The position numbers and the translations under genes were made by a program. From the NCBI RefSeq assembly GCF_018704065.1, contig NZ_JAGUQP010000006.1:1-40860 (forward strand): 40,860 nucleotides of DNA. Direction: 5' to 3'. Numbering within the stretch: position 1 is the first letter of the stretch; every line of letters begins with the position of its first letter. Under the pieces are notes generated by a model. The model was not told where the DNA came from and ran no database searches. It saw only the letters and a list, made by a program, of their open reading frames with translations. This document shows positions 1-40,860 of the stretch, in pieces. This DNA comes from Desulfovulcanus ferrireducens. Its GTDB lineage: Bacteria > Desulfobacterota > Desulfovibrionia > Desulfovibrionales > Desulfonatronovibrionaceae.

Positions 1-507
1 ACATGAACAAAATGAACAACGAAACAAATCGCCTAACTTATTGCCTTTATTGAAATATTTTTAACCGGACACTAGTGATTAAATATTTACATAAATACAA
101 TCTATATTTATTGATTTATAAAATTTTTACATTAATAAACATTCGATTAGTATTAATTATAGTTCAAACTTTTACACTCAATTTCTCAAATTTTAACATA
201 TAACATCTTGATATATAAAATCATTTTTATAATATATATTTTTTGTTTTTTTATACAAAAATCTTAAAAAGATTTCTTCCATCATTAGCCTTCTAAAAAA
301 CACCTCAAAAAAACTTTTTCTTAAATCTTTACATCAGAGCACCCCCTTCTGTCTTCGTCTCTCATAACCTTCTCTCTAAAAAAATACCAAAAAAAGTTAT
401 TACCTGGAGTTTGTGTCAAACTTTGCAAAGTCTACCTACTTTTGACTTTCTCTCTCTAACATCTAAAGTCCGTATCATCGCAAAATCGTTTTCTTGGGGA
501 GGTATCA
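1..507. other. AT-rich leader region upstream of formate dehydrogenase
   Basis: No convincing gene lies here. The stretch from about 60 to 400 is strongly AT-rich with long A and T runs, typical of an upstream regulatory region. A good Shine-Dalgarno (ggggagg, 496-502) sits just before the TTG of the small ORF at 508. I could not identify a clear -24/-12 or -35/-10 promoter by eye. Confidence 0.5.
409..430. promoter_or_regulatory. Two adjacent short palindromes, possible operator
   Basis: GTTTG-TGT-CAAAC (409-421) abuts and shares one base with the perfect palindrome CTTTGCAAAG (421-430). Two dyads side by side, about 300 bp ahead of fdhA, could be a regulator site, but no regulator family is recognised and chance in AT-rich DNA is possible. 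Confidence 0.25.
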
Positions 508-696
508 TTGAATTCTTTTTTTAATCTGCCTTTTTGTGGCCTGGGTCTAAACTTAGACCCTCTTTTAGAACGAAGCCAAACCTTAAAACTAACACCTATC
601 CATGGGAAAAGACAAACAGTTTGGTTTCAGAACATTCCCATGACCGCAGGTATTGACCTGCTCATTTATCTTAACCGTGAAACAAGAGGCAGTTAA
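508..696 (+). CDS. Small ORF resembling the FdhA leader; leader peptide or decayed duplicate
   Basis: This 62-residue ORF starts at TTG, six bases after a good Shine-Dalgarno (ggggagg, 496-502), and ends 26 bp before fdhA. Its residues 9-28 align without gaps to residues 21-40 of FdhA, the end of the Tat signal and the start of the mature protein: FCGLGLNLDPLLERSQTLKL against FGGLGFNLKPTAARAQLLKL, 12 of 20 identical. The rest shows no similarity to FdhA; there is no twin-arginine motif and no Cys cluster. It may be the remnant of a duplicated fdhA 5' end, or a translated leader coupled to fdhA. Whether it is expressed cannot be told from sequence. Confidence 0.4.
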   Translation: MNSFFNLPFCGLGLNLDPLLERSQTLKLTPIHGKRQTVWFQNIPMTAGIDLLIYLNRETRGS

Positions 697-722
697 AAAC
701 CTTTAAACCATGAGGAGGGATT

Positions 723-3700
723 ATGAAACTAGGTCGTAGAGAGTTTATAAAACTTTCAGCAGCGGCCACTACGGCAACCGCATTCGGTGGTTTAGGTTTT
801 AATCTAAAACCTACTGCTGCCAGAGCCCAACTATTAAAACTTAGATGGGCCAAAGAAAGCACTTCCATTTGCTGTTATTGCGCCGTGGGCTGTGGACTTA
901 TTGTCCACTCTGCCAAAGAAGGTCCCGGACGAATTATTAATGTCGAAGGCGATCCGGACCATCCCATCAACGAAGGTGCCCTTTGTGCCAAAGGCGCTTC
1001 CATTTACCAGCTTGCAGAGAATGAAAACCGTTTAACCAAAGTCTTATACCGAGCTCCCGGCAGTGAACACTGGGAAGAAAAATCCTGGGACTGGGCATTG
1101 GATCGCATTGCCCGCAAAATTAAAGAAACCAGGGATCAAACCTTTGTTCGCTATAATTCCAAAGGACAAGAAGTAAACCGCTGCGAGGGTCTTGCCTCTG
1201 TAGGTTCAGCAGCCTTAGACAATGAAGAATGCTGGATCTACCAGGCCATGATTCGCGCCTTGGGTGTCACCTATATAGAACATCAGGCACGTATCTGTCA
1301 TAGTTCTACAGTAGCGGCTCTTGCAGAGTCATTTGGACGCGGTGCAATGACCAATCACTGGATCGACATAAAAAACAGTGATTGCATCCTGGTTATGGGC
1401 AGTAATGCCGCTGAAAATCATCCCATTTCTTTTAAATGGGTCATGAGGGCCAAAGACAAAGGAGCCAAACTCATTCACGTTGATCCCCGCTTCACCAGGA
1501 CTTCCAGCAAAGTAGATATCTATGCCCCTCTCCGTTCCGGGACAGACATCGCCTTTTTAGGCGGCATGATCAAATATATACTGGATAACGACCTTTATTT
1601 TAAAGAGTATGTGGTCAACTATACCAACGCGTCTTTTATTGTGAACCAAAAGTATAAATTTAAAGATGGTCTCTTTGCCGGATTTGATCCTAAAACCGGC
1701 AAATACGACAAGTCCTACTGGGCTTTTGAACTGGATAGAAACGGCAACCCCAAAAAAGACCATCGCCTCAGACACAGCCGCTGTGTATTCCAGCTCTTAA
1801 GGAAGCACTATAAACGATACACTCTGGATCGTGTATCAGAGATTACAGGAACGCCCAAAGAAAAACTTATCGAGATTTACAAAACTTATACAGCTACAGG
1901 TAAACCAGATAAGTCCGGAACCATCATGTATGCCATGGGCTGGACCCAGCATACAGTGGGTGTGCAAAATATCCGTGCCATGGCCATGATACAGCTCCTC
2001 CTGGGCAATATTGGTGTTGCCGGTGGCGGAATTAATGCACTGCGTGGGGAGTCAAATGTCCAAGGCTCTACTGATCATTGTCTGCTTTATCATATTTTGC
2101 CTGGCTATCTGAAAACGCCCAAGGCGTCTCAACCAACATTGGATGCGTACAATAAAAAATATACACCAGAGAGCAATGATCCGAAGAGTGCCAATTGGTG
2201 GCAAAATTATCCCAAATACTCGGCCAGTCTGCTCAAGGCTATGTATATGGACGCAGATATCCACGAGGCTTATCACTGGCTGCCTAAATTGGATGATGGG
2301 CAAAATGCTTCCTTTCTGGTCCTCTTCGATGAAATGCTAAAAGGCAAATTCAAAGGCTTTTTTGCATGGGGGCAAAATCCGGCCAATGGATTAGCCAACT
2401 CCAATAAAGCCCGTAAGGCATTAAGCCAATTGGACTGGATGGTTGTGGTCAATATCTTTGACAACGAGACCGCGTCCTTCTGGAAAGGACCGGGCATGGA
2501 CCCCAAAAAAGTGAAGACAGAAGTCTTTTTCTTGCCCTGTGCGGTTTCCGTGGAAAAAGAAGGCTCTATCACCAATTCGGGCCGCTGGATGCAATGGCGC
2601 TACGCTGCAGCCAAACCGCTTGGTGACTCCAAGCCCGATGGAGATATCATTTGCGAACTGTTTGAGAGGGTAAAACACCTGTACCAGACCGAGGGAGGAG
2701 CTTATCCTGAACCTATTGTCAATTTGAGCTCGGAAAAATGGGGCAATAAAAAGAGCGTATACGACCCACATGCAGTGGCCAAAATAGTCAATGGCTACTT
2801 CCTCAAGGATGTGACAATTAAAGGCAAAACCTTCAAAGCCGGCACATTAGTGCCAAGTTTTGCCTACCTTCAAGCGGATGGTTCAACCTGTTCCGGCAAC
2901 TGGCTATACTGCGGCTCATACACAGAAAAAGGTAACATGGCCGCCCGACGCGATAAAACCCAAACACCTGAACAGGCCAAAATCGGTCTTTTCCCCAACT
3001 GGTCATGGTGCTGGCCAGTCAACCGCAGAATCCTGTACAATAGAGCTTCAGTTGATCTTAAAGGACGTCCCTATGCACCACAAAAACCTGTCATTGCCTG
3101 GAATGGCCAGAAATGGGTTGGCGATGTACCTGACGGAGGATGGAAGCCAGGAACCAAGTACGCATTTATCATGCGCAAACATGGCCACGGCCAAATCTTT
3201 GGCCCTGGCAGGGTAGATGGTCCATTCCCGGAACATTACGAACCTCTGGAGTGCCCAATTAAGTCACATTCCCTGTCCAATGTACTGTACAACCCCACAG
3301 CCCTTAAGTTTGACGGTGAAATGGAGAAAAGGACATCTTGTGACCCAAGATACCCCTTTGTGTGCACCACCTATCGGCTCACTGAACACTGGCAAACTGG
3401 CGTTATGACTAGATGGCAGCCCTGGCTTTTGGAGGCGGAACCTCAACTCTTTGTAGAAATAAGTCCTGAATTGGCAAAACTACAGGGAATTAAAAACGGA
3501 GAAAAAATCATTGTGGAAAATGATAGAGGTCAGCTTGAAGCAGTAGCCATGGTTACCTCAAGAATGAGGCCATTTAAGATCATGGGACAAACAATACATC
3601 AGGTTGGACTGCCCTGGCACTATGGTTGGATCTATCCAAAAGATGGTGGAGATGCGGCCAACATCCTCACTCCCTCAGTAGGCGATCCAAACACTGGCAT

Positions 3701-3743
3701 CCCGGAAACCAAGGCCTTTATGGTCAACGTACGCAAAAAATAA
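723..3743 (+). CDS. fdhA: Periplasmic formate dehydrogenase, catalytic (alpha) subunit, Cys form
   Basis: This 1006-residue Mo/W-bis-pterin formate dehydrogenase oxidises formate to CO2 and passes electrons through its own [4Fe-4S] cluster to FdhB. The N-terminus carries a Tat signal (RREFIK at 5-10, hydrophobic stretch, AARA near 32-35), so the folded enzyme is exported. The cluster motif is C50-x2-C53-x3-C57 with a distal C88. The segment QARICHSSTVAALAESFGRG aligns with the active site of FdnG/FdhA enzymes. C192, codon TGT at 1296-1298, stands where many relatives have selenocysteine, so no TGA recoding is needed. The molybdopterin dinucleotide-binding domain is at the C-terminus. A strong Shine-Dalgarno (gaggaggg, 712-719) fixes the ATG start. 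It is followed 11 bp later by fdhB. No cytochrome c3 or membrane subunit is encoded nearby, so the partner is probably a soluble periplasmic cytochrome. Confidence 0.96.
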   Translation: MKLGRREFIKLSAAATTATAFGGLGFNLKPTAARAQLLKLRWAKESTSICCYCAVGCGLIVHSAKEGPGRIINVEGDPDHPINEGALCAKGASIYQLAENENRLTKVLYRAPGSEHWEEKSWDWALDRIARKIKETRDQTFVRYNSKGQEVNRCEGLASVGSAALDNEECWIYQAMIRALGVTYIEHQARICHSSTVAALAESFGRGAMTNHWIDIKNSDCILVMGSNAAENHPISFKWVMRAKDKGAKLIHVDPRFTRTSSKVDIYAPLRSGTDIAFLGGMIKYILDNDLYFKEYVVNYTNASFIVNQKYKFKDGLFAGFDPKTGKYDKSYWAFELDRNGNPKKDHRLRHSRCVFQLLRKHYKRYTLDRVSEITGTPKEKLIEIYKTYTATGKPDKSGTIMYAMGWTQHTVGVQNIRAMAMIQLLLGNIGVAGGGINALRGESNVQGSTDHCLLYHILPGYLKTPKASQPTLDAYNKKYTPESNDPKSANWWQNYPKYSASLLKAMYMDADIHEAYHWLPKLDDGQNASFLVLFDEMLKGKFKGFFAWGQNPANGLANSNKARKALSQLDWMVVVNIFDNETASFWKGPGMDPKKVKTEVFFLPCAVSVEKEGSITNSGRWMQWRYAAAKPLGDSKPDGDIICELFERVKHLYQTEGGAYPEPIVNLSSEKWGNKKSVYDPHAVAKIVNGYFLKDVTIKGKTFKAGTLVPSFAYLQADGSTCSGNWLYCGSYTEKGNMAARRDKTQTPEQAKIGLFPNWSWCWPVNRRILYNRASVDLKGRPYAPQKPVIAWNGQKWVGDVPDGGWKPGTKYAFIMRKHGHGQIFGPGRVDGPFPEHYEPLECPIKSHSLSNVLYNPTALKFDGEMEKRTSCDPRYPFVCTTYRLTEHWQTGVMTRWQPWLLEAEPQLFVEISPELAKLQGIKNGEKIIVENDRGQLEAVAMVTSRMRPFKIMGQTIHQVGLPWHYGWIYPKDGGDAANILTPSVGDPNTGIPETKAFMVNVRKK

Positions 3744-3754
3744 GGAGGTAGCTT

Positions 3755-4483
3755 ATGGACGGAAAAACCTTTTTTATAGATCTCACTCGTTGTACTGCCT
3801 GCCGGGGATGCCAGATTGCCTGTAAGCAATGGCATAAATTGCCGGCAGAAAAGACATACAATTGGGGTTCACATCAGAACCCCAAAGACTTGTCCTACAT
3901 CACATATAAATTGGTGCGCATGAAAGAGGTTGTCGAAAAAGGAGAGATTAAAGACTGGCTCTTCTTTCCTGAACAATGCCGCCACTGTGTCGAACCACCC
4001 TGTAAAATGACTGCTGACATGTATGATGAGCAGGCTATTTTGCAGGATGAGCTGACCGGTGCAGTAATATTTACTGAACGTACCAAAAAAATGGATATTG
4101 AGGAAATACGTGGGGCCTGCCCCTATGACATCCCAAGACAGGATGAAAACTCCAAGATCATGTCCAAGTGCGATATGTGTCTGGACAGGGTACACAACGG
4201 ACTCTTGCCCGCTTGCGTGCAAACCTGTCCTACCGGGGCCATGAATTTTGGCGACCGGGAAGAAATGCTTGCTCTGGCTAAAAAAAGACTGAACAAGGTC
4301 AAAAAATACTATCCCGATGCTATACTAGGCGATCCGGAGTCTGTACGAGTCATCTACCTCTTTCAGACCAAACCGGCAAACTACCATGAATTCGCTGTAG
4401 CTGGTTTGTCCTTGCCACCGGTTATGAGCCGAAAACAAGCGCTGGCGAAACTCTTTCGCCCGTTTAAAAACATGCGTGGCTAG
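3755..4483 (+). CDS. fdhB: Formate dehydrogenase iron-sulfur (beta) subunit
   Basis: This 242-residue ferredoxin-like electron-transfer subunit pairs with FdhA. It holds 12 cysteines in ferredoxin-type groups (C13, C16, C19, C23; C75, C78, C83; C122; C139, C142, C154, C158), enough for three [4Fe-4S] clusters. Membrane FdnH-type subunits have four clusters and a C-terminal helix. No transmembrane segment is visible here, which fits a soluble two-subunit FdhAB enzyme like that known from Desulfovibrio. It has no signal peptide and is presumably carried across the membrane by the Tat signal of FdhA. Shine-Dalgarno aaggagg at 3742-3748 overlaps the end of fdhA, and the two genes form one operon closed by a terminator. 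Confidence 0.94.
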   Translation: MDGKTFFIDLTRCTACRGCQIACKQWHKLPAEKTYNWGSHQNPKDLSYITYKLVRMKEVVEKGEIKDWLFFPEQCRHCVEPPCKMTADMYDEQAILQDELTGAVIFTERTKKMDIEEIRGACPYDIPRQDENSKIMSKCDMCLDRVHNGLLPACVQTCPTGAMNFGDREEMLALAKKRLNKVKKYYPDAILGDPESVRVIYLFQTKPANYHEFAVAGLSLPPVMSRKQALAKLFRPFKNMRG

Positions 4484-4508
4484 GTAACTGGATTTATATC
4501 CTCCTCCA

Positions 4509-4572
4509 GGGTCAGAGTTTCTGACCCAACCTGCCATTAAAGAGGCGCCTTAAGTGGCGCCTCTTTTTTTTG
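4509..4572 (+). terminator. Rho-independent terminator of fdhAB with an upstream hairpin
   Basis: A 9-bp perfect stem AGAGGCGCC (4541-4549) / GGCGCCTCT (4556-4564) with a 6-nt loop runs into a T tract, a textbook terminator. A second hairpin, GGGTCAG (4509-4515) / CTGACCC (4521-4527), precedes it and may stabilise the 3' end. Confidence 0.93.
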
Positions 4573-4795
4573 TTTATCAACAGAGTCTACAGATATTCCT
4601 TAAAAAATTGCAAAGAAAAAAGGCAAGTTCATAACATAGAGCCGTAAAAAATAATTTGCCAACGACAAGCCTTACTGTTAGGGATTTTAATATAGGTAGA
4701 AATTTCCTCAACAATTAAGAGGATAATCCAAAACACTGGTATCAGCTCCAACAAAGGCTTGCCAGGATGTGAATTTATCTGTGGGAGGTAGTCAT

Positions 4796-5470
4796 TTGCA
4801 TCTAGAAAAAAAAATTATCCAGACCCAAAAAATATTCGAACAGGTCTATGCCAGGTTCGCCACTGATAAAATAGCGGTAGCCTGGACAGGAGGCAAAGAC
4901 TCTACCACAGTACTCTGGCTGTGGAAAAATTTTCTAAGAAAAAAAGGATATAGGGCGAACCCCAAGGCCTTAAACCTAGATACAGGGCTAAAATTTCCTG
5001 AAATCATAAAATTTAGAGATCAACTTCAGGCCAACTGGAAGATTGACCTTATAATTGCCCGGCCCGAAGTGACCTTGGAAACCTACCCCATTGCCCAAAA
5101 CAAGGTTGCCTGCTGTCGAGATTTAAAAATAATTCCTCTGCAAAAAGCGGTTAGAGCTCATGGTTTGACCGCCTTACTCACAGGACTTCGGTTTGATGAA
5201 CACCCATCAAGAGAAAAAAGAGACTATTTTGAACAAAGAAAGGACCCTGAATATATGCAGGTCAACCCTATCCTGCATTGGCGCGAAATGGATATCTGGT
5301 CATATATCATGCAGGAAAATCTTCCTTATTGCTTTCTGTATGAGCAGGGATATCGATCCTTGGGTTGTAAGCCCTGTACCCATCTTCCAGAAGGTGAAGG
5401 AGAAAGATCGGGCAGGGACAAGGAAAAAGAAGACCAACTTTCTATACTAAACAGTCTGGGGTATTTTTAA
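4796..5470 (+). CDS. CysH-like adenylylsulfate / phosphoadenylylsulfate reductase family protein
   Basis: This is a 224-residue member of the PAPS-reductase/ATP-sulfurylase-small-subunit fold. The PP-loop is clear (WTGGKDSTT near residue 30). Two cysteine pairs, ACCRDLK (codons 5111-5116) and GCKPC (codons 5366-5377), reproduce the CC...CxxC pattern of [4Fe-4S] APS reductases, and the following THLPEGEGERSGR resembles the tail of that group. The terminal ECGLH motif of classical CysH is absent. I favour TTG at 4796, six bases after gggaggt (4783-4789), over the GTG at 4769 that lies upstream of this ribosome-binding site. The organism presumably uses AprAB for respiration, so this would be assimilatory or a sulfur-transfer side role. 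It stands alone, separated from fdhB by the terminator. Exact substrate is uncertain. Confidence 0.8.
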   Translation: MHLEKKIIQTQKIFEQVYARFATDKIAVAWTGGKDSTTVLWLWKNFLRKKGYRANPKALNLDTGLKFPEIIKFRDQLQANWKIDLIIARPEVTLETYPIAQNKVACCRDLKIIPLQKAVRAHGLTALLTGLRFDEHPSREKRDYFEQRKDPEYMQVNPILHWREMDIWSYIMQENLPYCFLYEQGYRSLGCKPCTHLPEGEGERSGRDKEKEDQLSILNSLGYF

Positions 5471-5491
5471 GACTGAGTAGTACCAGATGCT

Positions 5492-5517
5492 CATGCAAAA
5501 ACCTGGGTTTTTGCATG
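5492..5517 (+). terminator. Perfect hairpin behind the cysH-like gene, possible terminator
   Basis: CATGCAAAAACC (5492-5503) is the exact reverse complement of GGTTTTTGCATG (5506-5517). It lies 21 bp after the stop of the cysH-like gene and could end its transcript, although only a short T-rich run follows. The TGCAAAAAC arm also resembles a hairpin repeat found at 24139, 29741 and 30277. Confidence 0.5.
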
Positions 5518-5522
5518 AAATT

Positions 5523-5550
5523 TTGAATGTTGGGTTTTGAATGTTGAATT
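5523..5550. repeat. Heptad tandem repeat, TTGAATG type
   Basis: Four consecutive 7-bp units: ttgaatg, ttgggtt, ttgaatg, ttgaatt. The same type of unit, in either orientation, recurs at 24115, 32180, 32257 and 33621. Confidence 0.7.
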
Positions 5551-5677
5551 ATCTTAACCGGTTGTGTTTGTCATGTTTTTATTAGAATCTGTGGCCAAAT
5601 CCCATTTTGACTACCAGATTAGAAATCCTGGTTTCTTGAATGCATTGCAAAGGACTGGGTAAGCCATTTTGAGCTTA

Positions 5678-5956
5678 GCTTGCGGATAAGCAGAGCATAG
5701 GGGGACAAAGCTAAATACCTGGGACTCTTTGCCATAACTATCTATAGTTTAAATTGAGCGGTTTTTTGCAGCTCAAACTTCAAGATTGCTTCGCTACACT
5801 TTGTTCCACTCGCAATGACAGGAGCGAGATTGTCATTGCGAGGGCAGCGAAACTGTCCGTGGCAATCTCACCCATTGAGCGAAAATCACTCAACTTGGGT
5901 ATAATTAAAAGATTATTCGTTTATCAAAAATAACCCATTATGCTCTGCCCGCAAGC
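5678..5956. repeat. Inverted-repeat-bounded dispersed element, copy 1
   Basis: The left arm (5678-5699, GCTTGCGG...GCAGAGCATA) is complementary, with a 4-base gap, to the right arm (5939-5956, TATGCTCTGC-CCGCAAGC). A second copy with corresponding arms lies at 36913-37032, and similarity extends about 30 bp outside the left arm in both. This copy is longer because it contains the palindrome at about 5760-5880. Confidence 0.7.
5760..5880. repeat. REP-like palindromic repeat, copy 1
   Basis: The core is a perfect 12-bp inverted repeat CTCGCAATGACA (5809-5820) / TGTCATTGCGAG (5831-5842), inside an outer stem AGATTGC / GCAATCT. A closely related copy lies at 7803-7925. The GTCATTGCGAG...GGCAATCT pattern belongs to a widespread class of bacterial intergenic palindromes. 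Confidence 0.85.
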
Positions 5957-5964
5957 AAACTTTT

Positions 5965-6020
5965 TACCCCGTTGAATCCAGCGAAGCGGGGCTGGCTTTT
6001 GCCAGTATTCAACTGGGGTA
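5965..6020. repeat. Imperfect inverted repeat
   Basis: TACCCC-GTTGAAT (5965-5977) is matched by ATTCAACTGGGGTA (6007-6020), with one unpaired base. The enclosed GCTGGCTTTTGCCAG (5991-6005) forms a small inner hairpin (CTGGC / GCCAG). It immediately follows the element ending at 5956. Confidence 0.6.
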
Positions 6021-6086
6021 GATGGATCCAGGCATTTGCACCAGTTTGAAAGAAATCAGGATTGAAAAAGTTATGAGAAATTGTCC

Positions 6087-6374
6087 CCTAAATCCGTGAA
6101 AATTGACTCAATAACGATTCCTGTAACAATCCGGGGTCTTTGGAAAACAGCGAAAACTGTCTGACCGAGTTAGGCAGCCTTAATTAAAATCTTTTTAAAT
6201 CGTTAGCTCCAAAATTTGCTTAAAAACCTGAAAATATAATACCCCATAAATCCAACGAATCGTGTTAAAATTTTAATTTAGGCTGCCTTCGAGGGAGTTT
6301 TTTCGCCTGTTTGACAAAAGTTCCGGATTGCTAATTGTCAATAAACAAAATTTACTCACTTTCACGGATCCAGG
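6087..6374. repeat. MITE-like element with long imperfect arms
   Basis: The outer ends pair (ATCCGTGAA at 6092-6100 with TTCACGGAT at 6361-6369). The inner ends pair strongly (AGGCAGCCTTAATTAAAAT at 6172-6190 with its complement at 6270-6288, 18 of 19). Weaker complementarity runs between. The whole forms arms of about 100 bp around an 80-bp centre, has no coding capacity, and looks like a non-autonomous transposon remnant. Confidence 0.65.
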
Positions 6375-6443
6375 TTGTCCTCTTAAGTAAGGTTTGACCG
6401 TAGACTCATTAATATCTACAATTTCGACTTGTTACAATTGCAT

Positions 6444-7736
6444 TTAATTTTCCCTTTTATCAAACACACGCTTTGTTTTGCGCTCTGACCTTGGCAAAGA
6501 CTTATAGGGCAGCAACTCTACCCCAACACTGACCATCAGCTGCCCTTTTATTCTTTGTTGCACATCTTTAACAAGCTTAACATCTAAACTACTGTCTATG
6601 CCTTCAGCTCGTTCCACTTTAATCATCATATAATCTCTGCCATCATTCTTTCTTTCCAGTATGATCTGATACTCGCTGCCCAACCCTTTAATCTCTGATA
6701 GAATATGGTCTATTTGAGCGGGATAAATGTTTACCCCCCTGAAGATAATCATGTCGTCTGACCGGCCCAATATCCGATCATGCCTGGGCATAATACAACC
6801 ACAGGGGCAGTCTCCACTCAACAACCTTGTCAAGTCTCTGGTACGATAACGAATAAGTGGCACCGCCTCCTTACGCAAGGTGGTCACCACCATCTCGCCT
6901 GTCTCTCCTTCAGGAACTGGCTCCAGTGTCTCGGGATCAATGATCTCGATAATGTAATAATCGGCCCAGTAATGAATACCATTATGGCAGACACATTCCA
7001 GTCCTGTGCCCGGGCCATACAACTCTGTCATGCCAGGAATATCAAACATATGCTCAAGTCCAAGTAATTCCTGGATACGTTTTCTCATGGCATCGCTAGA
7101 ACGCTCAGAGCCAAAGATCATTTTCTTCAGACTAATCTTGTCTTTTATCCCTCGCCTGTTCACCTCCTCTGCCAAAAGAAGTCCCATTGATGCAGTGCAG
7201 CAAATAACAGTGCTTTGAAAATCGATCAGAAACTGGCATTGCAAATCCAGGTTGCCAGGCCCAACTGGCAAAGCCAGGGCTCCAAATCTTTCACAGGCAG
7301 CCTGAAAACCTGCTCCAGCTGTCCAAACGCCATAGCCTACAGCTATCTGCACTCTGTCTTCAGGGCTGAGCTCAGCCATTTCAAAACAACGCGCAAAAAA
7401 ATGAGTCCAGTCATCTATATCTTTTTTTGTATAACAAAGCACCTTCCTCTTGCCAGTAGTACCAGACGAAGCATGAATACGCACTACATCCTTTAACGGC
7501 ACAGCAAGAAGTGGGAAGGGATAGCCATCCTGAAGGTCTTTGGCTGTTGTAAAGGGAAGTTTTTGTAGATCAGCTAAACTTTGTATATCTTCCGGACGAA
7601 CTCCAGCCTCGTCCATTTTTTTTCTGTAATCTTTTGAACCTTGATAAGCATGCTGGACTGTCCATTTTAATCCCTGAAGCTGCAGTTCTTTCAATTCCTC
7701 AATAGATTTAATCTCTGGCATAAAAGTCCTGGTCAT
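6444..7736 (-). CDS. paaK: Phenylacetate-CoA ligase-like AMP-forming acyl-CoA ligase
   Basis: This 430-residue protein belongs to the PaaK branch of adenylate-forming enzymes, which join an aryl-acetic or related acid to CoA via an acyl-AMP. The phosphate-binding loop SSGTTGKRK lies at residues 90-98, YRTRDLTRL is the hinge-side adenine/ribose motif, and a CPCGC segment typical of this branch follows. Length is normal. The start ATG at 7736 follows ggagtaagg. It lies downstream, on the same strand, of the TRAP transporter genes, so a joint uptake-and-activation role for an aromatic or other carboxylic acid is reasonable inference. Lone PaaK copies in anaerobes often serve aryl acids made by 2-oxoacid oxidoreductases; none is encoded here. 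The substrate is not determined by sequence. Confidence 0.88.
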   Translation of the reverse strand: MTRTFMPEIKSIEELKELQLQGLKWTVQHAYQGSKDYRKKMDEAGVRPEDIQSLADLQKLPFTTAKDLQDGYPFPLLAVPLKDVVRIHASSGTTGKRKVLCYTKKDIDDWTHFFARCFEMAELSPEDRVQIAVGYGVWTAGAGFQAACERFGALALPVGPGNLDLQCQFLIDFQSTVICCTASMGLLLAEEVNRRGIKDKISLKKMIFGSERSSDAMRKRIQELLGLEHMFDIPGMTELYGPGTGLECVCHNGIHYWADYYIIEIIDPETLEPVPEGETGEMVVTTLRKEAVPLIRYRTRDLTRLLSGDCPCGCIMPRHDRILGRSDDMIIFRGVNIYPAQIDHILSEIKGLGSEYQIILERKNDGRDYMMIKVERAEGIDSSLDVKLVKDVQQRIKGQLMVSVGVELLPYKSLPRSERKTKRVFDKREN

Positions 7737-7802
7737 AAACCTTACTCCATTCTTGAATTTACTAAATCAACTTTAGTGATAATCTAACATACTCCTAAAT
7801 TG

Positions 7803-7925
7803 TGTTTTTTTGCAGTTCAAACTTTGAGATTGCTTCGCTACACTTTGTTTCGCTCGCAATGACAGGGACGAGATTGTCATTGCGAGGGCTGTGAAGCTGC
7901 CCGTGGCAATCTCACCCATTGGGTG
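7803..7925. repeat. REP-like palindromic repeat, copy 2, between dctM and paaK
   Basis: It aligns along about 120 bp with the repeat at 5760-5880, including the core CTCGCAATGACA / TGTCATTGCGAG and the outer AGATTGC / GCAATCT stem. It lies in the 408-bp gap between dctM and paaK, where the hairpin could attenuate or protect transcripts. The remainder of the gap (about 7930-8144) holds an imperfect AAGGC..GCCTT stem near 8053-8083 and no gene. Confidence 0.85.
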
Positions 7926-8144
7926 AAACTCACTGGCTCAAATATACTTTTATTCCAATTTGTTTAACGTAAAACTCAATTAAAAATCGTCAAATTTAAC
8001 ATGCTGTAATTTCCTATCGTATAGCTCTGTCTGCATGCGACGCGCAGGCAGGAAGGCTTGTTTGTTGCACTACAAACGGCCTTGTTAGCATTGAAGCAAA
8101 CATGCCTGGAAAAGCACCCCCCAAAAGTCGAGTCATTGAGTTCT

Positions 8145-9452
8145 TCACCCATTCACCCAACCAGGCAACAGGGTCACGATTTCAGGAAAAATTATAAGAA
8201 GGATGATGCACAAAATACAAGGCAACAAGAAAATGCTTGCGCTTTTATAAATAATACTCAGGTCAATTTCAGGCGCAAGGGCCTTGACTACATAGATGTT
8301 CACACCAACTGGCGGCGTTATGGCCCCCATGGTGGTAACCATGGTCAAAAGTATGGAATACCAGACAGGGTCAAAACCAAGCTTTACCCCTAAGGGGAAA
8401 AAGATAGGAATAGTTAAGACCAGAAAACCTAAAGAATCTATAAAACAACCGCCTATGAGATAAATAAGCAGCACAAAAGTCAAAATAATATATGGCGAGA
8501 CAGGCAGGGAAGCTGCAAACTCTGCTACTGCAAAAGGCAACCTGGTGATGGCCAAGAAACGCCCAAAAATAATCGCTCCAGTGATCAGGAAAAAGACCAT
8601 ACTGGAAATCTTGACTGTTTCGACAATGGAATGAACAAATCCCTTCCAGGACAGGCTACGCGTGGCAAGTGCTAAAACCAGGGTAAAAAATACACCAACT
8701 GCACCTGCTTCCGTCGGAGTAAACAGGCCTGCATACAACCCACCAATGACTATAGTAAAAATAACCACGGCCTCAATAACACCGGCCAATGATTTTATTC
8801 TTTCTTTCCAGGAGGCTTTAGGCCCGGCCGGACCCAATTCAGGATTAAGACGGCAGATAAGAAAAATTGTAAGGACAAATAAGCATCCCAGAAGTAAAGC
8901 AGGCAACACGCCACCAAGAAAAAGCTTGATTATTGACTGTTCCGTCTGAAGGCCAATAATAATTAAAACTACGCTAGGCGGCATCAGTGTCCCTAATGTG
9001 CCACCAGTTACTATTGTCCCACTGCTAAGCCTTGTATCATAATTATATTTACTCATTTGAGGCAGGGCTACTGTCCCCATGGTGGCTGCTGTAGCTGTGT
9101 TGGAGCCACAGATAGCTGCGAATAATTCATCTGCGCCTATGGTGGCAATTGCCAGACCTCCGGGCCAGTGGCCAAACCATTTATAAGCCGCATTATACAA
9201 TCTTTCCGCAATGCCCGAATTAAAAGCCAGGTAACCTAGAAAAATAAAAAGAGGAATCACTGTAAGGCCATAACTGGAAAATGTAGACCAGATTTCTGAT
9301 CCTACCATGGTAATGGCAGCCTTTAAGGAGATCACGTACCAGAATCCGCAAAATCCCACCACAGCCATGGCAAATCCAACTGGCATGGCCAGAAAAAAAA
9401 GTGCCACTAAAAGAAAAGCTATTCCGATAATACCTATTAGCGTCAGGTCCAT
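8145..9452 (-). CDS. dctM: TRAP transporter large permease (DctM)
   Basis: This 435-residue, very hydrophobic protein has the 12 or so membrane helices of the TRAP large subunit, which moves the substrate using a Na+ gradient. The conserved N-terminal stretch (LTLIGIIGIAFLL, then VGFAMAVVGF) begins right at the ATG at 9452. The frame stays open 51 bp further to a TTG at 9503, but that extension (HNPELKTQN) is non-conserved and made of degenerate heptad-like spacer DNA. GGTLGTLMPPS and PPVGVNIYV motifs are recognisable. It is the third gene of dctP-dctQ-dctM, separated from dctQ by 130 bp. Confidence 0.92.
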   Translation of the reverse strand: MDLTLIGIIGIAFLLVALFFLAMPVGFAMAVVGFCGFWYVISLKAAITMVGSEIWSTFSSYGLTVIPLFIFLGYLAFNSGIAERLYNAAYKWFGHWPGGLAIATIGADELFAAICGSNTATAATMGTVALPQMSKYNYDTRLSSGTIVTGGTLGTLMPPSVVLIIIGLQTEQSIIKLFLGGVLPALLLGCLFVLTIFLICRLNPELGPAGPKASWKERIKSLAGVIEAVVIFTIVIGGLYAGLFTPTEAGAVGVFFTLVLALATRSLSWKGFVHSIVETVKISSMVFFLITGAIIFGRFLAITRLPFAVAEFAASLPVSPYIILTFVLLIYLIGGCFIDSLGFLVLTIPIFFPLGVKLGFDPVWYSILLTMVTTMGAITPPVGVNIYVVKALAPEIDLSIIYKSASIFLLPCILCIILLIIFPEIVTLLPGWVNG

Positions 9453-9582
9453 AATTAAATTTTGAGTTTTAAGTTCCGGGTTGTGAATGGTGGACAGGAG
9501 CAAACAGCTACATCCCTACTTCCCTGTATTCTTGAGTCCAACTTTGCCGGTCTGACTTCGGCAATGTTTAACAGGAAACGTC

Positions 9583-10095
9583 TCAATATTTCCCTGTTTC
9601 TTCGTTTCTCCGTTTGAGTATGGATTTCAAAAAATCAACCAGAAAAACAAGAGAAAGAACAAAACAACCTAATGCCACCCCATAGGTAAATGGATAATAA
9701 ATAATCCGTAAAGTCTCGGAAAGCTCACCGGTCTGCCGCAGGGTGGCAGCATACCCGGCAATCTGCCAGGCAACAAAGCCAAAAAAAATCATACAGATAA
9801 AATAATTTATCGTATTCAAAAAATTGCGCATTCTTTTGGGGAATCTGAGAACAAATACATCAACTGCGATATGACCACGCCTTACCTGAGTGTAACCAAG
9901 GGCAAAAGCTGTCAGTACAGCGCTCAGATAGCCCATTAGCTCAAAAGTGCCTGGAATGGGCCTGCCAAAGATACGCAAAAAAACATTGGAACATGTCAAA
10001 ATGGTTATAGCTAGTAAAAGACAACCTGATATCGCCAATAAAACTATGTTTAAACAGCAGATTACCCTGTCAAGAATTGAATTTATTGATTTCAT
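9583..10095 (-). CDS. dctQ: TRAP transporter small permease (DctQ)
   Basis: This 170-residue protein has four predicted membrane helices (about residues 12-34, 48-66, 92-112 and 130-155), matching the DctQ family. GRPIPGTFELMGYLSA at 44-59 and RRGHIAVDVF are typical DctQ signatures. It forms the membrane complex with DctM and docks the periplasmic binding protein DctP. It lies between dctP and dctM on the same strand; a hairpin separates it from dctP. Confidence 0.92.
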   Translation of the reverse strand: MKSINSILDRVICCLNIVLLAISGCLLLAITILTCSNVFLRIFGRPIPGTFELMGYLSAVLTAFALGYTQVRRGHIAVDVFVLRFPKRMRNFLNTINYFICMIFFGFVAWQIAGYAATLRQTGELSETLRIIYYPFTYGVALGCFVLSLVFLVDFLKSILKRRNEETGKY

Positions 10096-10107
10096 GGTAT
10101 TTTCAAA

Positions 10108-10131
10108 GGGGCGAACCTATGTGTTCGCCCC
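10108..10131 (-). promoter_or_regulatory. Intergenic hairpin between dctP and dctQ
   Basis: GGGGCGAAC (10108-10116) and GTTCGCCCC (10123-10131) form a perfect 9-bp stem with a 6-nt loop. There is no strong U tract on the minus strand, so mRNA stabilisation or partial attenuation is likelier than full termination. That would let the binding protein be made in excess over the permease. A related GGGGCG/CGCCCC hairpin lies at 14992-15012. Confidence 0.6.
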
Positions 10132-10162
10132 ACTTTTTGCAGGTATACCTTTACGTTGTACT

Positions 10163-11185
10163 TTACTCGTATTTTTTAATCATGCTCTTTATGTCTTCAA
10201 CAATTTGAGCGGCAGGAAGACCTTTTGCTGTCATATCCTTGACCCACTGATCTACAATTGGGTCCAGAAGCTTATCCCATCTGGCTTTTTCTTCCTTGCT
10301 AAGCTTGATAACTTCAACTCCCTGTGTCTTTTGTGACCATTCAAGAGCTTCAGCTACATGGTTATCCATATAAGTACCGGTCCATATACATTGCTCTCTA
10401 CCTAAGTCTTCCATGACTTTTTGCACATCTTTTGGCAGTCTGTTCCAGGAATCCATATTCATAACAACAGCAAAAGGATATACAGCAGTGTTGGTGATTG
10501 TCACATACTTACAAAGTTCGGCGAACTTAAAATCTTTCAGTACTTCAAGAGAAGAAAATAAACCCTTGACCACGCCTTTTTGCAAGGCTTCCGGGGTCTC
10601 AGGCATGGGCATTCCCACGCGGTTTGCCCCCCACGCTTTCAATATCTGGGCTGCTCCGCCGGAGGCACGCAAGGGAACGCCTTTTATATCCTCTAAAGTT
10701 CTGATGGGAATTTTAGACATAATGTTAGACGGTGCGGTAGTAAACATGGTCAGCACCTTTACTTTGGCAAAAGACCTCGGAGTATATTTTTTATATAACT
10801 CCCATAAAACAAGACTTGCTACCGTGGAGTTGGGAAGACCCAGAGGCAGAGAAATAGCATTAGTGATAGGGAAACGTCCTGGCTGATAGGCCATACAAAG
10901 ACAACCAATATCTGCTGTACCTGCAATAACCCCGTCCATCATGCCCTTGGCCTTGAGCAAGGTGCCGCCAGGATATGTCTGTATAAGAACTTTGCCTTTA
11001 GTGCGTTCTTCAACCTTTCTTTTCCACTCCTCCATCTGAACACAAGGAAAAGTAGGAGCTGGTGGAAAATTAGCATAGTTCAAGACAATTGGGCCACCGG
11101 CCATGACAGGTACAGGCATGTAAAAACAAAACATTGACAGGAAAAAAAACAAGCCCAATACAAAAGACCCTAGTTTTCTGCTCAC
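10163..11185 (-). CDS. dctP: TRAP transporter periplasmic substrate-binding protein (DctP)
   Basis: This 340-residue secreted protein captures substrate for DctQM. It has a Sec signal peptide with a hydrophobic core at about residues 6-24 and likely cleavage near VMA-GG (29). The DctP fold signatures are clear: GTLLKAKGMMDGVIAGTADIG, then IKGVPLRASGG with R173, the arginine that in this family pairs with the ligand carboxylate. Substrate is therefore probably a carboxylate, possibly the acid activated by the neighbouring PaaK-like ligase. The start follows taggaggtagg (11189-11199 on the complement). It is the promoter-proximal gene of the cluster. Confidence 0.93.
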   Translation of the reverse strand: MSRKLGSFVLGLFFFLSMFCFYMPVPVMAGGPIVLNYANFPPAPTFPCVQMEEWKRKVEERTKGKVLIQTYPGGTLLKAKGMMDGVIAGTADIGCLCMAYQPGRFPITNAISLPLGLPNSTVASLVLWELYKKYTPRSFAKVKVLTMFTTAPSNIMSKIPIRTLEDIKGVPLRASGGAAQILKAWGANRVGMPMPETPEALQKGVVKGLFSSLEVLKDFKFAELCKYVTITNTAVYPFAVVMNMDSWNRLPKDVQKVMEDLGREQCIWTGTYMDNHVAEALEWSQKTQGVEVIKLSKEEKARWDKLLDPIVDQWVKDMTAKGLPAAQIVEDIKSMIKKYE

Positions 11186-11573
11186 TTATCCTACCTCCTA
11201 ATTAAATCTAGACAAAGCACTGCTGAATTTGTGATCTCAATAGTTTAGCCTTATTTAAAATCAGCAGTCAATACGTAAAAAGACAAGAAAGAGGATAACC
11301 TTATAAAATTCTAACCTAAAGGCTATGAATAGCATAGTCTGGATTAGAAAAATATATGTTGGCGCGACTGTAAAAAATCTACAGTGTATCGGAGAGGGAA
11401 GTTAGAGGTAAAGGTCAAGCATTTGGAGGGTTGAGTTTTTTAAATACTATAAGCAACATATACAATTTGCTCTATTTCTCAATCCTAAATGCCTAAATAA
11501 CCATGAGGACAGAGCAGGCTAATTCAGGGAAGAAGCAAAACTTTCTTCCCTATCTACTCAAACAGCTTGTTAA
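11186..11573. promoter_or_regulatory. Promoter region of the TRAP operon with a hyphenated palindrome
   Basis: No gene is present. The notable element is ACTGTA-(7)-TACAGT at 11367-11385, about 180 bp upstream of dctP, a possible operator. A smaller dyad, CTATG-AATAG-CATAG, is at 11323-11337. No nearby transcription-factor gene points to a regulator. Confidence 0.35.
11526..11551 (-). terminator. Hairpin at the 3' end of the diguanylate cyclase gene
   Basis: AGGGAAGAA (11526-11534) pairs perfectly with TTCTTCCCT (11543-11551) around an 8-nt loop, 22 bp after the GGDEF gene stop. It lacks a run of T on the minus strand, so it may be a weak terminator or a 3'-end stabiliser. Confidence 0.5.
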
Positions 11574-13037
11574 TCAGTTACACTTTTGCAGGCACTGACG
11601 CCCAACCATATGACCACCAGTTGTGCAGACCATATTCCGACCGCTATTTTTGGCTAAATACAGCGCCTCGTCAGCCCGATTAATGAACACGTCAGCTGGT
11701 GTGAACGGATCTGGCTTTAAAGACGCAACCCCGATGCTGGCGGTAACATTAAACTTTTTACCCTGAAATGAAAAAATTATTTTCTGAATATTCTGACGAA
11801 CTCTCTGAGCCAGAAGCCAAGCATCTTCTTCACTAGTCTCAGGCAAAAGTAACACGAATTCTTCGCCCCCATACCGGGCCACAAAATCAGTCTCCCGGAC
11901 TGTACTTTTCAAAAGCCTGGCAATCCTTTGCAAAACCATATCCCCGGCCAAGTGACCATAAGTATCATTGATCTTCTTAAAATAGTCCAAATCTAACATA
12001 AGCAAACTCAAACTATGGCCATGGCGCTGATGTCTCTTCAACTCCAACCTTAGTCTTTTGTCAAAAGATTGACGATTATAAACTCTGGTCAGGCCATCAT
12101 GATCAGCCTGAATACGCACTTTTTTATATTTTAAGGCATTCCGGATGGCCAATCCCAGATGATTACCCGCACTTTGTAAAATCTGAACCTGATCTCGTCC
12201 CAGGTTGGAAGCCTGACTGGTAACCACTGCCAAGGCCCCAAAAGTTTTCTGGCCTATTTTTAAAGGGATCAGAATCAATTGCCATGTTTGCGGCTTCAAT
12301 AAGCAATCCTCCACTTTGTATGCTAGATAATTGACCTGATAATTTTTTATCATTTTCTGATTAAATCTTTGGCTGGCCTGTAAAAGATATTCAATCCACT
12401 TTTGCTCCAATCCTGGAGAAGTAGAGGGCAGGTAGATCTGAGCCTCCAGGTCATTTTCTGCTTGCCAAAACACCCCTAAAAGCGCTTTGGTTTCCAGAAC
12501 TGCACCAAACTCTTTCCGGGCCATATCTAAAATCTCGGACACATCCAGACTCAAAGTAGCCTTAGCTAAAATACGATTTAAAAATGTCAGTTGTTCATTT
12601 TTCCTGGCCAAAAGCTCTCTTTCCAAGGCAATTTCTCTGGCCATATGGTATAGGTCAAGATATAAATTATGTACTTCTGCGACCCTATTCTTGAAATAAG
12701 CTAGCTTTTTACTGTTTACAGGGAGATATAAATAGCCCAAAAAATTTTCGGGCGGTGGAAAATCATAAGCATCTAAAGAAGTTCTTTCAGTAACCACCAA
12801 GACCACTTGAATACTTAAGTCGCCTCCAAAAATGTCCAAGGTGGAAATATTTTCCCACTTCTCAACGGGTATAAAAAATACTGCCGGATAATTAGGACCT
12901 GATTCCTGATTAATTTTTTCCAGTTCCTTTAAGCTAACTATCCGGCAGCCTGATGGACAATTTTCCTCAAACTGCTTTTCAATGTCAGCAGGGATATCTA
13001 ACAAAAGAAAATAAATATCTTTATTTTCTCGATTCAT
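11574..13037 (-). CDS. GAF-GGDEF diguanylate cyclase
   Basis: This 487-residue cytoplasmic protein makes cyclic di-GMP. The first 130 residues resemble a divergent receiver-like fold (YFLLLDIPADIE..., LSIQVVLVVTERTS) without an obvious phosphorylation Asp. A coiled-coil stretch and a GAF-like domain (about 165-310) follow, then a full GGDEF domain with GGEEF near 390-394. RETD five residues before it is the RxxD inhibitory I-site, so feedback inhibition is expected. The catalytic domain looks intact (HDGLTRVYNRQSF, DLDYFKKINDTYGH). I chose ATG 13037, preceded by ggaggg with a 5-nt spacer; an open frame continues 25 codons upstream without support. It is transcribed alone. Confidence 0.88.
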   Translation of the reverse strand: MNRENKDIYFLLLDIPADIEKQFEENCPSGCRIVSLKELEKINQESGPNYPAVFFIPVEKWENISTLDIFGGDLSIQVVLVVTERTSLDAYDFPPPENFLGYLYLPVNSKKLAYFKNRVAEVHNLYLDLYHMAREIALERELLARKNEQLTFLNRILAKATLSLDVSEILDMARKEFGAVLETKALLGVFWQAENDLEAQIYLPSTSPGLEQKWIEYLLQASQRFNQKMIKNYQVNYLAYKVEDCLLKPQTWQLILIPLKIGQKTFGALAVVTSQASNLGRDQVQILQSAGNHLGLAIRNALKYKKVRIQADHDGLTRVYNRQSFDKRLRLELKRHQRHGHSLSLLMLDLDYFKKINDTYGHLAGDMVLQRIARLLKSTVRETDFVARYGGEEFVLLLPETSEEDAWLLAQRVRQNIQKIIFSFQGKKFNVTASIGVASLKPDPFTPADVFINRADEALYLAKNSGRNMVCTTGGHMVGRQCLQKCN

Positions 13038-13329
13038 ACTTGCCCTCCTTTTCCTACTCAGATAAAGTAATTCCAGCAATTTACATACCAGGCTGTAAGT
13101 GAGTTGCTGCATTTACATTTTCCAAAGCCATTTTAAACGAAGCGAAGAAGAATAAGAAAAAAAAGACGTATCGTTAAGGAAGACATGAGAAAACGCTGCG
13201 TATCTTAATCCTGGGACGTAAGTTTTGACTAAACCAAACCCTGGCCCCCTCACTCCAATACTTATACGCATCCTGCCCAGGGCAGAAAGAATTGACTGTT
13301 TAAGCAAAGTTATTGTTAGATAAAAAATT

Positions 13330-14964
13330 ATGGAACAAAAAATTTGGGCATCTCTTGACCCCTTTTTTGAAGCCGGACCTATTCTGGGTCGCAAAATAGC
13401 CAATAGTTCTTTCTTGAAAGCCCTCTTTAAAGCAGACCCTTTTGATGAATATCACTTTTTTTTGCCCGACCTGAAAACCATTAATCACCTAAAAGATTTT
13501 ATTCGCCAATCCCTTCCCACATTGACAGGCAAAGTGCGTATTTATCCCCGATTAAAACTCTTAAAGGCCCTGCAAAAGTATAACTATTTTTGCTTTCACT
13601 TATCAGACTGCATCAATTATCCAGCAGGGCTCTCCAGGCTGCGCAATAAACTCAGTTCCACTACCTTTCCCATTACTAGTATGATCCACTCCCTAAGCTA
13701 TCAGCATTACAGCCTTTATTTCTTTCGCCATCTCTGGCCGGGATGCACAGCCCGGGACGCGCTGGTTTGCTCATCAAGTAGTGGCAAAGAGGTTATTCAA
13801 AAATATTATAACCATTTACGCACATCCTATAACCTTAGCATCGATTTCAAAGAACCGTCTCTTTTCACCATTCCGCTAGGGATTTTTACGGATGAATTTC
13901 TTCCTTTGGACCCTGAAAATAAAAAACTCATCCGTCAGGAACTAGGACTCTCGAAAGAAAAAGTGTCATTGGTCTTTTTAGGCCGCATCTCTCATTATTC
14001 CAAAATGGACTTCTTGCCTCTTTTGCGGGCCATACAGGAAGTCTTTACGGCAGGAGTCCAAAAAGAGGAAATAACTCTGATTCTGGCCGGGTGGGTGAAT
14101 GAGGAAGAAGATTTTCTTGAGCCTCTTAAAAACTTAAGTCAAAATATTGGTCTGACACTAAAAATATTTCCCCGGCCAGATGAAACGCTGAAGAAAAAAA
14201 TCCTGGCCCAGGGGGATATTTTTGTTTCCCTGGCTGACAACTACCAGGAGACCTTTGGCCTGACTGTTTTAGAGGCCCAGGCCATGGGACTTCCTGTAAT
14301 TGTCTCTGATTTTGATGGATACAAAGAGCTCGTTCAAGACCAAAAAAGCGGCTTTCTCGTTCCTACCTATGGTCCATCCTCTCAGGACTGGCTCTGCGAC
14401 CTGGCTCCCCTTATTTTTGATAATCAGTCGCACCTATTAATGGCTCAAAATATAGTGGTCGATCTGCCTGCCCTGGTCAAAAACCTGCTAACCCTGATCC
14501 AAAACAAGGAGCTGAGGCTCAAGATGGGTGAGTTTGGGTCTATGTTTGTTCGTCAGCACTTTGATTGGTCTAAAATAATCTTGTCCTACCTGAACCTATG
14601 GAAAAATCTGTGGAATCAAAAAATAGAACCAGAGCAAAAAGCAGTACCTCATCCTTTGAACACTCCTTATCCTGAAATATTCTCCCATTATCCCAGCCGA
14701 ATTTTAAATGAAAATGAACTTGTCAAGTGGAGCAAATTGGGACAACGCATCTATAAAGGGCAAGATTTTCCTGTCATGTATGCCGGGGTTAATGAATTTA
14801 TCCAGGAAGATTGCTTGCGCATGCTCTTATTTTTGGCCCGAGGCCCCATCAGCATAAAGGAACTGGTGCTTAGACTTTGCGCAGCCAAGGGGTTAAACAT
14901 TGAGATGGCCAAATATTTGATTTTCTGGAGTCTGAAGCAAGGCCTTTTGGAGTTGATAAACTAA
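13330..14964 (+). CDS. GT4-type glycosyltransferase with C-terminal extension
   Basis: This 544-residue protein has the GT-B fold of family 4 retaining glycosyltransferases. SLVFLGRISHYSKMDFLPLL is the nucleotide-sugar domain entry, and ETFGLTVLEAQAMGLPVIV (from about residue 307) is the E-x7-E catalytic signature. The N-terminal half is poorly conserved and probably binds the acceptor. After about residue 430 comes an additional 110-residue tail with a helical, winged-helix-like end (GPISIKELVLRL...), unusual for the family and of unknown function. No signal or membrane helix is seen. The start is not backed by a strong ribosome-binding site. It precedes xseB by 62 bp with a hairpin between. 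Acceptor is unknown; cell-envelope polysaccharide is the likely setting. Confidence 0.82.
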   Translation: MEQKIWASLDPFFEAGPILGRKIANSSFLKALFKADPFDEYHFFLPDLKTINHLKDFIRQSLPTLTGKVRIYPRLKLLKALQKYNYFCFHLSDCINYPAGLSRLRNKLSSTTFPITSMIHSLSYQHYSLYFFRHLWPGCTARDALVCSSSSGKEVIQKYYNHLRTSYNLSIDFKEPSLFTIPLGIFTDEFLPLDPENKKLIRQELGLSKEKVSLVFLGRISHYSKMDFLPLLRAIQEVFTAGVQKEEITLILAGWVNEEEDFLEPLKNLSQNIGLTLKIFPRPDETLKKKILAQGDIFVSLADNYQETFGLTVLEAQAMGLPVIVSDFDGYKELVQDQKSGFLVPTYGPSSQDWLCDLAPLIFDNQSHLLMAQNIVVDLPALVKNLLTLIQNKELRLKMGEFGSMFVRQHFDWSKIILSYLNLWKNLWNQKIEPEQKAVPHPLNTPYPEIFSHYPSRILNENELVKWSKLGQRIYKGQDFPVMYAGVNEFIQEDCLRMLLFLARGPISIKELVLRLCAAKGLNIEMAKYLIFWSLKQGLLELIN

Positions 14965-14991
14965 GAAGTAAAGGGTAAGGATTAAGGGGCA

Positions 14992-15012
14992 GGGGCGCAC
15001 TTCATACGCCCC
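14992..15012 (+). promoter_or_regulatory. Hairpin between glycosyltransferase gene and xseB
   Basis: GGGGCG (14992-14997) pairs with CGCCCC (15007-15012) around a 9-nt loop. No T tract follows, so it is not a classical terminator. The stem resembles the one in the dctP-dctQ gap. Confidence 0.45.
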
Positions 15013-15026
15013 AGGGGTAATTTAAG

Positions 15027-15239
15027 ATGGCAAAAAAAAGCAGCGAATTTGAAAAAAATCTGCAAAAATTACAAAAAATAGTCGAGCAATTGGAGCAAGG
15101 GGACCTGCCTCTGGAAAAGGGAGTTGATTTATTTAAACAAGGACTTTCCCTGGTTTACTCCTGCCGCCAGCAACTGGAAAAAGCCAAACATGAAGTAAGC
15201 GTTTTCATCCAGGAAACAGAACAGGACAAGGAAGAGTGA
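15027..15239 (+). CDS. xseB: Exodeoxyribonuclease VII small subunit
   Basis: This 70-residue protein matches the short helical XseB family: FEKNLQKLQKIVEQLEQGDLPLEKGVDLFKQG is its hallmark helix pair. Several copies coat the XseA catalytic subunit, which degrades single-stranded DNA. Length is usual. The xseA gene is not in this window. It precedes ispA by 25 bp, and xseB-ispA pairing is a very common arrangement in bacteria. AGGGGT just upstream of the ATG serves as ribosome-binding site. Confidence 0.93.
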   Translation: MAKKSSEFEKNLQKLQKIVEQLEQGDLPLEKGVDLFKQGLSLVYSCRQQLEKAKHEVSVFIQETEQDKEE

Positions 15240-15264
15240 CAAGTAGAGAAATAGGGTAGTAACA

Positions 15265-16155
15265 ATGAACTTTAAAGAAGAACTGAAAGTTTATGCCCAG
15301 GAGGTAAACTTCTACCTTTCCCAATGTGTCAAAGGTCAAGGGATTCCGTGCGACCTGGTCAAAGCCATGGAATACAGTCTGCTGGCCGGAGGAAAACGCA
15401 TCCGCCCGGTCCTTTGCCTGACCTGGGCCAAGATGCTTGGTGTTAATCTCGAACAGGTCTTGCCTTTTGCCTGCGGCATCGAACTCATCCACACATACTC
15501 CCTTATCCACGATGACCTGCCAGCCATGGACAACGATGATCTCCGCCGAGGCAAGCCCACTAACCACAAAGTATTTGGTGAAGCTCTGGCAATTCTGGCT
15601 GGAGACGGACTTTTAACACATGCCTTTTCCCTGATGCTTTCCGCTCCCCTGCCCTCCCATTTGATTGTCTCAGCAACCCGGGAAATTGCTTGGGCATCCG
15701 GACCGGCAGGTATGGTAGGCGGTCAGGTTTTGGATATGCTCTATACCGGGAAAAATTTTCTTGACCTCAAGGAACTTCAAAAAATGCACCGCATGAAAAC
15801 AGGTGCCCTGATCCAGGGATCCTGTGTCTCCGGGGCTATTCTGGCCAAGTCTGAAGGGGCCGATGAAGATGATGAAAAAATGGCCCGAGAATATGGGCAG
15901 GCCATTGGGCTGGCCTTTCAGATCGTTGACGACATTCTGGACATTGTCGGTGATGAGCAAGAACTGGGCAAACCCATTGGCAGCGACCAGGATCAGGGTA
16001 AAGTTACCTATCCTGCACTGCTGGGACTTACAAAAAGTCGCGAACTGGCCCAGGAATGCGCTCAAAAAGCCAAAGCCTGTTTAGATAAATACACTGGCCG
16101 GGAAAAAGACTTTCTGGCCGAGTTGGCCCAATACATAGTTGACAGGGTTAATTAA
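15265..16155 (+). CDS. ispA: Polyprenyl (farnesyl/geranylgeranyl) diphosphate synthase
   Basis: This 296-residue trans-prenyltransferase condenses dimethylallyl and isopentenyl diphosphates into C15-C20 diphosphates for undecaprenol, quinones and similar lipids. Both Asp-rich metal-binding motifs are present: DDLPAMDNDD from residue 83 and DDILD near 220. GGKRIRP near 42-48 binds diphosphate. The length and the xseB neighbour favour IspA over longer-chain synthases. The dxs gene that often follows is absent; transcription ends at a terminator instead. Confidence 0.93.
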   Translation: MNFKEELKVYAQEVNFYLSQCVKGQGIPCDLVKAMEYSLLAGGKRIRPVLCLTWAKMLGVNLEQVLPFACGIELIHTYSLIHDDLPAMDNDDLRRGKPTNHKVFGEALAILAGDGLLTHAFSLMLSAPLPSHLIVSATREIAWASGPAGMVGGQVLDMLYTGKNFLDLKELQKMHRMKTGALIQGSCVSGAILAKSEGADEDDEKMAREYGQAIGLAFQIVDDILDIVGDEQELGKPIGSDQDQGKVTYPALLGLTKSRELAQECAQKAKACLDKYTGREKDFLAELAQYIVDRVN

Positions 16156-16162
16156 GGCGAAG

Positions 16163-16201
16163 AGACAGAAGGATAAGCCCTCTTACCCTTCTGTCTTTTA
16201 A
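16163..16201 (+). terminator. Rho-independent terminator after ispA
   Basis: AGACAGAAGG (16163-16172) and CCTTCTGTCT (16187-16196) form a perfect 10-bp stem with a 14-nt loop, followed by a T-rich run, seven bases after the ispA stop. Confidence 0.85.
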
Positions 16202-16327
16202 ACCTCCTAACCCCTTTAATATTTTTCACGTTTTTGCCTCTTGACCTTCTCCTTGCCTTCCAACATCTTTCGGGTTAGACTAATTATTTTTCTTCAACCT
16301 AACTGCAAATAAAAGGTTTTTTACATC

Positions 16328-19300
16328 ATGGCTCAAAGAAAACCACATATCTCTCTTGCTTCAGAACGTCTGATAAAAAGGGTCTTAAAACTCAATTTGG
16401 AGCAGTTCCGCTCGTGGCCTGAATCCGTCCAGGAACTGGCATTAAGCCTGGCCGCGGAAATTTTCATTATCCGCTACAACCCCTTTATCAAGCCTGAACT
16501 GGTACGCCAAAGTGTCTGGTCCAGGCTGGAGACTGAAAAAAATACCCTTTCTTCAACCTATTATCAGATCATCTCAACCTGTCTGGAGAATTACTGGCGC
16601 GAATTTGAGCAAGACCAGGAATTTAAGAACAAGCTCATCAAAAGACTATCCTCTATCCTGCCTTCTGAAAACATTGGCCTGGCTCCCAACATAATTGCCG
16701 AATGTTCGACTGATGCCACTGATCTACGCATGGAACTGCCTTTAATGGTCCTTTTCCCGGAGACTACAGAACAGATACAGGAAATTACACGGCTTGCCAA
16801 TGAAATGAATTTCGCCCTCATTCCCCGTGGGGGTGGTTCAGGTTTGACCGGAGGCGCTATTCCAGGGGCCCAGCGTTCTGTGATCTTAAGCACGAGCATG
16901 ATGAAAAAAATCCTTTCCATCGATGAAAAGGATATGGTTTTATGCGCTCAAACCGGGGTCATTACCTTAGATGCCATCAAGGCCGCAGATGAAAAGGGAC
17001 TGCTTTTTACTGTTGATCCTGCATCCAAAGCTGCTTCCTCTCTGGGCGGAAATGTCTCGGAAAATGCAGGAGGACCATTCGCCTTTGAATATGGCACAAC
17101 CCTGGACAATATCTTAAGCTACAAGATGGTCATGCCCACCGGGGAACTCATTGAGGTAAGGCGTAAAAACCATCCTCGGCACAAAATTCTGCCCGATGAG
17201 ACAGCTGTCTTTGAAATTTACAACGCCCAAGGTAAATTAAAAGAAGTAATCACACTAAAGGGCTCAGAAATCAGAACCCCTGGTCTGGGAAAAGACGTAA
17301 CCAATAAATATTTAGGTGGGTTGCCTGGCATTCAAAAGGAAGGAGTGGACGGGGTCATTACTGAAGTCTGTTTTACCTTGCACCCGAAAATGTCTCTATC
17401 CAAAGTCCTGTGTCTGGAGTTTTTTGGCAAATCCATGCGCAACGCCATGCACGTCATCAAGGATGTAGTTGCGTTTCGTGACGAGATCAGACGAAATGGC
17501 GACCTGGTAAAGATTTCAGCCTTAGAAGAGTTCGGGACCAAATATGTCCAGGCCATTGATTACAAGACAAAATCCACCAGGTACGAAGGCCACCCCATTT
17601 CAGTGCTCATTCTACAACTGGATTCTAATGATGCCCAAGCCCTGGATGAGGCTGTGCAGAGAATAGTGGATATTGCCACCCCTTATGAGGGAGTGGATAT
17701 CTTTGTGGCCAGAGATGAAAAAGAAGCCGAACACTTCTGGGAAGACAGGCATAAACTTTCGGCCATTACCAAACGCACCAGCGGATTTAAAATCAATGAA
17801 GATGTAGTCATTCCCCTGGAAGTAGTCCCTGAATTTTCTGATTTTATTGAAAATTTAAATCTTTACTATCTGGCTCTGGCCTACCGTAAGGCCCTGTTGA
17901 AAGTAAACAATCTCAAAGGGGTGGATATCGATGATGAGTTCATTCACATGGAACTGGATGTAACCTCGGATATCCTCAAAGGCAGGTTAACCAAAGATGA
18001 ATTGCCGGAACAGGAACTGGAACTACAGATAAGATTCTTCTTCCAGGATCTAAAATCCAGATATCCTAAACTCCAGAATGAATTAGAAGACATTTTAGAA
18101 AACCTCTTCCTGACCCGAATAATTATTGCCAATCACATGCATGCCGGTGATGGCAATTGCCATGTAAATATTCCTGTAAATTCCAATGACCGCGAAATGC
18201 TCCACCTGGCCGAAGAAGCCGCGTCCAAAGTATTTTCTGAGGTTTTACGTATGGGAGGCCAAATTTCAGGAGAACATGGCATTGGTGTGACCAAAATAGG
18301 CTACCTGGCCGAAGAGAAAATCAAGGCCCTACGGGAATATAAAAGGATTGTTGATCCAAATAATATTTTCAATCCCAATAAACTGACCCAGAAAGAAATT
18401 CCTGTTGAACCATATACCTTTTCTTTCAATCAACTTATTGAAGATATCAAAAAAACTGCCATTTCGGAAAAAGAAAAGATAATTAACTTACTAAAAGATA
18501 TTCAAACTTGTTCAAGGTGTGGAAAATGTAAACAGGTCTGCCCGATGTTTCTGCCGCAAAAAAGACTTTTGTTCCACCCTCGCAACAAAAATATCACCCT
18601 GGGGGCATTAATTGAGGCCATTTATTACTCCCAACTCTTGACCGGTGAACCTGACCCTGAACTTTTGGAACACTTACGCAAAATAATGGAGCACTGTACT
18701 GCCTGTGGCAAATGCACCTATGTCTGCCCGGTAAAAATTAATAATGCACAGGTTGCCCTGGAATCACGCTCCTTTTTGGACTCCAAAAATGCCAGTGGCC
18801 ATCCTTTAAAAAAGAAAATACTTCACTTTCTAAGCCAGGATCCCCAGCATTTGTTACCCAAAGCAGCCAAGGCTGCCAGCATTGGGCAACAAATTCAAAA
18901 CAAAGTGGTTGGCTTTATCCCTGCTTCCTGGCGGCAGAAACTGGACAACCCTCTATTTCGAGGCAAAGGCCCGACAACCGAATATAAGAATCTAGCCGAA
19001 GCTCTTCATTTGGAGCAGGGTTCTGTTTTTGTCCCGGACCAAACACGAGTTACACAGGCTGTAATCTACTTTCCTGGCTGTGGGGCTGGCCTTTTTTACC
19101 GCTCCATTGGCCTGTCCGCGCTCTACCTTTTACTCAAATCCAATACCGCGGTTATACTGCCACCGGTCCATCTCTGTTGTGGCTATCCATTATTGGCTTC
19201 TGGTTGTACAGAGTCTTATCACAAGATAGCCCAGGAGAACAAAAAAATTCTTCAAGAGATGGTGTTAAAAAACTATTCCAGGGGCATTGTTCCTAGCCAT

Positions 19301-19870
19301 ATTCTTACATCCTGTGGAACCTGCCGGGAAGGAATCAAAGAATACGACTTGAGTAGCCCTTCTTCATCCTTGGTTCAGATGGACGTGGTCCAGTATCTCT
19401 TGCAAAACCTGTCCATAAAGCCAGAAAACAGTCCGCAGACACTCATTTATCATCCAAGCTGTCACGCCGAGTGGTCAGGGACAAATCTAGCCAAGGCCGG
19501 GCAAATCTACGCCCTAAACCTGGGCGAATTCCTGAACAGCCAAGTTCGAATTAATCCCGGGTGCTGTGGTGAGAGTGGTATGGGAGCCCTGACCTCCCCT
19601 GAAATATATAACCGCATAAGAGACCAAAAAATTGAGCGTCTACGCGAAGTTTTACCCTCTTACTCCCAGAAGTTACCCATTTTAGTTGGCTGTCCTTCAT
19701 GTAAAATCGGCATCAAAAGAAGCCTCATGGAGTTAAAAGATAAGCATAGGGTTTTGCATACAGTCGAATTTCTGGCTGAACAAGTAGGTGGGCCAAAATG
19801 GAAGACAGAGTTTTTAAAGGCTCTCAAAAAAGGAAAAGTAAAAGATAACCAGAGAGTTATAAAATTGTAG
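16328..19870 (+). CDS. FAD/Fe-S oxidoreductase, D-lactate dehydrogenase-like
   Basis: This 1180-residue fusion oxidises a 2-hydroxy acid, most likely D-lactate, and passes electrons toward the membrane pool. Domain order: a helical N-terminal region (1-130); a FAD-binding type-4 domain with IPRGGGSGLTGGA near 170 and SLGGNVSENAGG near 240; a FAD-linked oxidase C-terminal domain with HMHAGDGNCHVNIPV near 605; two ferredoxin motifs (CSRCGKCKQVCP near 728, CTACGKCTYVCP near 790); and two cysteine-rich CCG domains (PGCGAG...LCCGYP from about 915; PSCHAEWSG...GCCGESG from about 1045). Glycolate or another hydroxy acid is possible, but the fused architecture and sulfate-reducer setting favour D-lactate. 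The ribosome-binding site is weak. A gap of about 130 bp precedes ruvX. Confidence 0.88.
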   Translation: MAQRKPHISLASERLIKRVLKLNLEQFRSWPESVQELALSLAAEIFIIRYNPFIKPELVRQSVWSRLETEKNTLSSTYYQIISTCLENYWREFEQDQEFKNKLIKRLSSILPSENIGLAPNIIAECSTDATDLRMELPLMVLFPETTEQIQEITRLANEMNFALIPRGGGSGLTGGAIPGAQRSVILSTSMMKKILSIDEKDMVLCAQTGVITLDAIKAADEKGLLFTVDPASKAASSLGGNVSENAGGPFAFEYGTTLDNILSYKMVMPTGELIEVRRKNHPRHKILPDETAVFEIYNAQGKLKEVITLKGSEIRTPGLGKDVTNKYLGGLPGIQKEGVDGVITEVCFTLHPKMSLSKVLCLEFFGKSMRNAMHVIKDVVAFRDEIRRNGDLVKISALEEFGTKYVQAIDYKTKSTRYEGHPISVLILQLDSNDAQALDEAVQRIVDIATPYEGVDIFVARDEKEAEHFWEDRHKLSAITKRTSGFKINEDVVIPLEVVPEFSDFIENLNLYYLALAYRKALLKVNNLKGVDIDDEFIHMELDVTSDILKGRLTKDELPEQELELQIRFFFQDLKSRYPKLQNELEDILENLFLTRIIIANHMHAGDGNCHVNIPVNSNDREMLHLAEEAASKVFSEVLRMGGQISGEHGIGVTKIGYLAEEKIKALREYKRIVDPNNIFNPNKLTQKEIPVEPYTFSFNQLIEDIKKTAISEKEKIINLLKDIQTCSRCGKCKQVCPMFLPQKRLLFHPRNKNITLGALIEAIYYSQLLTGEPDPELLEHLRKIMEHCTACGKCTYVCPVKINNAQVALESRSFLDSKNASGHPLKKKILHFLSQDPQHLLPKAAKAASIGQQIQNKVVGFIPASWRQKLDNPLFRGKGPTTEYKNLAEALHLEQGSVFVPDQTRVTQAVIYFPGCGAGLFYRSIGLSALYLLLKSNTAVILPPVHLCCGYPLLASGCTESYHKIAQENKKILQEMVLKNYSRGIVPSHILTSCGTCREGIKEYDLSSPSSSLVQMDVVQYLLQNLSIKPENSPQTLIYHPSCHAEWSGTNLAKAGQIYALNLGEFLNSQVRINPGCCGESGMGALTSPEIYNRIRDQKIERLREVLPSYSQKLPILVGCPSCKIGIKRSLMELKDKHRVLHTVEFLAEQVGGPKWKTEFLKALKKGKVKDNQRVIKL

Positions 19871-19910
19871 GAAGTTGGGAAGCTAAGAAGCTGGGAAGAT
19901 GGGAAGTTAT
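19871..19910. repeat. Octad tandem repeat, GAAGNTGG type
   Basis: Five consecutive 8-bp units all start with gaag: gaagttgg, gaagctaa, gaagctgg, gaagatgg, gaagttat. A pyrimidine-rich, roughly complementary stretch follows at about 19959-19993. Similar 8-bp periodicity occurs at 33573-33604. Confidence 0.7.
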
Positions 19911-20000
19911 GAAATCAGGACACTTTATACTTCATTTACCACCGTGTTCTCCAAACTTCTTATCTTCTCAATTTCTCATCTTCCTTCCTCTAAAAAAATC

Positions 20001-20417
20001 ATGCGCTATCTGGGTATTGATTTTGGAATAAAACGCGTCGGCTTGGCCATATCCGATCCTGAGGGACGTATGGCCTTTCCCCTGACCACCATTATCAGAA
20101 CTACGCGTGATGAATTTTTTTCCCGGTTAATGCAACTAATTCGTGAAAAAAATATAGAAGCTATTGTCGTGGGCCTGCCCATAGGTCTTGATGGCCAGGA
20201 AACCTTGACAACCAGGCAGGTGCATAATTTTATTGCCAGCCTTAAACGACGCACCGCCATACCCATTCACACGGTCAATGAAGCCCTGACTTCCTATGAA
20301 GCTGAAAGTCGGCTAAAAAGACAAGGAATCAAAGGGAAAAAACGCAAAAAATATCTGGATGAGTTATCAGCAGTGCTGATTTTGGAATCATTTCTGAACA
20401 GGGCTTCACAGGGTTAA
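20001..20417 (+). CDS. ruvX: Putative pre-16S rRNA nuclease / Holliday junction resolvase-like RuvX (YqgF)
   Basis: This 138-residue RNase H-fold protein takes part in 16S rRNA 5'-end maturation. It begins with the family motif MRYLGIDFGIKRVGLAIS, has VVGLPIG (about 54-60), and ends with YLDELSAVLILESFL carrying the late catalytic Asp. The open frame extends upstream to an ATG at 19899, but those 34 residues are non-conserved and lie on short-period repeat DNA, so the conserved ATG at 20001 is preferred despite a poor ribosome-binding site. It precedes mltG by 45 bp, a frequent ruvX-mltG neighbourhood. Confidence 0.9.
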   Translation: MRYLGIDFGIKRVGLAISDPEGRMAFPLTTIIRTTRDEFFSRLMQLIREKNIEAIVVGLPIGLDGQETLTTRQVHNFIASLKRRTAIPIHTVNEALTSYEAESRLKRQGIKGKKRKKYLDELSAVLILESFLNRASQG

Positions 20418-20462
20418 TAAGTTATGATGTGGTGAACTTGAGAAGCATGGTTTTAAAACGAT

Positions 20463-21473
20463 ATGAACAAATTACGCTTGGTTCTTCTCTTTTGCCTGTT
20501 CCTGTCTGTAATTTTCCTTTCCACACTAATCTATGTATACCGGTCATGGACCCAGCCTCAGGCTGGATACGGCCCAGATAAGATTGTACACATAAAGCCC
20601 GGTCAATCTCTAAAAGAAGTTGCCGCCCTCCTTTATAACCAAAAAATCATTAAGCATCCACAAATTTTTATTCTTGGGGCCAAGTTGAACGGTGAGGCCC
20701 ACAAGATCCAGGCCGGCCAGTTTAAACTCAGTCCTTCCTGGTCCTTAGCCAAAATTCTGGACCAGTTAACCAAAGGTTCTGAAGTGTTATATCCTCTTAG
20801 AATTCCGGAGGGTTTAACCTGGTGGCAAATTGGAAGATTAGTGGAAAAAAATGGTTTCTGTTCCTTTGACGAATTTGCCCGAAGTATTACAGAGCGCTCT
20901 TTTCTTGACCGTATGTCCATTCATGCGCCTTCGGCAGAAGGTTTTTTATTTCCGGAAACCTATTTTTTATCCAAATCCAAAAACTACAGCGGGCAAGAAA
21001 TTGTTGGTATATTTATTCAAGAATTCTGGCAAAAGACCAGGGACCTGTGGACAGGCTTATCTTTTAATCAAATATATCAAAAGTTAATCCTGGCCTCGTT
21101 GGTAGAAAAAGAAACAGCACGGCCAGAAGAAAGAAAACGCATAGCCGGTGTTTTTTTTAATAGACTTAAGAAGGGAATGCTTTTACAGTGTGATCCTACC
21201 GTAATCTACGGGTTAGGGCCAAAATTTGATGGCAACCTGACTAAAAAGCACCTTCAAGATAAACAAAATGCATACAACACTTATACCCATAAAGGCCTGC
21301 CTCCTGGCCCAATCTGTTCGCCAGGCCTTGCATCCATAAAAGCGGCATTGAACCCGGAAAAACATAACTATCTCTATTTTGTGGCCAAAGGAGACGGCAC
21401 TCACTTCTTTAGTTCAAGCCTTAAAGAACACAATATGGCCGTATATAAATATCAGATAAGAAGAAAGAGGTAA
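20463..21473 (+). CDS. mltG: Endolytic murein transglycosylase MltG
   Basis: This 336-residue inner-membrane protein cuts nascent peptidoglycan strands. A single N-terminal helix (about 5-26) anchors it, a LysM-like region (IVHIKPGQSLKEVAALL) follows, and the YceG domain contains ASLVEKETARPEERKRIAGV with the catalytic Glu at 215. Other signatures are PSAEGFLFPETY, LLQCDPTVIYGLG and GLPPGPICSPG. Length is typical. It lies in the same direction as ruvX. The next gene is on the opposite strand and converges with an 11-bp gap. Confidence 0.94.
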   Translation: MNKLRLVLLFCLFLSVIFLSTLIYVYRSWTQPQAGYGPDKIVHIKPGQSLKEVAALLYNQKIIKHPQIFILGAKLNGEAHKIQAGQFKLSPSWSLAKILDQLTKGSEVLYPLRIPEGLTWWQIGRLVEKNGFCSFDEFARSITERSFLDRMSIHAPSAEGFLFPETYFLSKSKNYSGQEIVGIFIQEFWQKTRDLWTGLSFNQIYQKLILASLVEKETARPEERKRIAGVFFNRLKKGMLLQCDPTVIYGLGPKFDGNLTKKHLQDKQNAYNTYTHKGLPPGPICSPGLASIKAALNPEKHNYLYFVAKGDGTHFFSSSLKEHNMAVYKYQIRRKR

Positions 21474-21484
21474 ATATAGCTACA

Positions 21485-21883
21485 TTATTCATCCAGCTTT
21501 TGGTGGGACCGAGTTTGACGAGACCGTGCAGATAGAGCCTGCTCCACTTTATCCATAAGTTCAGTCAGGTCGACAGACTTAACCACATAGTAATCCGCAG
21601 CAATAGACTTTACATCGTGCTGAAAACTGTCGTAGGCAGTGCAGAGAATGATTTTGACGTCCTGGTCTCTGGTGCGGATTTCCTGCAGGATATCCAGACC
21701 ACACTTGTTGCCATCCAACTTAATATCTAAAATCACGACATCTGGCTCTTCCTTTTCGATGATTTTTAAAATATTATCACTCCCATTCGAGGTGATGACA
21801 TCATAACCTTTATCTTCCAGTTCCTCTTGATAGAGCATACGGATGTGTAATTCGTCATCAATAACTAAAATTTTTCCCTTCAT
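21485..21883 (-). CDS. Stand-alone response regulator receiver protein
   Basis: This 132-residue protein is a single receiver domain with no output domain. The acidic pocket (D9, D10), phospho-acceptor D53 in VVILDIKLDG, T82 and K102 are all present, so phosphorylation should be normal. A basic, polar tail (SARSRQTRSHQKLDE) follows. aaaggag precedes the ATG. No histidine kinase is encoded nearby. It likely acts as a phosphorylation relay or binds a partner, as with CheY- or Spo0F-like proteins. It is a single gene between plus-strand neighbours. Confidence 0.92.
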   Translation of the reverse strand: MKGKILVIDDELHIRMLYQEELEDKGYDVITSNGSDNILKIIEKEEPDVVILDIKLDGNKCGLDILQEIRTRDQDVKIILCTAYDSFQHDVKSIAADYYVVKSVDLTELMDKVEQALSARSRQTRSHQKLDE

Positions 21884-21931
21884 GACTTTCTCCTTTTAAG
21901 TTTTAACTATTAGCCCTGAGAGGATTAACTT

Positions 21932-22129
21932 ATGAAAGTCTTTATCGAGCCTGAAAACAAAGAAATCGAGTTGCCCAGGAGGCCCAAGACAGTCCTCAGT
22001 CTTTTGAATAAATTAAATTTGCGCCCTACCCAAGCCTTGGTTATCCGCGATGGTCAACTTTTAACACCTGACAGACGCCTTTACCACAATGATAACATAA
22101 CCATTCGTCTTGTTATTTCTAGAGGTTAA
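21932..22129 (+). CDS. MoaD/ThiS-like sulfur-carrier protein, TtuB-like
   Basis: This 65-residue beta-grasp protein resembles MoaD/ThiS/TtuB sulfur carriers: a ThiS-like opening strand, LSLLNKLNLRPTQALVIRDGQLL in the middle, and DNITIRLVISRG at the end. Such carriers usually end in Gly-Gly, whose last Gly is activated as a thiocarboxylate. Here the end is Arg-Gly (codons AGA GGT, then TAA), and no reading frame supplies a second Gly. Location 61 bp before a TtuA-like thiolase suggests it donates sulfur for tRNA 2-thiolation. gagagg (21918-21923) is the ribosome-binding site. Confidence 0.8.
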   Translation: MKVFIEPENKEIELPRRPKTVLSLLNKLNLRPTQALVIRDGQLLTPDRRLYHNDNITIRLVISRG

Positions 22130-22190
22130 AAAAGAAATCATTACAAACGGCAAGATATACTCAATTTAACAGAGCCAAAGGATACAAAAA

Positions 22191-23096
22191 ATGAAATGCA
22201 GAAGATGTCAAAAACAAGCTGTAGTGGCCTTGCCCAGCCATAACACCGCTTTTTGCGCAGACTGTTATCTACTGTTTTTTAAACGCCAGGTAGAAAAGGC
22301 CATCAAGGATCACAAACTCCTGACCCAAAATGATAAAGTCGTGGTAGCCATAAGTGGAGGCAAGGACTCTCTGGCCCTTACCTGGCAACTGGCCAATCTT
22401 GGCTATGATGTCACCGGCCTCCATATTGACCTGGCTATCCCGGATTCTTCTGAAAAGGCCAGGGAAATTACAACCAACTTTTGTAAAAAGTTTAACATTA
22501 AATTGAAAATTTTGGAAATAAAAAATGAAGGGTTGGCAATTCCGGAAGTCAAAAAAAGAATCAGGCGTCCTGTTTGCTCGGTATGTGGTCAAATCAAGAG
22601 GTATTATTTTAACAAATTTGCCCTGGACCATGGATTCACTGTCCTGGCCACAGGTCACAACTTAAACGATGAAGTGGCAAGACTGCTTTCGAACACCCTG
22701 CGCTGGGATACAGCCTACCTTAGTGACCAGGGGCCACTTCTCCCTGCTGAAAATGGCTTTATGCGCAAGGTCAAACCCTTGTATCGTTTGACAGAATTTG
22801 AAACTGCCAATTTGTGTTATCTGGTAGGAATTGAGTACGGTTTTACCCCCTGCCCGTATAGCTCCGGAGCCAGTTTTACCTATTATAAACAACTTCTGGA
22901 CGAACTTGAATTTAACCAACCCGGTCGCAAACTCCAATTTTACGAAGGATTTTTAAAACGGGGACAAAAAGCCTTCAAGCTTCTGGAACAAAAACAGGGT
23001 CAGGAACTCAACCCATGCCCCGAATGTGGTTATCCTACCTCAGGGGAACTATGTGGTGTGTGCCGGATCAAGAAAATGATGGGTGTCATGAAGTAG
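22191..23096 (+). CDS. TtuA/TtcA-family tRNA 2-thiolation enzyme
   Basis: This 301-residue protein adenylates a tRNA base and inserts sulfur. It contains an N-terminal zinc site (C3, C6, C22, C25), the PP-loop SGGKDS (55-60), three central cysteines (C129, C132, C221) in the pattern that holds the [4Fe-4S] cluster in TtuA enzymes, and a C-terminal zinc site (CPECGYPTSGELCGVC). The double zinc finger is typical of the TtuA/Ncs6 side and not of the shorter TtcA. Position 54 modification (s2T) is the likely target, by family knowledge; position 34 or 32 remains possible. The adjacent sulfur-carrier gene supports a carrier-dependent mechanism. aaagga precedes the ATG. Confidence 0.88.
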   Translation: MKCRRCQKQAVVALPSHNTAFCADCYLLFFKRQVEKAIKDHKLLTQNDKVVVAISGGKDSLALTWQLANLGYDVTGLHIDLAIPDSSEKAREITTNFCKKFNIKLKILEIKNEGLAIPEVKKRIRRPVCSVCGQIKRYYFNKFALDHGFTVLATGHNLNDEVARLLSNTLRWDTAYLSDQGPLLPAENGFMRKVKPLYRLTEFETANLCYLVGIEYGFTPCPYSSGASFTYYKQLLDELEFNQPGRKLQFYEGFLKRGQKAFKLLEQKQGQELNPCPECGYPTSGELCGVCRIKKMMGVMK

Positions 23097-23130
23097 GGGT
23101 AAAGTAGCCTCGGCTAATAATTATTGAAAA

Positions 23131-24045
23131 ATGGTTGAGAGCATGCAAAAGAATATAAGCTTAAATATCTATAATTTACCATATCTTTTACTTACATTAG
23201 CTGTACTTTTCTGGTCTGGCAATTTTATTATAGGCCGGGCTGTACGCGCTGATGTGCCACCGGTTGCGCTGGCCTTTTGGCGTTGGTCCTGCGCATCGCT
23301 GCTGGTGCTTTGGCCGGCAATACCCCATTTAAAACGAGACTGGGACACGTTACGGAGCAACTGGCCTATACTGCTGCTTCTTTCGGCCATTGGTATCGCT
23401 TCGTTCAATACGTTGCTTTATATCGGCCTTCAGTGGACCATTGCAATCAACGCTTTCCTAATGCAGTCGATTATGCCAGTGCTGATCGTGGCCATGTCCT
23501 TCCTGATATTCCGGGAAAAAATTACTGTCATGCAAGGCATTGGTGTCGTGATCTCCTTAATCGGAGCCTTTATTATCATTGCGCAAGGCAACTTGAAGAT
23601 GCTGAGTTCGCTGTCAATGAACCGTGGCGACGTCCTTATCTTCATCGCTGTGATCTCCTATGCTGGTTATTCAGTGATGTTGCGCAAGCGGCCCTCCGTA
23701 CATCCGCTTAGCTTTCTGGCCACCACGTTCATTATCGGCTCACTGTTGCTGCTGCCTCTCTATTTGTGGGAGACCTTTACCATGCGCTCCATCTCCTTCA
23801 ATCGCCCTACTCTACTGGCTATTGGCTATGTAGCGATTTTCCCATCGATTCTTTCCTACCTCTGCTATAACCGAGGTGTGGAACTTATAGGGGCAAACCG
23901 CGCCGGGCTATTTATACATCTGATGCCCGTGTTTGGCAGCATTATGGCCATTATATTTCTGGGAGAATCCCTTCGATGGTTTCATGGTGCGGGCATTGTA
24001 TTGATTGCGTTAGGAATCATTTTGTCAACCCGTAGCAAAACATAA
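23131..24045 (+). CDS. EamA-family (DMT) transporter, probably horizontally acquired
   Basis: This 304-residue membrane protein has ten predicted helices in two EamA repeats (LLTLAVLFWSGNFIIGRAV at the start; VLIFIAVISYAGYSVMLRKR opening the second). The family exports metabolites or amino acids; substrate cannot be told. From about 23215 on the DNA is visibly richer in GC, with many CTG, GCG and GGC codons, unlike its neighbours, suggesting transfer from a higher-GC genome. The start is ambiguous between ATG 23131 and ATG 23143; neither has a strong ribosome-binding site. It is flanked downstream by a hairpin repeat. Confidence 0.88.
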   Translation: MVESMQKNISLNIYNLPYLLLTLAVLFWSGNFIIGRAVRADVPPVALAFWRWSCASLLVLWPAIPHLKRDWDTLRSNWPILLLLSAIGIASFNTLLYIGLQWTIAINAFLMQSIMPVLIVAMSFLIFREKITVMQGIGVVISLIGAFIIIAQGNLKMLSSLSMNRGDVLIFIAVISYAGYSVMLRKRPSVHPLSFLATTFIIGSLLLLPLYLWETFTMRSISFNRPTLLAIGYVAIFPSILSYLCYNRGVELIGANRAGLFIHLMPVFGSIMAIIFLGESLRWFHGAGIVLIALGIILSTRSKT

Positions 24046-24114
24046 AAGATTTAACTGCAAAAACTCATTTTTTTGACTTTTTGCAAACTTGTAATAGTTT
24101 AACACCTTAAAAAC

Positions 24115-24135
24115 ATTGAACTTTGAACCTTGAAC
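24115..24135. repeat. Heptad tandem repeat, NTTGAAC type
   Basis: Three 7-bp units: attgaac, tttgaac, cttgaac. The same family as at 5523, 32180, 32257 and 33621. It lies in the 140-bp gap between the EamA gene and the deaminase gene. Confidence 0.7.
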
Positions 24136-24138
24136 TAA

Positions 24139-24174
24139 GCCTGCTAAAACAGCGAAGCGAAGTTTTTGCAAGCG
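24139..24174. repeat. TGCAAAAAC hairpin repeat, copy 1
   Basis: GCCTGCTAAAAC-AGCGAAGCGA then AGTTTTTGCAAGC forms a stem around a GC-rich loop. It is the near-identical reverse complement of the hairpin at 30277-30319 and ends 12 bp before the deaminase ATG. Confidence 0.75.
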
Positions 24175-24185
24175 TATCATAAAAT

Positions 24186-24752
24186 ATGGACACACTGCCC
24201 ATTATCCAAATTGATTATCCGGACTGGCTAAAAAAATCAGTCCGGCTAAACCAGAATATTAACTCTGATGAAGAAAAAATGCACCTGGCCCTTTCCCTGG
24301 CCAAAGCCAATGTAGAAAACAATACAGGGGGTCCTTTTGGCGCTGCTATTTTTGAAATGAATAGTGGCAAGTTAGTCTCAGTAGGTATCAACCTCGTCAC
24401 CTGGTCCAATTTGAGTGTACTCCACGCCGAAATCGTGGCCTTTCTCATGGCCCAAAAAAGAGTAGGTAGCTACTCATTAGGCGATGCTGGTGATTATGAA
24501 CTCTTTTCATCCAGTGAACCGTGCGCCATGTGCCTCGGGGCCACGTTGTGGTCTGGGGTCAAGCGGATTGTTTTCGGGGCTTCAGGCAAAGCTGCAAGGG
24601 CCATTGGCTTTGATGAAGGGCCTGTTTTTGATAAATCCTGGCAGTATTTAAAAAATGCAGGGATTATAGTTGAAGAGGGGCTACTCGCAAAGGAAGCAGA
24701 GGAAATCCTGAAGCTTTATAAAGATAAGGGTGGTATTATTTATAATGGATGA
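24186..24752 (+). CDS. Nucleoside deaminase (cytidine/guanine deaminase family)
   Basis: This 188-residue zinc hydrolase carries H80-A81-E82 and P112-C113-x2-C116, the two halves of the deaminase zinc site, with SSEPCAMCLGATLWSGVKRI as the signature. The overall form, with about 28 extra N-terminal residues, resembles guanine-deaminase-like members more than tRNA adenosine deaminase TadA; the base attacked is uncertain. The ribosome-binding site is weak, and a hairpin repeat lies immediately upstream. Its stop overlaps the end of the IS1182-type remnant on the other strand, so the gene borders the accessory island. Confidence 0.85.
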   Translation: MDTLPIIQIDYPDWLKKSVRLNQNINSDEEKMHLALSLAKANVENNTGGPFGAAIFEMNSGKLVSVGINLVTWSNLSVLHAEIVAFLMAQKRVGSYSLGDAGDYELFSSSEPCAMCLGATLWSGVKRIVFGASGKAARAIGFDEGPVFDKSWQYLKNAGIIVEEGLLAKEAEEILKLYKDKGGIIYNG

Positions 24753-25230
24753 CTGTGCCTGCTCACCATCTTCTCTATCGCCTTCTCCATCTCAGCCACC
24801 TTTTTCTTAAACCCCGTCCTTGTTCCACTCCATTCCTTGGAAGCATTGCTTGGTAATTTACAGCCGTCAATGGCAAACATATCCCTGCCGATTAATCCCT
24901 GCTCATCACAGACTAAAAGCACTACCAGAAAAAGCTGGACGATCTCTTTGTCCATGCTGGAAATAAAGTTGGCAATAGTCGTGAAATGGGGCCGGGTATC
25001 AGCGGATAAGACCATAAAAATGATATTCTCCTTACAGGCTCTGGCTATCTTGCAGCTGGAAACAATACCTCGTGAATAAGCGCAGAGGATGATTTTCAGT
25101 AATACCTTGGGGGTCGTAGGCAGGAGCACCGGTATCATCGGTTTTGAACCGGTCGTTAAATATGGAAAGTCGAATTCGTGGTCAATCCAGGGCTATCTCA
25201 TCTAAATAAGTCTTGCTTAATTTTTCAGGT
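24740..25230 (-). pseudogene. IS1182-type transposase remnant, frameshifted and truncated
   Basis: The longest open piece (24740-25138) encodes PKVLLKIILCAYSRG..., CKENIIFMVLSADTRPHFTTIANFISSM and DMFAIDGCKLPSNASKEWSG, the N-terminal half and first DDE Asp of an IS1182-type transposase. Upstream on the minus strand the expected protein continues in another frame (FNDRFKTDDTGAPAYDP), joined through a run of five C that looks one base too long. Before that DHEFD lies in the original frame, implying a second shift. The C-terminal half is missing; similarity ends next to the deaminase stop. It is non-functional and marks the left edge of the island. Confidence 0.85.
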
Positions 25231-25549
25231 AGGATAGTTAAGGCTAGGGAGACATTTTTTTATTTTACCAACTATTTCAGTTGGTTATAGGTTTATTCTT
25301 TTATTTAAACGCGAATTTTTTGCTTTTTTTCTGTTTAAAAATCTTTTATACTCTCCTAAAAACTTTAGGAGGGCTTATGATTAATGACATTATCCATATT
25401 TTGGAGAAAGTGCCGGATCCAAGGGTAGATAGAACCAAGTTACATCTATTAAGTGATATTCTTTTCATTGCAATTTGCGCTATCATTGCCAATGCTGATT
25501 CTTACTATGATATGCAACTTTTTGGTGAAACGCATATTCAATGGTTTAA

Positions 25550-27615
25550 CCCAAGTTTCCAGTGTTGTTGAGTAAATAATCTAATATTTCAATGTGTTAA
25601 CCAAAAAAGGACTAATTTTACGGGCACTACTTTTGCGATGTAATTATTTTCCGTTTCCTCACAGACTCGCTGGTGATATGCATGGCTGAATAGATTTCCT
25701 GCTGTTTGAACGTAGGTGTTGTGCAATGCCGGATATGTATCACCTTACCAGCTTCTGTCGGCAAGCTTGTAGTCATGATCCGATGGGTGGATAACCATGA
25801 CCTGATAGTCTTCCAGCGATGAAAAAGACCTGTTTCGTTTAGACGGTAGCGGATATAATGCAGGAGATGATAGGCCAAAACAGTGATGAAAAGATGGCCT
25901 TCAATACGTTCTGGCTTCTGATGAAAATTGGGGCGTAGGCCAAGCTCGTCCTTCAGACAGCGAAAGGCGTCTTCTACCACTGTGAGCATGATATAGATTG
26001 ACCAGATTTGTTCATCAGCTAAGTCTGTCCGGTCAGTGCGCAGAAAATAGCTGCCATTATAGGGTTTGCCCAGTCGCTCTTTATCAAATTCCCAGATGAT
26101 GTCCACGGCATTTTGTCCATCGGCTGTGACCTGAATGTCAAAGCCTGGAGAAACCCGGCTGTATTGCTGTCGCAGACGGCCAATCTTTTCCAAGACCTTG
26201 TCATATCTCTTGAGCCGTCTTTTGATGCCAAGGCCTTCACGGAGATATGATAATTCTTTTTCCATCTTCTCCCTGGCTTTGTTGACCATGGCATTTTCTT
26301 TCTTGGATTTGGCCTCGCTCAGACAGTGAAGAAAAAGTTCATCACCTTGATGGAAACTGTGGACTTTTATGCCCTCTTTGATTTCAACGAACTCTGGTGT
26401 TGGGAGCTCATGGGGCTTTGACCGTGAGACTACAATGTAGGAGAATCCTTCCGACTTGAGGTTGGCTAGGTTATCCTCTGTAGCAATGCCGGCATCAATG
26501 ACTACGGTGGGCTTTTCAAGTGGCAAAGGCGGATGTTGTCCCTGGGCCTGTTTATGGACTTCATTGACCATATCCAGTAATGTCTTTGACTCGCTGACAT
26601 TGCCTTCGAAGATACGGCTTGTCTTGAGAAAGCCCTGTTCATCCAAGACAATGCCCAGGGTAACCAAAGGACGGTCATTGCGTTTTTCTTTGGACTTGCC
26701 CCGCTTGGCCTTTTGGTAGAAGGGCACATTACCTTCAAAGTAAGTATTGGTCAGATCATAAAGAATAATGGATTCACCTAGTCCCAGAAGTTGTTTGCTG
26801 TATTCTCTTATAAATTGTTCAATCTGCTCTTTGTGCTCAAACAGGATGTCTGAGGTGTTATAGAGAGCATGTTTTGATATCCTGGAGAAGTCAGTACCCA
26901 GGATATCGTCCAAGCCACTTTCTTCTTCGGCAAATCGTTTGAGTTCCCATTCGCTGCTGGGGTGGATGAGACGGCCGACAATGAGTAATGTAGCCAACTC
27001 CATAGTTGTTTTGTTAAATCCAAGTTCTTTGAAAAGCTTAAAAAAACCAAGTTGAACCATGGCCTGCACCCCGACATGCTCAGGCCCCACAGACTTTCCT
27101 TCTGTAGAACTAATGGCATTGACGTCAACCATATGGAAATCAGCTTCATTTTCTGTGAATTCGTTCTTTTCTGCCATTTTTTTGGAGATGAGCAACTTTG
27201 CATAGTGTTGAGCCAGGGCTTCAATATGATCGTCCAAATGTAGAATGCGCTTTTGTCCGTTGAGTAGCTCTTCAATTCGTTTTGCTAGTTGTTTCCAATA
27301 CTTTTTATCCAGGTCGAATGGATCAAGGGAAAGCAGAATATGTTGCCGTGGTCCCTTTTCAGTGCGGACCGACTCAACCAACTCATGGGTATAGTATATT
27401 TTACTGGATGTTTTGTTCTTTTTTGCTTTAGCACGGATAAACATGTAGTCATGCTAGCACATTTCACCTCGATTGCAAGCACTAATTTTATTTTATGGGC
27501 ACTACATTGTCCCTTTGAAAAATTCTAAGTCAATAAAATCAACAGGTTATTGAATCAAAAAACCCAAAATTTGGCCAAAATTTGCTAAATTTTGGCGCTT
27601 CCGTGGAAACTTGGG
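25550..27615 (-). mobile_element. IS1634-like insertion sequence inside ISAs1
   Basis: Ends are defined by perfect 12-bp terminal inverted repeats, CCCAAGTTTCCA (25550-25561) and TGGAAACTTGGG (27604-27615). TTAA lies on both sides (25546-25549 and 27616-27619), consistent with a 4-bp target duplication. Because TTAA is itself palindromic, it could alternatively belong to 16-bp repeats. Excision with one TTAA restores the host gene frame. Inside, a 20-bp motif (actaattttacgggcactac, 25611-25630) recurs in direct orientation with a 5-bp insertion at 27481-27505. A strong hairpin (GCCAAAATTT / AAATTTTGGC, 27574-27596) lies near the right end, upstream of the transposase. Confidence 0.9.
25627..27444 (-). 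CDS. IS1634-family DDE transposase
   Basis: This 605-residue protein is a full-length transposase of the IS4-like superfamily, closest in form to IS1634. Recognisable parts are the N-terminal YYTHELVESVRTEKGPRQ, the first acidic residue in ILYDLTNTYFEGN, the second in PTVVIDAGIATEDNLANL, and the late Glu within FRCLKDELGLRP...ERIEGHLFITVLAYHL. No frameshift or stop is present, so it may still be active. The reading direction is opposite to the interrupted ISAs1 gene. A 5'-TTGCAA-(17)-TGCTAGCAT-like promoter is possible upstream on the minus strand (around 27450-27480). Confidence 0.9.
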   Translation of the reverse strand: MFIRAKAKKNKTSSKIYYTHELVESVRTEKGPRQHILLSLDPFDLDKKYWKQLAKRIEELLNGQKRILHLDDHIEALAQHYAKLLISKKMAEKNEFTENEADFHMVDVNAISSTEGKSVGPEHVGVQAMVQLGFFKLFKELGFNKTTMELATLLIVGRLIHPSSEWELKRFAEEESGLDDILGTDFSRISKHALYNTSDILFEHKEQIEQFIREYSKQLLGLGESIILYDLTNTYFEGNVPFYQKAKRGKSKEKRNDRPLVTLGIVLDEQGFLKTSRIFEGNVSESKTLLDMVNEVHKQAQGQHPPLPLEKPTVVIDAGIATEDNLANLKSEGFSYIVVSRSKPHELPTPEFVEIKEGIKVHSFHQGDELFLHCLSEAKSKKENAMVNKAREKMEKELSYLREGLGIKRRLKRYDKVLEKIGRLRQQYSRVSPGFDIQVTADGQNAVDIIWEFDKERLGKPYNGSYFLRTDRTDLADEQIWSIYIMLTVVEDAFRCLKDELGLRPNFHQKPERIEGHLFITVLAYHLLHYIRYRLNETGLFHRWKTIRSWLSTHRIMTTSLPTEAGKVIHIRHCTTPTFKQQEIYSAMHITSESVRKRKIITSQK

Positions 27616-28553
27616 TTAAGAAATATTTGAAGTTACCTAATGGTATTCCATCAAAGCATACTTTTCACCGGGTACTGACAATGATTAAGCCTGAGACTAT
27701 GGTTGAATGTTTAAGAGAAATTGTAGGAGTGATTTCTCCTGAGGGTAAAGTTAATCATATAGCGTTAGATGGCAAGACTATCAGAAGGTCATATGATAAA
27801 GGAGCAAACAAGAAGTCTATTCATGTGATTAGTGCCTGGGCATCAGAGAACGGATTGGTTTTAGGTCAACTCAAGGTAGATGATAAATCTAATGAGATTA
27901 CAGCGATTCCTGAATTACTGGATACTCTTGATATTAAGAAAACCACAGTTAGTATCGACGCTATGGGATGTCAAAAAGAAATAGCCAAGAAGATAAAAGA
28001 AAATGGTGGAGATTACTTTTTGGCAGTAAAAGCAAATCAGAATACGCTTTATGAAGATATTCGAGCCTTCTTTGAAGGCTTATCAGAAGAAGAGTGTGAA
28101 AGTTATCAGGAGATAACAAGCGGTCATGGTCGGGTAGAAACGCGTAAAGGTATAGTCTGGCAAGATGTGGACTGGCTTCCACAAAGGGAAGAGTGGCCAG
28201 AGCTTAAGTCAATTATCATGATAGAAAACATCAGAGAAACAGGCAATAAACGAACCATAGAAAAAAGGTATTATATCTGTAGTCGAGCATGTTGTGCATC
28301 CGAGGCCGTGCAAATTAGCCGTAATCATTGGGGTATAGAAAATTCCTTGCACTGGGTGTTAGATGTAACCTTTGGAGAAGATAGTAGTCGCATTCGGAAA
28401 GGTCATGGTCCAGAAAATATGTCAGTTCTAAGACGGATAGCTATTAACCTCTGTAAACAGGATAAAAAATCAAAACATAGTATCAAAGCCAGAAGGAAAA
28501 AGGCTGCCTGGGATATAAATTATCTTGCAAAGGTTATTTTTAATAAATTTTAG

Positions 28554-28647
28554 GTGTACTAGTCAAAACAAAATCTGACAGTGGTTATCCTTTCTGGCAG
28601 TTGTAAGATTTAGTTAAGGTTGTCAGATTTTGTTTTGACTAGTACAC
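28554..28647. mobile_element. MITE-like 94-bp hairpin with 26-bp perfect inverted repeats
   Basis: The left arm 28554-28579 (begins GTGTACTAGTC, ends AAATCTGAC) and right arm 28622-28647 are exact reverse complements over 26 bp, enclosing 42 bp with no coding potential. It starts one base after the ISAs1 stop codon and replaces the expected ISAs1 right end. The terminal GTGTAC suggests it was mobilised in trans by an unidentified transposase. Alternatively it could serve as a bidirectional terminator. Confidence 0.85.
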
Positions 28648-28702
28648 TTGAAAAAACCGCCGCCGTGCTTGGGGTCAGCTGAATACGATTGTTATGTGTG
28701 CC

Positions 28703-29305
28703 TTATCGGGGTATCTTTACATTATCATCGTCATAAATACCTCTTTCGGCCGTTGTATGACATGCAATACAGTTTGATAATGAACCAATGGATTCACGTT
28801 CAAAAACTTCAGGGTTTAGCTCATGATGCTCTTCTATGATATAAGGGATATCGGTAATCCTCATATAAACATGATTTCCTAATCTTCGCATAATTTTAAC
28901 AGCAAGTCCTGACGAAGAGTTTTCTGCACTATTCGATTTTAGATAATCAGAAATAATTTCTTTTGAATCAGGATCAATTTCTACTACCTCTCCGAAATGA
29001 TCATCTAATTGATTAAGGATCTTCATCCAAGAGGCGGAAGGCAACAGCTCTGGTTGATAAGGGAAATGACACCCACTACACTCTGCTTCATAGGTTGGAT
29101 TGTTCACAGATTTTAAATAACTTTCATCATGATCATCACGGTCATCATCACCGTGGTGATAGTCATCATCATGGTCGTCATCGTAAATTTTCTGGTACCA
29201 TCTTTTATCTTCCTTATGGTCGTCATCGTCTGCAATGACAACAGAAGATGGAAGCAGCAACAGAAAAAGAAAACCGATTAAAATCATAGTTTTTGATGCC
29301 TTCAT
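28703..29305 (-). CDS. Diheme cytochrome c with Asp/His-rich linker
   Basis: This 200-residue exported protein has a signal peptide (hydrophobic core 7-24, cleavage near VIA-DD) and two c-type heme sites, CSGCH (76-80) and CIACH (179-183). CSGCHFPYQPELLPSASW is the signature of the diheme cytochrome c (DHC) family, and E-S-I-G-S-L precedes the second heme. It probably carries electrons in the periplasm. Between the signal and the first heme, residues 26-61 are mostly Asp and His with a few Arg and Lys, a likely metal-binding or buffering stretch not part of the heme fold. DHC genes often sit beside a cytochrome b; none is here. ggag precedes the ATG. It lies inside the mobile-element island. 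Confidence 0.85.
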   Translation of the reverse strand: MKASKTMILIGFLFLLLLPSSVVIADDDDHKEDKRWYQKIYDDDHDDDYHHGDDDRDDHDESYLKSVNNPTYEAECSGCHFPYQPELLPSASWMKILNQLDDHFGEVVEIDPDSKEIISDYLKSNSAENSSSGLAVKIMRRLGNHVYMRITDIPYIIEEHHELNPEVFERESIGSLSNCIACHTTAERGIYDDDNVKIPR

Positions 29306-29740
29306 GACAACTCCCTTCTGTTTTCATTTGTCTTATTAGTCGTTACCACATAACTTATTTTATATATTATTTCTAACCTCACCTTTTAAACAAAACAAAC
29401 CATATTTCCACCTCAAAATCAAGAGAAGAGCTCTTTTTTCAAATTTACTAAGAAGTTAAGCATTTCAATACAATATACACAACAAACAACATTCTGCGCC
29501 CTGCAAATCTTCCTCGCTTGTAAAAAATTTTTCATTTAATTTGTCAAATTGAGCCTAGATGATTGAGCACTTACCCAATACTGTCTATATAAAATTTAAA
29601 TATTAATTCTTATATTACCAAATAAGATAAAAAATAATAATTTTATCAAATATTATTTTGAAAGACGCTACTGCTAAAACTAACATATCAACTTTTTTAC
29701 AAAAACATGTTCTCATAACTACTTGAAATAACTCAAAACT
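29306..29740. other. AT-rich intergenic region upstream of the diheme cytochrome
   Basis: No gene or strong repeat was seen in this 435-bp stretch. It is markedly AT-rich, particularly from about 29520 to 29700, and should contain the promoter for the minus-strand cytochrome gene. Confidence 0.6.
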
Positions 29741-29771
29741 GCCTACAAAAACGGAATTTTTACAGGCGCAT
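29741..29771. repeat. TGCAAAAAC hairpin repeat, degenerate copy 2
   Basis: GCCTACAAAAAC and ATTTTTACAGGC form an imperfect stem with a collapsed loop and end in GGCGCAT, the same edge as the repeat at 30277-30319. It abuts the left end of the ATPase fragment. Confidence 0.55.
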
Positions 29772-29775
29772 CTTT

Positions 29776-30275
29776 CAAATTGGGAAAGAAGTATCTTTGT
29801 CTGAACTTGGCACCAGGATTGGCCTGGCCCAACAGACAGTGGAGCGCTATCTTGATTTGCTGGAAAAGTGTTTTGTGATTAAAAAGGTTACAGGGTTTGC
29901 CCGTAACTTGCGTAAAGAAGTTTCAAAGACAGCAAGATATTATTTTCTGGATAATGGCATTTTAAATGCCGTAATCAATAATTTTAATCCTCTATCTTTG
30001 CGCAACGATGTTGGTGAGTTATGGGAAAATTTTATTTTTGTGGAAAGGTTGAAAAGGCAATCATATTTGCAAACCCACATACCAGGCATTATTTCTGGCG
30101 TACTTATGACCGGCAGGAAATCGATCTGGAGGAGGAAGTTGACGGCAAGTTGGCTGGTTATGAAATTAAATGAGTTCCCAGACGAAAAAAAGCTCAGAAG
30201 CTCTGGATAAATACTTATCCTGAAGCTTCTTTTGAACAAATTTCAAAGGATAATTTTCTGGAGTTCATAGTTTAA
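29776..30275 (+). pseudogene. Fragment of a DUF4143-type AAA+ ATPase
   Basis: The first frame encodes QIGKEVSLSELGTRIGLAQQ, then TVERYLDLLEKCFVIKKV and YYFLDNGILNAVINNF, the C-terminal DUF4143 domain of the large family of mobile, toxin-like or accessory P-loop ATPases. The ATPase half is missing. Near 30085 the coding frame shifts: FWRTYDRQEIDLEEEV then GYEIK continue in another frame, and after a further shift near 30178 the C-terminus (KLWINTYPEASFEQISKDN, ending FLEFIV) is in a third position. It has at least two frameshifts plus N-terminal truncation and cannot be functional. Hairpin repeats flank it on both sides. Confidence 0.88.
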
Positions 30276-30276
30276 G

Positions 30277-30319
30277 ATGCGCCTGCAAAAACTCCGCTTC
30301 GCTGTTTTTGCAGGCGCAT
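30277..30319. repeat. TGCAAAAAC hairpin repeat, copy 3
   Basis: ATGCGCCTGCAAAAAC (30277-30292) is the exact reverse complement of GTTTTTGCAGGCGCAT (30304-30319), with an 11-nt loop. It starts one base after the ATPase fragment and lies 15 bp from the leuB stop, so it may also act as the 3' hairpin of the leucine operon. Confidence 0.85.
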
Positions 30320-30333
30320 GGCAGACACATGCA

Positions 30334-31407
30334 TTAAATTTCTTTACACACCAAATCACCCATCTCAGAACAACTCACAAGTTGTTTGCCTTGTTCCAGC
30401 AAATCTCCGGTTCTGTAGCCTTTAGCCAGGACATTTTGCACTGCCTGCTCAATGGCCTGGGCTTCTTCTTTCAGGTTAAAAGAATAATCAAGCATCATGG
30501 CCACTGAAAGGATAGTGGCTAAAGGATTAGCCTTGTTTTGGCCGGCTATATCCGGGGCTGAGCCGTGAATAGGCTCGTAAAGGGCCGGGCTTTTCTCGCC
30601 CATGGAGGCCGATGGCAACATACCTAAAGAACCGGTAATTACTGCTGCTTCATCAGAGAGAATATCTCCAAACAAATTAGAGGTTACTACTACATCAAAC
30701 TGGGCTGGATCGCGCACCAATTGCATGGCGGCATTATCCACGTACAAATGATTAAGCGTAACATCCGGATATTCTTTACTGACTTCTTCGACTACTTCTC
30801 TCCATAACTGAGACACGTCCAGGACATTTGCCTTGTCCACAGAAGTGACGAGATTTCTTCTTTTACGCGCCAGTTCAAAAGCCAGGCGTGCAATTCTTCT
30901 TATTTCGTCCTCATCATAAATCATGGTATTAAAGGCCACACGCTTTCCATCGCGAACTTCTTCGCCTTTGGGCTGGCCAAAATAGATCCCGCCGGTAAGT
31001 TCCCTTACCACCAAAAGGTCTATTCCCTTATCAACAATATCCGGGCGTAAAAGAGAAGCATTTTTGAGTTCAGAAAATAACTTTGCCGGCCGCAAATTAG
31101 CAAACAGGCCCAGTTCTTTTCTGATACCTAAAAGTCCCCTTTCTGGACGCCTGTCTTTGTCTATATTATCCCATTTTGGTCCGCCAACAGCCCCCAAGAG
31201 TACAGCATCGCTTTCTTTACAAATCTCTACTGTCTCCTCAGGCAAAGGAAAACCGGTTTTATCTATGGCCTCTCCACCAATTAATGCTTGTTTTAAGACA
31301 AACTCATGACCAAACTTTTGGCCAATAGCTTTCAAAACCTTGACCGCCTGCTCGACTATTTCCGGCCCGATGCCATCTCCTGGGAGCAAGCAAATATTAA
31401 ACTCCAT
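30334..31407 (-). CDS. leuB: 3-isopropylmalate dehydrogenase
   Basis: This 357-residue NAD-dependent enzyme converts 3-isopropylmalate to 2-ketoisocaproate, the third step of leucine synthesis. Family motifs are [20 protein letters not shown] at the start, [12 protein letters not shown], the catalytic [32 protein letters not shown], and [25 protein letters not shown]. Length is normal. aggagg precedes the ATG. It is the last gene of leuA-leuC-leuD-leuB, separated from leuD by a 255-bp gap containing a palindromic repeat. Confidence 0.96.
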
Positions 31408-31479
31408 CTTTATTCTCCTCCTTTAGGCTGCTCTTAAGTACCTTTTCAATAACCAGTGGCCATTTCATCTCTCACCCGC

Positions 31480-31614
31480 TCCCGTTGGTCGCTAGAGGCA
31501 CGGAGTCACAGAGAATGCAGGCCAAGCCAGGCCTGTATCAAAAACAGCTACCTGAGCAAAGCTCAGGGAAAACTCCGTGTCTCTGTGCCTCTAGTAAGCG
31601 AAGCAAACGGGCGA
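31480..31614. repeat. Palindromic repeat element between leuD and leuB
   Basis: The left arm (about 31480-31515, CTAGAGGCACGGAGTCACAG) and right arm (about 31570-31614, CTCCGTGTCTCTGTGCCTCT) are imperfect complements ending in CCCGTT / AACGGG. Inside lies a perfect small hairpin CCTGAGC-AAA-GCTCAGG (31551-31567). It splits the leu operon and could change leuB expression. Confidence 0.75.
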
Positions 31615-31662
31615 GAAAAAATTTACCCATTGCACCATGCATTGCCACAACTTCTTGAGAAG

Positions 31663-32157
31663 TTACGCACTTAATCTGTCCCGAACATAATTGATCAGCC
31701 CGCCTTTTTGTAAAATCTCTTGCATAAACTCCGGAATAGGGGCTGTTTTAATGGTTTGGCCCGTTGTCTTGTTTTCGATCACTCCCTTGACCGCATCAAT
31801 TTGCAGCTCATCGCCTTCCTTTATTTCCTCGATCTTGTCTCCGATTTCCAATAAAACCAGACCCATATTAAATCCATTACGATAAAAAATACGGGCAAAA
31901 CTATGGGCAATGACCACGTTAATTCCAGCACCTAAAATAGCTATGGGCGCATGCTCCCTGGATGAACCACAACCAAAATTCTTGCCGGCAACAATAACAT
32001 CACCAGGTTGCACTCGCTTGATCCAGCCTTCCTCAAGCCCCTCAAAACAATTTTTACCCAACTCTTCAGGATCAGTAGTGACCAGGAATCTGGCCGGAAT
32101 AATGGCGTCTGTGTCAATATGATCGCCTACTTTATGGACTCTGCCTGTATATTGCAC
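31663..32157 (-). CDS. leuD: 3-isopropylmalate dehydratase small subunit
   Basis: This 164-residue protein is the swivel domain partner of LeuC in isopropylmalate isomerase. The [13 protein letters not shown] opening, [14 protein letters not shown] and [18 protein letters not shown] segments are characteristic. Size matches the short LeuD type found in archaea and many anaerobes, which pairs with a LeuC of about 420 residues as found here. GGAGG lies just upstream (31162-like cctcc at 32162-32167 on the plus strand). It follows leuC across a gap filled with heptad repeats. Confidence 0.95.
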
Positions 32158-32179
32158 ATTTTCCTCCCGTTTTTTTAAT

Positions 32180-32288
32180 GTTCAATGTTCAAAGTTCAAT
32201 GTTCAAAGTTAAAAATTGAAGATTTAATATGTTGTTACCTGTTGCTCTATAAAATAATTCAACATTCATCATTCAACATTCAACATTA
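32180..32288. repeat. Two blocks of heptad tandem repeats in the leuC-leuD gap
   Basis: Block one (32180-32214): gttcaat, gttcaaa, gttcaat, gttcaaa, gttaaaa. Block two (32257-32284): attcaac, attcatc, attcaac, attcaac, ending at the leuC stop codon. Block two is a permuted copy of the block at 33621-33648 behind leuA. Confidence 0.8.
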
Positions 32289-33545
32289 AATTTCCCTCGG
32301 ATGAGTAATTTTTCCAGTTATGGCTGTTGCAGCTGCGACCATGGGACTGCCCAGATAAACTTCGCTATCTAAGCTTCCCATGCGGCCTTTAAAATTGCGG
32401 TTGGTGGTTGCCAGACATTTTTCTCCGGCAGCTAAAATACCCATGTGTCCGCCCAAGCAGGGACCGCAGGTTGGAGGACCAATTATGGCCTCAGCCTCAG
32501 CAAAAATTTCCAACAAACCTTCTTCCAAGGCCTGACGATAAATAGCTGGTGTTGCCGGGAGCACAATAAAGCGAACATTCTTGGCCACTTTATGGCCTTT
32601 TAAAATTCTGGCTGCATCTCTTAAATCTGAAATCCGGCCATTGGTACATGAACCAAGCACAACCTGATCCACGACAACATCCTTTAACTCCTCAACCGGC
32701 CGTACATTTTCCGGCAGATGTGGACATGCAACCTGTGGAGACATCCCTGTAACATCAATATCTACCCTGCGCACATATTCAGCACCAGGATCAGGAAAAA
32801 TCTGTTCGTCACCATCTCGCCCGTGCTCTTTTGCATAGGCAAGGGTTTTTGAGTCGGCAGGAAATAATCCGACTTTTCCCCCGGCTTCAATGGCCATATT
32901 GGCCATGGTCATCCGACCCTCAATATCCATATTTTCCACTACTTCGCCGGTAAACTCCAGGGCCTTATACAGGGCACCATCAACCCCGATTTGACCAATA
33001 AGATAAAGAATAAGGTCTTTGGCACCGACATATTCATCTAATTCACCAAAGATATTAACCAGAATGCTTTCCGGCACTTTAAACCAGGTCTCGCCCAAGG
33101 CCATGGCCCCGGCAATGTCCGTGCTACCAAGACCCGTTGCAAAGGCTCCCAGGCCACCATAAGTGCACGTATGGCTGTCAGCGCCCACTACTATATCGCC
33201 CGGTCCGACCAGGCCCAGTTCAGGCAAAAGCGCGTGCTCAACCCCAACATTTCCCCCCTCATAATAATGGGTGATATTCAACCTTCTGGCAAATTCGCGC
33301 ACTTTTTTAACCTGCTCAGCAGACTCAATATCTTTATTAGGAGTAAAATGATCACAGACCAGGGCGATCTTGTCCCGATCAAAAACTTTATCCGCACCCA
33401 TTTTAGCCAAAGATTCTATGGCCAGGGGAGCTGTAATATCATTGGCCAAAACCAGGGAAACTTTACACTGGACAATCTGCCCAGGTTCTTTGACTTCTTC
33501 TGCGCAATTTCTTTGCAATAACTTTTGGGCTAAGGTTTGCTCCAT
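32286..33545 (-). CDS. leuC: 3-isopropylmalate dehydratase large subunit
   Basis: This 419-residue aconitase-family protein isomerises 2- to 3-isopropylmalate with LeuD. Its three cluster-ligating cysteines lie in LGSCTNGRISDL and GPTCGPCLGGH. VCDHFTPNKD and GADSHTCTYGGLGAFATGLGSTD carry substrate- and metal-site residues. Length matches the shorter LeuC subfamily (about 420 residues), not the 465-residue E. coli type. gaggaagaaa precedes the ATG at 33545. Its stop codon directly adjoins a heptad repeat block. Confidence 0.96.
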   Translation of the reverse strand: MEQTLAQKLLQRNCAEEVKEPGQIVQCKVSLVLANDITAPLAIESLAKMGADKVFDRDKIALVCDHFTPNKDIESAEQVKKVREFARRLNITHYYEGGNVGVEHALLPELGLVGPGDIVVGADSHTCTYGGLGAFATGLGSTDIAGAMALGETWFKVPESILVNIFGELDEYVGAKDLILYLIGQIGVDGALYKALEFTGEVVENMDIEGRMTMANMAIEAGGKVGLFPADSKTLAYAKEHGRDGDEQIFPDPGAEYVRRVDIDVTGMSPQVACPHLPENVRPVEELKDVVVDQVVLGSCTNGRISDLRDAARILKGHKVAKNVRFIVLPATPAIYRQALEEGLLEIFAEAEAIIGPPTCGPCLGGHMGILAAGEKCLATTNRNFKGRMGSLDSEVYLGSPMVAAATAITGKITHPREI

Positions 33546-33572
33546 TTATTTCTTCCTCCTGTTTTGGTTTAG

Positions 33573-33604
33573 TAGTTAAGTAGTTGAGTAGTTGAGTGGT
33601 TAGG
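33573..33604. repeat. Octad tandem repeat, TAGTTGAG type, leuA-leuC gap
   Basis: Four 8-bp units: tagttaag, tagttgag, tagttgag, tggttagg. It sits between leuA and leuC, 16 bp from the heptad block at 33621. Confidence 0.75.
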
Positions 33605-33620
33605 TTAACCCTATTTTTTA

Positions 33621-33652
33621 ATTCAACATTCAACATTCATCATTCAACATTA
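33621..33652. repeat. Heptad tandem repeat overlapping the leuA 3' end
   Basis: attcaac, attcaac, attcatc, attcaac, att. The minus-strand leuA stop (33640-33642) lies within the third unit, so the last codons and the stop of leuA are made of this repeat. Confidence 0.8.
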
Positions 33653-35178
33653 ACCCGCTTCTCCCTTTCCTTCTTAGCCAACCGGTTCAAGGCATTGATA
33701 TAGGCCTTGGCACTGGCAACAATGATGTCAGCATCAGCCGCTCTTCCAACAGCAGTGACCCCGTTTTCCTCCAGTCTGACTGTAACCTCACCCTGGGCAT
33801 CAGTTCCGCCGGTAATGGCATTAACAGAATAACGCAAAAGTTTAGGATTGCGTTCTGTTAATCTGCAAATGGTATTAAATACTGCATCAATGGGTCCCAC
33901 ACCAAAGGTTGCTTCCTGTTTCTCTTCGCCATCAACCTTCATCTTCAGGGCAGCACTGGGCGAAGCCTTGTCATCGGAAATGGCAGTGCAGTATAAATAA
34001 ATCAATTCGTATTTATCCGGGATACGGAAAATCTCTTCCAGAACAACTGCTTCCACGTCTTCATCATAAACCTGTTTCTTTTTATCGGCCAGACGCTTGA
34101 CTGCTGCAAAAACTTGATTGATCTGCTCTTCCTCCAGAGTATAACCCAATTCATCCAGCTTCTGCTTGAGCGCATGTCTGCCCGAATGCTTACCAATGAC
34201 CAAATCACTGGAAGTTTTTCCTATACTTTCCGGAGTCATGATTTCGTATGTCTGGCGATGCTTTAACACTCCATCCTGATGAATACCTGATTCATGGGCA
34301 AAGGCATTGGCCCCGACAATAGGTTTGTATGGAGGTATGGGCTGCCCGATAATCATGGATAACAGGCGACAGGAAGGGAAAATTTGCTCAGTGACAATAT
34401 TGGTATCTAAATTATAATAATCCTTGCGTACACAAAGAGCCATAATTACTTCTTCTAAGGCAGCATTACCTGCACGCTCCCCTATACCGCTTATAGTGAC
34501 CTCAGCCTGTCTTGCTCCAGCCTCAATCGCGGCCAAGGTATTGGCAACAGCCAGGCCCAGATCATTGTGGCAATGAACACTGAAAATAGCCTTATCACTA
34601 TCAGGAACCTTTTCCAAAAGATACTTAATCAGACGTCCGAACTCCTGGGGCTGGGCATAGCCTACAGTATCCGGAATATTGATCACCTTGGCTCCGGCTT
34701 TTATGGCCACATCCACCACCTGAACCAGAAAATCCCAGTCTGATCTGGAAGCATCTTCAGCTGAAAATTCCACGGTAGGACAAAGCGAGGAAGCAAAAGA
34801 GACTGCCTCTTTTGTCATTTCCAGGACCTGTTCCCGGGTCTTACGTAATTTGTATTCCAGGTGGATGTCAGATGTAGCAATAAAGGTGTGAATGCGTGGA
34901 TCCTCAGCCTCTTTTACCGCATCCCAGGCGGTTTGAATGTCGCGTTGCACTGCCCGGGCAAGCCCTGCCACCTGACAATTTTTTACAGCCCTGGCGATAT
35001 TCTGCACGGCCTCAAAATCGCCCTGGCTGGCAGCAGGAAATCCAGCCTCGATAATATCTACGCCTAACTTTTCCAATTGCCTGGCAAGACGCACCTTTTC
35101 CTGCAAATTCATGGTCGCGCCCGGGGACTGTTCTCCATCACGCAAAGTCGTATCAAAAATAAATACCTTATCTGACAT
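33640..35178 (-). CDS. leuA: 2-isopropylmalate synthase
   Basis: This 512-residue enzyme condenses 2-ketoisovalerate with acetyl-CoA, the committed leucine step. [16 protein letters not shown] (8-23) opens the DRE-TIM barrel, [20 protein letters not shown] supplies the metal-binding His pair, and [11 protein letters not shown] and GKHSGRHAL follow. The C-terminal LeuA dimer/allosteric domain (from about 380) is present, so leucine feedback inhibition is expected. gaggagg precedes the ATG. The first gene of the leu block, it lies 164 bp after pssA in a gap with only a weak hairpin (GCACAA / TTGTGC, 35211-35226). I see no leader peptide or T-box. Confidence 0.96.
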
Positions 35179-35342
35179 TTTTACCTCCTCTCAAATTGAG
35201 TTAAGTAGGTGCACAATGCTTTGTGCCCGCACTGTACAAGTATAAGTTAATTGGGCAACTTCAACCCATCAAATCAATCTAACCAGTAAGTTTTGGCTTG
35301 AAATAAGGACTTATAAACGTCCAGTATGTGGGGGTAAATAGT

Positions 35343-36107
35343 TTACGAGAGCTCCTTACGGGGCTCCCGTAGCTTGGAAGAATTACGTAGGGGTAGTATT
35401 AGGAAGGTGTAAATAAGACCGGATAACAGGTAGCCTATGAAGAACAAGAAACCGAGCAACTTGGGCTCGGATGCAACCAGAACAAAGAGCATGATAATGC
35501 TCACCGTCGTTGTAAAAGGATGGGCCTTGACTACTTCCACTTCTTTAAAGGAAGCATATTTTATCCTACTAACCATGGCCAAGGCCAAAACAAAGGTCAA
35601 AATCAAGGCCACTTTAGGTAAAACAGGCTCAACCCAATTTTTCGGAATATACTCGGAAAATAAGACCAGGGTAGCTAAAGTACAGGCAGCAGCCGGGATA
35701 GGCAGACCAATAAAAAACTTTTTGGGCAACTCTTTAGCTTGAACATTAAACCTCGCCAGCCTTAAGGCGCCGCAAGCCACAAGCAGAAAACTGACTACCA
35801 ACCCAATACGCCCAAATTTATGCGTCTGCCATAAATAAACCATTACTGCCGGACTAATCCCAAACGAGGACAAATCCGCCAAAGAATCGAACTGAACACC
35901 AAAATCAGAACTGGCCTTGGTAAGCCTTGCCACCTTGCCGTCCATACCATCAAAAAGACAGCTGACCAAAATGGCTATGGCACAATGCTCAAACCGCCCC
36001 TCAATGGCCCAAAGCATACCCAAAAAACCAGAAAACAGACTGGCTGTAGTCAGTAAATTGGGCAGGATATAAAATCCTTTATGTTTGGGACGAATGTCCT
36101 GATCCAT
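35343..36107 (-). CDS. pssA: CDP-diacylglycerol-serine O-phosphatidyltransferase
   Basis: This 254-residue membrane enzyme makes phosphatidylserine from CDP-diacylglycerol and serine. The CDP-alcohol phosphotransferase motif is complete: D53-G, D56-G, A60-R61, G70, D74 and D78 within FDGMDGKVARL and SDFGVQFDSLAD. About eight hydrophobic helices are visible. It is the Bacillus/Desulfovibrio-type membrane PssA, not the E. coli PLD-like type. It follows psd by 35 bp, so synthesis and decarboxylation of phosphatidylserine are co-transcribed. Confidence 0.95.
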   Translation of the reverse strand: MDQDIRPKHKGFYILPNLLTTASLFSGFLGMLWAIEGRFEHCAIAILVSCLFDGMDGKVARLTKASSDFGVQFDSLADLSSFGISPAVMVYLWQTHKFGRIGLVVSFLLVACGALRLARFNVQAKELPKKFFIGLPIPAAACTLATLVLFSEYIPKNWVEPVLPKVALILTFVLALAMVSRIKYASFKEVEVVKAHPFTTTVSIIMLFVLVASEPKLLGFLFFIGYLLSGLIYTFLILPLRNSSKLREPRKELS

Positions 36108-36142
36108 ACCTGTATAAGTGTTATGCGTTATATTTTTTAGTA

Positions 36143-36787
36143 TTATGCCTTTTTTCTTGCAACTATACTTTGACCGGCAAATACTTTGTCGTTTATCTTG
36201 ACTAATGGTTCATATCCATCAGGAAGATAAAGGTCAACCCTGGAACCAAACTTTATCATTCCCAGCCTCTCTCCACGATGCAAATGATCTCCATGCTCAA
36301 CCCAACAGACAATGCGCCGTGCAATGAGCCCGGCAATCTGGACCACTGTCCAAAATTCTCCCTCTTTATCTTTTAACAATATGGCATTGCGCTCATTATC
36401 TTTAGAAGCTTTATCCAAAGAGGCGTTTATAAATTTACCGGGAAAATATTTTATCCCTTCTACCTGTCCGGTAACAGGGGATCTGTTAACATGCACATTA
36501 AAAACATTCATAAAGATACAAATGGCCGTCTTTTCCTGGCCAGAAAAGGGGTCTGTCATTTTTTCCACTTTCACTACTTTGCCGTCAGCCGGAGCCACAG
36601 CCAGACCGTGTTCCTGAGGAACTACCCGCTGCGGATCACGAAAAAAATTGAGTACAAACAGTGATGCGGCTAAACCTAAAATGGCCAAAAAATTCCATTC
36701 CAGCAAAGCAAAGACAATGGTAGCCAAAAATGTCCAGATGATAATTGGCAAACCTTCAAGACAAAATCCAATACCTGGTTTTAACAT
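36143..36787 (-). CDS. psd: Phosphatidylserine decarboxylase, short type
   Basis: This 214-residue protein converts phosphatidylserine to phosphatidylethanolamine. Two N-terminal membrane helices lie at about 14-48. MNVFNVHVNRSPVTG (93-107) is the family signature. Gly181-Ser182 in MIKFGSRVDLY is the self-cleavage site that creates the pyruvoyl cofactor. Its length is that of the short, archaeal-like form common in anaerobes. aaaggagat precedes the ATG. It is the first gene of the psd-pssA-leu block. Confidence 0.95.
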   Translation of the reverse strand: MLKPGIGFCLEGLPIIIWTFLATIVFALLEWNFLAILGLAASLFVLNFFRDPQRVVPQEHGLAVAPADGKVVKVEKMTDPFSGQEKTAICIFMNVFNVHVNRSPVTGQVEGIKYFPGKFINASLDKASKDNERNAILLKDKEGEFWTVVQIAGLIARRIVCWVEHGDHLHRGERLGMIKFGSRVDLYLPDGYEPLVKINDKVFAGQSIVARKKA

Positions 36788-37115
36788 CTTATCTCCTTTT
36801 AACCTTTTAACTCAATGTTCTGAGTTGTCTAACTCTCTAGAATTTCAACACTTTTGGCGAGCGCATTTTTTGAAATGCATTATAAACGGCTTGGGTAACA
36901 CATCTTGGTAAAGCTTGCGGAAAAGCCGTGCATCGGGGGCTACCTTACAAAACTATCAAAACACAACATAAATACAGAAACTATTTTGAGCAACACTTAA
37001 CCCAAAAATCCCTTTATGCACAGCCCGCAAGCAAGCCTTAGATGTGTCCAAGTCTTTGTCAGCATTGAAAAAAATGTGCTCGTAAATTACCTCCGAAAGT
37101 TGAACTCTTAAGCTT
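36788..37115. other. Intergenic region between CgeB-like gene and psd
   Basis: About 330 bp with no gene. It contains the dispersed inverted-repeat element copy 2 (36913-37032). The promoter for psd-pssA-leu is presumably at the left of this region's psd end (36790-36860). Confidence 0.6.
36913..37032. repeat. Inverted-repeat-bounded dispersed element, copy 2
   Basis: Arms GCTTGCGGAAAAGCCGTGCAT (36913-36933) and ATGCACAGCCCGCAAGC (37016-37032) correspond to the arms at 5678-5699 and 5939-5956. Flanking GCATT...GGGTAA on the left is shared too. This copy lacks the embedded REP-like palindrome of copy 1. Confidence 0.7.
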
Positions 37116-38399
37116 TCAACGCACATACTGTTTTTGCCACTCATCCAGAAACAGGATTGCTGTTTCCAGAGGGGTAAGCTTTCCTTGTTCCTGTCGGATG
37201 AAATGGACTATATCTTTAAAATCCACATTCTTAGCCAGTCCCAGCTTATCCAAAAGCTTTTCGAGTTCTTCCTGTAAATCTTCGGGCAAATCTGTCCACC
37301 AGGGTTCAAGGTCTTGTTTAAGTCCTTCAAAGTCGAGTTGCTCATCAATATAATCAAGCAGGGTCTGCATTCGATGTACATAAGTATGTTCTTTTAGCAC
37401 CCTGGCCCTGGCCTTGCCGGCAAAAAGCTGGCGCTCTTCCTCGTGTACCAGAAAATAGTCTATCTGCTCCTGCAACTGGTCCAAGTTTTTAAAGGTGACC
37501 AGTTCATCCCGGGCAAAAAGTTCTCCAAGTAAACCACGCTCATCAACCAATTGAAAAGCACCGCAAGCAGCCAGTTCAAAGGTCCTGGGATTGACAAAGT
37601 CGCCAAGGCTTACCAGCCGATCATCTTTTATGCTGGAATGCAGATTGAGATTAATTTTACTGGCATTAAAAATCTTTACAGCCTCTTCAGGGCTTATACG
37701 CTGCCCATTTCTCTGTACCAATGGGGCAAGGGCCACATCACCATCCCATTCCGTGCCCCAAATTTTAAAATCATAATGTAAAAGCTGCTTAAAAGCCTTT
37801 CGCCTGTTGGGATAACCCGCCCCTAAAAAAGATACGTCACTACCATACATTTTTTTTTCAACAGGGCTCAAATTCAGGGGACGATGAAAATCCGGCTGGG
37901 CAGCCAGCGGAAGATAGAGAGAGTTATCCACTCCAATTTTTTTCAGTTCAGAAAAAAAAGGCTCTTTTTGGATCACGGCAAAGAAGTCGTAATAAGGAGC
38001 AAAAGCCCGCCAATAGCCAAAAACTCGATAGTCCTCCACAAACCACATGGCGGTTGCCACGCCATCCCGGCGCAATTGGTTCAAAGTCTGTCTGCTTATA
38101 GGAGCTTGGGCCATCGCCAGAACCAGGTGAGGCCCGAAATTGTCCACTTTGGCCCGCACACCGTTGGAGACTACCTGTAAAAAACTATTTTCCAGATATT
38201 CCAAATCTGTGGAACGAATTCGAAGTTTCTTTAAGGCCGTAAAAGCCGAGTAAAACTCAGGCGCATCAAACACCTCAACCAGATGCCCCATATCTTTAAG
38301 AGCCTGAGCACAGTACTGGCCTATGGGCAAAGAGCCGCCATACATGGGCAGGACAACGAGGATTTTAAGTTTCTTCTTCATCTTGCCTGACATAATCAA
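37116..38399 (-). CDS. CgeB-like glycosyltransferase
   Basis: This 427-residue protein resembles the CgeB/GT-B glycosyltransferase family. It starts with a Rossmann-like strand (LKILVVLPMYGGSLPIG), contains VSFLGAGYPNRRKAF in the middle and SKINLNLHSSIKDD...GDFVNPRTFELAACGAFQL in the nucleotide-sugar domain. A helical tail rich in Glu, Leu and Lys follows (about 350-427). ATGs at 38399, 38393 and 38381 are possible; the last would begin directly at MKKKLKILVV. It overlaps ybeY by 35 bp at the longest start, so translation is probably coupled. The acceptor is unknown; in such genomes relatives modify flagella or surface polymers. Confidence 0.82.
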   Translation of the reverse strand: MIMSGKMKKKLKILVVLPMYGGSLPIGQYCAQALKDMGHLVEVFDAPEFYSAFTALKKLRIRSTDLEYLENSFLQVVSNGVRAKVDNFGPHLVLAMAQAPISRQTLNQLRRDGVATAMWFVEDYRVFGYWRAFAPYYDFFAVIQKEPFFSELKKIGVDNSLYLPLAAQPDFHRPLNLSPVEKKMYGSDVSFLGAGYPNRRKAFKQLLHYDFKIWGTEWDGDVALAPLVQRNGQRISPEEAVKIFNASKINLNLHSSIKDDRLVSLGDFVNPRTFELAACGAFQLVDERGLLGELFARDELVTFKNLDQLQEQIDYFLVHEEERQLFAGKARARVLKEHTYVHRMQTLLDYIDEQLDFEGLKQDLEPWWTDLPEDLQEELEKLLDKLGLAKNVDFKDIVHFIRQEQGKLTPLETAILFLDEWQKQYVR

Positions 38400-38793
38400 T
38401 ACAGCTTTGGGTCATATCATCCATAAGCATCCCATGCTCAAAACCAGCCAAATGTAAAATCCCATGCGCAAGCAGACGCACAAGATGCTCTTGTACCTCC
38501 TGACCATATAAAAAGATTTCCCTGCTTAAGGTATCGATGCTTAAAACCAGCTGCCCCAGGAGTTGGGGGTTGTTCTCGTCTTCTGCCGGGAAACTAAGTA
38601 CATTGGTTGGACCAACGCAGCCTAAAAATTTTTTATTTAGTTCTTCAATGCTGTGATCATCAACCAGTTCCACTTCTAGATGTTTTTCAGTCAGCCCCAA
38701 AAAAGACATGATTTTTTCCAGGATGGGTAAAAGTTCACGTTTGCTTATAGGCAGCGCAGGGTTTATACGGGTATTTGTTTTTAAATATATCAT
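38365..38793 (-). CDS. ybeY: Endoribonuclease YbeY
   Basis: This 142-residue zinc-dependent RNase matures 16S rRNA and takes part in ribosome quality control. The zinc motif H110-x3-H114-x5-H120 (AHGILHLAGFEHG) is intact, preceded by TNVLSFPAE. It follows phoH by 12 bp and overlaps the CgeB-like gene. The phoH-ybeY pair is widely conserved. The short spacer before its ATG is made of gaag/gag repeats that also serve as its ribosome-binding site. Confidence 0.94.
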   Translation of the reverse strand: MIYLKTNTRINPALPISKRELLPILEKIMSFLGLTEKHLEVELVDDHSIEELNKKFLGCVGPTNVLSFPAEDENNPQLLGQLVLSIDTLSREIFLYGQEVQEHLVRLLAHGILHLAGFEHGMLMDDMTQSCIDYVRQDEEET

Positions 38794-38805
38794 CTTCTCA
38801 ACTTC

Positions 38806-39801
38806 TTAATTTCCTCCTTTCTTCTCAACTTCTTCTTCCCGGCTCTCATATCGTTCATAAGCCTTAACAATTCGTCCGACCAAATTATGACGGATGACGT
38901 CCTGTTCATCAAAATAAACAAACTTGATTCCCTTCACATTCTCTAAGACTCTCTGGGCCTGGATCAGGCCAGATTTTGTTGTCCCCGGCAAATCAATTTG
39001 GGTCACATCGCCGGTAACCACCGCCTTGGACCCGAAACCCATCCTGGTCAAAAACATCTTCATCTGCTCGGGCGTAGTATTTTGAGCCTCGTCCAAGATA
39101 ATAAAGGCGTCATTTAATGTTCTTCCTCGCATAAAGGCTAGCGGTGCCACTTCAATCACGCCTGCTTCCAACATTTCCTGGACTTTCCTAAAATCAAGCA
39201 TATCATGCAAAGCATCGTAAAGAGGCCTTAAATATGGAGTGACCTTTTCCAGCATATCACCGGGCAAAAAACCGAGTTTTTCCCCTGCTTCCACGGCCGG
39301 CCTGGCCAGAATCAACCTCTTGACTTTCTTCTGCATCAAAAAGGACACTGCCACCGCTACTGCCAGATAGGTCTTGCCTGTACCAGCCGGCCCAATCCCA
39401 AAGACAAGATCACTTTCCTTTATAGCCTGCAAATAGTTTCTCTGGCTTAATGTCTTGGGGGCAATAGTCTTCCTGGGCGAAACCACAAATACTTCCTGCT
39501 TAAAAATCTTCTTTAAACTGGCATTGCTATCCTTGGAGAGTATTTTAAGCCCGGCTTCAATATCCTGTGGATAAACCTTATACCCTGACTTTAAGAGGTC
39601 ATAAAATTGTACCAAACAATTTTTGGCCCAGTCCAAGGAGTGCTTGTCTCTGGCCTTGAGGTAAATGCTTGTCCCCCGGCTTTCTATCAACGTATTTGTG
39701 GTCTTGTGGATTATATCCAGATTCTGTCCATATGGTCCAAATAGTTCTTGAACCAGGGCACTGTCTTTAAAGGTAATACTTGTTTCCAAAAAATTTTCCA
39801 T
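38806..39801 (-). CDS. phoH: PhoH-like P-loop ATPase
   Basis: This 331-residue PhoH/YbeZ-family protein has a Walker A GPAGTGKT (137-144), RPAVEAGEKLGFLPGDMLEKV after it, and Walker B AFIILDEAQN with TPEQMKMFLTRMGFGSKAVV. It is thought to act with YbeY in RNA metabolism. An N-terminal KH-like segment (15-80) precedes the ATPase. The C-terminus (REEEVEKKGGN) is encoded by the same gaag-rich repeat DNA that leads into ybeY. aaaggaaaat lies before the ATG. It is the first gene of the three-gene operon. Confidence 0.93.
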   Translation of the reverse strand: MENFLETSITFKDSALVQELFGPYGQNLDIIHKTTNTLIESRGTSIYLKARDKHSLDWAKNCLVQFYDLLKSGYKVYPQDIEAGLKILSKDSNASLKKIFKQEVFVVSPRKTIAPKTLSQRNYLQAIKESDLVFGIGPAGTGKTYLAVAVAVSFLMQKKVKRLILARPAVEAGEKLGFLPGDMLEKVTPYLRPLYDALHDMLDFRKVQEMLEAGVIEVAPLAFMRGRTLNDAFIILDEAQNTTPEQMKMFLTRMGFGSKAVVTGDVTQIDLPGTTKSGLIQAQRVLENVKGIKFVYFDEQDVIRHNLVGRIVKAYERYESREEEVEKKGGN

Positions 39802-40063
39802 TATTTTCCTTTATCTTAAAAATTCCTCAAATAGACTAAACTATTGTGGTTATACGTCATGGCGAGGGGAATAACTTGGCAACTTTAAACATACTTTTGC
39901 AAACATCTCAATTCATAATTTGTGATACGGAATTTTAAAAATCACAAAAAGCTTAATCAAACCCATATTCAGGTCAACTCAACCTCAAGACGAGCAACCT
40001 CCCCTAAAAGGTAATTAAATGGCTCATATAAAAATGTCAAAACAACAAGGTTGAGAAAACCCC
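39802..40063. other. Intergenic region upstream of phoH
   Basis: About 260 bp without gene or strong repeat; it should contain the phoH promoter on the minus strand. The tandem array begins at 40064. Confidence 0.6.
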
Positions 40064-40860
40064 ATTTGCCAGCGGCACCTACCACGTCAAATGTGAAAGA
40101 ATTACGCAATAATTGATAAAATTTTAGCATGAAAAGCTAAGCCGGGCTCAGCTCAGCTAACAGAACATAATAAGGCTCTTGTGGGAGAAAATCTGCTAGC
40201 CCAGCAGACTGAGAATCCACCCCTCGTCATTCTGAGGGAGAGAAACGACCGAAGAATCTACCAACGTAGAAAACCAGATTCTTCGCTTCGCTCAGAATGA
40301 CGTAATTAGAAAACCCCATTTGCCAGCGGCACCTACCACGTCAAATGTGAAAGAATTGCGCAATAATTATGATAAAATTTTAGCATAAAAAGCTAGACTC
40401 ATCTAACAGAAGATAACAAGGCTCTTGTGGGAGAAAATCTGCTAGCCCAGCAGACTGAGAATCAACACCTCGTCATTCTGAGGGAGAGAAACGACCGAAG
40501 AATCTCCAACGTAGAAAACCAGATTCTTCGCTTCGCTCAGAATGACGTAATTAGAAGAACGCATTTGCCAGCGGCACCTACCACGTCAAATGTGAAAGAA
40601 TTACGCAATAATTGATAAAATTTTAACATAAAACCCTAAGCCGGGCTCAGCTCAACTAACAAAAAATAACAAAGCTCTTGTGGGAGAAAATCTGGTGGCT
40701 CAGCAGACTGAGAATCCACACCTCGTCTCGTCATTCTGAGGGAGCGAAACGACCGAAGAATCTCCAACGTAGAAAACCAGATTCTTCGCTTCGCTCAGAA
40801 TGACGTAATTAGAAAACCCCATTTGCCAGCGGCACCTACCACGTCAAATGTGAAAGAATT
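40064..40860. repeat. Tandem array of about 250-bp composite units
   Basis: Units start with ATTTGCCAGCGGCACCTACC at 40064, 40318, 40563 and 40821 (periods 254, 245 and 258); the fourth runs off the window. Each unit has a CATTTG / CAAATG dyad, a GCTCAG-rich middle, a TCTGCT-(5)-AGCAGA hairpin (altered in the third), and a long palindrome with CGTCATTCTGAG at its left and CTCAGAATGACG at its right, enclosing GAAGAATCT / AGATTCTTC. The palindrome half resembles a repeat class widespread in bacterial intergenic DNA. There is no coding content and no CRISPR-like spacing. Confidence 0.9.

Follow-up and report, generated by a model that had tools for sequence, protein, structure and literature searches.

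The window, the 40,860-nucleotide stretch of Desulfovulcanus ferrireducens DNA that was analysed, ends in a run of direct repeats in which a palindrome is joined to a conserved companion sequence. What these units are, and how they came to stand head to tail, is the question raised by this locus. The evidence makes it very probable that two miniature transposons, one nested within the other, were expanded in tandem here, and that the array consists of locally amplified ISKra4-type MITE fossils. Contigs of this assembly (G000) are given below as C numbers; the window opens C6.

Extent and composition of the array

A tandem array with units of about 250 bp, as claimed in a preliminary description of the sequence, was recovered by TRF at 40054-40860 (score 1230, period 258, 3.2 copies, 90% matches, 5% indels). 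The units run from 40058 up to the window end, and repeat finding within the window gave spacings of 243-258 bp, in agreement with the period variation of 245-258 bp described earlier. Every complete unit contains the CGTCATTCTGAG...CTCAGAATGACG palindrome, with arms at 40225/40288, 40471/40533 and 40729/40791, and no open reading frame of 90 aa or more lies within 40058-40860. The window end coincides with a 100-N scaffold gap (C6:40861-40960). Extending the sequence bore out the expectation that the array continues beyond the window: the end of a palindrome and then one more head lie to the right of the gap, and the array ends at C6:41156-41157. Counted around the gap, the assembly holds at least five heads and at least four palindromes, a lower bound on copy number because the gap lies inside the array, hides the length and order of units there and may contain further copies.

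Each unit is two fused mobile-DNA parts, a head (H, about 162 bp) and a palindrome (P, about 78 bp). When an array unit was used as query, its matches split genome-wide. Bases 164-245 (P) had about a dozen matches that lack the head, and bases 12-157 (H) recurred on C1, C8, C11 and C17, directly after a P on C1, C8 and C17. The features of the array in window coordinates are as follows.

40049..40057, plus strand: left half of a candidate target-site duplication around the whole array, GGTTGAGAA, read directly; its partner, GGTTGTGAG, lies outside the window at C6:41157-41165
40058..40222, plus strand: head 1, H-MITE copy with decayed terminal repeats (alignment with dispersed H copies)
40225..40302, plus strand: palindrome 1, P-MITE core that has lost its terminal inverted repeats (inverted repeat; fold z -6.2; alignment with dispersed P copies)
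40303..40311, plus strand: P-H junction TAATTAGAA, fossil target site of H in the P-MITE (same junction at C1, C8 and C17)
40312..40468, plus strand: head 2, H-MITE copy (alignment)
40471..40547, plus strand: palindrome 2 (inverted repeat, alignment)
40548..40556, plus strand: P-H junction TAATTAGAA (sequence read)
40557..40721, plus strand: head 3, H-MITE copy with the least decayed left end, ..CGCATTTGCC (alignment)
40729..40805, plus strand: palindrome 3, with a small CTCGT duplication before it (inverted repeat, alignment)
40806..40814, plus strand: P-H junction TAATTAGAA (sequence read)
40815..40860, plus strand: head 4, cut by the scaffold gap at the window end (similarity search, flanking sequence)

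H and P were absent from 60 relatives searched with the unit and a P half-arm, among them the sole congener, whose genome is only 82% complete. The array sequence matched no phage record, the H pattern had no match in a collection of genome contigs, and a literature search on the palindrome sequence as text returned no relevant paper.

The head, the palindrome and the ISKra4 element

With dispersed H as the query, four sites besides the array were located: full 162-bp copies at C1, C8 and C11, and a copy at C17 that is interrupted by about 320 bp. The dispersed copies have terminal inverted repeats of about 22 bp and target duplications of 8-9 bp, and in the complete ones 17-18 of the 18 terminal positions tested pair. 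At C11, where H stands without P, the copy reads CTTCTTGAG / GGGCGCATTCG ... GAATGCACCC / CTTCTTGAG, with a 9-bp duplication that matches at 9/9 positions. At C1, where H lies within a P-MITE, it reads TAATTAGA / G GGGCGCATTCG ... GTGCACCC / TAATTAGA (duplication 8/8). The left end of H, GGGCGCATTCGCTAGCTGCACC, equals the ISKra4 end at C7:1127-1148 (GGGCGCATTCGATAGCTGCACC) at 21 of 22 bases. Judged from its sequence, H is a non-coding MITE with ISKra4-family ends. In its ends, its target duplication and its non-coding dispersal, dispersed H has the properties that an ISKra4-type MITE would have, and an ISKra4 transposase is the putative helper. Intact terminal inverted repeats were not found in the array copies, in which 8-10 of 18 tested positions pair; these copies are probably fossils and not mobile copies.

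The preliminary description had been unable to place the companion sequence in a named family; with ISKra4-family ends, target duplications and dispersed single copies, the head now has such a place. The dispersed single units that it proposed to look for do exist, H at C11, C1 and C8 and interrupted at C17, and P at its dozen or so places.

P, for its part, forms the core of another MITE. A P-MITE of about 150 bp at C14:30703-30852 has GGGTGCATCCGCTAG ... CTAGCGGATGCACCC on either side of P and is flanked by a gacaagac duplication; P-MITE ends are related to those of H. The pattern GGGTGCATCCGCTAGTTG, allowing up to 3 mismatches, matched the genome 39 times, compared to 0 matches for the reversed control. 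At C1, H lies inside a P-MITE with TAATTAGA on both flanks, and the P-TAATTAGA-H junction is present at C1, C8 and C17 and throughout the array. The array P copies are 95-98% identical among themselves, and the dispersed P copies closest to them (88-91%) are those that adjoin H at C1, C8 and C17, plus a copy on C9. The H-to-P junction has no dispersed counterpart in the genome; the motif TCCAC is common to this junction and to the left arms of P-MITEs. Further MITE subfamilies in the same genome (loci L066-L092) share GGGTGCATCCG ends and differ in their interiors, for example elements of about 250-335 bp with TTGGGTTGAGTAGTTGAGTAGG motifs at C8:5098-5349, C1:53926-54185 and C19:34499-34833.

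A transposase of the ISKra4 family (p-MULT 4) of insertion sequences is split over the contig ends C25:1-569 and C7:1-1148 (NF033572). The outer ends of the split element are GGGTGCATCCGATAGCTGCACC and GGGCGCATTCGATAGCTGCACC. Because the 9-bp duplication GTTAAATGT is found on both outer sides, the two contig ends very likely hold halves of one ISKra4 element, and the contigs are probably adjacent. Reading by eye shows a different insertion sequence lodged in this element, recognisable by its GTCCGGTT...AACCGGAC ends and a CACTAGTG duplication; no intact ISKra4 helper was seen in the assembly, the sole copy found being this interrupted one. In another genome of the same order (G022), an ISKra4 element of 1533 bp has GGGTGCATTCGGTAGCTGCGACC at its ends and is flanked by an 8-bp duplication, CTTGCGGG. 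Members of the transposase superfamily to which ISKra4 belongs have 18-39-bp inverted repeats and generate 8- or 9-bp duplications (PMC3942029).

Other candidate parents were set aside. A degenerate ISL3-family transposase at C43 was first favoured for its similar left end (GAGTGCATCCGCTAATTG) and later dropped, because truncation has removed its right end and because the ISKra4 copy is the better match and has a target duplication. This ISL3-family element (C43:10879-12277, L078), with a left end like the MITE ends, carries an in-frame stop as well as the truncation. The ISAs1-like and IS1634-like transposases of the window, families judged by eye from open reading frames, were also considered; the window holds no clear copy of the MITE ends, with one 3-mismatch match against 1.1 expected by chance. 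At 25281-28553 the ISAs1-like gene is split by the IS1634-like one (605 aa open reading frame, minus strand), and a near-perfect inverted repeat, GTGTACTAGTCAAAACAAAATCTGACA...TGTCAGATTTTGTTTTGACTAGTACAC, follows the ISAs1-like gene at 28553-28650.

Growth of the array and competing explanations

Within the array, H copies share 90-94% identity, against 74-83% with dispersed H, and decayed ends are common to all array copies tested. Because the array copies resemble one another more than they resemble dispersed H and have their ruined termini in common, growth of the array in place by recombination, and not by transposition, is strongly supported, with an exact mechanism that we infer. The shared decay further makes it most likely that amplification came after the loss of mobility, the alternative being later homogenisation between units. 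The outer flanks of the array, GGTTGAGAA and GGTTGTGAG, match at 7/9 bases (chance about 0.0013 for one fixed 9-mer pair). This imperfect duplication suggests that a block starting and ending with H may sit in one old insertion site. The phoH gene and a UPF0016 gene lie about 1470 bp apart here, gap included; some relatives have the same two genes side by side, and match positions there put the spacers at roughly 220 bp.

These observations can be arranged as four steps, the first two of which follow from the anatomy of the copies. H, a non-coding MITE with ISKra4-family ends that leaves 8-9-bp target duplications, entered the right arm of a P-MITE, giving P-TAATTAGA-H, a junction that survives at C1, C8, C17 and in every unit of the array. 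An H-P-H block would then have come to lie inside one target duplication at the phoH/UPF0016 spacer, either because it transposed as a composite, using its outer H ends, or because a P-H piece recombined with a resident H; the TCCAC match at the H-to-P junction hints at one illegitimate join. Direct repeats that flank a segment are a classical substrate for unequal recombination or slippage. In the last step, after decay of the H ends, P-H units would have been added through replication slippage or unequal homologous recombination driven by the direct H repeats. It is conceivable, if unlikely, that H-P-H, with an H copy at each end, is a new composite MITE able to move as one, and that MITE fusion and tandem growth give rise to modular BOX-like elements; were this true, the array would be one such BOX-like element caught mid-formation.

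The units might instead have been added one by one, through successive H and P-MITE insertions at one hot spot. Nesting does exist in these MITEs, as H within the P-MITE at C1 with its target duplication demonstrates. However, the H-to-P and P-to-H junctions fall at the same positions in every unit, small indels aside, and no per-unit target duplications surround the H-P blocks. Array H copies are also nearer to one another than to any other copy, and all those tested have the same decayed, probably immobile ends. We consider serial insertion improbable and retain tandem expansion of the nested pair.

Still less probable is a functional structured RNA or a regulatory satellite under selection, acting for example on the divergent phoH and UPF0016 genes. 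The array does lie between two divergent genes, the palindrome could form a strong stem that folds beyond chance (z -6.2), and insertion upstream of sigma-A promoters has been reported for several ISKra4-group elements (PMC3942029). A stem is, however, expected of a palindromic MITE core, and the head folds no better than shuffled sequence (z -0.01 for the array head and -0.79 for a dispersed one). Only units 1 and 2 have the TCTGCT/AGCAGA hairpin of the head in perfect form; in unit 3, the last unit and every dispersed copy its pairing is disrupted and nothing compensates, and a covariation check between array and dispersed copies found no compensatory changes. Rfam gave nothing at the gathering threshold on the window and one chance-level U4atac match only (E 0.87) on the extended locus, promoter and terminator scans were near chance, and neither H nor P was found in the 60 relatives searched. 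The array is parasitic non-coding DNA, with a host function that is putative at most. From the earlier picture of several hairpins plus a palindrome per unit, the palindrome survives and the head hairpins, which are not conserved, do not; the covariance analysis suggested earlier lent the hairpin no support. Where a satellite, a structured-RNA array and a recombination-amplified repeat had been offered as possibilities, the data favour recombination-amplified units and lend the head no support as structured RNA.

An assembly artefact, to which the scaffold gap within the array might point, is scarcely credible, since units in one contig differ by substitutions and indels (90-94% identity in H) and so are not one read set laid down twice, and another distinct head stands on the right side of the gap; the array is confirmed as real.

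Relation to known repeats

Like ISKra4-derived MITEs, H has GGGTGCATYCG... ends and 8-9-bp duplications, is short, non-coding and dispersed, and has a matching insertion sequence in the genome; unlike them, the H copies of the array are arranged in tandem, joined to the core of a second MITE, and their ends have decayed. REPINs consist of two REP sequences in inverted orientation and are mobilised by a RAYT transposase. Tandem REPIN clusters are known in Pseudomonas fluorescens SBW25 (PMC3116915), and they resemble the array in placing a palindrome with a fixed flank head to tail over hundreds of bp in all. REPINs are tied to RAYT transposases, whereas the ends and target duplications here indicate a DDE transposase of the ISKra4 type, and the companion sequence of the array is itself a MITE. 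The BOX elements of Streptococcus pneumoniae are likewise MITE-like with a tandem module, a variable array of the internal boxB, whose length changes have been ascribed to slippage, unequal crossover or circle reinsertion (PMC3049150). Their sequence is unrelated, and boxB is internal to one element, in contrast to the two fused elements of the array unit.

Since tandem REPIN clusters and BOX elements are known, arrays of this sort are already a known kind, and the present one is a tidy example of a known process and no new kind of system. It shows a route from dispersed miniature transposons to a satellite-like array, by way of insertion, nesting, loss of mobility and local amplification, and dispersed intermediates of that route are still found in the same genome. 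It also connects an ISKra4-family element with a set of MITEs that is spread across the genome in this lineage.
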